Of a stretch of DNA of 64,000 bases, positions 1-64,000 are shown piece by piece; position 1 is the stretch's first letter; each line of letters opens with the position of its first letter. The DNA is taken from contig NZ_CP096670.1 of assembly GCF_023238625.1 (NCBI RefSeq), positions 1,539,501 through 1,603,500 on the forward strand, read 5' to 3'. The notes beneath the pieces were generated by a model that did no database searches, was not told the DNA's origin, and was given only the letters and a program-made list of their open reading frames with translations. Position numbers and translations under genes: made by a program. The stretch is from Agarivorans sp. TSD2052. Lineage in GTDB: Bacteria > Pseudomonadota > Gammaproteobacteria > Enterobacterales > Celerinatantimonadaceae.

Positions 1-2399
1 CGGTTGATGGCGATTCTGCTGCGGCAATGCGTTATACCGAAATCCGTATGGATAAGTTAGCCCATTCATTACTGGCTGACTTAGAAAAAGAAACCGTTGA
101 TTTTGTACCAAACTACGATGGTACTGAGCAAATTCCTGAAGTATTGCCAACCCGAGTGCCTAATTTATTAGTTAACGGTTCTTCTGGTATTGCGGTAGGC
201 ATGGCGACTAACATCCCACCACACAACTTAACCGAAGTGGTTAATGGTTGTTTGGCGATGATAGAAAAACCAGATATTAGTATCGACGAGTTGATGGAGT
301 ATATTCCTGCTCCTGATTTCCCAACCGCCGGTATTATTAATGGTCGAGCTGGCATTATTCAGGCTTACCACACTGGTCGCGGTAAAGTATCTATTCGCTC
401 AAAAGCAGAAGTGGTTACCGATAAAAACGGTAAAGAAACCATTATTGTTCACGAGATCCCCTACCAGGTGAACAAAGCTCGCTTAATCGAAAAAATGGCC
501 GAGCTGGTAAAAGATAAGAAATTAGAAGGTATTTCAGCATTACGTGACGAGTCAGATAAAGACGGTATGCGTATTGTGGTTGAGCTTAAGCGCGACGCAG
601 TGGGCGAAGTGGTACTAAATAACTTGTACTCACAAACCCAAATGCAGGTGTCTTTTGGTATGAATATGGTGGCGCTTGATAACGGCCAGCCTAAGATATT
701 CAACCTGCAAGAGATGATCGAATGTTTCATTCGTCACCGCCGCGAAGTAGTGACACGCCGAACCGTATTTGAATTACGTAAGGCCCGTGACCGTGCCCAC
801 ATCCTTGAAGGCCTAGCGATTGCACTGGCTAACATCGATGAAATTATTGAGCTAATTAAAACCTCTCCAACGCCCGCTGAAGCAAAAGCTGCCTTGGTCG
901 CGAAGGGTTGGGACCTCGGTGCTGTATCGGCGATGCTAGAACGCGCCGGTGACGACGCCGCTCGCCCAGATTGGTTAGAAGCCGAGTTTGGTATTCGTGA
1001 TGGTCAGTACTTCATTACGCCTACTCAAGCACAAGCTATTCTAGATTTACGTTTACACAAGTTAACCGGTCTAGAACACGAAAAAATCATCAGCGAATAT
1101 AAAGAGCTGTTAGATCTTATCGCAGAATTACTGCACATCTTAAATACGCCTGAGCGTTTGATGGAAGTCATTCGAGATGAGCTAATTGCAGTTCGAGAAC
1201 AATTTGGTGATGAGCGTCGCACTGAAATCTCAGCAAACAGCTCTGATTTATCAATTGAAGACTTAATTAACGAAGAAGACGTGGTAGTAACCCTCTCTCA
1301 CGAAGGCTACGTTAAGTACCAACCGCTTACTGAGTACGAATCTCAGCGTCGTGGTGGTAAAGGTAAAGCCGCCACTAAGATGAAGAATGAAGACTTCATC
1401 GAGAAGTTATTAGTGGCGAATACTCACGATACAGTATTGTGTTTCTCTACTGTTGGTAAAGTGTACTGGATGAAGGTATATCAATTGCCTCTTGCTAGTC
1501 GCCAAGCCCGTGGCAAGCCAATTGTTAACTTACTACCGTTAACTGAAGATGAGCGTATTACCGCGATTCTGCCGGTACGTGAGTACGAAGAAGACAAGTT
1601 CATCTTGTTTGCAACCGCTAATGGCACGGTTAAGAAAACCCCACTTACCGCGTTCAAACGTCCATTATCAAGCGGTATCCGCGCGATTAACCTAAACGAT
1701 GATGACCGATTAATTGGTGTAGACATTACTGACGGTAACAACGAAGTTATGTTGTTCTCTGACGCAGGTAAAGTGGTTCGCTTTAACGAGAAGCAACGCG
1801 ATAGCGAAACCGGCGCCGTGAAACTTGACCCAGAAACTGGCGAAGAGTTATTGGCTTTACGCCCAATGGGACGTACTGCAGCAGGTGTTCGTGGTATTTC
1901 TCTCGACGCAGGTCAAAAAGTGGTGTCGCTAATTGTACCAAACGGTGATGGTGATATTCTAACCGCCACTGAAAATGGTTATGGTAAGCGTACGCGACTT
2001 GAAGAGTACCCAGCTAAGAGCCGTGCAACCAAAGGTGTGGTCTCTATCAAAGTGAGTGACCGCAACGGCTTGGTAGTCGGTGCTGTTCAGGTTACTGAAG
2101 CGCAAGAAATGATGCTGATTACCGACGCGGGCACCTTAGTGCGTACTCGAGTCAACGAAGTATCATTGGTAGGCCGTAATACTCAAGGTGTTACTTTAAT
2201 TCGTACCTCTGAAGAAGAGAAAGTGGTGGGCTTACAGCGCATCGACGAGATTGAAGAGCCAGAGTTAGACGAACTAGCCGAAGGTGAAGTGGCCGACGCA
2301 GAAGGCACTGCAGAAGCAGAATCTAGCCCAAGCAGTGGTGAAGAGCCTGCAGCTGGCGGTGATGAAGCTGCTAGCAGTGACCCCGAACCAGAAGAATAG
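1..2399 (+). CDS. gyrA: DNA gyrase subunit A, 5'-truncated by window edge
   Basis: This is the A subunit of DNA gyrase, which cleaves and rejoins DNA while introducing negative supercoils. The frame is open from base 3, so the start and the quinolone-resistance region around Ser83/Asp87 (E. coli numbering) lie upstream. The catalytic tyrosine is the Tyr of the RYTEIRM motif at bases 33-35, equivalent to E. coli Tyr122. The GyrA box QRRGGKG is at 1344-1364 in the C-terminal beta-pinwheel, and that box marks gyrase rather than topoisomerase IV. The protein ends in an acidic Glu/Ala/Ser tail of about 50 residues. By alignment to E. coli, the full protein would be near 910 residues. A terminator follows directly. 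Confidence 0.98.
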
Positions 2400-2417
2400 T
2401 AAAAAAGTAATAAAAAC

Positions 2418-2446
2418 AACGGGCGGCTTTTAGCCGCTCGTTTTTG
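2418..2446 (+). terminator. Rho-independent terminator after gyrA
   Basis: A 10-bp stem with arms AACGGGCGGC and GCCGCTCGTT (one G-T wobble) and a 5-nt loop is followed by a run of T. It starts 19 bases after the gyrA stop and separates gyrA from serC. Confidence 0.9.
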
Positions 2447-2509
2447 TTTTAAAAACAATATACGAACCACAAAAGTGGTCGCACACAACATATTAGTAAG
2501 AGATTTAAC

Positions 2510-3598
2510 ATGGATAAAATTTACAATTTTTGTGCAGGTCCTGCCATGTTACCTGAAGCTGTAATGCAACAAGCACAAGCAGAGTTTTGTGATTGGCAGG
2601 GGCTAGGTGTATCAGTAATGGAAGTCAGTCATCGCGGTAAAGAATATATCGCCATGGCCGCACAAGCCGAGCAAGACTTACGTGATTTACTCGATATCCC
2701 AGATAACTATAAAGTGTTGTTTTGCCAAGGTGGTGGGCGTGGTCAGTTTGCCGCAGCTCCACTCAATTTATTGGGTGAGAAAACATCTATTAGCTTTATT
2801 ACTACCGGCCAGTGGTCTAAAAGCGCGGTAGCCGAAGGAGAAAAACACGCAGATGCCAAAGTGTTCGATGCCTTAAAGACTGACGAAAACGGTCAGGTAG
2901 CGGTTAAAGCAAGCGCTGAATGGCAACTAGATCAAGACGCCGCCTATGTGCATTATTGCCCCAATGAAACCATTGAAGGCATCGCTATTGATGAAATCCC
3001 AGACGTCGGTGACATGGTATTGGTAGGGGATTTCTCATCAACCATATTGTCGCAACCCATTGATGTAAGCAAATTTGGCCTTATTTACGCAGGGGCGCAA
3101 AAAAACATTGGCCCATCTGGCTTAGCCATTGCCATTGTGCGTGAAGACTTATTAGATAAAGCACACCCATTAACGCCAAATATCTTTAACTACAGCTTGT
3201 TGGCTGGCAGCGACTCTATGTTTAATACGCCGCCAACTTACTCATGGTATTTGGCGGGCTTAGTCTTTAAATGGTTAAAGGCACAGGGCGGATTAACCGC
3301 GATGGCCGAAAAGAACGCTGCCAAAGCAGAGCTACTGTATTCATTTATTGATGGTAGCGATTTCTACCAAAATAATGTTGCAGCTGAAAACCGTTCTAAA
3401 ATGAATATTCCTTTCCGATTGGCTAACAGCGAGCTAGATGCTGCGTTTTTAGCTGAATCTGCGGCTGCAGGACTCGTCACGCTAAAAGGCCATCGTATTG
3501 TAGGCGGCATGCGCGCCAGTATATATAACGCGATGCCCATTGAAGGGGTACAAGCTTTAGTGGCCTTCATGGATGATTTTGCTAAGCGTAATAGCTAA
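2510..3598 (+). CDS. serC: Phosphoserine aminotransferase SerC
   Basis: SerC is a PLP enzyme that converts 3-phosphohydroxypyruvate to phosphoserine for serine synthesis, and acts on the matching pyridoxal-pathway intermediate. At 362 residues it has the length of E. coli SerC. The PLP-binding lysine falls at Lys198 in the motif [11 protein letters not shown], the same number as in E. coli. The N-terminus [10 protein letters not shown] is also typical. hisC follows after 9 bases and aroA after that, so the three form one amino-acid operon. A small hairpin (ACCAC/GTGGT, 2466-2479) lies in the leader; I could not place a convincing promoter between the gyrA terminator and the start codon. Confidence 0.97.
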
Positions 3599-3607
3599 GG
3601 ATAAAAC

Positions 3608-4717
3608 ATGAGTTGTGATTTTCAGGCCTTAGCGAACGAGGGTATTCAAGGATTACGCCCTTACCAAGCAGGTAAACCTACTGATGAATTAGAGCGCGAG
3701 CTAGGCATTAGCGATATTGTTAAATTGGCCTCTAATGAAAACCCAACAGGGATGAGCCCAAAAGCAAGCGTGGCTATCGAACAAGCGGTGGCAGAATTAA
3801 CGCGCTACCCAGACTCCAATGGTTTTTATTTAAAGCAAGCCTTGGCGGATAAATACCAGCTGTCGGCTGAGCAATTTACCTTAGGTAATGGCTCTAACGA
3901 TGTATTAGATTTAATTGCTCGAGTATTTGTTAGCCCTGAGCACGAAGTGATTTTCTCACAGCATGCTTTTGTGGTGTATCCTATCGTTACTCAAGCGATT
4001 GGTGCTAAAGCGGTTGTGGTACCGGCTAAAAATTGGGGCCACGATTTAACCGCCATGACTGAGGCAATAAGCGACAAAACGCGTTTAATATTCATCGCGA
4101 ACCCGAATAATCCAACCGGAACTTTTCTCACCAGTGAAGCGCTATATGGCTTTATGCAGCGTGTTCCCGAAAATGTAGTGGTGGTGCTTGATGAAGCATA
4201 TTACGAGTATTTGTCGGTCGAAGAACAAGCGCCATCAACCGCTTGGCTGAGTGAATTTGCTAATTTGGTGATTACTCGTACATTTTCTAAAGCCTATGGC
4301 TTAGCTGGCTTGCGTGTGGGGTATGCAATTTCAACCCCACAGATAGCTGACTTACTTAATCGATTACGCCAACCTTTTAACGTTAATAGCTTGAGCTTAG
4401 TGGCGGCGGTCGCAGCCTTAGACGATCAGCAGTATTTGCAGCAGAGTGTCGATTTAAATCAGCAAGGTTTAGCTAAGTTAAGCGTCTTCTTTAGCGACAA
4501 CAAGATTACTTTTATCCCGTCTAAAGGTAATTTTATCAGCTTTTTAGCGCCAGATGGCGATGCCGAAGCACTCTATCAGCAGTTGTTGCATAAGGGTGTG
4601 ATTGTACGCCCTGTTGGGCCTTACCAAATGCCGGGTTATTTGCGGGTAAGTATTGGCACTGAGCAAGAAAATCAAACCTTTATTCAAGCATTAAGCCAGC
4701 TTATTGGCACTAAATAA
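3608..4717 (+). CDS. hisC: Histidinol-phosphate / aromatic aminotransferase HisC-type
   Basis: This is a class I/II PLP aminotransferase of the HisC family (369 residues). Visible motifs are SNENPTG near the N-terminus, ANPNNPTG in the middle, FSKAYGLAGLRVGY with the PLP lysine at Lys228, and the C-terminal phosphate-binding arginine region RVSIGT. HisC converts imidazole-acetol phosphate to histidinol phosphate, but copies outside the his operon often act on phenylpyruvate or prephenate-type substrates. Lying between serC and aroA, with no other his gene nearby, this copy more likely serves aromatic amino-acid synthesis; that is inference. The family call is firm, the substrate is not. Confidence 0.92.
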   Translation: MSCDFQALANEGIQGLRPYQAGKPTDELERELGISDIVKLASNENPTGMSPKASVAIEQAVAELTRYPDSNGFYLKQALADKYQLSAEQFTLGNGSNDVLDLIARVFVSPEHEVIFSQHAFVVYPIVTQAIGAKAVVVPAKNWGHDLTAMTEAISDKTRLIFIANPNNPTGTFLTSEALYGFMQRVPENVVVVLDEAYYEYLSVEEQAPSTAWLSEFANLVITRTFSKAYGLAGLRVGYAISTPQIADLLNRLRQPFNVNSLSLVAAVAALDDQQYLQQSVDLNQQGLAKLSVFFSDNKITFIPSKGNFISFLAPDGDAEALYQQLLHKGVIVRPVGPYQMPGYLRVSIGTEQENQTFIQALSQLIGTK

Positions 4718-4733
4718 GTAGAGAACTCGAAAC

Positions 4734-6014
4734 ATGGAACAACTAACCTTACAGCCTATTTCGCGTATTAATGGTGAAATTAATCTACCAGGCTCAAAGA
4801 GCGTATCAAACCGTGCTTTGTTGTTAGCCGCCTTAGCTGAAGGCGAAACAGTATTAAGTAACCTGCTTGATAGTGACGACATCCGTCACATGCTAAACGC
4901 GCTAAAGAAATTGGGTGTTAACTACCAATTGTCTGAAGACCGTAGTCGCTGCACAGTAAATGGCTTAGGCCGTGCATTTCAGCTTGAACAAGCCGCAGAG
5001 CTGTTTTTGGGTAACGCTGGTACAGCAATGCGCCCGCTATGTGCAGCCTTGTGCTTGAGCCAAGGCGAGTTCACTTTAACCGGTGAACCGCGCATGGAAG
5101 AGCGACCAATAGGCGCTTTAGTCGATGCATTACGTCAAGTAGGCGCAAAACTCACTTACTTAAAAAATGAGGGCTATCCGCCGCTTAAGATCAGTGGTAC
5201 TGGCTTGCAGGGCGGTAAGGTTGATATCGATGGTTCGGTATCAAGTCAGTTTTTAACGGCCTTTCTTATGGCCGCACCTTACGCTAAGCAAGACATCGAG
5301 ATTTCGATTGTCGGTGATTTGGTGTCTAAACCCTACATTGATATCACCTTAAAGATGATGGCAGCTTTTGGGGTTGAGGTTGAAAACGATAATTATCAGC
5401 GGTTTGTGGTTAAAGGTCAGCAAGTTTACCGTGGCGCGGGTGAGTTTTTAGTTGAAGGTGACGCCTCGTCGGCTTCTTACTTCTTGGCCGCTGGTGCGAT
5501 TAAAGGCGGTGAAGTTAAAGTGACCGGCGTTGGCAAAAAGTCGATGCAAGGCGATGTATTGTTTGCTGATGTGCTAGCGGCGATGGGGGCAGACATCGAA
5601 TGGGGAGACGACTATATTATCGCTCGCCGCGGTGAATTAAGTGCCGTAGATATGGACATGAACCATATCCCTGATGCGGCTATGACCATTGCCACTACAG
5701 CATTGTTTGCTAAGGGTACAACCTGTATCCGAAATGTGTACAACTGGCGTGTTAAAGAAACCGATCGTTTAGCGGCGATGGCGACAGAATTGAGAAAAGT
5801 GGGCGCGACAGTGGTTGAGGGGCATGACTTTATTGAAGTGACCGCACCACAGAAACTGAACCATGCGGCGATTGATACTTACGACGATCACCGTATGGCT
5901 ATGTGTTTTTCTTTAGTGGCTTTAAGCGATACCGCGGTAACGATTAATGATCCGAAATGCACATCTAAAACTTTTCCCGATTATTTTGATCGCTTGCAAC
6001 AACTTAGCGAATAA
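4734..6014 (+). CDS. aroA: 3-phosphoshikimate 1-carboxyvinyltransferase (EPSP synthase)
   Basis: AroA transfers enolpyruvate from PEP to shikimate-3-phosphate, the sixth step of the shikimate pathway, in the cytoplasm. The 426-residue length matches class I enterobacterial enzymes. Signature stretches are [15 protein letters not shown] at the N-terminus, [13 protein letters not shown] (the PEP/glyphosate-site loop with the class I Gly and Pro) and [15 protein letters not shown]. Near the C-terminus, [12 protein letters not shown] and the KTFPDYF motif are present. It is the last gene of the serC-hisC-aroA unit and is followed by a strong terminator. Confidence 0.98.
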
Positions 6015-6049
6015 ATAAGTCGATAATTACTAGTAACTTAGTTAATCTT

Positions 6050-6078
6050 AAAAGAGTCACAGTGTGACTCTTTTTTTT
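6050..6078 (+). terminator. Rho-independent terminator after aroA
   Basis: Arms AAAAGAGTCAC and GTGACTCTTTT form a perfect stem around a 3-nt loop (AGT) and run into eight T residues. It ends the serC-hisC-aroA unit. Confidence 0.93.
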
Positions 6079-6088
6079 CATCCGTGTT

Positions 6089-6116
6089 TTGACCCAAGTA
6101 TCACTGGGTTTAAAAA
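6089..6116 (+). promoter_or_regulatory. Possible sigma70 promoter for the EAL-HDOD gene
   Basis: TTGACC (5/6 match to -35) is followed after 16 bases by TAAAAA (4/6 match to -10), 54 bases before the next gene and just after a terminator. An ACCCA/TGGGT dyad (6092-6109) lies inside the spacer and could be an operator. The -10 is poor, so this is tentative. Confidence 0.3.
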
Positions 6117-6169
6117 TAAATAGGCAAAAAGCCAATACTAAAACACGGCAAAAACGGTAACTAATAACT

Positions 6170-7396
6170 ATGAATGTATATACTGCGCGCCAAGCGATAT
6201 TTGATCGCCGGCAGCGAGTTGTCGCCTATGAATTGCTTTTTAGAGATGGCCCAGAGAACGTATTTCCGGATATTGACCCTCATGAAGCGACCTCTAAGCT
6301 TATTGTTCGAACCCAGCTTAATGATGGCTTAAAGGCGATAACCCAAGGTAAGCCTGCTTTAATCAACTTTTCTGAAGAAAGCCTACACTCTGAGATCATC
6401 AAGTTACTGCCCTATAAACAGGTAGTGATTGAAATTCTTGAAACCGTCAAACCCAGTGAAAAATTGTACAAGCGCTGTCAATCGCTGTTTCATCGTGGCT
6501 ACCGATTAGCATTCGACGACTTTGTCTACAAAGATGAATGGGAACCTTACCTAAAATTTATTCGCTTAATTAAAGTGGATATTCAACGAACGCCTTTCGA
6601 GCAGCTTGAGAGTTTATTTGCGGCGGTTAAAAAGCGAAAGAATATTAAATTATTAGCTGAAAAAGTTGAAACCCAACAAGAGTATTTAAAAGCGTCAGAG
6701 TTAGGTTTTAATTTCTTTCAAGGTTATTATTTTTGTAAGCCTGAGATGCAGTTGTCAAAGGATCTTGACGCTAGCTACCTGATGATTTCTCGTTTATTTT
6801 ATGCCGCAACCAAAGAAGATGTTAATGTCAGCGAGGTGGTACGTTACTTTGAACGTGACACGGGCTTAACCTATAAGTTATTACGTTTTGTTAACTCCGG
6901 TAATTTACCTATTATTGACGATATAACGTCAATAAAACAAGCGGTTGTGTATATTGGTAATGCTCAGTTACGCAAGTTAGTCGCCTTGTTAGCCAGTGCT
7001 ATGTCGGTGAGTCATAAACCGAGAGAGTTAGTACGAATGTCGGTGCATAGAGCGCGCTTTTGTGAGCTAGTGGCGATGCGTAAATCGCCAGCCATGCGTG
7101 AAGCTGCGTTCTTGTGTGGTTTGTTTTCTTTGCTCGATGCTATTTTAGATAAACCGCTTTATGACTTGTTGTACAGTTTACCTTTAGACCAAGAAATCAG
7201 AGATGCTTTGTGCAGTGAGCAGCCATCGATATTAAGGTCAATGTTGTTAACCATTAAGTCTTATGAGCAGGGGCATTGGTATTTAACTGAACGTTTAGCT
7301 GTGCAGTTGCGAATGGACTATAGCCAAGTTGAACAATTGAATTTGCAAGCGCTGCTATGGAGTGAGCAATACCAGTCGATGATCGCTTCCGGTTAG
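6170..7396 (+). CDS. EAL-HDOD signalling protein with degenerate EAL domain
   Basis: This 408-residue cytoplasmic protein has an N-terminal EAL-like domain (about 1-200) and a C-terminal HDOD domain (about 205-395), the architecture of the YuxH family and of CdgJ-type motility regulators. The EAL signature reads AYELLFR (Glu21). Later residues LAFDDF, KVDIQ and AEKVE keep some metal or catalytic positions, but the usual DDFGTGYSS loop is replaced by FDDFVYKDEW. Phosphodiesterase activity is therefore doubtful. The HDOD domain lacks the His-Asp pair of active HD phosphohydrolases. It stands between aroA and the flagellar cluster with no other partner, and a role in motility or cyclic-di-GMP signalling is inference from the family and the location. 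Confidence 0.88.
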   Translation: MNVYTARQAIFDRRQRVVAYELLFRDGPENVFPDIDPHEATSKLIVRTQLNDGLKAITQGKPALINFSEESLHSEIIKLLPYKQVVIEILETVKPSEKLYKRCQSLFHRGYRLAFDDFVYKDEWEPYLKFIRLIKVDIQRTPFEQLESLFAAVKKRKNIKLLAEKVETQQEYLKASELGFNFFQGYYFCKPEMQLSKDLDASYLMISRLFYAATKEDVNVSEVVRYFERDTGLTYKLLRFVNSGNLPIIDDITSIKQAVVYIGNAQLRKLVALLASAMSVSHKPRELVRMSVHRARFCELVAMRKSPAMREAAFLCGLFSLLDAILDKPLYDLLYSLPLDQEIRDALCSEQPSILRSMLLTIKSYEQGHWYLTERLAVQLRMDYSQVEQLNLQALLWSEQYQSMIASG

Positions 7397-7537
7397 TGAA
7401 GAACGTGGGTTTTTGGACTGACCTGCCAGTTTTGTGAGTTGAATGCTCATTTACCTAAGTTTTAGTGTATTTTGTTGAGTTCAAATCAAATTAAGATACG
7501 AGTGAGTTTGTTAATATTTCTCTCGATAAATTGTACT

Positions 7538-7553
7538 TGGCCCGAAGAACGCC
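7538..7553 (+). promoter_or_regulatory. Candidate sigma54 promoter before the SBP3-EAL gene
   Basis: TGGCCCG-AAGA-ACGCC has the invariant GG and GC exactly 12 bases apart. The -24 half is excellent; the -12 half has ACGC in place of TTGC. The expected start near 7564 would give a leader of about 22 bases containing the AGGAG ribosome site at 7572. Confidence 0.42.
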
Positions 7554-7585
7554 AAGACAGTGGTATTTTTTAGGAGCTAAATAGT

Positions 7586-9835
7586 TTGCGGTTGTGCCTC
7601 GTTAAAATTTTAACGTTGCTAGTGGTAGGTTGCTGTTGGTCATTGAGCGTTCATGCTTATATTGTCAATGCGAATGAATATCAATGGCTTGAAGATAATC
7701 CAAAGGTGAAAGTTGCGGTCATTGCCGACAGCCTACCTTTGGAATATGTCGACGATGCTGGCATTCCGCAAGGTTATGCAGTAGAAGTGCTAAATCAACT
7801 TGCTTTTCAAACCCGTTTAAAACTTGAATACAAAATCTTTGCTAGCGTATCTGAAGCTATTTTGGCTTTACAGCAAGGTAAAGTGGATATGCTTAGCAAC
7901 GCCAGCAATCACCGACGGCTCAATCCTTTTGTTCGTTATACCCAAACCACTTGGAGTCAACCTCTAGCCTTATTCCAGCCTTTGGATAAAGCCCGTTTTT
8001 CTGATATGCAGCAGTTTTCTGGGCAAGCTGTGGCGGTGGTATCTGGAAGTAGCGCCCATGAAGCATTGTTAACGTTTTACCCCAGTGTAGAGCTTTTGTT
8101 ATATCCCACTTTGATCGAGGCTATTCGCTCGGTGGCCGAACAACAAGCCGTTGCCTTAGTGGCTGGTAGCGATGAAGTTGCCGCGCATTTGCGCGCCATG
8201 CCGCAATGGCGGCTACAGCAAGCGGTCGAGTTGGCACCGTCATTGCCGCACCAATTTGCTATTCGCGATGACTGGGGACCTTTAGTTACCCTCTTCAATC
8301 GCAGTATTAATTCTCAAGAAGCTAATTTTACTGAGCAAAGCTATCATCGCTGGCAAGCTTATGCTGCACCTCATAAACAGGCTTCGTTGTTCTCCTATTG
8401 GTGGTTTTTGGGCGTGCTGTTAGTTGCGGCTATAACGGCGTCTATTACTCTGCTGGTTCGACAGCAGCTTAGCCGAGCAAGCCATAAAAACCTGCTACTA
8501 CGAGAGCAATTAGATTATTGGAAAAACCATGATGAAGTCACCGGTTTACCTAATCGACGCCAAATCACGCGATTAATTACCAATTGGCTAGATGACGCAA
8601 TGCCTTTGTCGGTGTTGATGTTCGATTTTCCGCGACAAAACGAAGTGTTTGAAAACTTTGGTCAGCGTTTAGGCGAGGTCACCAAAGAAGCCTATGCCAA
8701 GCGAGTACAAAAAAGCCTAAAGAAACACTATCCTGATGCGCAATTAGCCTACTGGTACCATCATTACTTTGTGGTGGTAGTGCCACAAATAAATAAAGAT
8801 AAAGAGGTTATTGAGATTGCCAAGCAGATCGTTCAAAGCTGTCGGGGTTGGTTGCGCTTAGAACAACTGCAATTATTGACGCGTTGCCATGTTGGCTATA
8901 GCGCCTATCACCCTCGCCGAGAAGCCTTGCACAGCGACACGCTATTAGCTAATACCTTTACCGCCCTGAACCATGCCGTTAAGACAGGGGCGAGCATTTG
9001 TCGCTATCATCCAGATTTGAGTCAAGCGGGTTTGGTCAAATTGACCTTAGAGTCGAAATTGCGAAAAGCGATTGGTAATAACGAATTAGAGTTATATTTT
9101 CAGCCTCAATATTGCTTAAAAACAAACACTATCGTTGGCGCAGAAGTGCTGTTGCGTTGGTTTACTGCCGATGGCGCCATCTCTCCCGATGAATTTGTAC
9201 CGGTAGCCGAAGAAACAGGCTTAGTGCTACAACTGGATAAATGGGTATTTCAAAACGCGATGCGCTTTATGGCGCGATACGCTAATCAGTTACCCGAGGG
9301 TTTTAAACTGTCAGTGAATTTTTCAGCGAGTACCGTGTCTTTGGGCCACGCAGAGAAAATCGCGATTAGTTATGCTCGCCAATGGCAAGTTAACCCCCAA
9401 CGTATCTGCATCGAAATTACCGAATCCGCGATGATGGAGCAACCCTTAGAAGCAAAAGCCAGTATTCAACGAATGCGTGATGCTGGCTTTGGTATCGCGA
9501 TTGACGATTTTGGTACGGGTTACTCATCAATGGCTTATCTAAAACATCTGCCCGTTACCATTTTGAAAATTGACCGTGCTTTTGTGGTTGGTTTAGAAGA
9601 CAATCTATCTGATCAACATATTGTCAAAGCAATGGTTATGATAGCCCGTAGTATGAAGTATCAAGTGTTGATCGAAGGGATTGAAACCCAAACCCAAGCT
9701 AATCTAGCGTCGGTCATGGGCTGTGAGCAAGCGCAAGGTTATTTCTTCGCTAGACCTCAGCCAGAAAAAGATTTTGTTAATCATTACCTCCTAAAAACAC
9801 GGGCCAAAGAGAACCTTCGACTCGTCGTTAACTAA
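7586..9835 (+). CDS. SBP3-TM-GGDEF(degenerate)-EAL membrane sensor, probable c-di-GMP phosphodiesterase
   Basis: The start is TTG, chosen because AGGAG lies nine bases upstream and a signal peptide (about 1-24, ending VHA) follows. A periplasmic solute-binding family 3 domain (about 35-255) leads to one membrane helix (about 270-293). The GGDEF-like region (about 310-470) keeps HDEVTGLPNR, but the GGDEF signature is replaced by YWYHHYF, so cyclase activity is not expected. The EAL domain (about 490-735) is intact: Glu520 in AEVLLRW, Asp640/Asp641 in DDFGTGYSS, Lys661, Glu697/Glu700 and the QGYFFARP tail. It probably binds a small ligand in the periplasm and degrades c-di-GMP inside. It ends four bases before the fliE promoter, which suggests a link to motility. 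Confidence 0.9.
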   Translation: MRLCLVKILTLLVVGCCWSLSVHAYIVNANEYQWLEDNPKVKVAVIADSLPLEYVDDAGIPQGYAVEVLNQLAFQTRLKLEYKIFASVSEAILALQQGKVDMLSNASNHRRLNPFVRYTQTTWSQPLALFQPLDKARFSDMQQFSGQAVAVVSGSSAHEALLTFYPSVELLLYPTLIEAIRSVAEQQAVALVAGSDEVAAHLRAMPQWRLQQAVELAPSLPHQFAIRDDWGPLVTLFNRSINSQEANFTEQSYHRWQAYAAPHKQASLFSYWWFLGVLLVAAITASITLLVRQQLSRASHKNLLLREQLDYWKNHDEVTGLPNRRQITRLITNWLDDAMPLSVLMFDFPRQNEVFENFGQRLGEVTKEAYAKRVQKSLKKHYPDAQLAYWYHHYFVVVVPQINKDKEVIEIAKQIVQSCRGWLRLEQLQLLTRCHVGYSAYHPRREALHSDTLLANTFTALNHAVKTGASICRYHPDLSQAGLVKLTLESKLRKAIGNNELELYFQPQYCLKTNTIVGAEVLLRWFTADGAISPDEFVPVAEETGLVLQLDKWVFQNAMRFMARYANQLPEGFKLSVNFSASTVSLGHAEKIAISYARQWQVNPQRICIEITESAMMEQPLEAKASIQRMRDAGFGIAIDDFGTGYSSMAYLKHLPVTILKIDRAFVVGLEDNLSDQHIVKAMVMIARSMKYQVLIEGIETQTQANLASVMGCEQAQGYFFARPQPEKDFVNHYLLKTRAKENLRLVVN

Positions 9836-9838
9836 TCT

Positions 9839-9854
9839 TGGCGCGCCTTTTGCT
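9839..9854 (+). promoter_or_regulatory. Sigma54 (-24/-12) promoter of fliE operon
   Basis: TGGCGCG-CCTT-TTGCT matches the consensus TGGCACG-N4-TTGCW at nearly every position, with GG (9840-9841) and GC (9852-9853) 12 bases apart. It lies between the preceding stop and the fliE start at 9907, giving a leader near 42 bases. Confidence 0.88.
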
Positions 9855-9906
9855 TTTCCCTACATAACATAGACAAATGCCATTAATCTGGCGGTAGAGG
9901 GAAATC

Positions 9907-10251
9907 ATGAGAATAGAGTCAGCAAACTTGTTTAGCGAACTCCAATCAATGGCCGGTGAAATGAAACCCGCTGGTATTGCTCAAGATATTGGCCAAGCAA
10001 ATAGCCCCTTAGGTGTTTCTAAAGTAAACAGTGACTTTGGCAGCCTGTTAAGCGACGCGATTAATAACGTAAATAGCCATCAATCGAAGGCTAATGAGTT
10101 ACGTACACGTTTTGATTTAGGCGATCACAGCGTGAGTATTGGTGATGTGATGATCGCCGCCCAAAAATCCAGCGTTGCTTTTGATGCAACGGTTCAGGTA
10201 AGAAATAAATTTGTTGATGCATACAAAGAAATCATGTCTATGCCGGTTTAA
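9907..10251 (+). CDS. fliE: Flagellar hook-basal body protein FliE
   Basis: FliE (114 residues) is the junction protein that couples the MS ring to the proximal rod and export gate. The C-terminal half carries the family pattern SVSIGDVMIAAQKSSVAFDATVQVRNK and ends with a helix typical of rod proteins (YKEIMSMPV). A GAGGG ribosome site lies just before the ATG. It is the first gene after the sigma54 element and starts the fliEFGHIJ unit; fliF begins 18 bases after its stop. Confidence 0.95.
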   Translation: MRIESANLFSELQSMAGEMKPAGIAQDIGQANSPLGVSKVNSDFGSLLSDAINNVNSHQSKANELRTRFDLGDHSVSIGDVMIAAQKSSVAFDATVQVRNKFVDAYKEIMSMPV

Positions 10252-10269
10252 TTTGGCTAGGAAATTAAG

Positions 10270-11988
10270 ATGGCAAGCGAAGGAAGTAACGCAATGAGTC
10301 AAGAACCCGCACTATTAGGTTCAGGTGCAGAAGCTGATAGTTTAGAAGCAACAGAGCAGCAAAGTTCAGCATTGTCATTCTTGAGCAATGGCGACGTACT
10401 GCGCCAAATCATTATGATTTTGGCCTTAGCGATTTGTCTGGCCATGGCGGTATTTTTACTCATGTGGGCGAAAGAGCCAGAAATGCGTCCCTTGGGCAGT
10501 ATGACGACCCCTGAGTTGGTCGAAACCTTAGACTTTTTAGATCTATCGAAAATCCCCTATACCATCGAAGGCAATACCGTATTGGTTAATGCCGAGCAAT
10601 ATCAAGATATTAAACTCAAACTACGTCGCTCTGGTTTAACTGAGTCAACCCCTGGCGGCGAACAAATCCTACTGAACGATATGGGCTTTGGTGTTAGCCA
10701 GCGTTTAGAAGGCGAGCGCTTAAAGCTTAGCCGTGAACGTCAATTAGCCACTGCCATCGAGCAAATGAACTCCGTGAGTAACGCTCAGGTGCTACTAGCG
10801 ATACCTAAAAGCAACGTATTTGCCCGCCGGGAGCAAAAACCTTCGGCGACTGTGGTGGTTAATTTAAGAAGTAGTAACGGCTTAAAGCAGGAAGAAATTG
10901 ACTCGATCGTAGATATTGTTGCTTCAGCAGTGCAGGGCTTAATACCAAGCCGAGTCACAGTTACAGACCAAAATGGTCGCCTACTAAACTCCGGTAGCCA
11001 AGACCCTCTATCCTCTCGTACCCGTAAAGAGTTTGAGATGGAGCGTAAGCGCGAGAGTGAATACAAAGACAAAATTGATTCGATTATGATTCCGGTGGTT
11101 GGCATTGGTAATTACACCGCGGAAGTGGATGTCACCTTAGATTTCACCTCGGTAGAGCAGACCCAAAAGCGTTTCAACCCTGATTTACCAGCGGTTCGCA
11201 GTGAATATACCATTGAAGATAATAATATTGGCGCTGGCGCTATTGGCATTCCAGGAGCATTAACCAATCAACCTCCTGTTGCCGCCGATATTCCTGAGCA
11301 AGCGGGAGGCGCAAATGCGCAAGCTCAAACGGGCAGTAGTCATAAAGAGTCAACGCGAAACTATGAATTAGATACCACCATTAGCCATACTCGTTCACAG
11401 GTGGGTGTAGTAAGGCGCTTAAGTGTTTCAGTGGCTTTAGATTACAACAGTCAAGTTTCTGACGCGGGAGAAACCACGCGTGAACCGCGTAACGCTGAGC
11501 AAATTGCCAGTATTCGTCGCTTGCTACAGGGTGGCGTTGGTTTCAACTTGAGTCGAGGTGATACTTTAGAAGTGGTCAGTGTACCGTTCTCAAGACCAGA
11601 GATTTTTACCGAAGCTGATTTGCCTGTTTGGGAGCAAGCTTGGTTTTGGCGGGCGATGCGTATAGCGGCTAGTGTATTAGTACTGATCGTATTGATTGTC
11701 GCGGTTGTTAGACCAATGCTTAATCGTATTTTGGCCAATGGTGAAGACTCTGAACATGCAGAAACCGATTTAGACGCTGCACTAGCCGCTTACGAAAATG
11801 ATGATGACTTACAGTTAATTTCAGCTGACAATACCGAAGTAGATTTTGGTATACGCGATGGACAGCTGAAATTACCAGACTTACATAAAGATGAAGATAT
11901 GCTGAAAGCCGTTCGTGCACTGGTGGCTAATGAGCCTGACCTAGCGGCAATGGTGATTAAAGATTGGGTAATTAACGATGCCAAATGA
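10270..11988 (+). CDS. fliF: Flagellar MS-ring protein FliF
   Basis: FliF (572 residues) forms the membrane MS ring on which the motor is built. A membrane helix lies near residues 45-65 and a second near 460-480, with the large periplasmic ring-building region between them. The C-terminus (LKLPDLHKDEDMLKAVRALV) is the FliG-binding segment. The ATG at 10270 has AGGA seven bases upstream; an in-frame ATG at 10294 preceded by GAAGGAAG is an alternative start. The end overlaps fliG by 11 bases. Confidence 0.97.
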   Translation: MASEGSNAMSQEPALLGSGAEADSLEATEQQSSALSFLSNGDVLRQIIMILALAICLAMAVFLLMWAKEPEMRPLGSMTTPELVETLDFLDLSKIPYTIEGNTVLVNAEQYQDIKLKLRRSGLTESTPGGEQILLNDMGFGVSQRLEGERLKLSRERQLATAIEQMNSVSNAQVLLAIPKSNVFARREQKPSATVVVNLRSSNGLKQEEIDSIVDIVASAVQGLIPSRVTVTDQNGRLLNSGSQDPLSSRTRKEFEMERKRESEYKDKIDSIMIPVVGIGNYTAEVDVTLDFTSVEQTQKRFNPDLPAVRSEYTIEDNNIGAGAIGIPGALTNQPPVAADIPEQAGGANAQAQTGSSHKESTRNYELDTTISHTRSQVGVVRRLSVSVALDYNSQVSDAGETTREPRNAEQIASIRRLLQGGVGFNLSRGDTLEVVSVPFSRPEIFTEADLPVWEQAWFWRAMRIAASVLVLIVLIVAVVRPMLNRILANGEDSEHAETDLDAALAAYENDDDLQLISADNTEVDFGIRDGQLKLPDLHKDEDMLKAVRALVANEPDLAAMVIKDWVINDAK

Positions 11989-13012
11989 TGACGAAATCAA
12001 CCCAGAAGAAGTTTTGGGAGATATGAATGGTATTGAGCGCGCAGCGATTTTAATGCTGAGCCTCAATGAAGATGATGCGGCGACTATATTCCGCCATCTA
12101 GAGCCAAAACAAGTTCAACGCTTAGGTATGGCGATGGCCTCGTTAGAGGATTTTTCTCACGAGCGGGTGGTAGCAGTACACCGTTTGTTTATTGATGATA
12201 TCCAAAAATACACCAACATCGGTATTGGTAGCCAAGACTTTGTGCGTAAAGCGCTTACCGCCGCCTTGGGTGAAGACCGAGCGTCTAGTTTGGTTGACCA
12301 AATTATCATGGGCAGTGGAGCCAAGGGTCTCGATTCATTAAAATGGATGGACGCTCGCCAAGTCGCCAACATTATTCAAAACGAACACCCTCAAATTCAA
12401 ACCATCGTATTGTCTTACTTAGAAGCAGAGCAATCTGCCGAAATTATGTCGCAGTTCCAAGACAAAGTGCGTTTGGACTTGATGATGCGTATTGCTAACT
12501 TAGAAGAAGTTCAACCAGCAGCATTAACCGAATTGAACGAAATCATGGAGAAACAGTTCGCTGGCCAAGCTGGCGCTCAAGCAGCCAAAATGGGCGGCTT
12601 GAAAGCAGCGGCTAATATCATGAACTTCCTAGATACCAATATGGAAGGCATGTTAATGGACTCAATTCGCGAGAGCGATGAAGAAATGGCTCAACAAATT
12701 CAAGATCTTATGTTTGTCTTTGAGAATTTGGTGGACATTGATGACCGCGGCATTCAAACCTTGTTACGAGATGTTCCCGGCGAGCTATTGCAAAAAGCGC
12801 TTAAAGGGGCAGATGACGGACTTAAAGATAAGATCTTTAACAACATGTCTAAACGTGCAGCGGAAATGCTCAAGGACGATTTGGAAGCCATGGGGCCAAT
12901 TAAAGTCAGTGAAGTTGAAACCGCCCAAAAAGAAATCTTATCTATTGCTCGCCGTCTCTCTGAAGCCGGAGAGATTATGATAGGCGGTGGTGGTGGGGAT
13001 GAGTTCTTATAA
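11978..13012 (+). CDS. fliG: Flagellar motor switch protein FliG
   Basis: FliG (344 residues) is the C-ring protein that touches the stator and generates torque. The N-terminal domain binds FliF, the middle domain carries the EHPQ motif (within NEHPQIQTIVLS) that contacts FliM, and the C-terminal domain has the charged torque helix followed by the usual family ending and a glycine run before EFL. The start codon lies inside the fliF end, so translation of the two is probably coupled. Confidence 0.97.
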   Translation: MPNDDEINPEEVLGDMNGIERAAILMLSLNEDDAATIFRHLEPKQVQRLGMAMASLEDFSHERVVAVHRLFIDDIQKYTNIGIGSQDFVRKALTAALGEDRASSLVDQIIMGSGAKGLDSLKWMDARQVANIIQNEHPQIQTIVLSYLEAEQSAEIMSQFQDKVRLDLMMRIANLEEVQPAALTELNEIMEKQFAGQAGAQAAKMGGLKAAANIMNFLDTNMEGMLMDSIRESDEEMAQQIQDLMFVFENLVDIDDRGIQTLLRDVPGELLQKALKGADDGLKDKIFNNMSKRAAEMLKDDLEAMGPIKVSEVETAQKEILSIARRLSEAGEIMIGGGGGDEFL

Positions 13013-13015
13013 ACC

Positions 13016-14044
13016 ATGACTGAACACGATAAACAAGACGATGCTGAGCCATCCTCATCCATTCCAGAGCAGCAAACAAATACTGCTAATGACTTAATGG
13101 ACGATGACGATATTGCCGCGCTGTTAGAGCAAACTCAGCAACCACCCGCTGACCAAGCAGCAGCCGCTGACAATGATGCGGATACACCAGTATCCACTGA
13201 TCAGCAAGCAGCCATCGATGACATGTTAGCCGATGTCGGCCAACAAGCTGCGCCAGCCAGTGAGCCTAGCCAAGAGGACGATATCGCCTGGCCTCTGCCA
13301 GATTTTACCGAGGTAAAACAAGAGGTCAAAGATCCCGCCAGTAACGCCTTCAATATGAAACCGGCTTGGTTCAGTGAAGAGCCTGTTGAGCAAGAGCCTG
13401 AAATCCACTTTGAGCCGATGACCATTGAAGAGTTAGAGGCGCTGCGCCAGTCGGCCTATGAAGAAGGTTTTGCAGAAGGCAAAGAAGAAGGACATAAGCA
13501 AGGTTTAGTCAGCGGTCACGAAGAGGGGTTAGCGCAAGGTATCCTTCAAGGTCAGCAAGAAGGCTTAAGCAAAGGCTTAAACGAGGGGCAGCAGCAAATT
13601 GATGAGTTGAGTGCAAATTGGTCTAGCCTGATTGGACAACTTCATCAACCGAATCGCCAAATAGACGATGAAGTTGAGCAACAAGTGCTTGATTTAGCCA
13701 TGAAGCTGGCCGCAGAAATTGTCCAAGTCGAGTTAGTGACTAACCCCGACGTGATCATTAAAACGGTTAAACAAGCCGTTGAAGCATTGCCCCTGCAAAA
13801 ACAGCATATTAGGATCCATCTTCATCCCGTTGATCTCGCTATTATCGAACAAGTATTTCCCGCTGATACTAGAGAGAAAAAACAATGGCAACTGTTAGCC
13901 GATGGCAGCCTTACCCAAGGTGATTGCCTCATTGAAAACGATCTTTCTTCGGTATCGGTCGACATGAATGAAGTGATCAAACAAAGCTTACAGTCTTTCA
14001 TCCGTCAAAATGGCCAAAACGATGAAACTGAATCAACGACTTAA
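13016..14044 (+). CDS. fliH: Flagellar assembly protein FliH (long N-terminal region)
   Basis: FliH is the regulator of the export ATPase FliI and links it to the C ring. At 342 residues it is longer than the usual 230-270; the excess is an acidic Gln/Ala/Asp-rich N-terminal stretch of about 130 residues. Residues 145-195 show the FliH glycine-repeat helix (repeated GxxxG steps such as [14 protein letters not shown]), and the C-terminal domain resembles V/F-ATPase subunit E. Residues 26-38 ([13 protein letters not shown]) resemble the FliM N-terminal peptide (see findings). It overlaps fliI by 35 bases. Confidence 0.93.
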
Positions 14045-15368
14045 GCGGTATCAAACCCAGCATAGCCGCAATAAACCCACAGTGGCAGGCAAACTAACCC
14101 GTGTTGTGGGCCTAACGCTTGAAGCTGTAGGTTGTCGGGCTCCCTTAGGATCTTTGTGTTCGGTTGAAACCCTCGATGGCTTCTTAGAAGCTGAGGTAGT
14201 GGGCTTCTCTGGCGACAAATTATTTCTGATGCCTAGCGAGCAGTTAACCGGCGTTTTGCCGGGAGCCCGAGTCATCCCTATGCATGAAAATCATGGTGTA
14301 CCGGTGGGTATGGAATTGCTCGGCAGGGTTATTGATGGGGTCGGAAAACCTTTAGATGGCTTAGGCGACATCGCCTGTAAACAAGTGACTAATTTAAGTT
14401 CTGTTCGGCTAAACCCGATGAGCAGAATGCCGATTAAAACGCCACTCGATGTGGGGGTACGCTCAATAAACTCGGTATTAACCGTTGGTCAAGGCCAGCG
14501 CATGGGCTTATTTGCCGGTTCAGGTGTCGGTAAAAGTGTTCTCATGGGCATGATGACTCGTGGCACGACAGCTGACGTGGTGGTGGTGGGCTTAATCGGT
14601 GAACGTGGCCGAGAAGTAAAAGAATTTATTGACGAAATCTTAGGTGAAGAAGGGCGCAAACGTGCCGTGGTGGTGGCGGCCCCAGCCGACGCATCACCGT
14701 TGATGCGCCTAAAAGGCTGTGATACCACATTGACCATTGCTGAGTATTTCCGCGACCAGGGACTCAATGTACTGTTGCTGATGGACTCGCTGACTCGTTA
14801 TGCGCAAGCTCAACGTGAAATAGCCTTGGCTATTGGTGAACCGCCAGCGACAAAAGGCTATCCACCTTCGGTATTTGCTAAGTTACCTCGCTTGGTTGAA
14901 CGCGCGGGTAATGGTGCTGAAGGGCAGGGATCAATCACTGCCTTCTTTACGGTGCTAACCGAGGGAGATGATTTACAAGATCCCATCGCCGATGCAGCCA
15001 GAGCGATTTTGGATGGCCACATTGTGTTATCACGAGAATTGGCAGATGCCGGCCATTATCCCGCGGTGGATATTGAAAAATCTATTAGTCGTGTCATGCC
15101 AGCGGTGACCAGCGACGGCCACCAACAATTGGCTCGCCAACTTAAATCACTCAATGCCTCCTACCAACAAAACCAAGACCTTATTGCCATTGGCGCTTAT
15201 CAGCGCGGTGCCGATAAACGGATTGATTTAGCCATTGCCATGAAACCTCATATGGATCAGTTCTTGCAGCAAGAGATGAAAGAAGTGGTTGCATATGACG
15301 AAAGTCTGACGCGTATGGAACGAACCATGCAAATGGCAAATATCAACGCGCAAGGCCCGCTCAACTAA
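14010..15368 (+). CDS. fliI: Flagellum-specific ATPase FliI
   Basis: FliI (452 residues) is the hexameric ATPase of the flagellar type III export apparatus, homologous to F1 beta subunits. The Walker A motif GSGVGKS is at residues 170-176, the Walker B region is [18 protein letters not shown], and [10 protein letters not shown] and the [16 protein letters not shown] motif are family marks. The start at 14010 lies inside fliH; an ATG at 14022 in the same frame is a possible alternative. fliJ follows. Confidence 0.97.
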
Positions 15369-15435
15369 CGGTTGGTTAAGGGGCGCTTGGCTTAGAATCA
15401 TTTAGCTGTCTCAGGGTGTTATTTAGGAGTTGATC

Positions 15436-15882
15436 ATGGCACGAAGAGCATTACATTTATTGGCCGAACGCCTACACGATCAAGAACAAGATGCGGCCAG
15501 AGAAATGGCCGAGGCGCAGCAACAGCTCGGTGAGTTTGAAGCGCAATTAGCCCACTTAGAACAATATCGACGCTCCTATCTTGATCAAGCTTTAGCTAAA
15601 GGTGTTGATGGATTTTATGCTGATAGCTTTCACCAATACCAAGTATTTATTCAAAAACTTGAACAAGCCAGTGTTCAGCAGGGTAAGAGCATTGAGCAGG
15701 TAAAGAAAAACGTGTTACTCAAGCGTAAACAATGGTTGGACTTGCAAGCAAAAAGGAAAGCCATGGAAATGCTGATAGCCAAACAAATAAAGTTACGAGA
15801 GCAACAACAAAGTCGCGAAGAACAAAAGCTACTGGACGAATACGCTTTGTATTCTCACTTGCGTGGTCAAGTGCAAGTTTAA
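15436..15882 (+). CDS. fliJ: Flagellar export chaperone FliJ
   Basis: FliJ is a small coiled-coil stalk protein of the export ATPase complex, comparable to the F1 gamma subunit. The 148-residue protein is almost wholly predicted coiled coil, rich in Gln, Glu, Arg and Lys. I chose the ATG at 15436 because AGGAG lies six bases upstream; the frame also allows a TTG two codons earlier at 15430. It is the last gene of the fliEFGHIJ run before a new sigma54 element. Confidence 0.9.
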   Translation: MARRALHLLAERLHDQEQDAAREMAEAQQQLGEFEAQLAHLEQYRRSYLDQALAKGVDGFYADSFHQYQVFIQKLEQASVQQGKSIEQVKKNVLLKRKQWLDLQAKRKAMEMLIAKQIKLREQQQSREEQKLLDEYALYSHLRGQVQV

Positions 15883-15887
15883 GCTGC

Positions 15888-15903
15888 TGGCGCAAATATT
15901 GCT
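15888..15903 (+). promoter_or_regulatory. Sigma54 (-24/-12) promoter of fliK
   Basis: TGGCGCA-AATA-TTGCT has GG at 15889-15890 and GC at 15901-15902, 12 bases apart, and fits the consensus closely. It begins six bases after the fliJ stop. The predicted start, near 15914, coincides with the 5' edge of a hairpin. Confidence 0.85.
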
Positions 15904-15908
15904 TTGTT

Positions 15909-15938
15909 TTGAAGCGAGCAGTTTAACTGCAGCTTCAA
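15909..15938 (+). other. Hairpin at the predicted 5' end of the fliK transcript
   Basis: TTGAAGC pairs with GCTTCAA and, inside, GCAGT pairs with ACTGC across a TTA loop, with a GA/A internal bulge. No T run follows, so it is unlikely to be a terminator. It sits at the expected start of the sigma54 transcript. Confidence 0.55.
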
Positions 15939-15977
15939 TTAAAACTATAATGATAAATCGTAAAGGTAAGCAACAAT

Positions 15978-18242
15978 ATGGAATTATTGTTAACAGACAC
16001 TGCAAATGCTAATCAATTCGGGTCACTTGATAGCACTTCCACTGCCTCTTCAGCAGAAGGAAAAGACTTTGCCAACATGGTCAAAGAGCTAGCGCTATTA
16101 CCTAAAGCTGATAGCCCTTTACGTGCCGCAATAGAAAAACAATATAGCGCCGCTAACGCCAGTGATAGTAAGGCATCGCGCGTTTCTCCAAGGGCTCAAA
16201 GCCCTAGCGAATTGCTACAGCAGTTGGCTGAAGCAACGCAGATGGCCAAAGGTTTAGAGTCAGCCGAGCAAGCAGCAAACACAACCAGTGGCTTGGACCC
16301 TTTAGTCGATAGCATAGACATTGATGCAGACACCGGGCTTGAAGCGCAAGCTGATTCTGAAACCAAGCCAGAGCAAGCTTTGTTAGCGAGTAAAGCCGAG
16401 CTTAAAGCCGGTGAGGCAAGCGGCAGAGAATTGCCGCCAGTGGCTGCTGACAATAAACTAGCGCCCCATGTGCCGACGCAACAAGCGGAAATAGAGGCCA
16501 AAGCCAGCGCAAACAATCAAGTCACCGTCAACGCTGCTGAGGCAGACAATGGCCAGGTGCTTGAGGGGAAAGCTCTCGTTAAAGATGGTGCAATGCTTGA
16601 ACAAGCTAGCGCGAATACCAGTGGCCAGGTGAGTCGTTCCAGTCAAGAAGCACAAGGTAATGGAGCACCTAGCCAATCATCAGAGGCTAAATCTGTTAGC
16701 GCAACAAGCGCGTTAATCCCCAATCACGCCAGCGTCACTAAAGATAGCGTAGAGACCAGTGGTAAAGCAGAACCCGGCCCAAACAGCGTACAGTTGGTGT
16801 CTAACAGTGTTTCCGCCGAAAATAAAAAGGGCGAAGGTTTGGCCGTGGCAGCAGAGCTTGTTACCACTAAACAGCACACTGACGCAGTGAAACGAGAGCA
16901 AGCTCCGTCTTTCACTAACGCTGAGCAGGTGGCGGTCAAAGGTGAAGATACACTAGAAACTAAAACAGGGCTGGGGCAAGACAGCTCAAAGTTAGCGGCT
17001 AATAAAGAAGCCTTACCCGTCGATGGACATCAAACGGGTAAATCGGCAGCGAATACTTTAGACGCTGACAAAACGCCTAAAAACGTCGATGGCGGTGAAG
17101 CCAATAAGCCAAAGGCTAGTGCCTTAGACGCTGAAAAATCACCCAAAACCGCCGATAACGCTAAGCAGCTAGAAGCTAATCAGAAGAAAGACATTGATGC
17201 TAGCCTTGCAAATAAAAGCCACTCAGAGAAGGCCAAACATAGTGCTGGTGACATATCAGGGAATAGCCAAACAACGGAGAACAAGCCTTCAGTGAGAGAG
17301 GGCGCTAATGAAAACAGAAGCCCAGCCAAAGTGGTCATCAACAATCCACCGTCTTCTGTAGAGCATAACGCTGCACAAACTGACGCAAAGACCGCTGCGA
17401 CTAGCCAAACGCTTGAATCCAGCTCTGCCGTCACCAAAGAGCAAGTAGTGCTGTCGCAAGAGCCCAAATTAACGACTCAAGCCAATCACTCAAGTAGCCA
17501 CAAAGCGAGCGCGGCTGAAGCAAACCAGTTTTCCGAAAAGTTAAGCAATATCTCGTCAGATGGCAGTAGCCCAGAGCAACATTCTAATCAGCAAGAAGGC
17601 AGCCATAGAGAACCCGGCCAACAAACTCAAGCTCAACCCGCTACTCTTGTCAATGCTTCTGAGGCGCCACGCCCGCAAGATCATCACAGCATTTTTCGGG
17701 CAGTATCTGGGGCCGACATCGCTAACCGAGCTGAGCTGTCAAATGAGGTCAGCTTAAAACAAGCACAGCAAGCTAATCAGGTGCTTGATAAAGATATTCA
17801 AATGAATCAGCGATTAAATCCAGCACACTATCAAGCCCCTGCAGAACTGAACCAACGGGTTCAATACATGCTTAGCCAAGGTATGCAAAAAGCGGAAATC
17901 CGCTTAGACCCAGCCGAACTTGGCAGTATGCACATTCGTTTACAAATGAATCAAGACCAACAAGTCTCAGTGCAAATTCAAGTACAAAACCCTCAAGCCA
18001 GAGAAGCGTTAGAGCAAACCATGCCTCGTTTACGAGAAATGTTGCAGCAACAGGGGATAGAATTAGGGCAGAGTCATGTTAATCAACAGCATCAAGGTGG
18101 CAGCTCTCAGCATGGGCAGGGTCAATCGGCCAGTGCCGGAATGGGCACAAATTTTGATGGAGTTGATGAATCAACTGAGCAAGACCTGAGCGCTTTGCTG
18201 GCAAACCAAGCAAATAGTGATGGGATTGACTTCTACGCTTAG
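15978..18242 (+). CDS. fliK: Flagellar hook-length control protein FliK
   Basis: FliK (754 residues) is the secreted ruler that measures the hook and switches export specificity. Most of residues 20-600 is low-complexity, rich in Ala, Ser, Lys, Glu, Asn and Gln, as expected of an extended ruler. The C-terminal Flg_hook domain (about 630-710) has the family pattern AEIRLDPAELGSMHIRL, then a Gln-rich stretch with QGIELGQSHVN. It is much longer than Salmonella FliK (405). Two copies of a related LDA[DE]K[TS]PK unit lie around residues 358-395. It has its own sigma54 promoter. Confidence 0.94.
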   Translation: MELLLTDTANANQFGSLDSTSTASSAEGKDFANMVKELALLPKADSPLRAAIEKQYSAANASDSKASRVSPRAQSPSELLQQLAEATQMAKGLESAEQAANTTSGLDPLVDSIDIDADTGLEAQADSETKPEQALLASKAELKAGEASGRELPPVAADNKLAPHVPTQQAEIEAKASANNQVTVNAAEADNGQVLEGKALVKDGAMLEQASANTSGQVSRSSQEAQGNGAPSQSSEAKSVSATSALIPNHASVTKDSVETSGKAEPGPNSVQLVSNSVSAENKKGEGLAVAAELVTTKQHTDAVKREQAPSFTNAEQVAVKGEDTLETKTGLGQDSSKLAANKEALPVDGHQTGKSAANTLDADKTPKNVDGGEANKPKASALDAEKSPKTADNAKQLEANQKKDIDASLANKSHSEKAKHSAGDISGNSQTTENKPSVREGANENRSPAKVVINNPPSSVEHNAAQTDAKTAATSQTLESSSAVTKEQVVLSQEPKLTTQANHSSSHKASAAEANQFSEKLSNISSDGSSPEQHSNQQEGSHREPGQQTQAQPATLVNASEAPRPQDHHSIFRAVSGADIANRAELSNEVSLKQAQQANQVLDKDIQMNQRLNPAHYQAPAELNQRVQYMLSQGMQKAEIRLDPAELGSMHIRLQMNQDQQVSVQIQVQNPQAREALEQTMPRLREMLQQQGIELGQSHVNQQHQGGSSQHGQGQSASAGMGTNFDGVDESTEQDLSALLANQANSDGIDFYA

Positions 18243-18325
18243 ATTATTTCATCGTGGCGCTGTTGAAGCGGCTCTTAACTATGTAATAATAAAAGCAGTT
18301 TAGCGGCAAGTTCACGGAAGCACAG

Positions 18326-18835
18326 ATGGCTGAAGAATCAGAGTTACAAGTAGAAGACGGTGAGGGTGGCAGTAAGAAAAAGCTGTTTATCATCATTGGA
18401 ATAGTAGTGGTATTACTTATTGGTGGTGTAGTTGGGTTTTTATTGATGAGCGGAGGTGATGATCAAGCCCCTGCAGCAGCAACCCCAGCAGCAGAAGCTA
18501 CCTCAAGTGTTACCCATACGGCCTTATATGTAGGGATGCCTCGCCCTTTTGTGTTTAATATTGTGGGTGATAGCCGAGATCGATTAGTACAAATCAAAGT
18601 ACAATTATTGGTGAGAGGCACCGACAATGAAGAAATGGCAAAATTACATATACCGCTAATTGAAGGTACATTACTGAGTGTCTTTAGCGCGGCATCGGTC
18701 GAAGACTTATCGACCCAAGAAGGTAAAGATACCTTACGTGAAAATTCACTCGTTGAAACACAAAAAGCATTAAAAGAAATTACCGGTAAAGTGGTGGTAG
18801 AGAAAATACTATTTACTGGCTTTGTAATGCAATAA
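18326..18835 (+). CDS. fliL: Flagellar basal body-associated protein FliL
   Basis: FliL (169 residues) is a single-pass inner-membrane protein that surrounds and stabilises the stator. A short charged cytoplasmic start is followed by a membrane helix (about 20-42, KKLFIIIGIVVVLLIGGVVG), an Ala/Pro linker and a periplasmic stomatin-like domain ending in the family pattern VEKILFTGFVMQ. The 83-base gap after fliK contains only a weak sigma54-like match (18255-18269); fliM follows after nine bases. Confidence 0.95.
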   Translation: MAEESELQVEDGEGGSKKKLFIIIGIVVVLLIGGVVGFLLMSGGDDQAPAAATPAAEATSSVTHTALYVGMPRPFVFNIVGDSRDRLVQIKVQLLVRGTDNEEMAKLHIPLIEGTLLSVFSAASVEDLSTQEGKDTLRENSLVETQKALKEITGKVVVEKILFTGFVMQ

Positions 18836-18844
18836 AGGAACATT

Positions 18845-19870
18845 GTGAGCGATTTATTAAGCCAAGACGAAATCGATGCGCTGTTACATGGTGTCGATGA
18901 CATAGAAGAAGACATCATTGAACCAGAAATGTCTGGCAGTGTGGTCGAATTTGACTTTTCTTCTCAGGACCGAATTGTTCGGGGCCGAATGCCAACCTTG
19001 GAGTTGGTCAATGAACGTTTTGCTCGTCACATGCGAATCAGCCTGTTTAACATGATGCGCCGCACTGCTGAAGTATCAATCAACGGCGTGCAAATGATTA
19101 AATTTGGCGAATACGTGCATACCTTATTTGTACCCACCAGTCTAAATATGGTTCGTTTTCGACCGCTAAAAGGCACTGCCTTGGTGACCATGGAGGCGCG
19201 TTTAGTCTTTATTTTGGTAGAAAACTTTTTCGGGGGTGACGGTCGTTATCACGCTAAGATCGAAGGCCGCGAGTTTACGCCCACCGAGCGTCGTATCATT
19301 CAAATGCTATTAAAAATTATTTTTGAAGATTACGTAGAGGCGTGGGCGCCAGTGATGGATGTCGGCTTTGATTACCTTGATTCAGAAGTAAACCCGGCAA
19401 TGGCCAATATTGTAAGCCCCACAGAAGTGATCGTGGTAAGTTCATTTCATATTGAGCTAGACGGTGGCGGTGGTGACTTCCATATTGCTATGCCTTACTC
19501 AATGCTAGAACCCATAAGAGAGCTACTCGATGCCGGGGTTCAAAGTGATAAACAAGATACCGACCAGCGTTGGAGTTCTGCGCTGGGTGATGAAATCATG
19601 GATGTACCAGTAGGTTTGCATACCAAACTGTTAGAAACCGATGTAACCTTGCGGCAACTAATGGAGCTAAAAGCTGGCGATATTATACCCGTAGAAATGC
19701 CAGAAACAGCCATGCTTTATGTTGAAGACCTACCTAGCTACCGAGTTAAAATGGGTCAGCGTAACGAAAGAATGGCATTAAAAATTGATACTCAACTAAA
19801 ACGCCCAGACACTGTAAAAAGTGACTTAGAAATGGTGGTCAGTAGCCGCCGACCTGCCGGTGATGAGTGA
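18845..19870 (+). CDS. fliM: Flagellar motor switch protein FliM
   Basis: FliM (341 residues) is the C-ring protein that receives CheY-P. The start is GTG at 18845, nine bases after fliL, with AAAGGAAC upstream. Residues 2-16 (SDLLSQDEIDALLHG) are the CheY-binding peptide. The middle CheC-like domain contains the FliG-binding GGDGRYHA-type loop and the C-terminal SpoA domain (about 250-330) pairs with FliN. fliN follows directly. Confidence 0.97.
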   Translation: MSDLLSQDEIDALLHGVDDIEEDIIEPEMSGSVVEFDFSSQDRIVRGRMPTLELVNERFARHMRISLFNMMRRTAEVSINGVQMIKFGEYVHTLFVPTSLNMVRFRPLKGTALVTMEARLVFILVENFFGGDGRYHAKIEGREFTPTERRIIQMLLKIIFEDYVEAWAPVMDVGFDYLDSEVNPAMANIVSPTEVIVVSSFHIELDGGGGDFHIAMPYSMLEPIRELLDAGVQSDKQDTDQRWSSALGDEIMDVPVGLHTKLLETDVTLRQLMELKAGDIIPVEMPETAMLYVEDLPSYRVKMGQRNERMALKIDTQLKRPDTVKSDLEMVVSSRRPAGDE

Positions 19871-19889
19871 TAGACAATAAGGAACAACT

Positions 19890-20261
19890 ATGAGTGATCA
19901 AGATGATATGGCTGATGAGTGGGCAGCAGCGATGGCGGAAGCAGAGCCTGCGCCTTTAGAGGAGTTTGTCGACGAATCTAGGCCGATTAGCGAAGAGGAA
20001 CAGCGTAAGCTCGATTCGATTATGGATATTCCGGTAACCATTTCTATGGAAGTGGGTCGCAGCAATATCAGTATTCGCAATTTACTCCAGCTCAACCAAG
20101 GTTCTGTCGTAGAGCTTGATCGCGTTGCCGGTGAGCCTCTGGATGTATTAGTTAACGGTACCTTAATTGCTCACGGTGAGGTAGTGGTAGTAAACGATAA
20201 GTTCGGTATTCGACTCACCGACGTTATTAGTCAAACAGAACGTATTAAAAAGCTTAAATAA
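19890..20261 (+). CDS. fliN: Flagellar motor switch protein FliN
   Basis: FliN (123 residues) is the base of the C ring and the docking site for FliH-FliI. An acidic N-terminal region of about 50 residues precedes the SpoA domain, which shows the family core GRSNISIRNLLQLNQGSVVEL and ends in GIRLTDVISQTERIKKL. The stop codon shares a base with the fliO start (TAATG). Confidence 0.97.
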   Translation: MSDQDDMADEWAAAMAEAEPAPLEEFVDESRPISEEEQRKLDSIMDIPVTISMEVGRSNISIRNLLQLNQGSVVELDRVAGEPLDVLVNGTLIAHGEVVVVNDKFGIRLTDVISQTERIKKLK

Positions 20262-20665
20262 TGTTAATACGAACCTCATTGAGCCTAGTATTTAGCATAA
20301 GCCTACCGGTAGCAGCTGAAGAGGCTATGACCAAAGCGCCTAGCAGCCAAGTTGAGCTGTTGTCTTGGATTATGTCTTTAGCTGTGGTGCTGGTAACAAT
20401 ATTTGTTTGTGCTTGGGTATTAAAGAAAACGCGCTTAAGCCAGTTTGCCGGCGGCCAAGCAAAGGTGGTGGCAAACCTGGCTTTGGGTACGCGTGAGCGG
20501 GTGATGGTCGTGGAAGTGGGCGAGCAACAGTATCTGATCGGTGTGACTGCCCAATCAATTAACCTGCTTGATAAGCTAGAGCAACCACTGGTTGTGCAAA
20601 CCAACAAAGTGACCAGTCAGTTTGCTAAACAGCTGCAAGGAATGTTGTCGAAAAATGAAAAATAA
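20261..20665 (+). CDS. fliO: Flagellar export gate scaffold FliO
   Basis: FliO (134 residues) is a small membrane protein that helps assemble the FliP-FliR core of the export gate. It has a hydrophobic N-terminus that may be a signal sequence (about 1-18), a membrane helix near 30-50, and a conserved cytoplasmic segment with [22 protein letters not shown], the FliO pattern. The start overlaps the fliN stop and the end overlaps fliP. Confidence 0.92.
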
Positions 20666-21401
20666 GCGCTGCTACTGGCTAGCTTTAATGCTTGCAATGT
20701 TTGCCCTGCCTAGTTACGCCCAAGATGGTATTCTTCCGGCCATAACCATGACAACAAATTCAGATGGCGGGCAAGAGTATTCGGTGACGCTGCAAGTTTT
20801 AGCCTTGATGACCGCGTTATCGTTCTTGCCTGCTTTAGTGATTATGATGACCTCCTTTACGCGAATTGTTGTCGTGATGTCTATCCTACGGCAAGCCATG
20901 GGCTTACAACAAAGCCCATCTAATCAGGTCATTATTGGTATTGCGCTATTTTTAACATTCTTCATTATGTCGCCGGTGATAGAAGAAGTGAATGCTAATG
21001 CGATACAGCCTTATTTGAGTGAAGAACTCACATCGATGCAGGCGTTTGAACAAGCTAAAGAGCCGATGAAAGAGTTTATGCTCGCCCAGACTCGGCTTAC
21101 CGACTTAGAAACCTTTGTAAAAATAGCCAAAGTAGAAGTAGGTTCTCCTGAAGAAGTGCCATTTAACGTACTCATTCCTGCTTTTATCACCTCAGAATTA
21201 AAAACCGCCTTCCAGATTGGTTTTATGTTGTTTATTCCTTTCTTAGTGATTGATTTGGTCGTGGCGAGTATTCTGATGGCGATGGGGATGATGATGCTTT
21301 CCCCGATGATTGTATCGCTGCCTTTTAAACTGATGCTGTTTGTATTAGTCGACGGCTGGAGCCTCGTTATGGGCACCCTGGCTAATAGTTTTGGCGTATA
21401 G
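20655..21401 (+). CDS. fliP: Flagellar biosynthesis protein FliP
   Basis: FliP forms the pentameric core channel of the flagellar export gate with FliQ and FliR. I place the start at ATG 20655, which gives 248 residues with a cleavable signal peptide ending SYA (about residue 20); a TTG 33 bases upstream in the same frame is less likely. Family marks are [29 protein letters not shown] and the C-terminal [17 protein letters not shown]. It overlaps fliO by 11 bases. Confidence 0.96.
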
Positions 21402-21418
21402 ACATAAGGAGCCGCTAG

Positions 21419-21688
21419 ATGGAACCGGAAGTCTTTGTTGATGTATTCCGCCTTGCGTTAGGTCAAGTGATGCTGTTGGTATCAGCAGCTATTATTCCCA
21501 GCCTTTTAGTGGGTTTAATGGTGGCTATTTTCCAAGCTGCCACCTCAATTAACGAGCAAACCTTAAGCTTTTTACCCCGTTTATTGGTCACCTTGGCCTC
21601 ACTGATGTTTGCTGGCCATTGGTTTACCGCAAAACTCATGGAGCTATTCTTTACCATGGTGGATATGATCCCTCAGGTCGTGGGTTAA
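21419..21688 (+). CDS. fliQ: Flagellar biosynthesis protein FliQ
   Basis: FliQ (89 residues) is the small two-helix subunit of the export gate that wraps around the FliP/FliR core. The two hydrophobic helices and the pattern FQAATSINEQTLSFLPRLL are characteristic, and the length equals that of E. coli FliQ. AAGGAG lies upstream of the ATG. Its stop codon shares its last base with the fliR start. Confidence 0.97.
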   Translation: MEPEVFVDVFRLALGQVMLLVSAAIIPSLLVGLMVAIFQAATSINEQTLSFLPRLLVTLASLMFAGHWFTAKLMELFFTMVDMIPQVVG

Positions 21689-22467
21689 TGGAATTTTCTG
21701 CCGATATTATATTGGCATGGATAGGCCAATACCTATGGGCGTTAACTAGAGTTGCCGCGCTATTAATGGTTTTGGCAAGCTTTGGGGGTAAATCTGTACC
21801 CACTAGAGTGCGTTTATTACTCGCCTTAGCGATCACCTTCGCGCTAGTACCGGTATTACCCGATGTTCAAGGCATCGAAGTGTTTTCTTTTCAAGCGATT
21901 ATTGTGATCTTGCAGCAGGTGTTGATTGGTGCGGCAATTGGCTTTATTTCACAGCTACTGATGCAAACCTTTGTGGTCGGTGGACAAATCATTGCCATGC
22001 AAACCAGTTTAGGTTTTGCCTCGATGGTTGACCCTAATAATGGCCAAAGCACACCGGTTGTCGGCCAATTCTATTTATTGTTAGCCACCTTGTTGTTCCT
22101 CGCAATGGATGGCCATTTACAATTAATTACCCTAATAGCAATGAGCTTTGAAACCATCCCCATTGGCATGAACGGTTTAACAAGTATTGATTATCAGCAA
22201 CTGGCGGGGTGGTATTCTCAGTTGTTTTTGGCGGCGTTAGCCTTATCTATTTCTTCTGTGGTGGCCATGTTATTGGTTAACTTCTCCTTTGGTATCATGA
22301 CTCGGGCAGCGCCACAGCTGAATATCTTTAGTATTGGTTTTGCGGTCAGTATGTTATTTGGGCTATTTATTTTGTGGCTCACCATTGGTGGTTTTTTGGC
22401 GCATTTCGAACGACAGTGGGAGGTTGGCCGAAGCACAGCGTGTAGCTTGCTTCAAATAGGCTGTTAA
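21688..22467 (+). CDS. fliR: Flagellar biosynthesis protein FliR
   Basis: FliR (259 residues) completes the export gate core. I start it at ATG 21688, overlapping the fliQ stop by one base; the frame is open further upstream but that part lies within fliQ. It is highly hydrophobic with about six membrane helices, and contains VGGQIIAMQTSLGFASMVDP, a family signature. flhB follows after 19 bases. Confidence 0.96.
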   Translation: MEFSADIILAWIGQYLWALTRVAALLMVLASFGGKSVPTRVRLLLALAITFALVPVLPDVQGIEVFSFQAIIVILQQVLIGAAIGFISQLLMQTFVVGGQIIAMQTSLGFASMVDPNNGQSTPVVGQFYLLLATLLFLAMDGHLQLITLIAMSFETIPIGMNGLTSIDYQQLAGWYSQLFLAALALSISSVVAMLLVNFSFGIMTRAAPQLNIFSIGFAVSMLFGLFILWLTIGGFLAHFERQWEVGRSTACSLLQIGC

Positions 22468-22486
22468 GCCTTAGGCCGAGAATCTT

Positions 22487-23614
22487 ATGGCGGATGACGA
22501 TCAAGAAAAAACCGAAGACCCCACGGGGAAAAAACTCGATGATGCGCGAAATAAAGGCCAAGTAGCTCGTTCAAAAGAACTGGGTACCGCCGCGGTGTTG
22601 ATTGTGGCAGCAATGTCCATCATGTTCTTTGGTGAGATGTTAGCCGAGGCAATGGTAAAGGTGTTTCAGCTGGCCTTCAGTTTAACTCGAGAGCAAGTGT
22701 TTGATGTAAACTTGATGCTAAAAATCATTGGTTCAATGGCGAGTTTGCTGGCAAGCCCATTAATTTGGATTATGAGCTTTATTATGCTGGCAGCTTTCAT
22801 TGGCAATACTTTGCTCGGGGGGATTTCTTTCAGCTGGGAAGCTATGCGGCCGAAAGCCAGTAAAATGTCGCCAAAGCAAGGCATTAAGCGAATGGTGGGG
22901 GTTCAGGCCTTTGTTGAATTTATAAAAAGTGTCGCGAAAGTATTGGTGATAGCTGGGGTGGTATGGTTTGTACTGCGCTGGAAATTTGCTGATATCTTAT
23001 CGTTAAGCATGCAGTCCATTCCTGGTTCAATTGTCAATGCATTAGATATGCTGCAGTGGATGCTGTTGGCCTTAGTATGTAGCCTTATTGTTATTGTGAT
23101 TATTGATGTGCCTTATCAGATATGGAACCACACCAAACAGCTGAAAATGTCTAAGCAAGAGGTTAAAGACGAACACAAAAACATGGAAGGTAGCCCTGAG
23201 GTTAAAGGCCGGATTCGTCGTCTACAAATGGAGATGGCTGCGCGCAGAATGATGGCCGATGTGCCGCAAGCAGATGTGGTGGTGACTAACCCAAGCCATT
23301 ATTCGGTCGCCTTAAAATATGACACCAATGGGACGGGCGCGCCAAAAGTGGTGGCTAAGGGCGTAGATGAAGTAGCAATGAAAATTCGTGAAGTTGCACG
23401 CCACTATGAAGTTCCCATCATGGAGGCACCCGCCTTAACGCGTTCATTGTTTCACACCACGAAATTAGGGCATGATATACCAGAAGGCTTATACATAGCG
23501 GTGGCCCAAATACTGGCTTTTGTTTTCCAGTTGGAGCAATACCGCAAAGGTAAAGGTAAGCGGCCTAAGCCGGTTGCCGATGACTTACCTATTCCAAACG
23601 AGTTGCGATATTGA
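22487..23614 (+). CDS. flhB: Flagellar export switch protein FlhB (NPSH variant)
   Basis: FlhB (375 residues) sets substrate specificity of the export gate, changing from rod/hook to filament subunits after FliK signals. The charged N-terminus (EKTEDPTGKKLDDARNKGQVARS) is typical, four membrane helices span about 30-215, and the cytoplasmic domain holds the autocleavage site at Asn268-Pro269. The site reads NPSH here, not the common NPTH. The rest of the domain (YSVALKYD, KGVDEVAMKIREVA) is standard. It ends the fliL-flhB run. Confidence 0.97.
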   Translation: MADDDQEKTEDPTGKKLDDARNKGQVARSKELGTAAVLIVAAMSIMFFGEMLAEAMVKVFQLAFSLTREQVFDVNLMLKIIGSMASLLASPLIWIMSFIMLAAFIGNTLLGGISFSWEAMRPKASKMSPKQGIKRMVGVQAFVEFIKSVAKVLVIAGVVWFVLRWKFADILSLSMQSIPGSIVNALDMLQWMLLALVCSLIVIVIIDVPYQIWNHTKQLKMSKQEVKDEHKNMEGSPEVKGRIRRLQMEMAARRMMADVPQADVVVTNPSHYSVALKYDTNGTGAPKVVAKGVDEVAMKIREVARHYEVPIMEAPALTRSLFHTTKLGHDIPEGLYIAVAQILAFVFQLEQYRKGKGKRPKPVADDLPIPNELRY

Positions 23615-23652
23615 ACGCAATTTTATCCTTCCGCTTTCCCAAGCTTAGTTGT

Positions 23653-23668
23653 TGGCTCAGTTATTGCT
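23653..23668 (+). promoter_or_regulatory. Sigma54 (-24/-12) promoter of flhA
   Basis: TGGCTCA-GTTA-TTGCT, with GG at 23654-23655 and GC at 23666-23667, 12 bases apart. It lies in the 98-base gap after flhB and gives a leader of about 34 bases before the flhA ATG. Confidence 0.82.
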
Positions 23669-23712
23669 TTTCTCATTCAATCAGTCGTTAAGAAGTCAGT
23701 ATTTCGTCATTT

Positions 23713-25824
23713 ATGGAAATCATCAATCGCCTCACCAGCTTTAAGCTTAAAGATCTAAAAAAAGTTGATGTAAATATCATAAAAGGATTTGGCACCCCAA
23801 TGGTGGTGCTAGCCACTTTGGGTATGGTTGTATTACCCATGGCAGCTTGGCTGCTAGATATTTTATTCGCTTTTAACATTTCACTAGCGCTTATCGTGCT
23901 GCTAGTGGCGGTTTATACTAAACGACCATTAGATTTTGCTGTATTCCCCACCGTGTTGTTAATTGCCACCTTATTACGCTTGGCGTTAAACGTTGCCTCT
24001 ACTCGAGTCGTATTACTGGAAGGTCACAACGGTGGCAACGCAGCGGGTAATGTTATTGAAGCATTTGGCTCGGTGGTGATCGGGGGTAACTACGCCGTAG
24101 GTCTAGTGGTGTTTTTAATCTTAATGATTATCAACTTTGTGGTGGTAACCAAAGGTGCTGGCCGGATTGCAGAAGTAAGCGCACGCTTCACCTTGGATGC
24201 CATGCCGGGTAAGCAAATGGCGATTGATGCCGACCTTAACGCTGGCATTATCGACCAAGAGCAAGCGCGAGAACGCCGAGCTGATGTCACCAACGAAGCC
24301 GACTTTTACGGTTCAATGGATGGTGCCAGTAAGTTTGTAAAAGGTGACGCCATCGCCGGGATATTGATTTTGTTCATCAACATTCTTGGCGGTTTTATCA
24401 TTGGTGTCGCTCAGCATGACCTGACCTTCGGTGAGGCGGCTGAGGTCTACACACTACTGACCATTGGTGACGGATTGGTTGCACAAATCCCATCACTATT
24501 ATTATCTATTGCTGCAGCCTTGATTGTGACTCGCCAAAATACCGAAGCCGATATGGGCGAGCAAGTCAGTCTGCAGATGTTTAAAGACCCTCGGGTCATG
24601 ATCATTTGTGGGTCGATTCTATTTGTAATGGGTATCGTGCCAGGCATGCCGCATTTAGCATTTTTAACTTGTGCCGCGGTATGTTTAGGCGCAGCGTGGA
24701 TGCGCCATAAAGCTGACGCGAAAAAAGTGGCCGATACCGCGCTACAACCATCCACAGCAAATACTGGGTCTAGCAGTGAGCCGAAAGAGCTAGGTTGGGA
24801 CGATGTTCAACCGGTGGATGTTATTGGCTTAGAAGTGGGCTATCGCCTTATCCCATTAGTCGATAAGACTCAGGGTGGTGAATTACTCGCGCGCATTAAA
24901 GGCGTGCGTAAAAAATTATCTCAAGACCTAGGCTTTTTGGTGCCCGCAGTGCACATTAGAGACAACTTAGACTTAGGGCCAAACCAGTATCGCATTACCT
25001 TAATGGGGGTGACTTACGGCGAGTCTGAAGTATTCCATGACCGCGAAATGGCGATTAATCCTGGCCAAGTTTTTGGTAAGATAGAAGGGCAGGCGACGAC
25101 CGATCCAGCGTTTGGTTTAGAAGCCGCCTGGGTTGCTACAGAACAACGTGAACATGCGCAAACACTTGGTTACACCGTGGTCGATTCGGCAACGGTTGTT
25201 GCTACCCATTTGAGCCAGTTACTGACCAATAATGCCTCGAGCCTACTGGGCCATGAAGAAGTTCAAAACTTGTTGGATATGCTAGGTAATAACTTACCTA
25301 AATTGGTCGAAGGCTTAGTACCAGATGTATTGAGCTTATCAACGGTGGTTAAGGTACTACAGAACTTGCTTAATGAAGGGGTGCCGGTGCGTGATGTGCG
25401 CAGCATCGTTCAGACCTTAGTGGAGTATGGTCCGAAGAGCCAAGATGCAGATATTCTTACCGCAGCATGCCGTATTTCCCTAAAACGCCTGATTGTCCAA
25501 GAGTTGATTGGCAGCGAAGCTGAATTACCCGTCATTACTTTATCGCCAGACTTGGAGCAAATATTGCATCAGTCTATGCAGGCAGCTGGAAATGATGGAG
25601 CAGGGATGGAGCCTGGTTTGGCTGAGAAACTTCAAGTGTCACTCACTGAAGCATGTCAAAACCAAGAGCTGGCTGGCCAACCTGCTATTTTATTAACCTC
25701 GGGAATATTGCGCTCAAGCATGTCTCGGTTTGTTAAAACAGCACTACCAGCGTTAAGAGTACTTTCTTATCAAGAAGTACCAGAAGACAAACAAATACGT
25801 ATTGTGAGTTCAGTAGGGCAGTAG
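23713..25824 (+). CDS. flhA: Flagellar export gate protein FlhA
   Basis: FlhA (703 residues) is the nonameric export gate ring that uses the proton gradient and docks chaperone-substrate pairs. The first 340 residues hold about eight membrane helices with the FHIPEP-type cytoplasmic loop signature (AEVSARFTLDAMPGKQMAIDADLNAG). The C-terminal cytoplasmic domain (about 370-700) follows. The ribosome site is weak: AAGAAG lies about 17 bases before the ATG. Confidence 0.97.
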   Translation: MEIINRLTSFKLKDLKKVDVNIIKGFGTPMVVLATLGMVVLPMAAWLLDILFAFNISLALIVLLVAVYTKRPLDFAVFPTVLLIATLLRLALNVASTRVVLLEGHNGGNAAGNVIEAFGSVVIGGNYAVGLVVFLILMIINFVVVTKGAGRIAEVSARFTLDAMPGKQMAIDADLNAGIIDQEQARERRADVTNEADFYGSMDGASKFVKGDAIAGILILFINILGGFIIGVAQHDLTFGEAAEVYTLLTIGDGLVAQIPSLLLSIAAALIVTRQNTEADMGEQVSLQMFKDPRVMIICGSILFVMGIVPGMPHLAFLTCAAVCLGAAWMRHKADAKKVADTALQPSTANTGSSSEPKELGWDDVQPVDVIGLEVGYRLIPLVDKTQGGELLARIKGVRKKLSQDLGFLVPAVHIRDNLDLGPNQYRITLMGVTYGESEVFHDREMAINPGQVFGKIEGQATTDPAFGLEAAWVATEQREHAQTLGYTVVDSATVVATHLSQLLTNNASSLLGHEEVQNLLDMLGNNLPKLVEGLVPDVLSLSTVVKVLQNLLNEGVPVRDVRSIVQTLVEYGPKSQDADILTAACRISLKRLIVQELIGSEAELPVITLSPDLEQILHQSMQAAGNDGAGMEPGLAEKLQVSLTEACQNQELAGQPAILLTSGILRSSMSRFVKTALPALRVLSYQEVPEDKQIRIVSSVGQ

Positions 25825-25855
25825 CCTCAGCGTACTGGCAAAAGGAAGGTGAACA

Positions 25856-27292
25856 GTGAAAATGAAACGCTTTTTTGCAAAAGACATGCGAACTGCACTT
25901 GCTGAAGTAAAAGAAACACTTGGCAGTGATGCGGTGATAATGTCTAACAAAAAGGTTACTGGTGGCATAGAGATCGTAGCTGCCATTGAACCTTCAAGCG
26001 CCGGCGAGGCAGCCAGTACCACAACGCGAGAGTTGGCTGAAGATAGTGTCAAATTATCGGCTGCTCCAAGTTCATCTGCACGAAAAACGCCAACAAACAG
26101 TCACCCTAGTCATGATTTTGACGAAAACGCTAGCCTAAAAGACAATCTCACTAATTTTATGCAGCGTCATCAAAAACGTCAGAAAGAAAATTTACAGCAA
26201 TCTACTCGCGCCAAATCTCAGAGCCAAGCAGACAACCAGCGTCCTCGCACGGTTCAAGCTCCGCGCTCAATTGCGCAGCAACAAGGCTGGGTTCAGCAAG
26301 GTTCGTTATCAAGTAAAGCGCAACAACGAAGCCCTAATCCGGTGGCTCAAGACGCCAGTGCCAGCGAAGTCGGCGAGCTCAAGAAAGAAATGGCAGCCAT
26401 GCGTAAGCTGCTAGAGCATCAAGTATCGGGTTTAATGTGGCAGGAAGTAGAGCGCCAAGAGCCTGTACGAGCAATGTTGATAAAGCAGTTACAAGTGGTT
26501 GGCTTTGATGAAGACATGGCAGACCAAATTGCCGGCTACATCCCTGAAGAGTTAGGGGTTCAAGAAGGTTGGCAGCATTTACGCGAGTTACTCGCCAATC
26601 AGTTACCGGTGGGTCAAGATGAAATCTTATTGAAAGGTGGCGCAATCGCTTTGCTGGGGCCTACTGGCGTGGGCAAAACCACCACTATTGCGAAGTTAGC
26701 GGCCCAATTTTCAATGCGCCATGGCCCCGACAGTGTGGCAATGATAACCACCGATACTTATCGGATTGGTGCTCACGAACAGTTAGCTACCTATGGAAAA
26801 ATTATGGGGTGTGCTGTTCGCGTAGCCAATGACGAAGAAGAGTTATCGCAGCTACTCTATCAATTTAAAGACAAAAAATTGGTGCTAATTGATACAGCCG
26901 GAATGAGTCAGCGCGATCTGCGTCTGCATGAGCAATTAGACAAGTTGGTGAAAAATAGTCGCGTTAATATTCGCAACTACTTAGTCATGTCAGCCAATGC
27001 TCAGCGCCGAGTAATTGAAGAAACTGTGAACCAATTCCAACGCATTCCCTTAGCTGGTACCATACTTACCAAATTGGATGAAAGCTTAGCCTTAGGTGAA
27101 GTACTCAATGTCACTTTACGCCACGCTTTACCAATAAGTTACGTGACTAATGGTCAGCAAGTACCAGAAGATATAGCGGTGGCCGAGCCGAGTAAGTTGA
27201 TAGAGCAAGCTTTATCAGTGATGGACTCCAATACCCAACAACATTTCTGGTTCAGTGAAACCGAGCAGCAGAAGGTTTCAGATGTATTCTAA
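25856..27292 (+). CDS. flhF: Flagellar placement GTPase FlhF
   Basis: FlhF (478 residues) is the SRP-type GTPase that marks the cell pole for flagellum assembly. The start is GTG at 25856, with AAGGAAGG upstream; an ATG two codons later is possible. The N-terminal basic domain (FFAKDMRTALAEVKETLG) is followed by a Gln/Ser-rich linker (about 60-180), then N and G domains with GPTGVGKT at 268-275, DTYRIGAHEQL, DTAGMSQRD and TKLDE. It forms a module with flhG, which overlaps its end. Confidence 0.96.
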   Translation: MKMKRFFAKDMRTALAEVKETLGSDAVIMSNKKVTGGIEIVAAIEPSSAGEAASTTTRELAEDSVKLSAAPSSSARKTPTNSHPSHDFDENASLKDNLTNFMQRHQKRQKENLQQSTRAKSQSQADNQRPRTVQAPRSIAQQQGWVQQGSLSSKAQQRSPNPVAQDASASEVGELKKEMAAMRKLLEHQVSGLMWQEVERQEPVRAMLIKQLQVVGFDEDMADQIAGYIPEELGVQEGWQHLRELLANQLPVGQDEILLKGGAIALLGPTGVGKTTTIAKLAAQFSMRHGPDSVAMITTDTYRIGAHEQLATYGKIMGCAVRVANDEEELSQLLYQFKDKKLVLIDTAGMSQRDLRLHEQLDKLVKNSRVNIRNYLVMSANAQRRVIEETVNQFQRIPLAGTILTKLDESLALGEVLNVTLRHALPISYVTNGQQVPEDIAVAEPSKLIEQALSVMDSNTQQHFWFSETEQQKVSDVF

Positions 27293-28175
27293 AGATAATG
27301 AATTTGATCAAGCTAGCGGCCTCAGAATGATGCAACAAAAAAATAATGTAAAAGTTATCGCTGTCACCGGTGGTAAAGGTGGGGTAGGTAAAACCAACGT
27401 TACCCTAAACATGGGTATCGCCATGGCCGCACAAGGTAAACGCGTTATGGTATTAGACGCCGATTTGGGTCTAGCGAACGTAGATGTATTACTGGGTTTG
27501 CGGGTAACTAAAAACTTATCTCATGTCTTATCGGGAGAGTGCACCTTAGACGAAGTGCTCGTAGAAGGGCCTAACGGCATTCTGATTGCCCCTGCCACTT
27601 CTGGTACTCAGTCAATGGTCGAGTTAAGCCCGGCAGAACATGCAGGCTTGATTCGCGCATTTAGCAGCCTAAAAACGCCGATTGATGTTTTGTTGGTTGA
27701 TACTGCTGCAGGTATCTCCGATATGGTGTTAAGTTTTGCTAAAGCCTCACAAGACATTGTTGTGGTTGTTTGTGACGAGCCCACCTCAATAACTGACGCT
27801 TACGCGCTGATTAAGCTACTCTCTAATAATCATGGTGTGTATAAGTTTAAAATTGTGGCCAATATGATACGTAGCCTAAGAGAAGGGCAAGAATTGTTTG
27901 CTAAGCTTACCCGAGTCACAGACCGGTTTCTCGATGCAACCTTAGAATTGGTGTCCTGTATCCCTTATGACAATAACGTTAGGTTGGCAGTAAGAAAGCA
28001 GCGGGTTGTTGTAGAAGCGTATCCAAAATCACCGGCCTCACTAGCGTTTCGCTCGTTAGCAAATAAAGCCACCACTTGGCCAATACCAGAGCAAGCGGGT
28101 GGACATTTAGAGTTTTTCATCGAGAATCTTCTCGAATTTGGTCAACGCAAAAATAGAGAACAGCTTAGTGAATAA
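27282..28175 (+). CDS. flhG: Flagellar number regulator FlhG (MinD-like ATPase)
   Basis: FlhG (FleN/YlxH) is a MinD-type ATPase that limits flagellar number, partly by activating FlhF GTP hydrolysis. I start it at ATG 27282, overlapping the flhF end, giving 297 residues. The N-terminal DQASGLR is the FlhF-activating motif. The deviant Walker A GKGGVGKT is at residues 31-38, and LDADLGLANVDVLLGL follows. A C-terminal amphipathic helix (about 270-290) would be the MinD-like membrane anchor. fliA overlaps by eight bases. Confidence 0.95.
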   Translation: MYSKDNEFDQASGLRMMQQKNNVKVIAVTGGKGGVGKTNVTLNMGIAMAAQGKRVMVLDADLGLANVDVLLGLRVTKNLSHVLSGECTLDEVLVEGPNGILIAPATSGTQSMVELSPAEHAGLIRAFSSLKTPIDVLLVDTAAGISDMVLSFAKASQDIVVVVCDEPTSITDAYALIKLLSNNHGVYKFKIVANMIRSLREGQELFAKLTRVTDRFLDATLELVSCIPYDNNVRLAVRKQRVVVEAYPKSPASLAFRSLANKATTWPIPEQAGGHLEFFIENLLEFGQRKNREQLSE

Positions 28176-28887
28176 AGTTGCCGCTTATGCCAGCGTGAAC
28201 GACACTAATGTTTTAGTGGAGCGTCATGCGACTTTGGTTAAACGGATTGCCCACCACCTTATGGCTAGATTGCCAGCAAGCGTCATCGTTGACGACTTAA
28301 TTCAGTCAGGCATGATTGGATTAATTGAAGCCGCCCGTAATTTCGATGGCTCTAAAGGGGCGAGTTTTGAAACGTATGCCGGGATCCGTATTCGCGGTTC
28401 TATGCTGGATGAGATTCGCCGAGGTGATTGGGTACCACGATCTGTACATAAAAACAGCCGCGCTATTAACGATGCGATTGCGGCGGTAGAAAGAGAAAAA
28501 AATGGTGATGCCAAAGACGCAGAAATAGCCGAAAAACTGGGAGTGAGTATTAATGAATACCACTCAATGCTGGCCGATGTTAATAGTGGCCGAATCCTCG
28601 GCATTGAAGACCTCGGCGTAAGTGAAGATGTTATCTCAAGCGAAGAAAGTCGCGAGCTTAATCGCCCCTTTGAAGGCTTTGCCAACCAACGTTTTCAGCA
28701 GTCTTTAGCAGAGTGCATTAAGGGGCTACCAGAGCGTGAAGCCCTCGTATTATCTTTGTATTACGACGAAGAATTAAACCTAAAAGAGATTGGTGAAGTA
28801 TTGAGCGTAAGTGAGTCTCGTGTGAGCCAAATTCATAGTCAAGCACTGGCCAGAGTGAAAACTCGAATGCGAGATTGGACACAATAG
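28168..28887 (+). CDS. fliA: RNA polymerase sigma factor FliA (sigma28)
   Basis: FliA directs transcription of late flagellar and chemotaxis genes. With the GTG start at 28168, which overlaps the flhG stop, it is 239 residues, the same as E. coli FliA. Regions 2 (LIQSGMIGLIEAARNFD, FETYAGIRIRGSMLDEIR), 3 and 4 (LNLKEIGEVLSVSESRVSQIHSQAL) are all present. It is placed after the sigma54-driven flhAFG genes, so it is probably made from the flhA promoter. Confidence 0.97.
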   Translation: MNKVAAYASVNDTNVLVERHATLVKRIAHHLMARLPASVIVDDLIQSGMIGLIEAARNFDGSKGASFETYAGIRIRGSMLDEIRRGDWVPRSVHKNSRAINDAIAAVEREKNGDAKDAEIAEKLGVSINEYHSMLADVNSGRILGIEDLGVSEDVISSEESRELNRPFEGFANQRFQQSLAECIKGLPEREALVLSLYYDEELNLKEIGEVLSVSESRVSQIHSQALARVKTRMRDWTQ

Positions 28888-29013
28888 CGAAATTCATCCT
28901 TACAAAACTAATAAAAGATGGACTAATATTGTGTTTATTAAGGCATAATATCTACATATTATAAATTTATGGCTCAGTTGTGAGCTAGCAAGCATCCTGT
29001 TGGGGGAAGTACC

Positions 29014-29397
29014 TTGGATAAAAATATGAAAATTCTGGTTGTTGACGATTTTTCAACAATGAGAAGGATTATTAAAAACCTATTGAGAGACCTTGGCTTT
29101 AATAACACACATGAAGCTGATGATGGCAATACGGCATTACCGATGCTTAAAGGTGGCGATTTCGAATTTGTAGTAACAGATTGGAACATGCCTGGCATGG
29201 AAGGCATCGATTTATTGAAAAATATTCGTGCCGATGAAAGCCTTGCTCATTTGCCGGTACTAATGGTAACGGCAGAAGCTAAGCGCGAACAAATTATCGA
29301 AGCTGCACAAGCTGGTGTAAATGGCTACATTGTGAAACCGTTCACTGCTGCTACATTAAAAGAGAAGCTAGATAAGATTTTCGAACGATTACAATAA
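29014..29397 (+). CDS. cheY: Chemotaxis response regulator CheY
   Basis: CheY is the phospho-signal that binds FliM and changes motor direction. The start is TTG at 29014, supported by GGGGGA seven bases upstream; the ATG four codons later is less well placed. The single receiver domain (127 residues) has Asp11/Asp12, phospho-acceptor Asp56 in VVTDWNMPG, the Thr/Ala of VTAEAK and the lysine of VKPF. The gap of 126 bases before it holds no promoter that I would trust. Confidence 0.97.
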
Positions 29398-29410
29398 TAA
29401 AGGAAGATGC

Positions 29411-30151
29411 GTGAGCACCGATAATCCGATTATTTCGTTAGCTGATGCCAAACAATTGGTGTCGTTGCTTGAACAAGGCAATGTAGCAGAGGCCAATCAA
29501 CTCGTTAGTGAGTTGTGCGCACCTAAAGCTAATCTGCTATTTGATAAAGTTGGGCAGCTCACTCGTCAACTCCACGATTCTTTAAATGATTTTAAGCTCG
29601 ATATACGTATCAACGAGCTGGCGAATCAAGAAATTCCAGACGCTAAAGAGCGTTTAAATTACGTCATTGAAATGACCGACCAAGCAGCCAACAAAACCAT
29701 GGACGCGGTAGAGTCTGGCTTACCCATTGCTGATAAATTAACCAGTGACATCAACGATATAATGCCGATTTGGCAGAGTTTGATGGAACGGCGAATTGAA
29801 TTGGGCCAATTTAAGGCGCTGTGTCACCAAATCGATATTTTCCTTAATAGTTCTTCAACAAATGCAGATAAACTACGTAGCATGTTGACAGAGATATTGA
29901 TGGCACAAGACTTTCAAGACCTCACCGGGCAAATGATCCGTAAAGTCATCACCTTAGTGCAAGAGGTAGAAGAAAGTTTGGTAGAAATGCTGACTTTATT
30001 CGGTGCTGAGAAAAGCGAATTAGCTAAAGCTGAGCCGGTCACCAAATCAGCGATAGAAGCTGAAGGTCCAATAATAAATAAAGAGCAAAGGGATGACGTA
30101 GTCAACGATCAAGATGATGTTGATGACCTGTTATCTAGTTTAGGATTTTAA
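29411..30151 (+). CDS. cheZ: CheY-P phosphatase CheZ
   Basis: CheZ (246 residues) dephosphorylates CheY-P. The start is GTG at 29411 with AAAGGAAG upstream. The active-site helix reads QDFQDLTGQMIRKV, with the Asp and Gln that correspond to E. coli Asp143/Gln147. The C-terminal peptide DDVDDLLSSLGF is the CheY-tethering tail, joined to the core by an acidic linker. cheA follows after 11 bases. Confidence 0.96.
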   Translation: MSTDNPIISLADAKQLVSLLEQGNVAEANQLVSELCAPKANLLFDKVGQLTRQLHDSLNDFKLDIRINELANQEIPDAKERLNYVIEMTDQAANKTMDAVESGLPIADKLTSDINDIMPIWQSLMERRIELGQFKALCHQIDIFLNSSSTNADKLRSMLTEILMAQDFQDLTGQMIRKVITLVQEVEESLVEMLTLFGAEKSELAKAEPVTKSAIEAEGPIINKEQRDDVVNDQDDVDDLLSSLGF

Positions 30152-30162
30152 GGGAGTAGCGC

Positions 30163-32289
30163 ATGTCGTTTGATGTAGATGAAGACATCTTACAAGACTT
30201 TCTCGTAGAGGCGGCAGAGATTCTTGAACAGCTCTCTGAGCAGTTGGTTGATTTAGAAAAACGTCCTGATGATAGTGACCTATTGAATGCCATTTTCAGA
30301 GGTTTCCACACCGTAAAAGGCGGTGCGGGATTTTTGTCATTAACTGAACTGGTTGACGTATGTCACGGTGCTGAAAACGTTTTTGACACTCTCCGTAATG
30401 GCGGGCGAGGCGTATCTTCAGAGTTAATGGATGTAATCCTTGAAGCTCTCGACGCGGTCAACGATATGTTTGGTCAAGTGCAAGCTCGCGAGCCCTTAAC
30501 CCCTGCTTCTCCTGAAATTATCGAGCGTTTACATCAACTCTCTAAACCAGAGTCCGCCGATGAGGTGGTTGCACCAGAACCAGAAGTGGTGGTAGAGCAG
30601 CCTGTTGAACCGGTTGCGCCTGCTGCTGATGTCGCCGCTGGTGGTGCCAGCATTGATGAAATCAGTGACGACGAATTTGAACGTTTGCTCGATGAACTAC
30701 ATGGTGGTGCTGCGCCCAATGCGCCCGCTACTCCGCCAGCCCCTGCTAGCCCTCCGAGTGCTGCCAGTGCAGGCGATATTTCAGATGACGAATTCGAGAA
30801 ACTACTTGATGAGCTGCATGGCTCTAATGCGCCCACCGCAAAAACTCCCGCTGCTAAAGCGCCACCCGCTGCTGCTAGCTCGGCTAGTGATGGTGAAATA
30901 GGCGATGACGAATTTGAAAAACTGTTAGACCAATTACATGGTGCAGGAAAAGCGCCTGAGCCAAAAGCACCGGCTCCCGTCGCCAAAGCTGCGACACCGG
31001 CACCAAAAGCGCCGCCAAAACCGGCTGCTAAGCCCGCCGCTGCGGCTAAGCCCGCCGCTGCGGCTAAGCCTGCTGCGGCGGCTAAAGAGCCAGCGAAGGC
31101 CGCTAAACAAGCACCGCAAGGCGAAACCACGGTTCGTGTTGATACTCGTACTTTAGACGAAATAATGAACATGGTCGGTGAGCTAGTATTAGTGAGAAAC
31201 CGCCTCGTCAGTTTAGGTTTAGTGAGTAACGACGAAGATATGTCTAAGGCCACCGCTAATTTAGACGTGGTGACCGCAGATTTGCAAGGCGCGGTGATGA
31301 AAACGCGTATGCAGCCGATCAAGAAAGTATTTGGTCGTTTTCCTCGGGTGGTACGTGATTTAGCGCGAAGCCTGAAGAAAGATATTAATTTGGAATTAGT
31401 GGGTGAAGAGACCGACCTCGATAAAAACTTGGTAGAAGCTCTCGCTGATCCTTTGGTCCACTTAGTCAGAAACTCAGTGGATCACGGTATCGAGATGCCT
31501 GATATTCGTGTCGCTGCAGGTAAACCTCGTACCGGTGTTATTCGTTTGTCTGCTTCTCAAGAAGGAGACCACATCTTATTGAAAATTGAAGATGATGGTG
31601 CCGGCATGAACGCTGACAAATTGAAAGGCATTGCCATTGAGCGCGGAGTGTTAGACGCTGATGCTGCGGCTCGCATGCCAGATAAAGACGCCTACAGTTT
31701 GATTTTTGCCCCTGGTTTTTCTACCAAAACTGAAATTTCAGACATTTCTGGGCGTGGTGTGGGTATGGACGTGGTGAAAACCAGCATCACCCAACTTAAT
31801 GGATCGGTTGATATCGACTCTAAGTTAGGCGAAGGCACCATTCTGCAAATCAAAGTTCCGTTAACGCTGGCTATTTTACCTACCTTGATGGTAGATGTTG
31901 GCAAGCAAACATTTGCCTTACCGCTAACCAGTGTTAATGAAATCTTCCACCTTGATTTAACTAAAACCAACGTTGTCGACGGCCAAGAAACCGTTATTGT
32001 TCGAGATAAAGCGATTCCGCTATTTTATTTGCAGGATTGGTTAATTAAGAATATGCAGCCCGGTCAACGAAGTTCGCAAGGCCATGTTGTGATCGTGCAA
32101 ATTGGTCCTCAGCAAGTGGGTTTTGTGGTTGATAACCTGATTGGCCAAGAAGAAGTCGTGATTAAAGCGCTTGACCAGTTACTGCAAGGTACTCCTGGTA
32201 TGGCAGGAGCGACTATCACCAGTGATGGCCGTATCGCTCTAATACTCGATATCCCTAGTCTGTTAAAACGCTACGCTCGTAAAATGTAA
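30163..32289 (+). CDS. cheA: Chemotaxis histidine kinase CheA with repeat-bearing linker
   Basis: CheA (708 residues) phosphorylates CheY and CheB on receptor signal. P1 (1-105) has the phospho-accepting His49 in [10 protein letters not shown]. No ordinary P2 domain is obvious; instead, residues 140-320 form an Ala/Pro-rich linker holding three near-identical 15-residue motifs ([15 protein letters not shown] type) at 167-181, 206-220 and 246-260. P3 begins at about 320, P4 has the N, G1 and G2 boxes ([27 protein letters not shown]) and P5 (about 566-705) is CheW-like. It is co-transcribed with cheYZ and cheB. Confidence 0.97.
31030..31083 (+). repeat. 18-bp tandem repeat (x3) inside cheA
   Basis: Three consecutive 18-base units, two identical (AAGCCCGCCGCTGCGGCT) and one synonymous variant, encode a KPAAAA repeat in the CheA linker. 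It is in frame and likely to change length by whole units. Confidence 0.85.
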
Positions 32290-32314
32290 GCGTTGCCTCC
32301 AAGAAGAATTGAGT

Positions 32315-33448
32315 ATGGCTATAAAAGTTTTAGTAGTTGACGATTCAAGCTTTTTTCGACGTAGGGTAAGCGAAATAATTAACGCAGATCCTGCGTTAGA
32401 AGTGATTGAAACCGCCAAAAATGGTAAAGAAGCCATTGAAATGGTCGCTAGGCTTAAGCCCGATGTGATTACCATGGATATTGAAATGCCAGTGATGGAC
32501 GGGATCACCGCTGTTAAAGAGATAATGGCTAAGTATCCTACACCGGTATTGATGTTTTCTTCTCTTACTCATGACGGCGCAAAAGCCACCTTAGAGGCCT
32601 TAGACGCAGGTGCCTTAGACTTTATTCCCAAAAAGTTTGAGGATATTGCCAGAGACCGCGAAGAAGCAGTTAGCTTACTGCAACAACGGGTAAAAGCAAT
32701 CGCTCGGCGCCGTGTTATGGCGCGCCGTGCGCCAATTAGCCCGGCAAGCTCAACACCTTCAGCAAGGCGCGTTAGTCCATCAACGGGTCATTCTCCAGTA
32801 AATAAAACCACTGCAGCTACCTCAACCATTGAGAGGCCAAGCCCTGCTACTCGCTTTAAGCCTTCTGGTAAGCGCTATAAATTGGTTGCCATTGGCACAT
32901 CCACTGGCGGCCCCGTAGCTTTGCAAATGATATTAACTCAAATCCCCGCGGGTTTTTCTAAGCCTATTCTGTTGGTTCAACATATGCCCGCGACCTTTAC
33001 CGCTGCATTTGCCCAACGTTTAAACAGCTTATCTAAAATAAATGTCAAGCAAGCAGAAGACGGTGATGACTTAAGACCCGGCTGGGCCTACCTTGCACCT
33101 GGCGGCAAACAAATGCTGATTGAGTCGAGAGGTGCCCACGGTCGAATCCGTATCATTGAGGGCAATGACAAAGTAAATTACAAACCTTGTGTCGATATTA
33201 CTTTTGCTTCTTTAGCAAAAAGTCATCAAGGCAACGTATTAGCCATGATTCTCACCGGGATGGGGGCAGACGGCAGAGACGGCTGTCGCCTGTTAAAAGC
33301 ACAAGGCTCAACAATCTGGGCTCAAGATGAGGCTAGTTGTGTTGTTTACGGTATGCCACAAGCCGTCGCTAGCGCCGGTTTAGCCTCTAATCAACTGCCA
33401 CTAGAGCGTTTTTCAGATGCGATAGTCGCGGAAATAGGGAATGGATAA
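32315..33448 (+). CDS. cheB: Chemotaxis protein-glutamate methylesterase CheB
   Basis: CheB removes methyl groups from chemoreceptors, and so resets adaptation. I start it at ATG 32315 (377 residues); the frame also contains a TTG two codons earlier. The receiver domain has the phospho-Asp55 in ITMDIEMP. A Pro/Ser/Thr/Arg linker (about 140-185) leads to the esterase domain with IGTSTGGP (nucleophile Ser), LVQHMP (His) and [11 protein letters not shown] (Asp). It overlaps motC by eight bases. Confidence 0.96.
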
Positions 33449-34187
33449 ACTTAGCGTCTTTGGTATATTTTTGGCGTTTTCTGCAGTTGGCTTCGGTCAT
33501 ATGTTGGCTGGCGGCGAGCTAAGTGATCTGATTAACCTACATGCTTTATTTATCGTTTTAGGCGGCACTATTGGGGCGGTGATGTTGCAAACGCCTTCAG
33601 CCCAGTTTCTGCAAGCGATTAAAGCCGCGCCAAGAGTTTGGCAAAATTCTAGCTACGATACCCAAGGCCAGATAAAGTTAATATTGAGCTGGTCTAATAC
33701 TGTTCGAAAAGACGGTTATCTGGTTTTAGAAACTCAACAACAGCATGCCGATAGCTTCAGCCTACGAGGCCTAGAAATGCTGGTCGATGGCGCCGAGCCA
33801 CAACAAGTAAAACAAGCCTTAGAAGACGTTATAGATCTTGAGCAGAGTCGGCTAGATCGTCAAGCCGGTGTGTTTGAAGCGATGGGGGGCTATTGCCCTA
33901 CTGTAGGAATATTAGGCGCAGTGTTAGGGTTAATTCAAGCCATGGATTTTCTCAGCAGCCCAGAACAGTTAGGTCAGGGCATTGCCGTTGCATTTGTTGC
34001 GACCATCTATGGGGTGGGCTTCGCTAACTTTTTATTTCTTCCCATTGCAAATAAGTTACGTGCACAAGCCGGCGATCGCGCTATTTACCAAGAAATGACC
34101 TTAGCGGGCTTAGTGTCTATCGCCGAAGGTGCCAGTAGTTTAGATGTGCAACGACGTCTTAAAAGCTTTGTCGTGGATATCGACTGA
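33441..34187 (+). CDS. motC: Flagellar stator protein MotC (MotA family)
   Basis: This 248-residue membrane protein is a MotA/PomA-family stator subunit with four hydrophobic helices. Visible marks are [15 protein letters not shown] near helix 2, [20 protein letters not shown] (the helix 3 signature) and [24 protein letters not shown] (helix 4). It lies between cheB and a MotB-type gene, the same place as motC of Pseudomonas aeruginosa, so I use that name. The ion it uses cannot be read from the sequence with confidence. Confidence 0.92.
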
Positions 34188-34188
34188 G

Positions 34189-35085
34189 ATGCGGCATCGT
34201 TACGCGGCACCCGCAAAGCGCAATGCCAACACAGAGCGCTGGTTAGTGTCTTATGCGGATTACATGACCTTGATGTTTGCGCTGTTTGTGGTGCTGTACT
34301 CAATGGCCATAGCCAATGAACAAGAATACCCAGAGTTACAACAGCGTCTACAACAGGCTATCGCGCTATTAGAAATTAGTGAACCGCCAGCGGTTGAAGA
34401 CTCAAACCACTCAATCTTGGTGGGCGAAGGGGATACTATTTTAGAAAACAATAACCAAGCAGTTATTGAAGATGTGATTAAAAATCAGCCTGAATTAGAA
34501 CCTTTGCCAATGTTGGCAGAGCAAATTGCGCTAGAGTTTAAAGATTATCTGCATACTGACGACATAATAGTGAGTTATGACGATCAATGGTTAAGTATTG
34601 AGTTAGATAGTCGATTGTTTTTTGCCAGTGGTAGCGCTTACCTGATTAAACCAGCCGAACAAATTATAATCCGGTTGGCAGGCAAACTAAAAACGGTGGA
34701 TAACTATTTACGGGTGCGCGGATACACCGATGAAGACAGCATTGACAGTGCGCTTTACCCAAGTAACTGGGAGTTGTCAGCAGCTAGAGCTACCCGTGTA
34801 TTAAGAGAACTAGAAGCGAATGGTGTGCAACCAGCACGCATGGCGATTGAAGCCTATGCACACTATTCCCCTCAAACCGATCAGTTAAGTCATAGTAAGA
34901 GCAGGCGAGTCGTCATCGCTTTGTCTAATAAGCGTTGGCAGCCACCAAGGGCGCCTATTGTCGAAGACGGGAAATCGACGATGACAACAGAAAAACCAAA
35001 GCCTAAGCCTGATAGTGATACTATGTTGGCTGTACCACTTGAAGGTGGTGGGGTTAGGTTTACAACAAGGCAGGATGATAAGTGA
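34189..35085 (+). CDS. motD: Flagellar stator protein MotD (MotB family)
   Basis: MotD pairs with MotC and anchors the stator to peptidoglycan. I start it at ATG 34189, one base after the motC stop (298 residues). The ion-binding aspartate is Asp24 in VSYADYMTLMFALFVV, the single membrane helix. The C-terminal half is an OmpA-like peptidoglycan-binding domain (about 140-250) with LFFASGSAYL, RVRGYTDED and NWELSAARA. A Pro/Lys-rich tail follows. The stop overlaps the parC start. Confidence 0.93.
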   Translation: MRHRYAAPAKRNANTERWLVSYADYMTLMFALFVVLYSMAIANEQEYPELQQRLQQAIALLEISEPPAVEDSNHSILVGEGDTILENNNQAVIEDVIKNQPELEPLPMLAEQIALEFKDYLHTDDIIVSYDDQWLSIELDSRLFFASGSAYLIKPAEQIIIRLAGKLKTVDNYLRVRGYTDEDSIDSALYPSNWELSAARATRVLRELEANGVQPARMAIEAYAHYSPQTDQLSHSKSRRVVIALSNKRWQPPRAPIVEDGKSTMTTEKPKPKPDSDTMLAVPLEGGGVRFTTRQDDK

Positions 35086-35867
35086 AAGTTTGGACAGTTG
35101 CTAACCAAAAGGGTGGGGTGGGTAAAACCACCACGGTGATATCGTTAGCCGGTTTGTTAGCGCAACAGGGCAAACGAGTATTACTACTCGACACTGACCC
35201 TCACGCCTCGTTAACCAGTTATTTGGGTTTTGATGTAGATAGTGTGCAAGGCACCTTGTATGAGCTTTATCAAAATGCTCAGCTTGACGATGCCATGGTC
35301 ACTCATAGTATTCAGGCTACATCCTTCGACAATTTGGATATCATCCCTGCCAGTATGGCTTTAGCAACCTTAGATAAAGTGCTAGGTCAACGTGAAGGCA
35401 TGGGGCTTATTTTAAAACGCATTCTAGCCAGAATCGAAGACAAGTACGATTATGTATTGATAGATTGTCCGCCGGTATTAGGTGTGATGATGGTCAATGC
35501 ATTAGCCGCGAGCGACCGTGTGTTAGTCCCGGTACAAACAGAGTTTTTGGCCATTAAGGGTTTAGAGCGCATGGTGAAAACCTTGGCGATTATGCAACGT
35601 TCTTGTCCGGATCCCTTACGTTATACGGTTGTGCCTACTATGTACGATAAACGTACCCGAGCCTCATTAGCAGCCTTAAAAGACTTACAAGAAACCTACC
35701 CCAACAACATTTGGAACTCGGTTATCCCGATTGACACTAAGTTTCGTGATGCCAGCTTGCGTCATGCTCCGCCGTCTTACCATATTAAAAACTGTCGTGG
35801 TGTTTTTGCCTATCAAACTCTACTGGCCCATTTACTACAAATGACAGACGAGCAGGGCTTATTATGA
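35082..35867 (+). CDS. parC: Polar chemotaxis ATPase ParC (ParA/Soj-like)
   Basis: A 261-residue ParA-family ATPase. Walker A KGGVGKTT covers residues 10-17, with the signature lysine Lys10, and LLLDTDPHASLTSYLGFD follows. In Vibrio and Pseudomonas the gene at this position (ParC) places chemotaxis arrays at the flagellated pole. The start is GTG at 35082, inside the motD end; the end overlaps parP by four bases. It is not a plasmid or chromosome segregation ParA, since no parB or parS is next to it. Confidence 0.9.
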   Translation: MKVWTVANQKGGVGKTTTVISLAGLLAQQGKRVLLLDTDPHASLTSYLGFDVDSVQGTLYELYQNAQLDDAMVTHSIQATSFDNLDIIPASMALATLDKVLGQREGMGLILKRILARIEDKYDYVLIDCPPVLGVMMVNALAASDRVLVPVQTEFLAIKGLERMVKTLAIMQRSCPDPLRYTVVPTMYDKRTRASLAALKDLQETYPNNIWNSVIPIDTKFRDASLRHAPPSYHIKNCRGVFAYQTLLAHLLQMTDEQGLL

Positions 35868-36688
35868 ACAGTGATAAATTAATGGAGCAAGCACTAGGCA
35901 GCTATTTTGATTCATTATTGAATGAAGAAAGCGCCCCAGTGATTAAACCTAGCGAAGCCACTGTAGAGAGACCATCGCTGGTTGCAGAACCTCAGGTTAA
36001 ACCTTTAGCAACGCTATTTGCTGAAGCAGAAACGCGGGTTGCCGCAATGAGCGACGCTCCGCCTATTCTGTTGCCGATACAAGAGCTACCGGAGCAACAA
36101 GTGGAGCCAACCATGGTTGAACCCACCGTGGCTGAACCGGTAGTGCTAGATACTGTTGAGGCTGTAGTTGCGTCACCGCAAGCAGAAACCTTACAACAGA
36201 CAGAGCCAGAGCTTGTTGAACAGCCGCAAGCCGCAGAGTGGCAAAACATTGAAACCGATGATGAGTTTCAGGCGCTCTTTTTTGAAGTGGCCGGCGTGAC
36301 CTTTGGGGTGCCTTTAACAGAATTAGGTGGCATTCATCGAATCAGTGAGGTCAGTCCTTTATTTGGTAAGCCCGAATGGTTTGCTGGAATCATGATCGAG
36401 CGCGAGCAAAAATTGTCAGTGGTCGATACCGCAAAATGGGTGATGCCTAATCAACCTTTCGACCCAGAATATAAATATGTCGTTATGCTTGGAGAGAGCC
36501 CATGGGGTTTGAGCTGTGAAAAACTATTTGGTACCGAACGCTTAACACGCGATGATGTTAAGTGGCGTAAGGTACCTGGTCAGCGCCGCTGGTTAGCGGG
36601 CATGGTGAAGAAGAAAATGTGCGCATTAGTGCACGTAGAAGAACTACTAGCAATGCTTTCTCAAGGTGTGAATATCGAAGGACACTAA
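35864..36688 (+). CDS. parP: ParP, CheW-like array-partitioning protein
   Basis: A 274-residue protein with a Glu/Pro/Val-rich N-terminal half (about 1-125) and a C-terminal CheW-like domain (about 135-270: EVAGVTFGVPLTELGGIHRI). In Vibrio, ParP bridges ParC and CheA and keeps arrays at the pole; the position after parC supports that call. The disordered half is likely the spacer. Confidence 0.87.
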   Translation: MNSDKLMEQALGSYFDSLLNEESAPVIKPSEATVERPSLVAEPQVKPLATLFAEAETRVAAMSDAPPILLPIQELPEQQVEPTMVEPTVAEPVVLDTVEAVVASPQAETLQQTEPELVEQPQAAEWQNIETDDEFQALFFEVAGVTFGVPLTELGGIHRISEVSPLFGKPEWFAGIMIEREQKLSVVDTAKWVMPNQPFDPEYKYVVMLGESPWGLSCEKLFGTERLTRDDVKWRKVPGQRRWLAGMVKKKMCALVHVEELLAMLSQGVNIEGH

Positions 36689-36829
36689 ATTAATGAGAGC
36701 TTGGCGGGTTTCTTTAGTTGAAAGAGTAGGAAAATCCGTCATTTAGTTTTATAACTTATGATATATACTGAACAGATAAGAGTTGCGAGATCCTAACGGA
36801 CTCATGAACAATAAAAAAGGGACATTCAG

Positions 36830-37318
36830 ATGAGCGAGCAACGTAACATTGCAGAAAACGTAGCTGAAGACGAAGTACTTCAATGGGTGACATTTCAGTT
36901 AGAAAGTGAAACTTACGGTATTAACGTAATGCAAGTACAAGAAGTGCTGCGTTATACCGAAATTGCTCCCGTACCGGGCGCGCCAGATTACGTGTTAGGT
37001 ATTATTAATTTGCGCGGTAATGTTGTTACCGTTATCGATACCCGTTCACGTTTTGGTTTACCGTCGTCCGACATTACTGAAAACTCGCGTATTGTGATTA
37101 TCGAAGCAGAGTCTCAGGTAATTGGTATTTTGGTCGACAGTGTAGCCGAAGTGGTTTATTTACGTTCATCAGAGATTGACTCTGCCCCGAATGTTGGCAC
37201 CGAAGAGAGCGCCAAGTTCATTCAAGGTGTGAGCAATAGAGATGGACAATTGTTGATTTTAGTAGACTTAAACAAGCTACTATCTGATGACGAATGGGAT
37301 GAAGTAAGCTCACTGTAA
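36830..37318 (+). CDS. cheW: Chemotaxis coupling protein CheW
   Basis: CheW (162 residues) couples receptors to CheA. It is a single CheW domain with QWVTFQLESETYGINVMQVQEVL and VPGAPDYVLGIINLRGNVVTVIDTR. An AAAAAAGGGA ribosome site lies upstream. The 141-base gap after parP contains AT-rich sequence with TATACT (about 36765), but no good -35 match, so I do not call a promoter. The next gene starts on the base after its stop. Confidence 0.96.
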   Translation: MSEQRNIAENVAEDEVLQWVTFQLESETYGINVMQVQEVLRYTEIAPVPGAPDYVLGIINLRGNVVTVIDTRSRFGLPSSDITENSRIVIIEAESQVIGILVDSVAEVVYLRSSEIDSAPNVGTEESAKFIQGVSNRDGQLLILVDLNKLLSDDEWDEVSSL

Positions 37319-37744
37319 ATGGACTGGATTAATCTTACTGCCCTGCTCGCGACAATTATTTGCCTTATAGGTGGCTATTGGCTTACTTATAAGGCAAAAC
37401 AACAAGTGGCTAGCAGTGACAAAAAAATGGCAAGTTTAGAAGTGGTGACAAAAAACCTGTTAGTGAGTCACCGCTCTGTTGAAAAGCAATTGCAAGAAAT
37501 TCATCTTGCTAATGCTTCTTTAGTAAAAGAGCTGGAACGACAAAGTGAGCAAGTTGAACAAGCCTTTTTACGTACCTCAGAAATCCAATCGCAAGACCCT
37601 GATAGTAAGCTTTATACTAGAGCGGTAAAACTGGTTGAGTTAGGTGCTGACTTAGAAGAAGTGATGCGCGAATGTGAGCTACCCAAAGCCGAAGCTGAAC
37701 TGCTACTCAGTTTGCGCAATAAAATAAAAGGGCAGGCTAGTTAG
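37319..37744 (+). CDS. DUF2802 membrane-anchored coiled-coil protein
   Basis: A 141-residue protein with one N-terminal membrane helix (about 5-22), a coiled coil (about 28-95) and a C-terminal helix-rich part with LVELGADLEEVMRECELPKAEAELLLSL, the DUF2802 pattern. Its ATG follows the cheW stop directly. The same neighbour occurs beside cheW in other polar-flagellated gammaproteobacteria; the function is not known to me. The C-terminal part resembles a short helix-turn-helix-like bundle, but I would not assign DNA binding. Confidence 0.82.
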   Translation: MDWINLTALLATIICLIGGYWLTYKAKQQVASSDKKMASLEVVTKNLLVSHRSVEKQLQEIHLANASLVKELERQSEQVEQAFLRTSEIQSQDPDSKLYTRAVKLVELGADLEEVMRECELPKAEAELLLSLRNKIKGQAS

Positions 37745-37838
37745 GCTGCTAACGCACCTAGAGTTCGGTATTTTCCGTTATGTTTAGCTGTGAAGACGGT
37801 ATAACCTTAAAAAGCACACACTCGATTTAGGCTTGAGA

Positions 37839-37867
37839 TTAACACGACTTGCATGTTCTGTTATTCT
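37839..37867 (+). promoter_or_regulatory. Candidate sigma70 promoter (extended -10) for ccm operon
   Basis: TTAACA (-35, 5/6) is separated by 17 bases from TATTCT (-10, 4/6), and TG lies one base before the -10 (extended -10). It lies 64 bases ahead of the GTG start of ccmA and would place the leader hairpin in the transcript. Confidence 0.48.
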
Positions 37868-37891
37868 CGCCGCAGTTCTTCTTTACTAATC

Positions 37892-37923
37892 CCTTAAATC
37901 AGTCGCTTAAGCTAGATTTAAGG
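37892..37923 (+). promoter_or_regulatory. Leader hairpin covering the ccmA ribosome site
   Basis: Perfect 9-bp arms CCTTAAATC and GATTTAAGG enclose 14 bases that themselves contain GCTTAAGC. The AAGG of the 3' arm (37920-37923) is the ribosome site for the GTG start at 37931, so the stem would hide it. It may instead be a DNA-binding dyad. Confidence 0.5.
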
Positions 37924-37930
37924 TTTAGCT

Positions 37931-38608
37931 GTGATAACATCCGAACAACCTACCAAACCAAGAATGAATGGAATGCTGCAAGTCAAACGCCTGTGTTGTG
38001 TTAGAGAAGACCGAGTGCTTTTTGACAATTTGTCATTCTCTCTAGAGCCAGGCCAAATATTGCAAATTGCCGGGCCAAATGGAGCAGGTAAAACCAGCTT
38101 ATTACGGCTTATTGCCGGCTTATCAAGAGCCGAGCACGGTGATATTAGTTGGCAAGGGCAGGCTATCGCACAAACTTACGACCGTTACCACCAAGACTGT
38201 TTGTATTTAGGCCATCATGCGGGCGTAAAAGCAGAGTTAAGTGCTCTCGAAAATTTGCAGTTTTACCTCGGTTTAGCGGGGCAAACTCAGTCTTCGAATC
38301 AATTGTATGCCATTCTCGCTCGCGTCGGTTTAGCCGGGCTTGAAGACGAACCGGTAGGACACCTATCTGCCGGACAACAACGGCGTGTTGGTCTAGCGCG
38401 TTTATGGCTAGTAAAATGTAAGTTGTGGATATTGGATGAACCCTTTACTGCCATTGACAAGCAAGGCGTTGCCTATTTGGAAAAGGTTATTGTTGAGCAT
38501 GCACAGTCGGGCGGCATGGTGTTGCTTACAACCCATCAAGAGTTAAGCTTAAGTAAAAACCTGTACCGCGTTTTAACCATTAAGCCTTCGTTTGAGGATG
38601 CCGTGTAA
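37931..38608 (+). CDS. ccmA: Heme exporter ATP-binding protein CcmA
   Basis: CcmA is the ATPase of the CcmABCD complex that releases heme-loaded CcmE. The GTG at 37931 gives 225 residues and has AAGG eight bases upstream; ATGs at 37964 and 37973 would give a length nearer to E. coli CcmA and cannot be excluded. Walker A is GPNGAGKTS, the signature is LSAGQQRRVGLARL and Walker B is LWILDEPF. ccmB overlaps the stop by one base. Confidence 0.95.
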   Translation: MITSEQPTKPRMNGMLQVKRLCCVREDRVLFDNLSFSLEPGQILQIAGPNGAGKTSLLRLIAGLSRAEHGDISWQGQAIAQTYDRYHQDCLYLGHHAGVKAELSALENLQFYLGLAGQTQSSNQLYAILARVGLAGLEDEPVGHLSAGQQRRVGLARLWLVKCKLWILDEPFTAIDKQGVAYLEKVIVEHAQSGGMVLLTTHQELSLSKNLYRVLTIKPSFEDAV

Positions 38609-39273
38609 TGCAGGCCTTTTTAGCTGTTATCAAGCGTGAGCTGCTGGCTGCATTTCGCCAAAAATCCGATGTATTAAATCCGCTTTGGTTTATTCTAATT
38701 GTTATCACCTTGTTTCCCATTGCCGTGGGCCCAGAACCGGCCCTGTTGGCGCGTATAGCACCTGGCATATTGTGGGTCGCAGCGCTGTTATCTTCATTGC
38801 TATCTTTAGAGCGCTTATTTCGCGACGATTATGCCGACGGCTCGCTGGAGCAGATGGTGATTAGTGGTTCGCCCTTACCGCTGATCGCATTAGCAAAAAT
38901 CGTTGCCCATTGGTCTATAACCGGCCTACCTATTTTGTTGTTGTCTCCTTTGTTGGCGGTATTGCTATCCTTGGAGTGGCAAAGTTTTCAAGCGACCTTT
39001 TATACCCTGCTGTTAGGCACGCCGGTATTGAGCTTGATTGGCTCTGTAGGGGTGGCCTTAACAGTGGGCTTACGTAAAGGTGGGGTATTATTGAGCCTGC
39101 TTATCTTGCCTTTGTATATTCCAGTGCTGATTTTTGCAACATCGGCGATTGAAGCGGCATCTTTAAGCTTGCCCTATACGGGCCATTTAGCGATTATGGG
39201 GGCCATTAGTTTGGCAGCGTTAACCTTAGCCCCCTTTGCAACCGCTGCGGCTCTAAAAGTCAGTATTAACTAA
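38608..39273 (+). CDS. ccmB: Heme exporter membrane protein CcmB
   Basis: CcmB (221 residues) is a six-helix permease of the CcmABCD complex. It begins FLAVIKRELLAAFRQKSDVLNPL, the CcmB start pattern, and contains ERLFRDDYADGSLEQMV. The start overlaps the ccmA stop. ccmC follows after 32 bases. Confidence 0.96.
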   Translation: MQAFLAVIKRELLAAFRQKSDVLNPLWFILIVITLFPIAVGPEPALLARIAPGILWVAALLSSLLSLERLFRDDYADGSLEQMVISGSPLPLIALAKIVAHWSITGLPILLLSPLLAVLLSLEWQSFQATFYTLLLGTPVLSLIGSVGVALTVGLRKGGVLLSLLILPLYIPVLIFATSAIEAASLSLPYTGHLAIMGAISLAALTLAPFATAAALKVSIN

Positions 39274-39305
39274 CGTTATAATTTGGACAGAGAGAACTTT
39301 CAATT

Positions 39306-40061
39306 ATGTGGAAATGGCTACATCCCTATGCAAAACCAGAAGCAAGCTACCAGCTAGCGGGTAAGTTTATACCGTGGTTTAGTGTATTTGCTGCTGTCAG
39401 TTTTACAGTTGGTTTAATTTGGGGCTTGGCATTTGCCCCTGCTGATTATCAGCAGGGCGATAGTTTCCGCATCATTTATATTCATGTGCCATCTGCCATT
39501 ATGTCTATGGGGGCCTACTCCTCAATGGCAATTGCAGCCTTTATTGGCCTAGTGTGGCAGATCAAACAAGCTGATATGTATGTAGCAGCCGTCGCCCCGG
39601 TGGGCGCGGTATTCACCTTTGTTGCCTTGTTCACTGGTGCCGCTTGGGGTAAACCCATGTGGGGAGCTTGGTGGGTGTGGGATGCGCGTTTAACCTCAGA
39701 GCTTATTTTGTTGTTTTTATATCTTGGGGTTATTGCCTTATACAATGCCTTCTCAGATAAAACCATGGCTGGCCGAGCGGCAGGTATTTTAAGTCTCGTT
39801 GGTGTGATAAATCTTCCCATCATTCATTACTCAGTAGAGTGGTGGAATACCCTCCACCAAGGTGCAACTATTACCAAGTTTGCTAAACCTTCTATCGATT
39901 CGCGAATGCTTTGGCCTTTGCTGATTAACGTGTTAGCGTTCGCTTTATTTTTAGGGGCGGTAAGTTTAATTCGCTTCAGAACTGAACTGTTACGCCGAGA
40001 GCAACGTAGGCCTTGGGTACAACAACTCATTAATAAACAGCTTGAAGCAAAGGGTAATTAG
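39306..40061 (+). CDS. ccmC: Heme handling protein CcmC
   Basis: CcmC (251 residues) presents heme to CcmE and is needed to form holo-CcmE. It has six membrane helices, a conserved histidine in YIHVPSA, and the heme-handling tryptophan-rich motif MWGAWWVWDARLTSE; a second histidine is in IHYSVEWWNTLHQG. It is followed one base later by ccmD. Confidence 0.97.
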   Translation: MWKWLHPYAKPEASYQLAGKFIPWFSVFAAVSFTVGLIWGLAFAPADYQQGDSFRIIYIHVPSAIMSMGAYSSMAIAAFIGLVWQIKQADMYVAAVAPVGAVFTFVALFTGAAWGKPMWGAWWVWDARLTSELILLFLYLGVIALYNAFSDKTMAGRAAGILSLVGVINLPIIHYSVEWWNTLHQGATITKFAKPSIDSRMLWPLLINVLAFALFLGAVSLIRFRTELLRREQRRPWVQQLINKQLEAKGN

Positions 40062-40062
40062 C

Positions 40063-40269
40063 ATGCAATTTGAATCTTTAAGCGATTTTCTTGCTATGGG
40101 CGGCTACGGATTTTATGTGTGGCTAGCTTTTGGCGTTAGCGCCGCAGCGATGATTGCCGTTGTGGTCGACAGTATTGTAAAACGCAATGCTATTTTTAAA
40201 TCTGTGGCTCGCCAGTCGGCGCGCCAGCAGCGAGCTCAAGCAGCAAAAGAGGTAACTGAACGCTTATGA
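40063..40269 (+). CDS. ccmD: Heme exporter protein CcmD
   Basis: CcmD is a small single-helix membrane protein (68 residues from ATG 40063) that stabilises the CcmABC-CcmE complex. The pattern [16 protein letters not shown] is typical, followed by a basic and Gln-rich tail. Its start lies one base after the ccmC stop and its end overlaps ccmE by four bases. Confidence 0.93.
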
Positions 40270-40760
40270 ACCCTAGACGTAAAAAACGCCTAACAATTAT
40301 TTTATCTATTGTGGTTGGCTTAGGCGCATCAATCGGTTTGTTGCTTTTTGCTTTACAGCAAAATATAGACTTGTTTTATACACCTACTGAATTGGTAGAG
40401 GGTAAAGGGCCAAAGGCACTAAAGCCTGAATTGGGGCAGCGTCTCAGAATTGGCGGTTTAGTATTGCCGGGTACGGTAGAGCGTTCAGAGACCAGTTTAG
40501 CAGTGAGCTTTAAGCTCAGTGATGCAGGCGGCGGAATAGTCACCGTGACCTATGAAGGCATCTTGCCGGATCTATTTCGAGAGGGGCAGGGCATTGTTGC
40601 CCAAGGTGAACTTAGCGATCTGAATACCGTCGCGGCTTTTGAAGTATTAGCCAAGCATGATGAAGAGTACATGCCGTCAGAAGTGGCCGAAGCGTTAGTT
40701 GGCATGGAACACTTTAAACCAGAATATACAGAGGCCCAATTACAGGGCTCAACGCACTAG
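40266..40760 (+). CDS. ccmE: Heme chaperone CcmE
   Basis: CcmE (164 residues) is the periplasmic heme chaperone, anchored by an N-terminal helix (about 8-28). The covalent heme ligand is His131 in [10 protein letters not shown], with Tyr135 as the second ligand, matching E. coli His130/Tyr134. The OB-fold core contains [14 protein letters not shown]. Confidence 0.97.
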
Positions 40761-40772
40761 AGACGGTTAACT

Positions 40773-42767
40773 ATGATCCCTGAACTTGGACATTACGCAC
40801 TCATTCTTGCTACAACGTTAGCCATCTTACAAAGTATTTATCCTCTTTGGGGGGCGAGCAAAAACAGTGTGACATTAATGAAGCTGGCTCGGCCTTTGGC
40901 ATTGGGGCAGTTTGCCTTTGTGACACTGTCTTTTGTTATCCTTAGTTACGCCTTTGCGATTAACGACTTCTCGGTGGCGTATGTTGCCAATAACTCTAAT
41001 AGCCAGTTGCCCTTGCATTTTCGCTTGTCGGCAGTGTGGGGCGCCCATGAAGGCTCATTACTATTGTGGGCGCTTATCTTATCGGCTTGGGGGGCTGCGG
41101 TAGCCTTATTTAGCCGAGGCTTGCCATTATCGGCAGTGGCTCGGGTGGTGGCGGTAATGGGGATGATCTGTGTAGGTTTCTACTTATTCATTCTGCTCAC
41201 GTCCAACCCTTTTGACAGAACCTTGCCGTTTTTCCCCGTCGACGGACAAGATCTTAACCCCTTGTTACAAGATGTAGGGCTTATTTTTCACCCGCCGTTG
41301 TTATACATGGGGTATGTGGGCTTCTCGGTCGCTTTTGCCTTTGCTATTGCAGCGCTCATCGAAGGCCGCTTAGACTCTACCTGGGCGCGATGGTCTCGAC
41401 CTTGGACAATGGCAGCATGGGTATTTCTAACGGTAGGTATTGCCTTAGGGAGTTGGTGGGCTTACTACGAACTCGGTTGGGGCGGTTGGTGGTTCTGGGA
41501 TCCGGTTGAAAATGCCTCGTTTATGCCTTGGTTAGTGGGCACCGCGCTATTGCACTCATTAGCGGTCACTGAAAAGCGCGGTGTATTTAAATCATGGACA
41601 GTGCTGTTAGCTATTTCTGCATTTTCTTTGAGCTTATTAGGTACTTTTCTGGTTCGTTCTGGCGTGTTGGTATCGGTGCATGCCTTTGCCAGTGACCCCG
41701 CTCGTGGCTTGTTTATTTTAGGCTTCTTGTTAGTGGTTATTGGCGGCTCGTTATTGTTATTTGCGATCCGTGGTTCACAGGTTAAAAGCCGTGGCACCTA
41801 TAATCTATTTTCGCGAGAAACCTTTTTATTAATTAACAATATTCTGCTGGTCGCTGCATTAGTAGTGGTATTGCTAGGTACACTGTTACCACTTATTCAT
41901 AAAGAGATTGGCCTAGGCAGTATTTCGATTGGCGAAGCGTTCTTTAACCGCATGTTCAGTTGGATGATTGTGCCGTTTGCGTTGGCTTTGGGCATTGGCC
42001 CACTACTGCGTTGGAAACGTCAAGATATCCGCCCTCTCACTAAACCTTTATTAGTGATAGCAGCGATAAGTTTGCTATTACCGCTGTTGTTACTGCAGCT
42101 ATTGGCTCCGCAGTTTTACGCCTTAGCCTATATGGCATTGGTACTCGCTGTTTGGGTGGTGTGTTGTACCGCCTTAGAGGTGTACTTACGTGCCACCCAT
42201 CGACATACCTTTAGCATCGGACTCACCAAGTTGAGTCGCTCTCATTGGGCCATGGTGCTAGGGCACATTGGTTTGGCGGTATCGGTAATTGGTATCTCTA
42301 TGACTAGTCATTACAGCATTGAGCGAGACTTGCGCTTAGAAGCCGGTGATTCTGTTACCTTTGCCGCTTATCGTTTTCACTTTAAGCAGGTTGAGCCCTT
42401 GGTGGGCCCTAACTACGAAGGTCACGTAGGCGTGATTGACGTGTATAAAGGCGAGCAATTGGCCACTACCTTACGTGCTGAAAAACGTTTTTATCGAGTA
42501 CAGCGTAATATGATGACAGAGGCGGCCATTGATGCTGGATTCTGGCGAGATTTGTACGCCGCTATGGGGGAGCAACTACCCGGCGGGGCTTGGGCTGTAC
42601 GCTTATACTATAAACCCTTTATTCGCTGGATTTGGTTAGGCTCGCTGATTATGGCGCTGGGCGGTTGTTTTGCTATGGCTGACAAACGTTATCGGTTTAA
42701 AGTTAAGCAGCAGCAACTTAGCGGTAAAACGGCTAGCGAAGCCAAAGCTTTGGCCGAGGAGGTTTAG
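40773..42767 (+). CDS. ccmF: Cytochrome c heme lyase subunit CcmF
   Basis: CcmF (664 residues) is the heme ligase core with about 15 membrane helices. The heme-handling motif is GWGGWWFWDPVENASFMPW. Surrounding conserved histidines occur in GAHEGSLLLW and FHPPLLYMGY. Its stop is directly followed by the GTG of ccmG. Confidence 0.97.
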   Translation: MIPELGHYALILATTLAILQSIYPLWGASKNSVTLMKLARPLALGQFAFVTLSFVILSYAFAINDFSVAYVANNSNSQLPLHFRLSAVWGAHEGSLLLWALILSAWGAAVALFSRGLPLSAVARVVAVMGMICVGFYLFILLTSNPFDRTLPFFPVDGQDLNPLLQDVGLIFHPPLLYMGYVGFSVAFAFAIAALIEGRLDSTWARWSRPWTMAAWVFLTVGIALGSWWAYYELGWGGWWFWDPVENASFMPWLVGTALLHSLAVTEKRGVFKSWTVLLAISAFSLSLLGTFLVRSGVLVSVHAFASDPARGLFILGFLLVVIGGSLLLFAIRGSQVKSRGTYNLFSRETFLLINNILLVAALVVVLLGTLLPLIHKEIGLGSISIGEAFFNRMFSWMIVPFALALGIGPLLRWKRQDIRPLTKPLLVIAAISLLLPLLLLQLLAPQFYALAYMALVLAVWVVCCTALEVYLRATHRHTFSIGLTKLSRSHWAMVLGHIGLAVSVIGISMTSHYSIERDLRLEAGDSVTFAAYRFHFKQVEPLVGPNYEGHVGVIDVYKGEQLATTLRAEKRFYRVQRNMMTEAAIDAGFWRDLYAAMGEQLPGGAWAVRLYYKPFIRWIWLGSLIMALGGCFAMADKRYRFKVKQQQLSGKTASEAKALAEEV

Positions 42768-43298
42768 GTGAATAAGCGCTTAATGTACTTCATGCTGCCC
42801 TTGGTTGCTTTTCTGTTAGTGGCGATATTTTTGTACCGAGGTTTGTACAGTGACGCCACTGAACTAGAGTCGGTGTTAATTGGCAAGCCTGTCCCTGAAT
42901 TCACCTTGCAAGATATCTATCAGCAAGATAAGCAACATGATGCCAAGATTTTCAAAGGGCAACCCTTATTGCTTAATGTATGGGCCACGTGGTGTCCTAC
43001 TTGTCGTGCCGAGCATACCTTTTTAAACTCGCTGGCGGCACAAGGGGTTAAAATTGTGGGTCTTAATTATAAAGATGACCGTAATAAAGCTATCTCTTGG
43101 TTAGAGCAGTTAGGAAACCCTTATCAAGTAAACCTTTATGATGGTAAAGGTTTACTAGCCTTAGACTTGGGTGTTTATGGCGCGCCCGAAACCTATTTCA
43201 TCGATAGTCAGGGGGTGATCCGTTACCGCCATGTGGGGGATGTTAATCAGCGTAACTGGCAGCAAACCCTTGGGCCTATTTTTGCAGGCTTGGAGTAA
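42768..43298 (+). CDS. ccmG: Thiol:disulfide oxidoreductase CcmG/DsbE
   Basis: CcmG (176 residues) reduces apocytochrome c cysteines and is anchored by an N-terminal helix (about 7-24). The active site is WCPTC, with Cys76 and Cys79, in the NVWATWCPTCRAEH stretch typical of the family; GVYGAPETYFID holds the cis-proline loop. The start is GTG, set next to the ccmF stop. Confidence 0.96.
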   Translation: MNKRLMYFMLPLVAFLLVAIFLYRGLYSDATELESVLIGKPVPEFTLQDIYQQDKQHDAKIFKGQPLLLNVWATWCPTCRAEHTFLNSLAAQGVKIVGLNYKDDRNKAISWLEQLGNPYQVNLYDGKGLLALDLGVYGAPETYFIDSQGVIRYRHVGDVNQRNWQQTLGPIFAGLE

Positions 43299-43300
43299 AC

Positions 43301-43771
43301 ATGAATAAACTTATTACCGGTTTGGTCGTCGGCCTAATGTTAACTTTTTCTCAACTAGCGATGGCCGCCATTGAAGCGCATCAGTTTGACTCTGCCGAGC
43401 AAGAGCAACTATTTCGCGAGTTGACCAGAGAGCTGCGTTGCCCGAAGTGTCAAAACAATAATATCTCTGATTCTAACGCGGGTTTGGCGCAAGATCTGAG
43501 AGAAAAAACCTATCAAATGGTCAAAGCGGGTAGCGATAAGCAACAAGTATTAGATTACATGGTGGCGCGTTACGGTAACTTTGTACGTTATGATCCTCCC
43601 TTAACACCCGCGGTGTTAACTCTGTGGCTAGCACCTATTGGCATTATTATAATTGGTGGTTTAACCATATTTCAGTTATCAAGGCGTAAAAAAGGCGCCA
43701 AGCCAGCGCTGGATGAGCAAGAGCAACAGCGCTTAGCTGAATTAATTAAAAAAACGGAGCAACATAAATAA
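43301..43771 (+). CDS. ccmH: Cytochrome c maturation protein CcmH
   Basis: CcmH (156 residues) is a periplasmic thiol protein of the heme ligation step. A signal peptide (about 1-22) is followed by LRCPKCQNNNISDSNAGLAQDLR with Cys47 and Cys50; a membrane helix near 105-125 anchors the C-terminus. It is the short, separate form; E. coli fuses this part to the CcmI-like domain, which here is the next gene. Confidence 0.95.
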   Translation: MNKLITGLVVGLMLTFSQLAMAAIEAHQFDSAEQEQLFRELTRELRCPKCQNNNISDSNAGLAQDLREKTYQMVKAGSDKQQVLDYMVARYGNFVRYDPPLTPAVLTLWLAPIGIIIIGGLTIFQLSRRKKGAKPALDEQEQQRLAELIKKTEQHK

Positions 43772-45042
43772 TGACAGCGTTTTGGTTGGCTGCGGCCGTG
43801 TTAACGTTGCTAGCAGTGGCGATAGTATTACTGCCGCTGCGTGCTTCAAAGAACAATACATCGGTATCTCAAACTGATTTGAATACGACCCTATACAAAG
43901 ACCGCTTAGCTGAAATTGAGAAAGAAGACCAGCAAGGCTTAGCAGACGACAGCGAAGTGCTAGTCAGCGAGCTACAACACAACTTGTTAGATGACATACC
44001 TGCCGATAAGCCTAAGCAGAGCCTAAAGGTATCTACTTGGGTGGTGTTGCCAGGGGTGTTTTTCGTAGTGGCCAGTTCAATCGGCTTGTATATGAAGCTA
44101 GGCAGTAGTGAACAGGTTCAAGATTGGCAAGCCATTGTGCAAAACATGCCAGAGCTAAGTAATAAAGTGCTGCTGGGGCAAGGTGGTGAAGTCAGCGAGC
44201 AAGACTTAGCCGACTTCGCGCTTGGCTTGCGAACTAAATTACACCAAGACCCCTCTGATACTCGAGGTTGGTTTTTATTAGCAAAGGTTGGCCAAGCCTT
44301 AAATCGCTTAGACATTATGACTGATGCCGCTGAGCAGGCTTACCAGCGAGAGCCCAATAGCACCAACAATATTACCATTTACGCCCAAGCGCTTTTTTAC
44401 AGTGGAGAGCCTGCTCAGCAAGCTCGAGCAGAGCGTTTGTTAGTGCTAGCCCTGCAACAAAACCCTAGTGAGTTAGAGTTGTGGTCTTTATACGCATTTA
44501 TGGCGCTTGAACAACAACAGTTTCAGTTAGCCATCGATCGTTGGTCTCGCATGCTAGGCTTGGTAGAAAAAGGCTCAGAGCGCGAGCTGATGCTGCAACA
44601 AAGCATCGACTTTGCCAAAGGCCAATTGGCGCAAACAGCGCCCCCTAAAGACGCTACGACAGAGGCACCGCAAGCTCTTAGTGAAGAGCGGGTAGTTAGC
44701 AACGAGCCAGGCTACAACATTAGGGTGAGTATTAAAGAAGGGCTCTCGGTACCTGATTCAAGCTTCTTGTTTGTTTATGCTAAAGCGGTGAATGGGCCAC
44801 CTATGCCGTTAGCCGCAAAAAAAATTGCCCACCCGCAATTTCCAGTTACGGTTAATCTTTCTGATAACGACAGTATGATGGAGGGACTAAAATTGTCTCA
44901 GCAGGGGGATTTTTACATCACCGCACGCTTATCCTATGACAATAATGTGCAAACTACTGACGGAGATTGGGAAGGTAAATCGGCCCCGGTAAGTCAAGAG
45001 GGCGAAGATGTGATAACCCTACTGATAGATACTCAGCTATAG
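43771..45042 (+). CDS. ccmI: Cytochrome c biogenesis protein CcmI (TPR)
   Basis: CcmI (423 residues) holds apocytochrome c for heme attachment. Two membrane helices (about 3-22 and 90-108) bracket a coiled-coil domain with YKDRLAEIEKEDQQGLADD. TPR repeats follow (about 140-285: GWFLLAKVGQAL, LWSLYAFMALEQQQF). The C-terminal domain (about 310-420) has a beta-rich fold with RVSIKEGLSVPDSSFLFVYA. It ends the ccm run. Confidence 0.93.
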   Translation: MTAFWLAAAVLTLLAVAIVLLPLRASKNNTSVSQTDLNTTLYKDRLAEIEKEDQQGLADDSEVLVSELQHNLLDDIPADKPKQSLKVSTWVVLPGVFFVVASSIGLYMKLGSSEQVQDWQAIVQNMPELSNKVLLGQGGEVSEQDLADFALGLRTKLHQDPSDTRGWFLLAKVGQALNRLDIMTDAAEQAYQREPNSTNNITIYAQALFYSGEPAQQARAERLLVLALQQNPSELELWSLYAFMALEQQQFQLAIDRWSRMLGLVEKGSERELMLQQSIDFAKGQLAQTAPPKDATTEAPQALSEERVVSNEPGYNIRVSIKEGLSVPDSSFLFVYAKAVNGPPMPLAAKKIAHPQFPVTVNLSDNDSMMEGLKLSQQGDFYITARLSYDNNVQTTDGDWEGKSAPVSQEGEDVITLLIDTQL

Positions 45043-45370
45043 CGTTACCTTATTAACTTTAAGCTTAATAATTTTTGCTATTCAGTTTCGTAACTAGATG
45101 CCATAATAAGCATAGAGGTTGCCATGCAGCCTCTTTTTATTTCCTAAAATAGAGCTTGTTAACACTCAACCAGCTCTGCTTGTAGTAATACTAATTGAGA
45201 CAAATTGTTGTTCTGAAGCTTTCTCAGGTAGCGCGCGGTTATTGAAATAAGCATTACAGTAAGGGCTTATCCTCATTACTCGTTGCTAGGCATGGTGGCT
45301 GTTTTTCTCGCATCAGAATGGCTAATAATTTGTTTAGTTTGGTATTAAGTCGCCATGGAAGGGGTGTAAA
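45043..45370. other. 328-bp intergenic region
   Basis: Between ccmI and mlaA. It holds the ccm terminator at 45114-45138. The rest is AT-rich, with a loose AGAGCT/AGCTCT inverted repeat near 45150-45177. I see no convincing gene, RNA or promoter. Confidence 0.7.
45114..45138 (+). terminator. Rho-independent terminator after ccmI
   Basis: Arms AGAGGTTGC and GCAGCCTCT (one G-T wobble) with a 3-nt CAT loop lead into TTTTTATTT. It lies about 70 bases after the ccmI stop. Confidence 0.88.
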
Positions 45371-46126
45371 GTGCCACATAGAGTTGTTTGGTTTTTTGCG
45401 TTGTTTACCACCGTTTTTTCAATGGTTTTGCCGACGCGTGCCCAAGAAATCCAAGACTTTTCAGACCCCTTTGAAGGGTTTAACCGCAGTATGTGGAATT
45501 TTAACTATCAGTATTTAGACAAACCTTTGTACCGACCGGTTACCCATGTTTACGCAGAATATTTGCCCTTCGGTCTTCGCGAAGCGGTCAATAACGTTAT
45601 TCGTAATTTGGAAGAACCCGCCAGTTTTGCCAACCATTTACTGCAAGGTAAAGTAGAGCGAGCCTCGAATAACTTAGTGCGGTTTTTGTTTAATTCTAGC
45701 TTTGGGCTGTTTGGGATTTTTGATCTTATGGGGCGTTCTGGTGTTACCCGTGACATCGAAGAGTTTGGTGATGTAATGGGCTTTTATGGTGTACCAGAAG
45801 GCCCGTACGTTATGTTGCCTGTGTTGGGTCCTACCACTGTTCGTAAAGAAGTGGGAGACTGGATAGACGCTTTTGCGTCGCCGTTAACCGGTCTTACTTT
45901 AACAGAGCAAGCGATAAAGTGGGGCTTAGATGGCCTCTACAAGCGTGCTTCAGTGATTGAACAAGAACCTTTATTAGATAACTCCCTAGACAGTTACTCG
46001 TTTGTTAAAGATGCCTATTTGCAATATCGTTTGTACCGTTTCTACAACGGCAAGCCGCCAACGTCGTCAAAACAAGACGTAGACGATGCCCTAGAAGAAT
46101 ATTTAGACGAGATAGAAGAATATTAG
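45371..46126 (+). CDS. mlaA: MlaA/VacJ family phospholipid-retrieval protein without lipobox
   Basis: MlaA removes misplaced phospholipids from the outer membrane outer leaflet in the Mla pathway. The 251-residue protein carries the family core (DPFEGFNRSMWNFNYQYLDKPLYRP, NLEEPASFANHLLQGK, FGDVMGFYGVPEGPYVMLPV). The start is GTG 45371 with GGAAGGGG seven bases upstream; the frame closes at a TAG (45335) and has no ATG before it. The N-terminus looks like a type I signal peptide ending TRA (about residue 24), and the protein has no cysteine, so it cannot be the usual lipoprotein. It lies beside an RssB-like gene and far from mlaBCDEF. Confidence 0.88.
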   Translation: MPHRVVWFFALFTTVFSMVLPTRAQEIQDFSDPFEGFNRSMWNFNYQYLDKPLYRPVTHVYAEYLPFGLREAVNNVIRNLEEPASFANHLLQGKVERASNNLVRFLFNSSFGLFGIFDLMGRSGVTRDIEEFGDVMGFYGVPEGPYVMLPVLGPTTVRKEVGDWIDAFASPLTGLTLTEQAIKWGLDGLYKRASVIEQEPLLDNSLDSYSFVKDAYLQYRLYRFYNGKPPTSSKQDVDDALEEYLDEIEEY

Positions 46127-46357
46127 CCGAGCTAGTCTATGCTTATGCAAATAGGCTCAAGTTCTATCATCGGCTAGCCATCTTCAATACTGCTGTATTA
46201 AATGCCTGCCTTGTGTGTTTATGAAAATGTTAGTTTTTTGTTGGTTATTTTTTACGGTTGCTTACTGGCGTTATCGCGTTTTTGCTTATATAGTCAACTG
46301 GATAGACCACGGTTTAATTAATAACGTATTAATAAATAAGGAAAAGGTGACTAAGGA

Positions 46358-47359
46358 ATGTCGCTGCAAGCTGAAAATCCATTATATGGAATTTCTATAT
46401 TAGTTGTTGAAGACGAAGTGGTATTTCGTCAGCAGTTACTTGCTTATCTCACTCAGCAAGGTGCGATGGTGTGCGCCGTAGAAAATGGCCAAGAAGCCTT
46501 AGATACCTTAGCTCAACAACATTACGACGTAATATTAATGGACTTAGTGATGCCTACCATGAATGGCGTCGAACTGCTGGAGCGCTTAGACAATTATAAC
46601 GGCAGCATTATTGTCATTTCTGGCAAAAGTACCATGGCCGACTTGCGCAGGGTTCTGCAATTAGGAGCCAGTGACTTTTTGGTTAAACCTCTCACCGATT
46701 TTCAAGAATTAATCAGTACCATTTTGTCGAGCTTATCCATGGCAGAAGAGCAAGACTTGCAAATGGAATTTGCCGAATTTGATGAGCACAAAGCCCACTT
46801 CAGAGCCAATGACGCTCAAGCCAGTTTAGTATTGCGTGAAATTCTTCCTAAGGCGACCCAAGAAATAGTCGGCTTTTTTTGCCACTATCGGCTTAAAGGC
46901 CAAACCTTATTCCCAATTATTAAGCAAATCGATGAGCATCACGTTGGCTTTTTGGTGGTGGATATCTGCTTGCTTGGCGATGAAGGGGTAGTAGCAGCGG
47001 TTATCGTTAATGGCTTCTTTCAAGATATGTGGAACCGCTTTTTGGTTAACGACCCTACCGCGCTGCAACCCAGTGAAGCCTTAAAATCCTTAAACAACAT
47101 TATTAAAGCCGCAGACCTACGCGCCCCCGCAGCATGTTTATACGGCATCATCGAGCATGACCAAGTTCGCTATGCTAATGCCGGCTTGATTGATGCGCCA
47201 AAACCTTTCGATGCCGCTCATCCAGGCCTTGCTTTAGGTCTTCGCGCAGATACCCGTTACCCCGAAGGGGTGGCTCAACTGGCTGATATCGGTTTCAGCC
47301 TTCGCTTTCGTAACTTGGTTGAAGATCGCATTAGCCTAAAATTGTTTCCTGTAGGCTAA
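46358..47359 (+). CDS. RssB-like response regulator with degenerate PP2C domain
   Basis: A 333-residue protein with an N-terminal receiver domain (about 10-130; phospho-Asp62 in VILMDLVMPTMNG, lysine in LVKPL) and a C-terminal domain (about 160-330) of the PP2C/SpoIIE fold. Length and layout match E. coli RssB, the adaptor that delivers RpoS to ClpXP. The metal-binding phosphatase motif (DxSGHG) is replaced by DICLLGDEG, so it is probably a pseudophosphatase, as in E. coli. An RpoS role is inference. The AAGGA just before the ATG overlaps it; GAAAAGG at 46341 is the better ribosome site. Confidence 0.8.
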   Translation: MSLQAENPLYGISILVVEDEVVFRQQLLAYLTQQGAMVCAVENGQEALDTLAQQHYDVILMDLVMPTMNGVELLERLDNYNGSIIVISGKSTMADLRRVLQLGASDFLVKPLTDFQELISTILSSLSMAEEQDLQMEFAEFDEHKAHFRANDAQASLVLREILPKATQEIVGFFCHYRLKGQTLFPIIKQIDEHHVGFLVVDICLLGDEGVVAAVIVNGFFQDMWNRFLVNDPTALQPSEALKSLNNIIKAADLRAPAACLYGIIEHDQVRYANAGLIDAPKPFDAAHPGLALGLRADTRYPEGVAQLADIGFSLRFRNLVEDRISLKLFPVG

Positions 47360-47434
47360 TTGAGAGAATTGTTTGTTTATTTCCTTCCTATTTTTGTCGA
47401 TTTTGGGTTAATATGTCCGAGTCGGCGTTCACTG

Positions 47435-47462
47435 TTGTGATTTAGTAATTTACTGCCATAAT
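47435..47462 (+). promoter_or_regulatory. Candidate sigma70 promoter (extended -10) before wecA
   Basis: TTGTGA (4/6), 16 bases, then CATAAT (5/6) preceded by TGC, an extended -10. It would start a leader of about 130 bases ahead of wecA. No ops/JUMPstart element was seen in that leader. Confidence 0.42.
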
Positions 47463-47597
47463 CATAGTTGTTCATGTCGCCTAAAGCATTCATAAAGGCA
47501 CAACATAGTGCTAATGGATAATTGCTCGCAATTTTGTATCTGCGACAATGGGTAGTTAACAAACGGATTTTTCGAAAGTATTAGGCTAAGGTTTTTC

Positions 47598-48632
47598 ATG
47601 ACATCTCTGATATTTTTACTGTTGGGAACCACAGTATTAACGTTTGTCGCTCTGGCTTTTTTAAAGCCATTCTCTGAGTTTATTGGCTTACACGATATTC
47701 CCGATAGCCGAAAAAACCACGACTGTCCCGTCCCTGCGGTGGGTGGTATTGCTGTTTTCTTTGGTTTAGCTGCCAGTACCCTCGTATTTGTTCCTTTTGA
47801 TTCCGACAGTATTTCTTATTTTTCCGGCGCGCTGATGTGTGTATTGCTGGGAGTCATCGACGACCGTTCGGGTCTGTCGGCCAAGTTTAAGTTATTCATG
47901 CAGATCCTGATTACCCTATTTTTGTGTTTTCAAATGGAACACTTTCTATTTAATTTAGGTGATTTGGTGGGCATGGGAGATATTTACCTAGGCAGCGCAA
48001 GTTACCTACTCACCGCTTTAGCTGTAGTCGGCGCAATTAACGCTTTTAACATGTTAGATGGCCTCGATGGTTTAGTCGGAGGGGTGGCCATGGTCACCTT
48101 TGCCTCAATGGCACTATTGTTCTCTTTTAACGGCATCGGCTTTAACACTATGTTAGCCTTATCTCTTTCAGTGGCGCTTATCCCTTACTTGCTGATGAAT
48201 TTAACCGTGCCGCCATTTAAAACCAAGGTGTTTCTTGGCGATGCAGGTGCCATGCTGTTAGGTTACAGTGTGGTTTGGCTACTGATTGGCGGTACTCAGA
48301 GTAGTACACCTAGCTTCACTTCCGCTACTGCGTTGTGGATGGTGGGTCTTCCCTTAATGGATATGGCCTCAGTAGTCATCCATCGCGTACAAGCTAACGA
48401 ATCACCACTTAAAGCCGATCACCGCCACATTCACCACCGCCTGCTTAACGCCGGTTACAGTAAAAAGCAGGTGTTAGCGATTGTCTGTCTATTAGCCTTG
48501 GGCATGGCTTGTTTTGGGGTGGTGAGTTGCGTGTACAAAATGCCAGAACCTTTGCTGTTCGCTAGCTTCTTGTTCGCATTCTTTCTGTATAACGCTATAG
48601 TGGGTCAAATAAAGTCTAAGAGCCTTGTTTAG
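47598..48632 (+). CDS. wecA: Undecaprenyl-phosphate GlcNAc-1-phosphate transferase WecA-type
   Basis: A 344-residue polytopic membrane protein of the MraY/WecA family that moves a sugar-1-phosphate (usually GlcNAc-1-P) to undecaprenyl phosphate, beginning a glycan chain. Key motifs are DDRSGLSAKFK, AFNMLDGLDGLVGG (Asp cluster), VFLGDAGAMLLGY and DHRHIHHRLL (His-rich cytoplasmic loop). It heads the polysaccharide locus and may initiate its product; the substrate could also be another HexNAc. Confidence 0.9.
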   Translation: MTSLIFLLLGTTVLTFVALAFLKPFSEFIGLHDIPDSRKNHDCPVPAVGGIAVFFGLAASTLVFVPFDSDSISYFSGALMCVLLGVIDDRSGLSAKFKLFMQILITLFLCFQMEHFLFNLGDLVGMGDIYLGSASYLLTALAVVGAINAFNMLDGLDGLVGGVAMVTFASMALLFSFNGIGFNTMLALSLSVALIPYLLMNLTVPPFKTKVFLGDAGAMLLGYSVVWLLIGGTQSSTPSFTSATALWMVGLPLMDMASVVIHRVQANESPLKADHRHIHHRLLNAGYSKKQVLAIVCLLALGMACFGVVSCVYKMPEPLLFASFLFAFFLYNAIVGQIKSKSLV

Positions 48633-48674
48633 GTGCTTAAACTGTTAAACTTATAAATAAAGATAGTTGAACTA

Positions 48675-49061
48675 ATGAGAATGTTTAAATGGATGTTAGT
48701 GTTTGGTGTGAGCGGCATAATGCTAGGCTGCGCTAAACCTATCGAACAACCTGTGGCGAGCCGCGAGTTGGTAGAAAATGTTATTGAGAAAGACAAAAAC
48801 CTCATTCCCGAATCCTATTGGGTAGTGTTAGACACCGGTCAAACCTACGAGCAGCTGCAAGTATCAATTTATCAAATTACCCTTCTAGATTTATATCAAT
48901 CAGCTAGTGGTAAATTGTGCCGTAGGTTTGAAGCGCAAGAAATCAACACTCAAGATTCACCTGAAATAAGAGTCGCCTGTAAACAACAAACAGATAATGC
49001 TTGGTACCTCTCGTCTCCAGCTGTTTCAGATTTAACCTATGACTTGAATTTAGGTAGTTAA
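48675..49061 (+). CDS. Small lipoprotein of the polysaccharide locus
   Basis: A 128-residue protein with a lipoprotein signal (IMLGC, Cys19) and a soluble domain of about 100 residues. The stretch YQSASGKLCRRF is the most distinctive and resembles small lipoproteins found in some exopolysaccharide gene clusters (DVU3141-like); I am not certain of that family. Two more cysteines (in KLCRRF and RVACKQ) could form a disulfide. It lies 42 bases after wecA and four bases ahead of the OPX gene, so a part in export or assembly is likely. Confidence 0.7.
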   Translation: MRMFKWMLVFGVSGIMLGCAKPIEQPVASRELVENVIEKDKNLIPESYWVVLDTGQTYEQLQVSIYQITLLDLYQSASGKLCRRFEAQEINTQDSPEIRVACKQQTDNAWYLSSPAVSDLTYDLNLGS

Positions 49062-49065
49062 GCTT

Positions 49066-50769
49066 GTGAAAAATCTCTTTAAAACTTTAACTTGTCGTTT
49101 TTTGTTGGCGGTAAGTACTACGTCTCTCAGTCTAAGTGTTGTTCAGGCTAATGAACTGATCCCAGCTTCTCAAGCAGAGGCTCTCGCTAGCCAATCTAGA
49201 GTGGCGTCTTCTAGTCAATCAATCAACCCTAGTCAATCTATCAACCCTAGTTCAGCGAATGTATTGCCGGTAGGCGAAGAAGGTCTGCCGCCGCCTTATG
49301 GCGCTAATTTGTTTACAGGTGGCTACGAGGCCGAGCGTAGCGATGGGCTAAATCCTGATTATATCGTTGCACCAGGCGATAAGATATCGATAGCAATATG
49401 GGGGGCGGTAAGCCATGCTGCTATTGTAACGGTAGATAATCAAGGCAACATTTTCATCCCTGAGATTGGTCCTATTAAGGTATCTGAGGTACCAGCAACA
49501 GAAGTAAATAATGTTGTTGCTGGTAAAATTAGAGCGGTATATACCAATAACGTTAACGTGTATGTCAACCTACTAAATGCCACACCGGTTAGTGTATTTG
49601 TAACCGGCCCGGTATTGCGCCCTGGTCAATACGCGGGCTTAGCGTCAGACAGCGTACTATATTATTTAAATCGCACTGGCGGGGTAGATTCAGAAAGAGG
49701 TAGCTACCGTAATATTACCATCATCAGAAATGGCAAACCATTACAAGTTATTGATCTTTATGACTTCTTAAGAAACGGAGTATTGCCAAAAGTTACTTTC
49801 AAAGATAACGACGTTATCTTGGTGGGAGAGCAAGGCCCTACTGTCACGGTAGAAGGAGGGGCTCGCTACCCATTTCGATTTGAATTGTTAGAACAAACAT
49901 CTTTAGGCCAACGTTTAACTGACTATGCGCGCCCAATGGCTAAAATTAGCCATGTAGCAGTGGCGGGCAATAGAGACTCTGGCCCAGTATCGGTGTATTT
50001 ACCGTTTAGGCAGTTTCAGTCTTATGAGCTTAAAGATGGCGATACAGTCACCTTTAACGATGATCTACGCCCGCAGGTTGTGGATGTTAAAATATCAGGT
50101 AGTTATTTAGGGCCGTCTTATTACACCGTAAATAAAGATGCGCGTTTATTAGAGCTACTTGATTATATTTCTGTCGAACCTGATCTGGCCGATACCCAAT
50201 CAATTTATATTCAACGTGAAAGTGTCGCCTTAAAGCAAAAAGAACTGATTGAAGAATCGTTACGTCGTTTAGAACGAAGTGTATTTACCGCGCCGGCGTC
50301 GTCAGATGGCGAAGCCTTAATTCGCCAAAAAGAAGCAGAGTTAATTTTGCAGTTTGTTGAGCGAGCCCGTCAAATTGAACCACTTGGTAAGGTTATTTTG
50401 GCCTCAAACGGTAAAGTGGCTAATGTAAGGTTAGAGCAAGGCGACGAGATAATCATTCCGCCTAAAAGTGATCTTATTCAGGTGGCGGGCGAAGTATTGA
50501 TGCCGCAAGCAATTGTGTTTAATGAAAATGCGGTGTTACTAGACTACATAGCCTGGGCGGGTGGATTTACCGAGCGTGCCGATATTGAGCGAATAGCGAT
50601 AGTGCATGCTAATGGTATGATTGACTTCTCCCCTCAGCAAACCTTAGTGGCTGGTGATCAGATCTTGGTGATGCCAAAAGTTGATGCCAAAACGATGCAA
50701 ACCGTTAAAGATATCACTCAGATTATCTATCAAATCGCTGTTGCTGCTAACGTAGTACTGCGAGACTAA
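49066..50769 (+). CDS. Polysaccharide export protein (OPX, KpsD-like)
   Basis: A 567-residue outer-membrane/periplasmic polysaccharide export protein. The start is GTG 49066, followed by a signal peptide ending VQA (about residue 29); there is no lipobox, as in KpsD of group 2 capsules and unlike Wza. The Poly_export domain (about 100-190: YIVAPGDKISIAIWG) precedes three SLBB-like segments (VTGPVLRPGQYAGL; ISGSYLGPSYYTV; VAGEVLMPQAIVF). The length is near KpsD (558). It is probably the periplasm-spanning partner of the KpsMTE genes downstream. Confidence 0.9.
   Translation: MKNLFKTLTCRFLLAVSTTSLSLSVVQANELIPASQAEALASQSRVASSSQSINPSQSINPSSANVLPVGEEGLPPPYGANLFTGGYEAERSDGLNPDYIVAPGDKISIAIWGAVSHAAIVTVDNQGNIFIPEIGPIKVSEVPATEVNNVVAGKIRAVYTNNVNVYVNLLNATPVSVFVTGPVLRPGQYAGLASDSVLYYLNRTGGVDSERGSYRNITIIRNGKPLQVIDLYDFLRNGVLPKVTFKDNDVILVGEQGPTVTVEGGARYPFRFELLEQTSLGQRLTDYARPMAKISHVAVAGNRDSGPVSVYLPFRQFQSYELKDGDTVTFNDDLRPQVVDVKISGSYLGPSYYTVNKDARLLELLDYISVEPDLADTQSIYIQRESVALKQKELIEESLRRLERSVFTAPASSDGEALIRQKEAELILQFVERARQIEPLGKVILASNGKVANVRLEQGDEIIIPPKSDLIQVAGEVLMPQAIVFNENAVLLDYIAWAGGFTERADIERIAIVHANGMIDFSPQQTLVAGDQILVMPKVDAKTMQTVKDITQIIYQIAVAANVVLRD
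49213..49248 (+). repeat. 18-bp tandem duplication in the OPX gene
   Basis: Two 18-base units differing at one base encode SQSINP twice, just after the signal peptide. In frame, so unit number could change without a frameshift. Confidence 0.8.
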
Positions 50770-50770
50770 T

Positions 50771-51790
50771 ATGCTACCCGCATACTCTGTAGCCATGTGC
50801 ACCTTTAATGGTGCTCTATTTTTACAGCAGCAGTTAGAAAGCATCGCTAAGCAAAGTCACCCACCTCATGAGTTAGTGGTGTGTGACGATGGCTCAAGCG
50901 ATAACTCGTTGGCGCTGGTCAGGTTGTTTGCAAAAAATCACCCATCTATCAAGCTTAAATTAGTTGAAAACCCGGTAAACCTAGGGTTTATTAAGAACTT
51001 TGAGCAAGCGCTCAGCCTGTGTACCCAAGAGTATATATTGCTCAGCGATCAAGATGACTATTGGCTAAGCAATAGGGCCGAAGTACAGCTAACATACTTG
51101 GTGTCACACCCTAATAAACAGATGGTATTTAGTGACGCTTACCGCACCGACGAAGCGCTCAATATCATTCAGCCAGACTTATGGCAGTGTGTGCACTTCT
51201 CGTCTTTAAATCAGCAGCGTTTTAATCAACAACAAGCTTTATCGGTATTACTTCGACATAACGTGGTGACCGGCGCAACAGTGGCGCTCACTAAGCAGTT
51301 TGTAAAGCAGCAGTTGCCGCTAAATAGTGAATACCCTCACGATGCCTGGTTGGCCTTGAAAGCGGCACAAAATGATGCCATTGGTCTAATACCTGAAAGA
51401 TTAATTAAATATCGGCAACATCAGCAAAATGCCTTGGGTGCTCAATACCAAAGTACGGCTACGAAGATTAAAAAAGCGCTAAAAGGCTATTGGCGTAATC
51501 AATTTCCACCTGAGTTTTTTATGCGTTTGAAAGCTTACCAAGCTTTGCTTGACTCAGCGCATTGCTCAAATGAACAGCGCGCATTAATCTTACAAGTAAG
51601 GTCATTTCAAGAGTTTCGCTTGTCGATCATTCAAGGAAAACAAGCCCGTTTAGCTGGCTTTAAATGCTTGGCGCACTATTGGCGGGCCAATTACTATCAC
51701 TACTATGCAGCAGCAAGTAGCTCATTGCTTAAAGACATACTACGATTAAGCTTCAGTAAAACAAAGTACGCGGGGCAAGGCCAACAGTGA
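50771..51790 (+). CDS. Family 2 glycosyltransferase
   Basis: A 339-residue GT-A type glycosyltransferase. The N-terminus YSVAMCTFNGALFLQQQLESI, then VVCDDGSSDNS and LLSDQDDYWL, are the GT2 nucleotide-sugar and metal (DxD-like) motifs. Similar enzymes often move rhamnose, which fits the dTDP-rhamnose genes nearby, but the acceptor and sugar cannot be read from sequence. It lies between the OPX gene and two GT4 genes in a tight run. Confidence 0.85.
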   Translation: MLPAYSVAMCTFNGALFLQQQLESIAKQSHPPHELVVCDDGSSDNSLALVRLFAKNHPSIKLKLVENPVNLGFIKNFEQALSLCTQEYILLSDQDDYWLSNRAEVQLTYLVSHPNKQMVFSDAYRTDEALNIIQPDLWQCVHFSSLNQQRFNQQQALSVLLRHNVVTGATVALTKQFVKQQLPLNSEYPHDAWLALKAAQNDAIGLIPERLIKYRQHQQNALGAQYQSTATKIKKALKGYWRNQFPPEFFMRLKAYQALLDSAHCSNEQRALILQVRSFQEFRLSIIQGKQARLAGFKCLAHYWRANYYHYYAAASSSLLKDILRLSFSKTKYAGQGQQ

Positions 51791-52941
51791 AAGTAGCACA
51801 TATCATTAATCGTATTGATGGAAACGGTGTGACTAAAGCTGTGTTCAATTTATGTCAAGAACTTGGCTCGCGCGGTATTGAATCAGAAATCATTGTCGCA
51901 AAACCCACCGATATCTTGCCCCCTGAAGGGGTTAAAATTAGCAGCCTAAACAGTAAAGGTTTGCTTAACAATAATAATAAGAAAACCGATTTAGTTAGGC
52001 GAATAGCCAAGTATAGCGTTGGTGGCTTGGTATTTTACAAGTTAAAAGCCAAGCGGAAAAGTGCCGAGCTAGAGCAATTACTGCTAGAAAAAGACATCGA
52101 CGTGGCTTTTTTACATTGTCATTATTCTAAAGTGCTTTACTCACAAGTCAGCCAAATGCCTTGCTACATGGTGCTGCACAATAAAAAAAGTTTGCAGCTC
52201 AAGGCCAAATGGTGGCTGCCGAGTAAGGTCAATATGATGGTGATGGCAAGGTCGATAAAAAACCGACCCAAGCTAGCGGTATCTAAGTCAGTTAAAAATG
52301 ATATTCGGCGTCGGCTTAAAGTCACCGATAACATGATTGAAGTGATCCCCAATATTATTGATGCTGAAGATATTCGCCTAAAAGCGGGAGAGCAGTTGCT
52401 GCCTTTAGCGTTGCAATTGCAGCCCAATAACTATCTTATTGCCGTAGGGCGCTTAGATAAGCAAAAACGCTTTGATAGATTATTAAGAGCCTATGCACAA
52501 GCCAAGGTTACCCAGCCTTTAGTGATAGCGGGTGAAGGGCGTTTACGCAAACGACTTGAGCGTTTAGCTTATGTGCTAAATATTAGCGATAAGGTGCATT
52601 TTGTTGGGCATGTGAGCAATCCCTACCCATTAATACAACAAGCCAAAGCATTGTTACTAACTTCTGACTACGAAGGTTTACCAACAGTACTTATCGAAGC
52701 CTTATTGCTAAACACGCCGGTTATAGCTACCGCTTGCAGTGGCGTGAGAGAGGCGGTAAGAGGTGCCGTGGGCGCAACCATTGTGCCAATAAGAAATATG
52801 CCGTGTTTAGTGGCTGCGATAGTGAGCACTTGCCAACAAGAGCATGTGTTAGTGCATTCGCAAGAGATGGAAAAATGTTTTGCTAAAGAACAAGTGGCTG
52901 AGCGTTACCTACACCTGGTGAAGAATGTCAAAGCCCGTTAA
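51787..52941 (+). CDS. Family 4 glycosyltransferase (first)
   Basis: A 384-residue GT-B type glycosyltransferase. GTG start at 51787 overlaps the previous gene by four bases. The N-terminal domain begins VAHIINRIDGNGVTKAVFNL; the C-terminal GT4 domain has AVGRLDKQKRFDRLLRAY, VHFVGHVSNPYPLIQQA and SDYEGLPTVLIEAL (the E-x7-E nucleotide-sugar motif). The sugar is unknown. Confidence 0.86.
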   Translation: MKVAHIINRIDGNGVTKAVFNLCQELGSRGIESEIIVAKPTDILPPEGVKISSLNSKGLLNNNNKKTDLVRRIAKYSVGGLVFYKLKAKRKSAELEQLLLEKDIDVAFLHCHYSKVLYSQVSQMPCYMVLHNKKSLQLKAKWWLPSKVNMMVMARSIKNRPKLAVSKSVKNDIRRRLKVTDNMIEVIPNIIDAEDIRLKAGEQLLPLALQLQPNNYLIAVGRLDKQKRFDRLLRAYAQAKVTQPLVIAGEGRLRKRLERLAYVLNISDKVHFVGHVSNPYPLIQQAKALLLTSDYEGLPTVLIEALLLNTPVIATACSGVREAVRGAVGATIVPIRNMPCLVAAIVSTCQQEHVLVHSQEMEKCFAKEQVAERYLHLVKNVKAR

Positions 52942-54037
52942 ATTAGTCCATGTTTTGCCACATCTAAAAATTGGTGGAGTGGAAAACGCTGCATTGTATT
53001 TGCTAAGCAACTTACCTGAGCAAATCGAGTATCACCTTGTGTGCTTAGAACAGGCGGAACAAGGCTTGGTAGACAGCTTACCTAAAGAGTTACTAGGCCA
53101 ACGGCTGCACATTATCAATGGCAAGCGCTTTAGCCCCATCACTTACTTTAAAGCCTATAAGCTAATGGTTAAACTACAGCCAGAGTGGGCGATGTTTTCT
53201 TTGTGGCGTAGCCAACCGTTGTTATGGGTGATTAGCTTATTCACTGGCATCTCAACCGCGTTCATATTTCACAATAATCGGTTTAAGCATTGGCTGGATA
53301 AGCTGAGTAGTCAGTTGTCACTAAGGTTATCTGACAAAGTGTGTACAGATTCTGAAGCCAGCCAAGCCTTTATCATGCCGCTAACGCAGAAAAACGTCTC
53401 TATAATCCACCACTTTATACCGCAAGCAAAGGTGCCGGCAGAAAAACACCCAAAATCAATGGTCTTCATCGGGCGTGTTGCCGCTAATAAAGGCTTAAAT
53501 ACAGCCCTGCAACTACTTAGCTTAATGCGTAAGCTAGACAATGGCTGGCGCTTAGATATATACGGCCCCGATGAAGGGGCTAAAGCCGAACTTATCGCTT
53601 TGGGTGAGCAGTTAAGCTTGGGTGAACATGTGCAGTTTCATCCGGCGCTGTTACCTAATCAAGTACCCAGTACGCTAGCCAACTTTAGTTACTTAGTGTT
53701 GCCTTCAAAAAATGAAGGCATGGCGATGATCGTATTAGAAGCGATGCAGCAAGGGCTTATTCCGTTAGTTAGGCCGGTCGGCCAAATACCGTTTTACACC
53801 AAAAACCTGCAATCTGCCTTGTGGTTACCCAATGAAATCGATACCAGTTTTGCACTGCAGTTACAAAAGCTGGATAATAACCCTCAATTAAAGCAGGACA
53901 TGCAAAACAACATGCAGCAAGAGTTAAGTGAGATGCCTTCAATTATTAGTGATGTTCTCTCTGAGTTTTCTCTTTCAATTTCGCAACGCAGCCATGCTCA
54001 GCGAGTCGCCGTTAAACCTGAAAAGGGTGTTGGTTAA
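52925..54037 (+). CDS. Family 4 glycosyltransferase (second)
   Basis: A 370-residue GT-B glycosyltransferase that overlaps the previous gene by 17 bases. It begins VHVLPHLKIGGVENAALYLL, has FIGRVAANKGLNTALQLL and LYGPDEG-like DIYGPDEGAKAEL, then SKNEGMAMIVLEAMQQG, the GT4 sugar-nucleotide motif. The kpsM gene starts on its stop codon. Confidence 0.85.
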   Translation: MSKPVKLVHVLPHLKIGGVENAALYLLSNLPEQIEYHLVCLEQAEQGLVDSLPKELLGQRLHIINGKRFSPITYFKAYKLMVKLQPEWAMFSLWRSQPLLWVISLFTGISTAFIFHNNRFKHWLDKLSSQLSLRLSDKVCTDSEASQAFIMPLTQKNVSIIHHFIPQAKVPAEKHPKSMVFIGRVAANKGLNTALQLLSLMRKLDNGWRLDIYGPDEGAKAELIALGEQLSLGEHVQFHPALLPNQVPSTLANFSYLVLPSKNEGMAMIVLEAMQQGLIPLVRPVGQIPFYTKNLQSALWLPNEIDTSFALQLQKLDNNPQLKQDMQNNMQQELSEMPSIISDVLSEFSLSISQRSHAQRVAVKPEKGVG

Positions 54038-54822
54038 TGGCCACAGTATTAAAACGCAGCCGTTTAGCTGTGTGGAAAGATGTAATCTTTGCCATTTTTA
54101 TTCGCGAGATTAGGAGTAAATTTAGCGACAAACTAGGTATCAGTTGGGCAGTGATCGAGCCAGTTGTATTTATATTTTTGTTGTCATCTATTCGCGGCTT
54201 AGTGTCAGGGGGGCATACGCATACCGTTCCTACCTTTGTGTTTATGTTTTATGGGATGACCTTGGTTCAACTATTTTTGACCACTGTTTCTGCGTCTTCG
54301 GGAGCCATTTTACGCAATCGTTCACTATTTGCCTTTAGACAAGTTCAACCGATTAGTGCAGTTATTGCTGCATCATTGTTCGAGTTATTAGTAAAAGCGG
54401 CTGTTTTCTTAGGTATTTACGGGCTCATGTATCTGATTGGTATTGAAGTGCGCCTAGATAATCCTCTTCTACTGATAACGGTAGTGTGTACTGTTTGGCT
54501 TTTTGCTACTGCATTCGGTATGATTTTTGGCCTTTTACGTTGTTTTGTCATCGAAGTGAGTAAGGTTGAAAACTTGATAATGAAACCGGTATTTTTTATA
54601 TCGGGCGTGTTTTTTAGCCTGCAAGACATAAATTCTATTTATTGGCCATATTTAAACTGGAACCCAGTCTTAAATGGCATAGAATTAGCTCGCGATGCTG
54701 CCTATACGACTTTTGGGGCTAAAGGCGTAAGCTTAGATTATTTACTATTTGTTACCTTAACTGCGGTGTGTTTGTCTCTGTGTTGTTACAGAGTTTTGTG
54801 GAAGCGAGCAATTAGCCGATGA
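54037..54822 (+). CDS. kpsM: Polysaccharide ABC exporter permease (KpsM-type)
   Basis: A 261-residue ABC-2 permease with six membrane helices that moves a lipid-linked glycan across the inner membrane. The start WKDVIFAIFIREIRSKFSDKLG and the C-terminal GIELARDAAYTTFG are typical of KpsM/CtrC/BexB capsule permeases (about 258-265 residues). It overlaps the previous gene by one base and kpsT by four. Confidence 0.9.
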   Translation: MATVLKRSRLAVWKDVIFAIFIREIRSKFSDKLGISWAVIEPVVFIFLLSSIRGLVSGGHTHTVPTFVFMFYGMTLVQLFLTTVSASSGAILRNRSLFAFRQVQPISAVIAASLFELLVKAAVFLGIYGLMYLIGIEVRLDNPLLLITVVCTVWLFATAFGMIFGLLRCFVIEVSKVENLIMKPVFFISGVFFSLQDINSIYWPYLNWNPVLNGIELARDAAYTTFGAKGVSLDYLLFVTLTAVCLSLCCYRVLWKRAISR

Positions 54823-55469
54823 TTCAACTGGAAAACGTAACAAAATATTACCCGTCAAAATTGGGTAATCAGTATATTTTGCAAAACGTGAATTTCGCCA
54901 TTCCTGCTGGTCATAATATTGGCATATTGGGTGCTAATGGCGCAGGTAAATCTACCTTGTTTCGTTTGCTCGCGGGCAGTGAATATCCGAATAAAGGCCG
55001 AATAACCACCGACTTGAATATCTCCTGGCCAGTCGCCCTAGCAACGGGTATTCACCCTGAAATGAGTGGGCGCGAAAACGCGCGATTTATTGGCAGAGTG
55101 AACGGGGTTATGGATTTAGACGAATTTGAAAGAAAGGTACAGTCTTTTGCGGCTTTAGCTGTAAAATTTGACTTGCCAGTGAAAGGCTATTCTAGCGGCA
55201 TGCGTTCGCGCTTAGCATTTGCTTGCTGTATTTCTATTGATTTTGATATCTATTTGATAGACGAAGCAACGTCGGTAGGTGATCCCAAGTTTAAAAGAAA
55301 GGCAAGAAGTGCCCTAATTCAACGAAGTGAGGAAGCCAACGTAATAATGGTGAGTCACGATTTGGATGAAATAAGACAGTTTTGTGATAGCGCTATTATT
55401 CTCAATGATGGCTCGCTAACGTTTTACAATGATTTAGAACAAGCGATAGAGCGATATAATAATTTATGA
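54819..55469 (+). CDS. kpsT: Polysaccharide ABC exporter ATPase (KpsT-type)
   Basis: A 216-residue ATPase. Walker A GANGAGKST, signature YSSGMRSRLAFA and Walker B YLIDEATSVGD are all intact. The protein stops after the core domain, so it lacks the C-terminal carbohydrate-binding domain found in some Wzt proteins; this favours a capsule-type (KpsT) exporter. Confidence 0.91.
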   Translation: MIQLENVTKYYPSKLGNQYILQNVNFAIPAGHNIGILGANGAGKSTLFRLLAGSEYPNKGRITTDLNISWPVALATGIHPEMSGRENARFIGRVNGVMDLDEFERKVQSFAALAVKFDLPVKGYSSGMRSRLAFACCISIDFDIYLIDEATSVGDPKFKRKARSALIQRSEEANVIMVSHDLDEIRQFCDSAIILNDGSLTFYNDLEQAIERYNNL

Positions 55470-56965
55470 AAAACCAACTGACTAGCGCTAGCACTATCGA
55501 GCAGATAGAAACACAGTTCTTAGCGCTAAAGCAATCTACAGATAAAGATAAATGGAATGACGCTATTTATCTAAAGCAAATCGCGCGTGATATGGCAGAA
55601 ACAAACATTGGTTTAGCTTATCGTATTATTCAACGAGCCAAGCTTTTAAAAGGCAACGGCCCTGAAATTATCGGGTTGCATCGTCGCTTCCGTGACGAGT
55701 TAAGTAAAAGTCATCCTGAGTTGCTAGAGCCCTTAACAACAGAAAATATCGTTTCAATCACGCCAGAAAACCCTATCCCCCCGCTTATTAGTGAATCACA
55801 AACTAGCGAGGATAAGTCAAAGTATCGGCTGAATAGTAAGTTGGCGCTATTGATTGGATTTATGAAACGGCCCATTGTGTTATTGGTGTTAATGCCTTGG
55901 ATGCTGTTTGCCGTTTATCAGCTTGTTATTGCTAGCCCTCGTTATGAAAGTCAAATGCAGCTCATTGTGCAACAACCCGACAGCATGGCGACGATGGACG
56001 CATCAATGGCAATATTAAGTGGCTTAGGTGTCAGTAGTGGTAACAGCGATCCGCTGTTAGTTAAAGCCTACATTTATTCTAATGATATGTTGCAATATTT
56101 AGAATCTGAACTCGCCATTAAAGCCCATTATAGTAGCTCAGATATTGACTGGTTTAGCAAACTGTCTGATTCTTCCTCTCAAGAAGACGCCTTCAAGTAT
56201 TTTCAGAATCAAGTACAAGTAGATATCGATGATGCGTCGCAAATCGTTACTGTGTACGTAAGAGCTTTTGACCCTCAATTTTCTCTGTCTTTGAGTCAAG
56301 CCATAGCGAATAGAGCTGAATGGTATATTAATTCTATCGGCCATCAATTGGCTAATGCCCAGCTTACCTTTATAGAGGGTGAGCACCAGCTAGTTGAAGA
56401 ACGCTTACAGCAAGCAAAAAAACGCTTATTAGGCTTTCAGCAGCAATACAACTTACTTGATCCTGAGGCCGAGGGAATGGCATTGTCGCAAATCGCCTAT
56501 GCTATTGAGGGGCAAATTGCGACTACTCATGCAGAGCTTCGAGCTCTTAAATCTACTATGAGCAGTCAAGCCCCGCAGGTTGTTATGGCCCAAGCTAAAT
56601 TAGATGCTTTATATGAACAACTGATTATCGAAAGAGAGCGCCTTACCGAACAACGTAGTGGAGAGCTAAGTAGTACTAACCCTGAAGGTTTGTCGGTTAG
56701 CCAATTGTTAGCCAGATTTACCGACTATAAAGTAGATTTAGAGCTCGCTTTAACGGCATATACCTCGTCGCAGATATCTTTAGAAAAGTCTCGTATCGAA
56801 GCTTATCGCCAACTTAAATACCTTATTAGAGTAGAAACACCGATTAAGCCAGAAGAGAATAAATACCCAAATGTTAATTATAATTTAGCGCTCATGGCGG
56901 TTGTATTGTTGCTGCTGTTTGGTGTGGGTAAGATTATTCATGCAACAATTAAAGAACTCAACTAG
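55466..56965 (+). CDS. kpsE: Capsule export inner-membrane protein (KpsE/CtrB-type PCP) with N-terminal extension
   Basis: A 499-residue polysaccharide co-polymerase-type protein. Two membrane helices (about 133-155 and 470-492) enclose a long periplasmic coiled-coil region (about 290-440, ending near KYLIRVETPIKPEENKYPN, the KpsE-type C-terminal mark). The first 130 residues are an extra cytoplasmic helical part not found in the usual 360-390 residue KpsE/CtrB/BexC. It bridges KpsMT to the OPX protein. This is the last gene of the tight 50771-56965 run. Confidence 0.88.
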   Translation: MKNQLTSASTIEQIETQFLALKQSTDKDKWNDAIYLKQIARDMAETNIGLAYRIIQRAKLLKGNGPEIIGLHRRFRDELSKSHPELLEPLTTENIVSITPENPIPPLISESQTSEDKSKYRLNSKLALLIGFMKRPIVLLVLMPWMLFAVYQLVIASPRYESQMQLIVQQPDSMATMDASMAILSGLGVSSGNSDPLLVKAYIYSNDMLQYLESELAIKAHYSSSDIDWFSKLSDSSSQEDAFKYFQNQVQVDIDDASQIVTVYVRAFDPQFSLSLSQAIANRAEWYINSIGHQLANAQLTFIEGEHQLVEERLQQAKKRLLGFQQQYNLLDPEAEGMALSQIAYAIEGQIATTHAELRALKSTMSSQAPQVVMAQAKLDALYEQLIIERERLTEQRSGELSSTNPEGLSVSQLLARFTDYKVDLELALTAYTSSQISLEKSRIEAYRQLKYLIRVETPIKPEENKYPNVNYNLALMAVVLLLLFGVGKIIHATIKELN

Positions 56966-57089
56966 CATCACCCGACACTAGTGCTTAGTGTTTAAGCTGG
57001 CGGTTTTTTAGTACTTTATATGAAAATTAACGATGGGTACTATGGATATTCTTATTCGTGGTATCTAGCTAAAAATTAAGGCGTACGAA

Positions 57090-57974
57090 GTGAAAAGAAA
57101 AGGAATTATATTAGCGGGCGGCTCCGGTAGCCGACTTTATCCGTTAACTAAAGTAATTAGTAAACAGCTTATGCCTGTCTATGACAAGCCAATGATCTAT
57201 TACCCGATTTCTACTCTGATGTTAGCGGGCATAACGGACATCTTAATCATTGCTACGCCTGAAGAGTTACCGCGTTTTAAAGAGTTACTCGGTAGTGGCG
57301 AGCAATGGGGGCTAACCTTTTCTTATGTCGCTCAGCCTTCACCCGATGGCTTAGCACAAGCCTTTATTTTAGGTGAAGAGTTTTTAGCTGGCTCTCCAGC
57401 TTGCCTAGTATTAGGCGATAATATTTTTTACGGCAATGATTTGAGTGTGTCGCTTAAAAAAGCGAATCAACAAACCTCTGGTGCCAGCGTATTCGGTTAC
57501 CATGTACACGACCCCGAACGTTACGGCGTGGTTGACTTTGATGACAACGGCAAAGCAGTATCTATAGAAGAAAAGCCAGCAGAACCTAAATCAAATTATG
57601 CGGTAACAGGCTTGTATTTTTATGATCAACATGTGGTAGAAATGGCGAAAACAATTAAACCATCACCACGGGGCGAGCTAGAAATTACCGATCTCAATAA
57701 CCTTTACTTACAAAAAGGTGAATTAAGCGTAGAACTAATGGGGCGTGGAAGCGCTTGGTTAGACACGGGCACCCACGATTCTCTGCTCGAAGCTGCACAC
57801 TTCATATCGGTATTAGAAAAACGTCAAGGTTTAAAGGTATGTTGCCCTGAAGAGATTGCCTACCGACAAGGGTTAATTAGTGCCGAACAATTACAAGCCT
57901 TAGCCAAACCCATGCTTAAAAATGGTTACGGGCAGTACTTAATGGCCTTAACTAAAAACAAAGTGTTTAGTTAA
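57090..57974 (+). CDS. rfbA: Glucose-1-phosphate thymidylyltransferase RfbA/RmlA
   Basis: RfbA makes dTDP-glucose, first step of dTDP-L-rhamnose synthesis. The GTG start at 57090 has AAGGCG upstream. The 294-residue protein shows [17 protein letters not shown] and [16 protein letters not shown] (nucleotide/substrate motifs), and [19 protein letters not shown]. It lies 124 bases after kpsE; no strong promoter was placed in that gap. Confidence 0.97.
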
Positions 57975-58015
57975 TTTACCGCTTGAGTGTTGATAAGCCC
58001 AAGGGCAATATTTGC

Positions 58016-58077
58016 GAAGCCCGAAGCCCGAAGCCCGAAGCCCGAAGCCCGAAGCCCGAAGCTCGAAGCCCGAAGCT
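58016..58077 (+). repeat. GAAGCCC heptanucleotide tandem repeat
   Basis: Eight full 7-base units (GAAGCCC, the seventh GAAGCTC) plus a partial ninth (GAAGCT) lie between rfbA and rfbC, ending 14 bases before the rfbC start. A 7-base unit is not a multiple of three, but the repeat is outside any gene. Confidence 0.95.
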
Positions 58078-58091
58078 AAAGTGAGACAGCA

Positions 58092-58637
58092 ATGAAATTT
58101 GTAGAAACAGCAATACCTGATGTAAAAATTATCGAACCTACCGTATTTGGTGACGACCGTGGTTTTTTTATGGAAACCTTTCGCCAAAGCTTATTTGAAC
58201 AACACTGTACTAAGCAGCCGTTTGTGCAAGATAACCACTCTAAGTCTAAGCAAGGTATTTTGCGTGGTTTACATTACCAAACACAGCATACCCAGGGCAA
58301 ATTGGTAAGAGTAGTGAGCGGTGAGGTGTTTGATGTAGCGGTAGACATTCGCGCTAATTCACCCACTTATGGGCAGTGGGTTGGGGTGTTATTATCAGCC
58401 GAAAACAAACGTCAATTATGGGTGCCAGCAGGCTTTGCCCACGGTTTTTATGTCACCAGTGAAGAAGCCGAGTTTGTGTATAAGTGCACCGACTACTATG
58501 CGCCAGAATTTGATGTATCCATTAAGTGGAACGATCCCGCTATAGGTATCAAGTGGCCGCTGGTGAATGGGCTGGCGCCATTAATATCAGAGAAAGATGA
58601 AAACGGCTTGGCTTTTGACCTAGCGCCAAAGTTGTAA
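58092..58637 (+). CDS. rfbC: dTDP-4-dehydrorhamnose 3,5-epimerase RfbC/RmlC
   Basis: RfbC (181 residues) epimerises dTDP-4-keto-6-deoxyglucose at C3 and C5. It is a cupin: FGDDRGFFMETFRQ, QDNHSKSKQGILRGLHYQ (catalytic His) and WVPAGFAHGFYVTSEEAEFVYKCTDYY are family motifs. The ribosome site is weak (GTGAGA). It lies just after the 7-bp repeat. Confidence 0.97.
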   Translation: MKFVETAIPDVKIIEPTVFGDDRGFFMETFRQSLFEQHCTKQPFVQDNHSKSKQGILRGLHYQTQHTQGKLVRVVSGEVFDVAVDIRANSPTYGQWVGVLLSAENKRQLWVPAGFAHGFYVTSEEAEFVYKCTDYYAPEFDVSIKWNDPAIGIKWPLVNGLAPLISEKDENGLAFDLAPKL

Positions 58638-58706
58638 AAACAATAATAGTTACCATGGCGTACTTGCGATAAAAGCATCGTCGCCATTTAAACCTCAAGG
58701 ATACTC

Positions 58707-59606
58707 ATGAAAGTACTCGTAACCGGCAAGGGCGGCCAACTGGCTTGGGAACTCGAACAAACAAAGCCTGCTAATGTCGAGTTAATAAGCTTAGGCTTAG
58801 AAGAGCTAGACATTACTCAGCAAGTGGCTGTGCAAGCGGCTATCGGTTTGCATAAACCCGACATTGTGATAAATGCAGCGGCCTATACGGCGGTAGACAA
58901 AGCAGAAGCGGACCAAGCTACCGCTTTTGCGGTTAATGAGTTAGGTGCCAAATATATAGCCCAAGCCTGCAAGCAGCAGGGGGCGTACTTGATGCATATA
59001 TCTACCGACTTTGTATTCTCGGGCGATCAAACCACGCCTTATCAGGTGGATGATCAAACTAAGCCGATAAACGTTTATGGCGCATCTAAGTTAGCGGGCG
59101 ATATCGCGGTAAACGAGGCCTTAGCCGAGCAAGCGCTAATAGTACGTACCGCCTGGGTGTATTCGGTAAACGGCAATAACTTTGTAAAAACCATGTTGCG
59201 TTTAATGGCGGATAAACCAGAGCTAGGTATTATTTATGACCAAGTGGGCACCCCTACTTGGGCCAAAGGCTTAGCTTTATGGTTATGGGCAATGGTAGCT
59301 AAGCAAGCTAGCAATAGCGTAGCAGCAGACCCTCAATGGCAAGATCGCACGCCTATCTATCATTGGACAGATGCAGGTGTAGCCTCATGGTATGATTTTG
59401 CAGTCGCTATTCAAGAGTTAGCCATAGAAAAAGGCCTGCTAGGTAAAGCGATACCCATTAAAGCTATTGCGGCAGCGGCTTACCCATTACCCGCTGCTCG
59501 CCCTGCGTTCAGTGTTATTGATAAACAAACTGCCGAGCAGGCATCCGGGCAAAACACGGTGCACTGGCGTCAGCAATTAAGCAGCATGATGGACCAGTTA
59601 GTTTAG
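58707..59606 (+). CDS. rfbD: dTDP-4-dehydrorhamnose reductase RfbD/RmlD
   Basis: RfbD (299 residues) reduces dTDP-4-keto-L-rhamnose to dTDP-L-rhamnose. The Rossmann start VTGKGGQLAWEL, STDFVFSG and YGASKLAGD (catalytic Tyr and Lys) are present. CAAGGATA lies upstream of the ATG. It follows rfbC by 69 bases. Confidence 0.96.
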   Translation: MKVLVTGKGGQLAWELEQTKPANVELISLGLEELDITQQVAVQAAIGLHKPDIVINAAAYTAVDKAEADQATAFAVNELGAKYIAQACKQQGAYLMHISTDFVFSGDQTTPYQVDDQTKPINVYGASKLAGDIAVNEALAEQALIVRTAWVYSVNGNNFVKTMLRLMADKPELGIIYDQVGTPTWAKGLALWLWAMVAKQASNSVAADPQWQDRTPIYHWTDAGVASWYDFAVAIQELAIEKGLLGKAIPIKAIAAAAYPLPAARPAFSVIDKQTAEQASGQNTVHWRQQLSSMMDQLV

Positions 59607-59615
59607 CTGAAAGTA

Positions 59616-59636
59616 CTAAGCACTAAGCCCTAAGTG
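59616..59636 (+). repeat. Short CTAAGNN 7-bp repeat (x3)
   Basis: CTAAGCA, CTAAGCC, CTAAGTG in tandem, just after the rfbD stop. It has the same period as the GAAGCCC repeat in the rfbA-rfbC gap, but different sequence and only three copies. Confidence 0.6.
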
Positions 59637-59706
59637 ATAGGCTTTTTACGTAAAGTTTTACACTTATAGCGATTAACTTTTGGTTTTATATATTTTAGAG
59701 GAAACA

Positions 59707-60780
59707 ATGAGAAATTTATTAGTGACCGGTGGAGCCGGCTTTATCGGGGTTAATTTTGTCCATTATTGGTTAAGTAATAACCCTCAAGATAAAGTGGTAG
59801 TGCTTGATGCGCTAACGTATGCAGGTAATAAAGCTAGTCTCGAACCAGTAGCGGCCAACCCTAACTTTAGCTTTGTAAAAGGGGATATCTGCGATACCGA
59901 GTTAGTAGAAAAACTACTAAACCAACACCATATAGATACTTTAGTGCACTTTGCGGCTGAATCTCATGTTGACCGCTCTATTACTGGGCCAGATGCCTTT
60001 ATTGAAACGAATATTATGGGTACCTATAGCTTATTAAAAGCCGCCAAAAAAGTATGGATAGATCAGCCCGCAATAGATGGTAAACCAGCTGTAGCTCACC
60101 GCTTTCACCATGTTAGTACAGACGAAGTATACGGAACATTAAGCCCTACTGATCCTGCATTTACCGAAGATACCGCTTATGCGCCTAACTCGCCGTATTC
60201 GGCCTCTAAAGCCGCCAGTGATCATTTGGTTCGCGCTTATCATCACACCTACGGATTACAGGTTACCACCTCTAATTGTTCAAATAACTACGGGCCTTAT
60301 CATTTCCCTGAAAAGTTAATCCCGCTAATTATCACCAACATTTTGCAAGACAAACCTCTGCCAGTGTATGGCGACGGTCAACAAATTCGTGACTGGTTAT
60401 ACGTAGAAGATCATGCGCGCGGTATTGAACTTGTTCTAAACAAAGGCCGTGTTGGCGAAAACTACAACATCGGCGGCAATAACGAATGGGCCAATATCGA
60501 TATTGTTAAATTAGTGTGTAAGCAGATGAATAACAAGTTTATTCAGCAACCTCAGCTGGCAGAACAATTCCCTTTAGCGAAACAGGTTTTACATGGTAAA
60601 GCAGAACAACTGATTACCTATGTTGAAGATCGCGCAGGACATGACCGCCGCTACGCCATTGATGCTACCAAAACCAATCATGAATTAGGTTACGAGCCTA
60701 AAGAATCTTTTGACAGTGGCTTTGCAAAAACCTTAGATTGGTATTTAAGCAACGAATCTTGGTGGAAGCCATTACTTTAA
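59707..60780 (+). CDS. rfbB: dTDP-glucose 4,6-dehydratase RfbB/RmlB
   Basis: RfbB converts dTDP-glucose to dTDP-4-keto-6-deoxyglucose, second step of the rhamnose pathway. I start it at ATG 59707 (357 residues), preceded by AGAGGAAAC; the frame also reads nine codons further up to 59680. Motifs: [31 protein letters not shown] and [10 protein letters not shown] (Tyr-x3-Lys). Confidence 0.97.
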
Positions 60781-60814
60781 TTCTATTTTTTTTCTATTTT
60801 TGTAGGTAATCATT

Positions 60815-62224
60815 ATGAATATTACTCCGGTAATCATGGCGGGTGGTACGGGCAGCCGTTTATGGCCAATGTCTCGCGCATTGCATCCTAAGCAATTTTT
60901 AAAATTAACGAGCGACAATAGCATGTTGCAAGAAACGGTAAAGCGCACCGAAGCCTTTACTCAGCAAAGAAACATTGTGATTTGTAATGATGAACATCGG
61001 TTTTTGGCCGCAGAGCAGTTAAGAGAAGTGGGCCAACTTGGCCAAATTATATTAGAGCCGGTAGGGCGTAATACTGCTCCGGCAATCGCTTTAGCCGCTT
61101 TTCAACTACTTAAACACGATCCCGAATCGATGATGCTGGTGTTAGCCGCTGACCATGTGATTAAAAACCAAAGTGCTTTTGAAGAGAGTGTTGCTAAAGC
61201 CTACGTTGAAGCGCAAAACGGTAAAATGGTAACCTTTGGCATTGTCCCCAGACACCCAGAAACCGGTTATGGTTATATTAAACGAGGTCAAGAGACCACA
61301 CATGGTTTTAATGTTGATCAGTTTGTAGAAAAACCGGATGCAAAAACAGCGCAAAGCTATCTAGATAATGGTAACTACTATTGGAACAGCGGGATGTTTT
61401 TGTTTAAAGCGTCGCGCTATTTGGAAGAATTGAACGAGCATAGACCTGACATATATAAAGCCTGTGAAGCTGCCATGGATATTGCCGTTTCAGACATGGA
61501 CTTTGTCCGGGTCGACAATGACATCTTTTCAGCCTGCCCTTCAGAATCGATTGACTATGCTGTAATGGAAAAAACCACCAGTGCAGTGGTTATTCCTTTA
61601 GATGCTGACTGGAGCGATGTGGGTGAATGGTCTGCCTTATGGGACATATCGGACAAGGACTCAAATAGCAATGTTATGCGCGGTGATGTATTAACGCATA
61701 ATTCTACAAACAGCTATTTTAATGCAGAACAAAAAATGATTGCTGCAGTAGGTGTAGACAACATCGTGGTTATTGAAACTAAAGATGCAGTGTTAGTGGC
61801 GAATAAAGACCAAGTACAAGATGTTAAAGCCATTGTAGAGCAATTAAAGGCCAGTAATAGAACCGAACATCATATTCACCGAGAGGTTTATCGCCCCTGG
61901 GGCAAGTATGACTCAATAGATTTTGGCAAACGCGACCAAGTGAAGCGTATCTCTGTAAAACCGGGTGAAAAACTCTCCATTCAAAAACACCATCATCGCG
62001 CCGAGCATTGGATCGTTGTATCCGGTACCGCTAGCGTAACCAATGGTGATAAAACTATCATTGTTACTGAAGACCAATCTACCTATATTCCTTTGGGTAC
62101 TATCCATGCCTTGGAGAATCCCGGTAAAATAATGCTAGAAATGATTGAAGTACAAACCGGTAGCTATTTGGGTGAAGATGATATCGTTCGATTTGAAGAC
62201 CGTTATGGCCGAATCAAAGGTTAA
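60815..62224 (+). CDS. manC: Mannose-1-phosphate guanylyltransferase / mannose-6-phosphate isomerase
   Basis: ManC (CpsB type, 469 residues) makes GDP-mannose. The nucleotidyltransferase domain has [22 protein letters not shown] and FVEKPD; the C-terminal cupin domain (about 350-465) with [20 protein letters not shown] and [12 protein letters not shown] carries the isomerase activity in bifunctional members. It is 34 bases after rfbB and three bases before manB. Confidence 0.95.
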
Positions 62225-62227
62225 GAT

Positions 62228-63673
62228 ATGACAACTGAAAAAAGTATTACAGACAAAGTGCTGGGTGATAGTAACGTTGCTTTTGGTACCAGTGGTGCTC
62301 GTGGCTTAGTGACAGACTTTACGCCAGAAGTTTGTGCAGCATTTACTCATGCTTTTATTGACGTAATGCGCCAAGCCTATCAATTTGATACGATTGCTTT
62401 AGCTATTGATAATCGTCCAAGCAGTTATGCAATGGCTCAAGCTTGCGCAGCAGCAGCCAAGCAAGCAAATGTGAATGTTGTTTATTGCGGAGTTATTCCC
62501 ACCCCTGCATTAGCGTATTCAGCTATGCAACAGCATATTCCGTCAATTATGGTGACGGGGAGTCATATACCATTTGACCGAAATGGCTTAAAGTTTTACC
62601 GACCAGACGGCGAAATTGGCAAACAGGACGAATCATCAATACTAACGGCGAAAGTACAGTTTGAACTGCTCGCTGACTTTGCCGAATTGCCGATTGATAA
62701 TGATGCTACACAACAATACATTCAGCGTTATACCTCACTTTATTCGCAGAATGGGCAAACGGTAAAGCCATTGGCGGGTAAGCGCATTGGTATATATGAG
62801 CATTCTAGTGCGGGGCGAGATTTGTATCCTGACATTTTTACAGCGTTGGGTGCCGAAGTTATTTCTTTAGAACGAACCAATACCTTTGTTCCCATCGATA
62901 CAGAAGCGGTAAGTGATGAAGACAAAGTTAAAGCGCGAAATTGGTCTGAACAATATGGTTTTGATGCGATTTTTTCAACAGATGGCGACGGTGACCGCCC
63001 ACTAGTCTCAGATGAAAACGGTGAGTGGTTACGTGGCGATATTCTAGGTTTACTCTGTGCAGATGCGTTACAACTTGACGCACTTGCTGTGCCTGTAAGC
63101 TGTAATACAGCGATTGAATTAAGTGGCAAGTTTTCGCATGTGAGCAGAACTAAAATTGGCTCTCCATATGTTATCGCAGAATTTGATAATTTAGCCACAA
63201 AATATCAGCGTATTGCCGGTTTTGAAGCTAATGGTGGTTTTTTATTAGGTAGTGATATTGATATTAACAATACCGCGCTTAAAAGCTTACCCACTCGCGA
63301 TGCTGTTCTTCCATTTATCGCGTTACTTATCGCTGCCGCCGATAACGGGATTGCTGCTTTAGTGGCAAATTTACCACAGCGTTTTACCGCCAGTGACCGT
63401 ATTCAAAACTTTGCCACAGCCCGTAGTGTATCTATTTTGCAACAAGGTGCTAAAGATCCCCAAAGTTTGCTATCTCATTTGGGTTTTACTGATGTACTGG
63501 TTGACGGTATAGATACCACAGACGGATTAAGAGTGAATTTAACTAACGGCGATGTTATTCATTTACGCCCTTCTGGCAATGCCCCTGAGTTGCGTTGTTA
63601 CGCTGAAGCAAGTAACGAACAAACGGCCTCCAAATATATAAAGCAAGCACTGCAAGAAGTACAAAAACTATAA
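62228..63673 (+). CDS. manB: Phosphomannomutase
   Basis: A 481-residue alpha-D-phosphohexomutase that interconverts mannose-6-P and mannose-1-P for ManC. The phosphoserine is Ser112 in VTGSHIP; the metal loop is TDGDGDRP (Asp252, 254, 256); FEANGGFLLG and RPSGNAPELR complete the sugar- and phosphate-binding sites. Its position after manC supports phosphomannomutase over phosphoglucomutase. Confidence 0.92.
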   Translation: MTTEKSITDKVLGDSNVAFGTSGARGLVTDFTPEVCAAFTHAFIDVMRQAYQFDTIALAIDNRPSSYAMAQACAAAAKQANVNVVYCGVIPTPALAYSAMQQHIPSIMVTGSHIPFDRNGLKFYRPDGEIGKQDESSILTAKVQFELLADFAELPIDNDATQQYIQRYTSLYSQNGQTVKPLAGKRIGIYEHSSAGRDLYPDIFTALGAEVISLERTNTFVPIDTEAVSDEDKVKARNWSEQYGFDAIFSTDGDGDRPLVSDENGEWLRGDILGLLCADALQLDALAVPVSCNTAIELSGKFSHVSRTKIGSPYVIAEFDNLATKYQRIAGFEANGGFLLGSDIDINNTALKSLPTRDAVLPFIALLIAAADNGIAALVANLPQRFTASDRIQNFATARSVSILQQGAKDPQSLLSHLGFTDVLVDGIDTTDGLRVNLTNGDVIHLRPSGNAPELRCYAEASNEQTASKYIKQALQEVQKL

Positions 63674-63676
63674 TTG

Positions 63677-63713
63677 AAAAAACATAGAGGCAATAAATCC
63701 TCTATGTTTTATT
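63677..63713 (+). terminator. Rho-independent terminator after manB
   Basis: Perfect arms AAAACATAGAGG and CCTCTATGTTTT enclose an 8-base loop and lead into ATTT. It separates manB from the last gene. Confidence 0.8.
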
Positions 63714-63742
63714 TCGCTTAGCAGAATAACCAAGGAATAATA

Positions 63743-64000
63743 ATGACATTGTTCGTTTTTTGTGGACTGAATAAGGCCCAAAACCAACAAGCCCTGCAAG
63801 ATTACTTAGGCAAAAATGATTCAATTAAATATCTCGGCGCTCAGCAGAGCGATTTGCAACTTCAAACGTGTGCTGAACAAATAGTTGCAGAAACCAATGA
63901 CGCTTCCGCTACTGCCTACGCGTGCATCTTTCAAGGCGAGTTGAGCACACTGGCTAATGCGGCAAACATTTATCAACATTGCCACTTTATTCATTTTTAT
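63743..64000 (+). CDS. Unidentified protein, 3'-truncated by window edge
   Basis: An open frame of 86 codons from ATG 63743 (CAAGGA site 10 bases upstream), continuing past the window end. It begins MTLFVFCGLNKAQNQQALQD. I see a short hydrophobic start, Gln- and Ala-rich content and several cysteines and histidines, but no motif I recognise. The position after the terminator of a polysaccharide locus suggests another glycan gene; that is only context. Confidence 0.7.
   Translation, partial: MTLFVFCGLNKAQNQQALQDYLGKNDSIKYLGAQQSDLQLQTCAEQIVAETNDASATAYACIFQGELSTLANAANIYQHCHFIHFY

Follow-up and report, generated by a model that had tools for sequence, protein, structure and literature searches.

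Heptanucleotides are reported to be the commonest class of long simple repeat in the majority of prokaryote genomes (PMC4679880, citing Mrazek et al. 2007, in the portion drawn on here), and slippage tied to the polymerase footprint has been proposed to account for this dominance of 7-base units (same portion of PMC4679880). Repeats of this kind are tandem, intergenic and longer than chance, and slippage is their proposed source (sections of PMC4679880 and PMC4692102). Several heptanucleotide arrays of this type have been described. The GGGNATC and GGGGA(C/T)T arrays of Xanthomonas and Nostoc number more than 100 in the intergenic regions of one genome; each unit consists of GGG and a 4-base spacer on one strand, and the arrays, which vary in length between relatives, lie near gene starts with the G-rich strand as the non-coding strand (PMC4692102, in part). 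In Haemophilus influenzae, the ATCTTTC array of hmw1A is situated between two promoter regions, and the number of units was shown to alter expression (PMC8262952, in part). Marine Beggiatoaceae have TAACTGA arrays, with an in-frame stop in the unit, with 169 sets in one genome (PMC4679880, in part).

The array described here is a member of this known kind of repeat, the heptanucleotide arrays. It is found in a 64,000-nt stretch of DNA, the whole of which was analysed and is referred to as the window, from the 4.6-Mb, single-contig genome of Agarivorans sp. TSD2052. It is probably a slippage-born, lineage-specific and nearly neutral 7-base long simple-sequence repeat inside a dTDP-rhamnose gene cluster.

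The array and its gene cluster

The array occupies positions 58016–58077 of the forward strand and reads (GAAGCCC)6, GAAGCTC, GAAGCCC, GAAGCT, i.e., eight full 7-base units and six of the seven bases of a ninth. Of the 117 bases that separate the rfbA stop codon at 57974 from the rfbC ATG at 58092, the array takes up 62, and it ends 14 bases before that ATG. The unit count, the distance to rfbC and the share of about half of the 117-bp gap that were given in an earlier note on this DNA are borne out by the sequence, but the description of the array as pure is not, as unit 7 is GAAGCTC. Tandem Repeats Finder places the repeat at 58015–58076, with period 7, 8.9 copies, 96% matches and a score of 117, which is the highest in the window; the next scores are 97, 75 and 67. 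The doubled unit GAAGCCCGAAGCCC occurs five times in the window, always within the array, and in none of 100 shuffles. Thus the array displays a tandem 7-base unit that is longer than chance and an intergenic location, as do other heptanucleotide long simple-sequence repeats. An intergenic position is usual for repeat units whose length is not a multiple of three. The array unit has no stop codon in any frame. The window's second-highest score belongs to an 18-base tandem repeat, GCTAAGCCCGCCGCTGCG, at 31027–31085, with 3.3 copies and a length that is a multiple of three.

The flanking genes are rfbA (57090–57974, forward strand), of the glucose-1-phosphate thymidylyltransferase family (Pfam NTP_transferase), and rfbC (58092–58637, forward strand), of the dTDP-4-dehydrorhamnose 3,5-epimerase family (Pfam dTDP_sugar_isom). 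The names of the next genes also fit, rfbD having a match to RmlD_sub_bind and rfbB to GDP_Man_Dehyd. Pfam matches in the neighborhood show an ABC-2 transporter membrane protein, an ABC ATPase, rfbA, rfbC, rfbD, rfbB, a manC-like gene and a phosphomannomutase-like gene. The two transporter genes are presumably kpsM/kpsT-like, and the gene immediately 5′ of rfbA, which has no Pfam match, is taken to be kpsE. In the rfbC-rfbD gap (58638–58706) an inverted repeat, ATGGCG...CGCCAT, was spotted by eye. Repeat scans also found a weak period-7 tract, AAGTACTAAGCACTAAGCCCTAAG, with the unit TAAGCAC/TAAGCCC, at 59611–59634 (forward strand) in the rfbD-rfbB gap of the same operon. The presence of two period-7 tracts within one operon is suggestive, the second of them being short.

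To assess rarity, the genome was searched with the strict pattern and with a relaxed pattern (AAGCNC in three copies), and the array is the only genomic site for both; that it is one of many such arrays in the genome was rejected on the single site of the relaxed pattern. A tolerant scan for periods of 4–14 in 461.5 kb (the window and 20 sampled stretches) detected only the array, at period 7, and its period-14 echo. A shorter and laxer scan added the weak tract at 59611–59634, and in the sampled stretches it revealed no further period-7 tract apart from a run of N. When 100-kb samples of four further genomes from the order were put through the tolerant scan, it gave 1, 0, 2 and 1 period-7 tracts.

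Just upstream of the array is an apparent old ribosome site, GGGCAATATT (58003–58012, forward strand), a sequence in common with the 14-bp rfbA-rfbC gap of locus L260, discussed below; the AAGGG of this site is at 58001–58005. The present rfbC upstream region, AAAGTGAGACAGCA (58078–58091, forward strand), has a weak ribosome-site-like stretch, as judged by sequence and duplex energy. With what we take to be the 16S end sequence, the last 20 bases before the rfbC ATG have a predicted 16S RNA pairing of -7.0, and the corresponding values for rfbA, rfbD and rfbB are -6.2, -6.8 and -7.9. The rfbC upstream region is thus predicted to pair about as well as those of the three other genes, and translation need not have suffered.

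A scan for sigma-70-like promoters gave none in the rfbA-rfbC gap and eight in a 5.5-kb region, compared to a shuffle mean of 11.7. A terminator scan of the gap gave none, and a promoter or a terminator in the gap was rejected on these scans. Among the sigma-70-like sites scanned there was no arrangement of the hmw1A type, whereby an array lies between or overlaps promoter elements. It had been proposed that the array could alter how far the rfbC ribosome site lies from an upstream signal. This is partly supported: there is no promoter-like site in the gap, but with the apparent old ribosome site immediately 5′ of the repeat, that one spacing may have been altered. A change in mRNA folding had also been proposed; the predicted fold of the gap with 40 additional bases does not surpass those of shuffles (z 0.41; 133 of 200 shuffles did at least as well). 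A structured RNA was rejected on the same z value and because two Rfam matches in 56900–60900 are far below gathering scores. An antisense hairpin was rejected as well, the minus strand of the array, at -24 kcal/mol, being no better than shuffles (z -0.27). Reading of open frames gives a hypothetical 27-aa leader ORF (58012–58095, forward strand), which has a TTG start, passes through the array and has a TGA that overlaps the rfbC ATG. The forward frames of the array are open, yet this leader has no Pfam match, and a protein-coding repeat was rejected.

The minus strand of the array, (GGGCTTC)n, contains seven GGG runs, six of which are consecutive, and a motif scan found a canonical G-quadruplex motif, GGGCTTCGGGCTTCGGGCTTCGGG, at 58034–58057 on that strand. 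It is the only such motif in the window, where 0.16 would be expected from resampled sequence. The array thus shows the four or more GGG runs with short spacers on one strand that are characteristic of quadruplex heptamer arrays. Genomic abundance, also characteristic of these, is not seen: the relaxed pattern has one site, and 397.5 kb sampled elsewhere in this genome contained no quadruplex motif.

The rfbA-rfbC gap in relatives and in other loci

The strict array pattern is found in none of the six other genomes of the genus. The rfbA genes of these genomes have 57–66% identity to the rfbA analysed here, and in the five genus loci compared rfbB precedes rfbA. The nearest rfbA genes, with 75–77% identity, are from three loci of another family that have in common the order kpsM-kpsT-kpsE-rfbA-rfbC-rfbD-rfbB. 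Their rfbA-rfbC gaps are 14, 5 and 14 bp in length, without an array; inheritance of the array from the nearest known loci was rejected, as none of the three carries it. E. coli genomes gave no match to positions 57960–58100. The rfbC array has a counterpart in none of the relatives examined.

In one of the three nearest loci, L260, the sequence GGGGCAATATTCAC immediately precedes the rfbC ATG, and its 10-mer, described above as an apparent old ribosome site, recurs just 5′ of the array. When this stretch of the gap was shuffled 2000 times, a match of 10 bases never arose. In the other two near relatives 5 and 4 bases are shared, a level that shuffles also reach (759/2000 and 1431/2000). The predicted 16S pairing of rfbC in the three near relatives is -7.2, -1.1 and -10.3. 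On the simplest reading of the one 10-base match, growth of the array would have separated an old ribosome site from the rfbC start codon.

Gap lengths were surveyed in a larger set, in which 50 rows had rfbA and 39 of these had rfbC within 300 bp; as G061 appears twice, there are 38 distinct loci, 37 without that of the window. In the other loci where rfbC adjoins rfbA the gap is 90 bp or less in 36 of 37 (range -29 to 193 bp); it should be noted that 18 of the surveyed stretches were chosen by eye among the matches listed of a search positive in 166 of 394 genomes, several of them for a gap that seemed long, and these 18 are biased towards long gaps. The longest gap, 193 bp, is in L296 (G319:C2:8400-10200) and consists of degenerate 7-base units such as ACTCGTT, GCTTGCC and ACTTGTC. 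Genome G319 carries the genus label of G290; over a 500-bp flank, the latter matches Shewanella sp. AS1. Across the full L296 gap, 49% of positions are identical to the position 7 bases downstream. In an author-chosen core of 110 bases, 60% match at lag 7 and 70% at lag 14, and the lag-7 maximum in 2000 shuffles of the core is 42%. Thus the L296 gap is a degenerate period-7 tract, and the rfbA-rfbC junction has a 7-base tract in two unrelated loci. One of 37 other loci with a 7-base tract at the junction may be due to chance.

Other features of the gaps were also noted. By eye, the 67-bp and 90-bp rfbA-rfbC gaps of L295 (G213:C1:3725400-3727000) and L293 (G127:C9:4900-6600) look like hairpins. 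The rfbC-rfbD gaps of L258 and L260, 149 and 109 bp in length, have stretches like TTCGTCC...CTTCTCGAAGGATGAAC, which we take to resemble another dispersed repeat.

GAAGCYC arrays in other bacteria

A 26-base GAAGCYC pattern was detected in at least 116 stretches of a collection with one genome per species. Judging by record titles, 55 of 116 among the matches listed are from Halomonas and genera that we take to be allied to it. Other sources among the matches listed are Shewanella, Psychromonas, Pseudoalteromonas, Vibrio, Burkholderia, Streptomyces and several metagenome-assembled phyla. Within the order, three GAAGCYC units are present in 11 of 394 genomes, which belong to 8 of the 115 genera. 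As controls, a rearranged unit of the same composition was found in 0 of 394 genomes and the rearranged unit backwards in 3 of 394. In the same family, two genomes from another genus have GAAGCCC arrays, and one of these adds AAAGCCC and the other TAAGCAC. The TAAGCAC array, that of G011, is clear, and its unit is also that of the weak tract at 59611.

Exact arrays in the 116 loci were counted by period. Among the matches listed there are 194 of period 7 and at most 12 of every other period from 4 to 14, a lead that is partly built in because the set was selected for GAAGCYC. At more than 500 bp from the GAAGCYC arrays period 7 is still ahead, with 27 versus at most 10 (among the matches listed). 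Arrays of at least five units consist of a single unit type in 63 of 82 cases among the matches listed (34 GAAGCTC and 29 GAAGCCC), and 19 are mixed. Gene context was determined for 109 arrays of at least four units, with 20 edge cases and 36 arrays "inside ORF" set aside; the latter number is inflated because the GAAGCYC unit has no stop in any frame. Of the 53 arrays situated between two mechanical ORFs (among the matches listed), the left gene, on the GAAGCYC strand, points at the array in 41, and four are between divergent genes. Many arrays of Halomonas and its allies (L045, L057, L058, L095, L141 and others) start a few bases after a stop codon. These arrays are then followed by a terminator-like hairpin, and sometimes by an inverted (GCTTCCA) tract beyond it.

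The comparison started from 29 pairs among 135 arrays, and arrays were considered to be at comparable sites when the flanking sequences of different genomes could be aligned as far as the array itself, on one side or both. Dropped were record pairs from the same genome (L062/L257 twice, L063/L254), the pair L092/L097, where an array reaches the contig end, pairs compared on one side only in which similarity ends at least 10 bases short of the array (L052/L095, L088/L110, L068/L085, L111/L147), and pairs alike only in short repeat-like or terminator-like stretches, such as L053/L100, L057/L094 and L062/L144. Among the matches listed, the number of units differs between genomes at all nine comparable sites. 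The numbers are 17/8/4, 6/22/12, 10/6, 7/6, 15/6, 5/3, 7/4, 7/4 and 5/4, of which single counts may be off since some assemblies are drafts; at the 5/4 site, the 4 units are followed by seven more after one variant. At two of the nine sites the unit type differs as well, GAAGCCC versus GAAGCTC (L096 versus L051 and L117; L068 versus L111). Such differences in number and type are what slippage and repeated expansion would give. By analogy with these sites, the rfbC array likely changes copy number too.

A literature search on the doubled unit in either strand, with most subscription journals outside its scope, matched work on apple genetics and gave no report of the GAAGCCC unit in bacteria. 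The titles of the best literature matches on rmlC, phase variation and tandem repeats name no rfbA-rfbC repeat.

Origin, possible roles and comparison with known arrays

In the preferred reading, replication slippage would have created and expanded the array in this lineage. Growth would have taken place between the old ribosome site and the rfbC start, to judge by the 10-base match, and rfbC would now be translated from a newer ribosome site. The array itself is probably nearly neutral, with at most a modest polar effect on downstream genes. The single genomic site, the absence from six genus genomes and the short, array-free gaps of the three nearest loci argue for this reading, as do the preponderance of single-type arrays (63 of 82) and the differences in unit number at nine of nine sites, both among the matches listed. 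Also in line with it are the predicted 16S pairing of the present rfbC upstream region, which resembles that of rfbA, rfbD and rfbB, the reported abundance of heptanucleotide repeats with slippage as their proposed origin, and the lack of an unusual fold, of an Rfam family at gathering score and of a promoter in the gap. Against this reading is the non-random nature of the unit, as GAAGCYC recurs in distant bacteria and the controls gave 0/394 and 3/394. In addition, one strand of the array has the only quadruplex motif in 461.5 kb and its placement could matter; there is also a second 7-base tract in the operon and a 7-base tract in the same gap of another species.

Several alternatives were considered. 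A quadruplex formed by template-strand (GGGCTTC)n might slow RNA polymerase between rfbA and rfbC, and slippage would vary the GGG runs available. Besides the rarity of the motif in the window and in the 397.5 kb of the same genome, its position on the non-coding strand, 14 bases 5′ of a start, is the upstream location most often reported for the GGGNATC-type arrays of Xanthomonas and Nostoc, and those arrays fold in vitro (PMC4692102, in part). However, the motif is present in only 39 of 82 arrays of at least five units elsewhere (among the matches listed), and at two of the nine comparable sites the GAAGCCC of one genome is matched by the GGG-free GAAGCTC in a second, which argues against a quadruplex function; the authors of PMC4692102, in the part cited, found no regulatory role for their own arrays. 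Such a roadblock would appear unlikely. Somewhat more doubtful is a process common to Gammaproteobacteria by which 7-base arrays built on a favored core, RRGY and three variable bases, arise or spread, the rfbC array being one of its products. The distribution of GAAGCYC in the order relative to the two controls favors it, as do the two same-family genomes with AAAGCCC or TAAGCAC in addition to GAAGCCC arrays, and the core is present in 22 of 29 units near GAAGCYC arrays, compared to 12.7 when shuffled (1/2000 as many). At more than 500 bp from the arrays, however, the excess is weak (10/16 versus 6.2, 63/2000), this genome has one clear array, and only two control units were compared.

Two further proposals concern rfbC expression. 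If the 27-aa leader were translated from the TTG at 58012 via the old AAGGG, it would end in ATGA at the rfbC start, and a gain or loss of units would shift the frame so that the leader stops 12 or 7 bases before the ATG and reinitiation changes. The three frames do end at 58095, 58079 and 58084, and AAGGG is 6 bases before the TTG, but a TTG start, a predicted ribosome-site pairing of -5.6, the lack of a Pfam match and the absence of the leader from all of the relatives count against it, and a frame yielding ATGA would arise by chance one time in three. On the sequence as read, this frame-dependent coupling is very unlikely. The idea in the earlier note that copy number might tune rfbC, by altering how far it lies from a promoter or another upstream signal or by altering mRNA folding, is possible, with a precedent in the hmw1A array, in which more units lead to lower expression (PMC8262952, in part). 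With no promoter-like site in the gap and folding no better than shuffles, it is given hardly any weight, and the other option in that note, neutrality, accounts for the evidence no less well. Equally little weight is given to a combined scheme, in which a shared process reached the rfbA-rfbC junction more than once and here displaced the rfbC ribosome site, and unit number sets the RfbC supply via quadruplex or leader.

A neutral array could serve as a strain marker and would illustrate the lengthening of gaps within operons by short repeats. If unit number tunes rfbC, the dTDP-rhamnose supply for surface polysaccharide might be adjustable by slippage. The occurrence of one heptamer in far-apart bacteria, with unit number and at times unit type varying at a given site, bears on the dominance of 7-base units among long simple repeats.

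The comparison with described arrays is as follows. The rfbC array is like the heptanucleotide long simple-sequence repeats in being tandem, intergenic and longer than chance, with slippage as a plausible source, but the unit GAAGCCC is not named in the parts of PMC4679880 and PMC4692102 cited, and here there is one array in the genome. It resembles the hmw1A array as a 7-base array 5′ of a gene for a surface trait, and differs in that the latter lies between promoter regions and has a demonstrated effect of unit number (PMC8262952, in part). With the Xanthomonas and Nostoc arrays it shares the GGG and 4-base spacer and the non-coding G-rich strand near a start, and arrays of its unit elsewhere likewise vary in length. 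It differs from these in number, one as opposed to more than 100 in a genome, in its GGGCTTC unit, for which a quadruplex is only predicted, and in that related arrays lose GGG (PMC4692102, in part). Although the Beggiatoaceae TAACTGA arrays form many sets in one genome and have a stop in the unit, while the rfbC array is single and has none, they are similar to it in their location, mostly just 5′ of start codons, in the place of the ribosome site, and in their sporadic occurrence in distant taxa (PMC4679880, in part).
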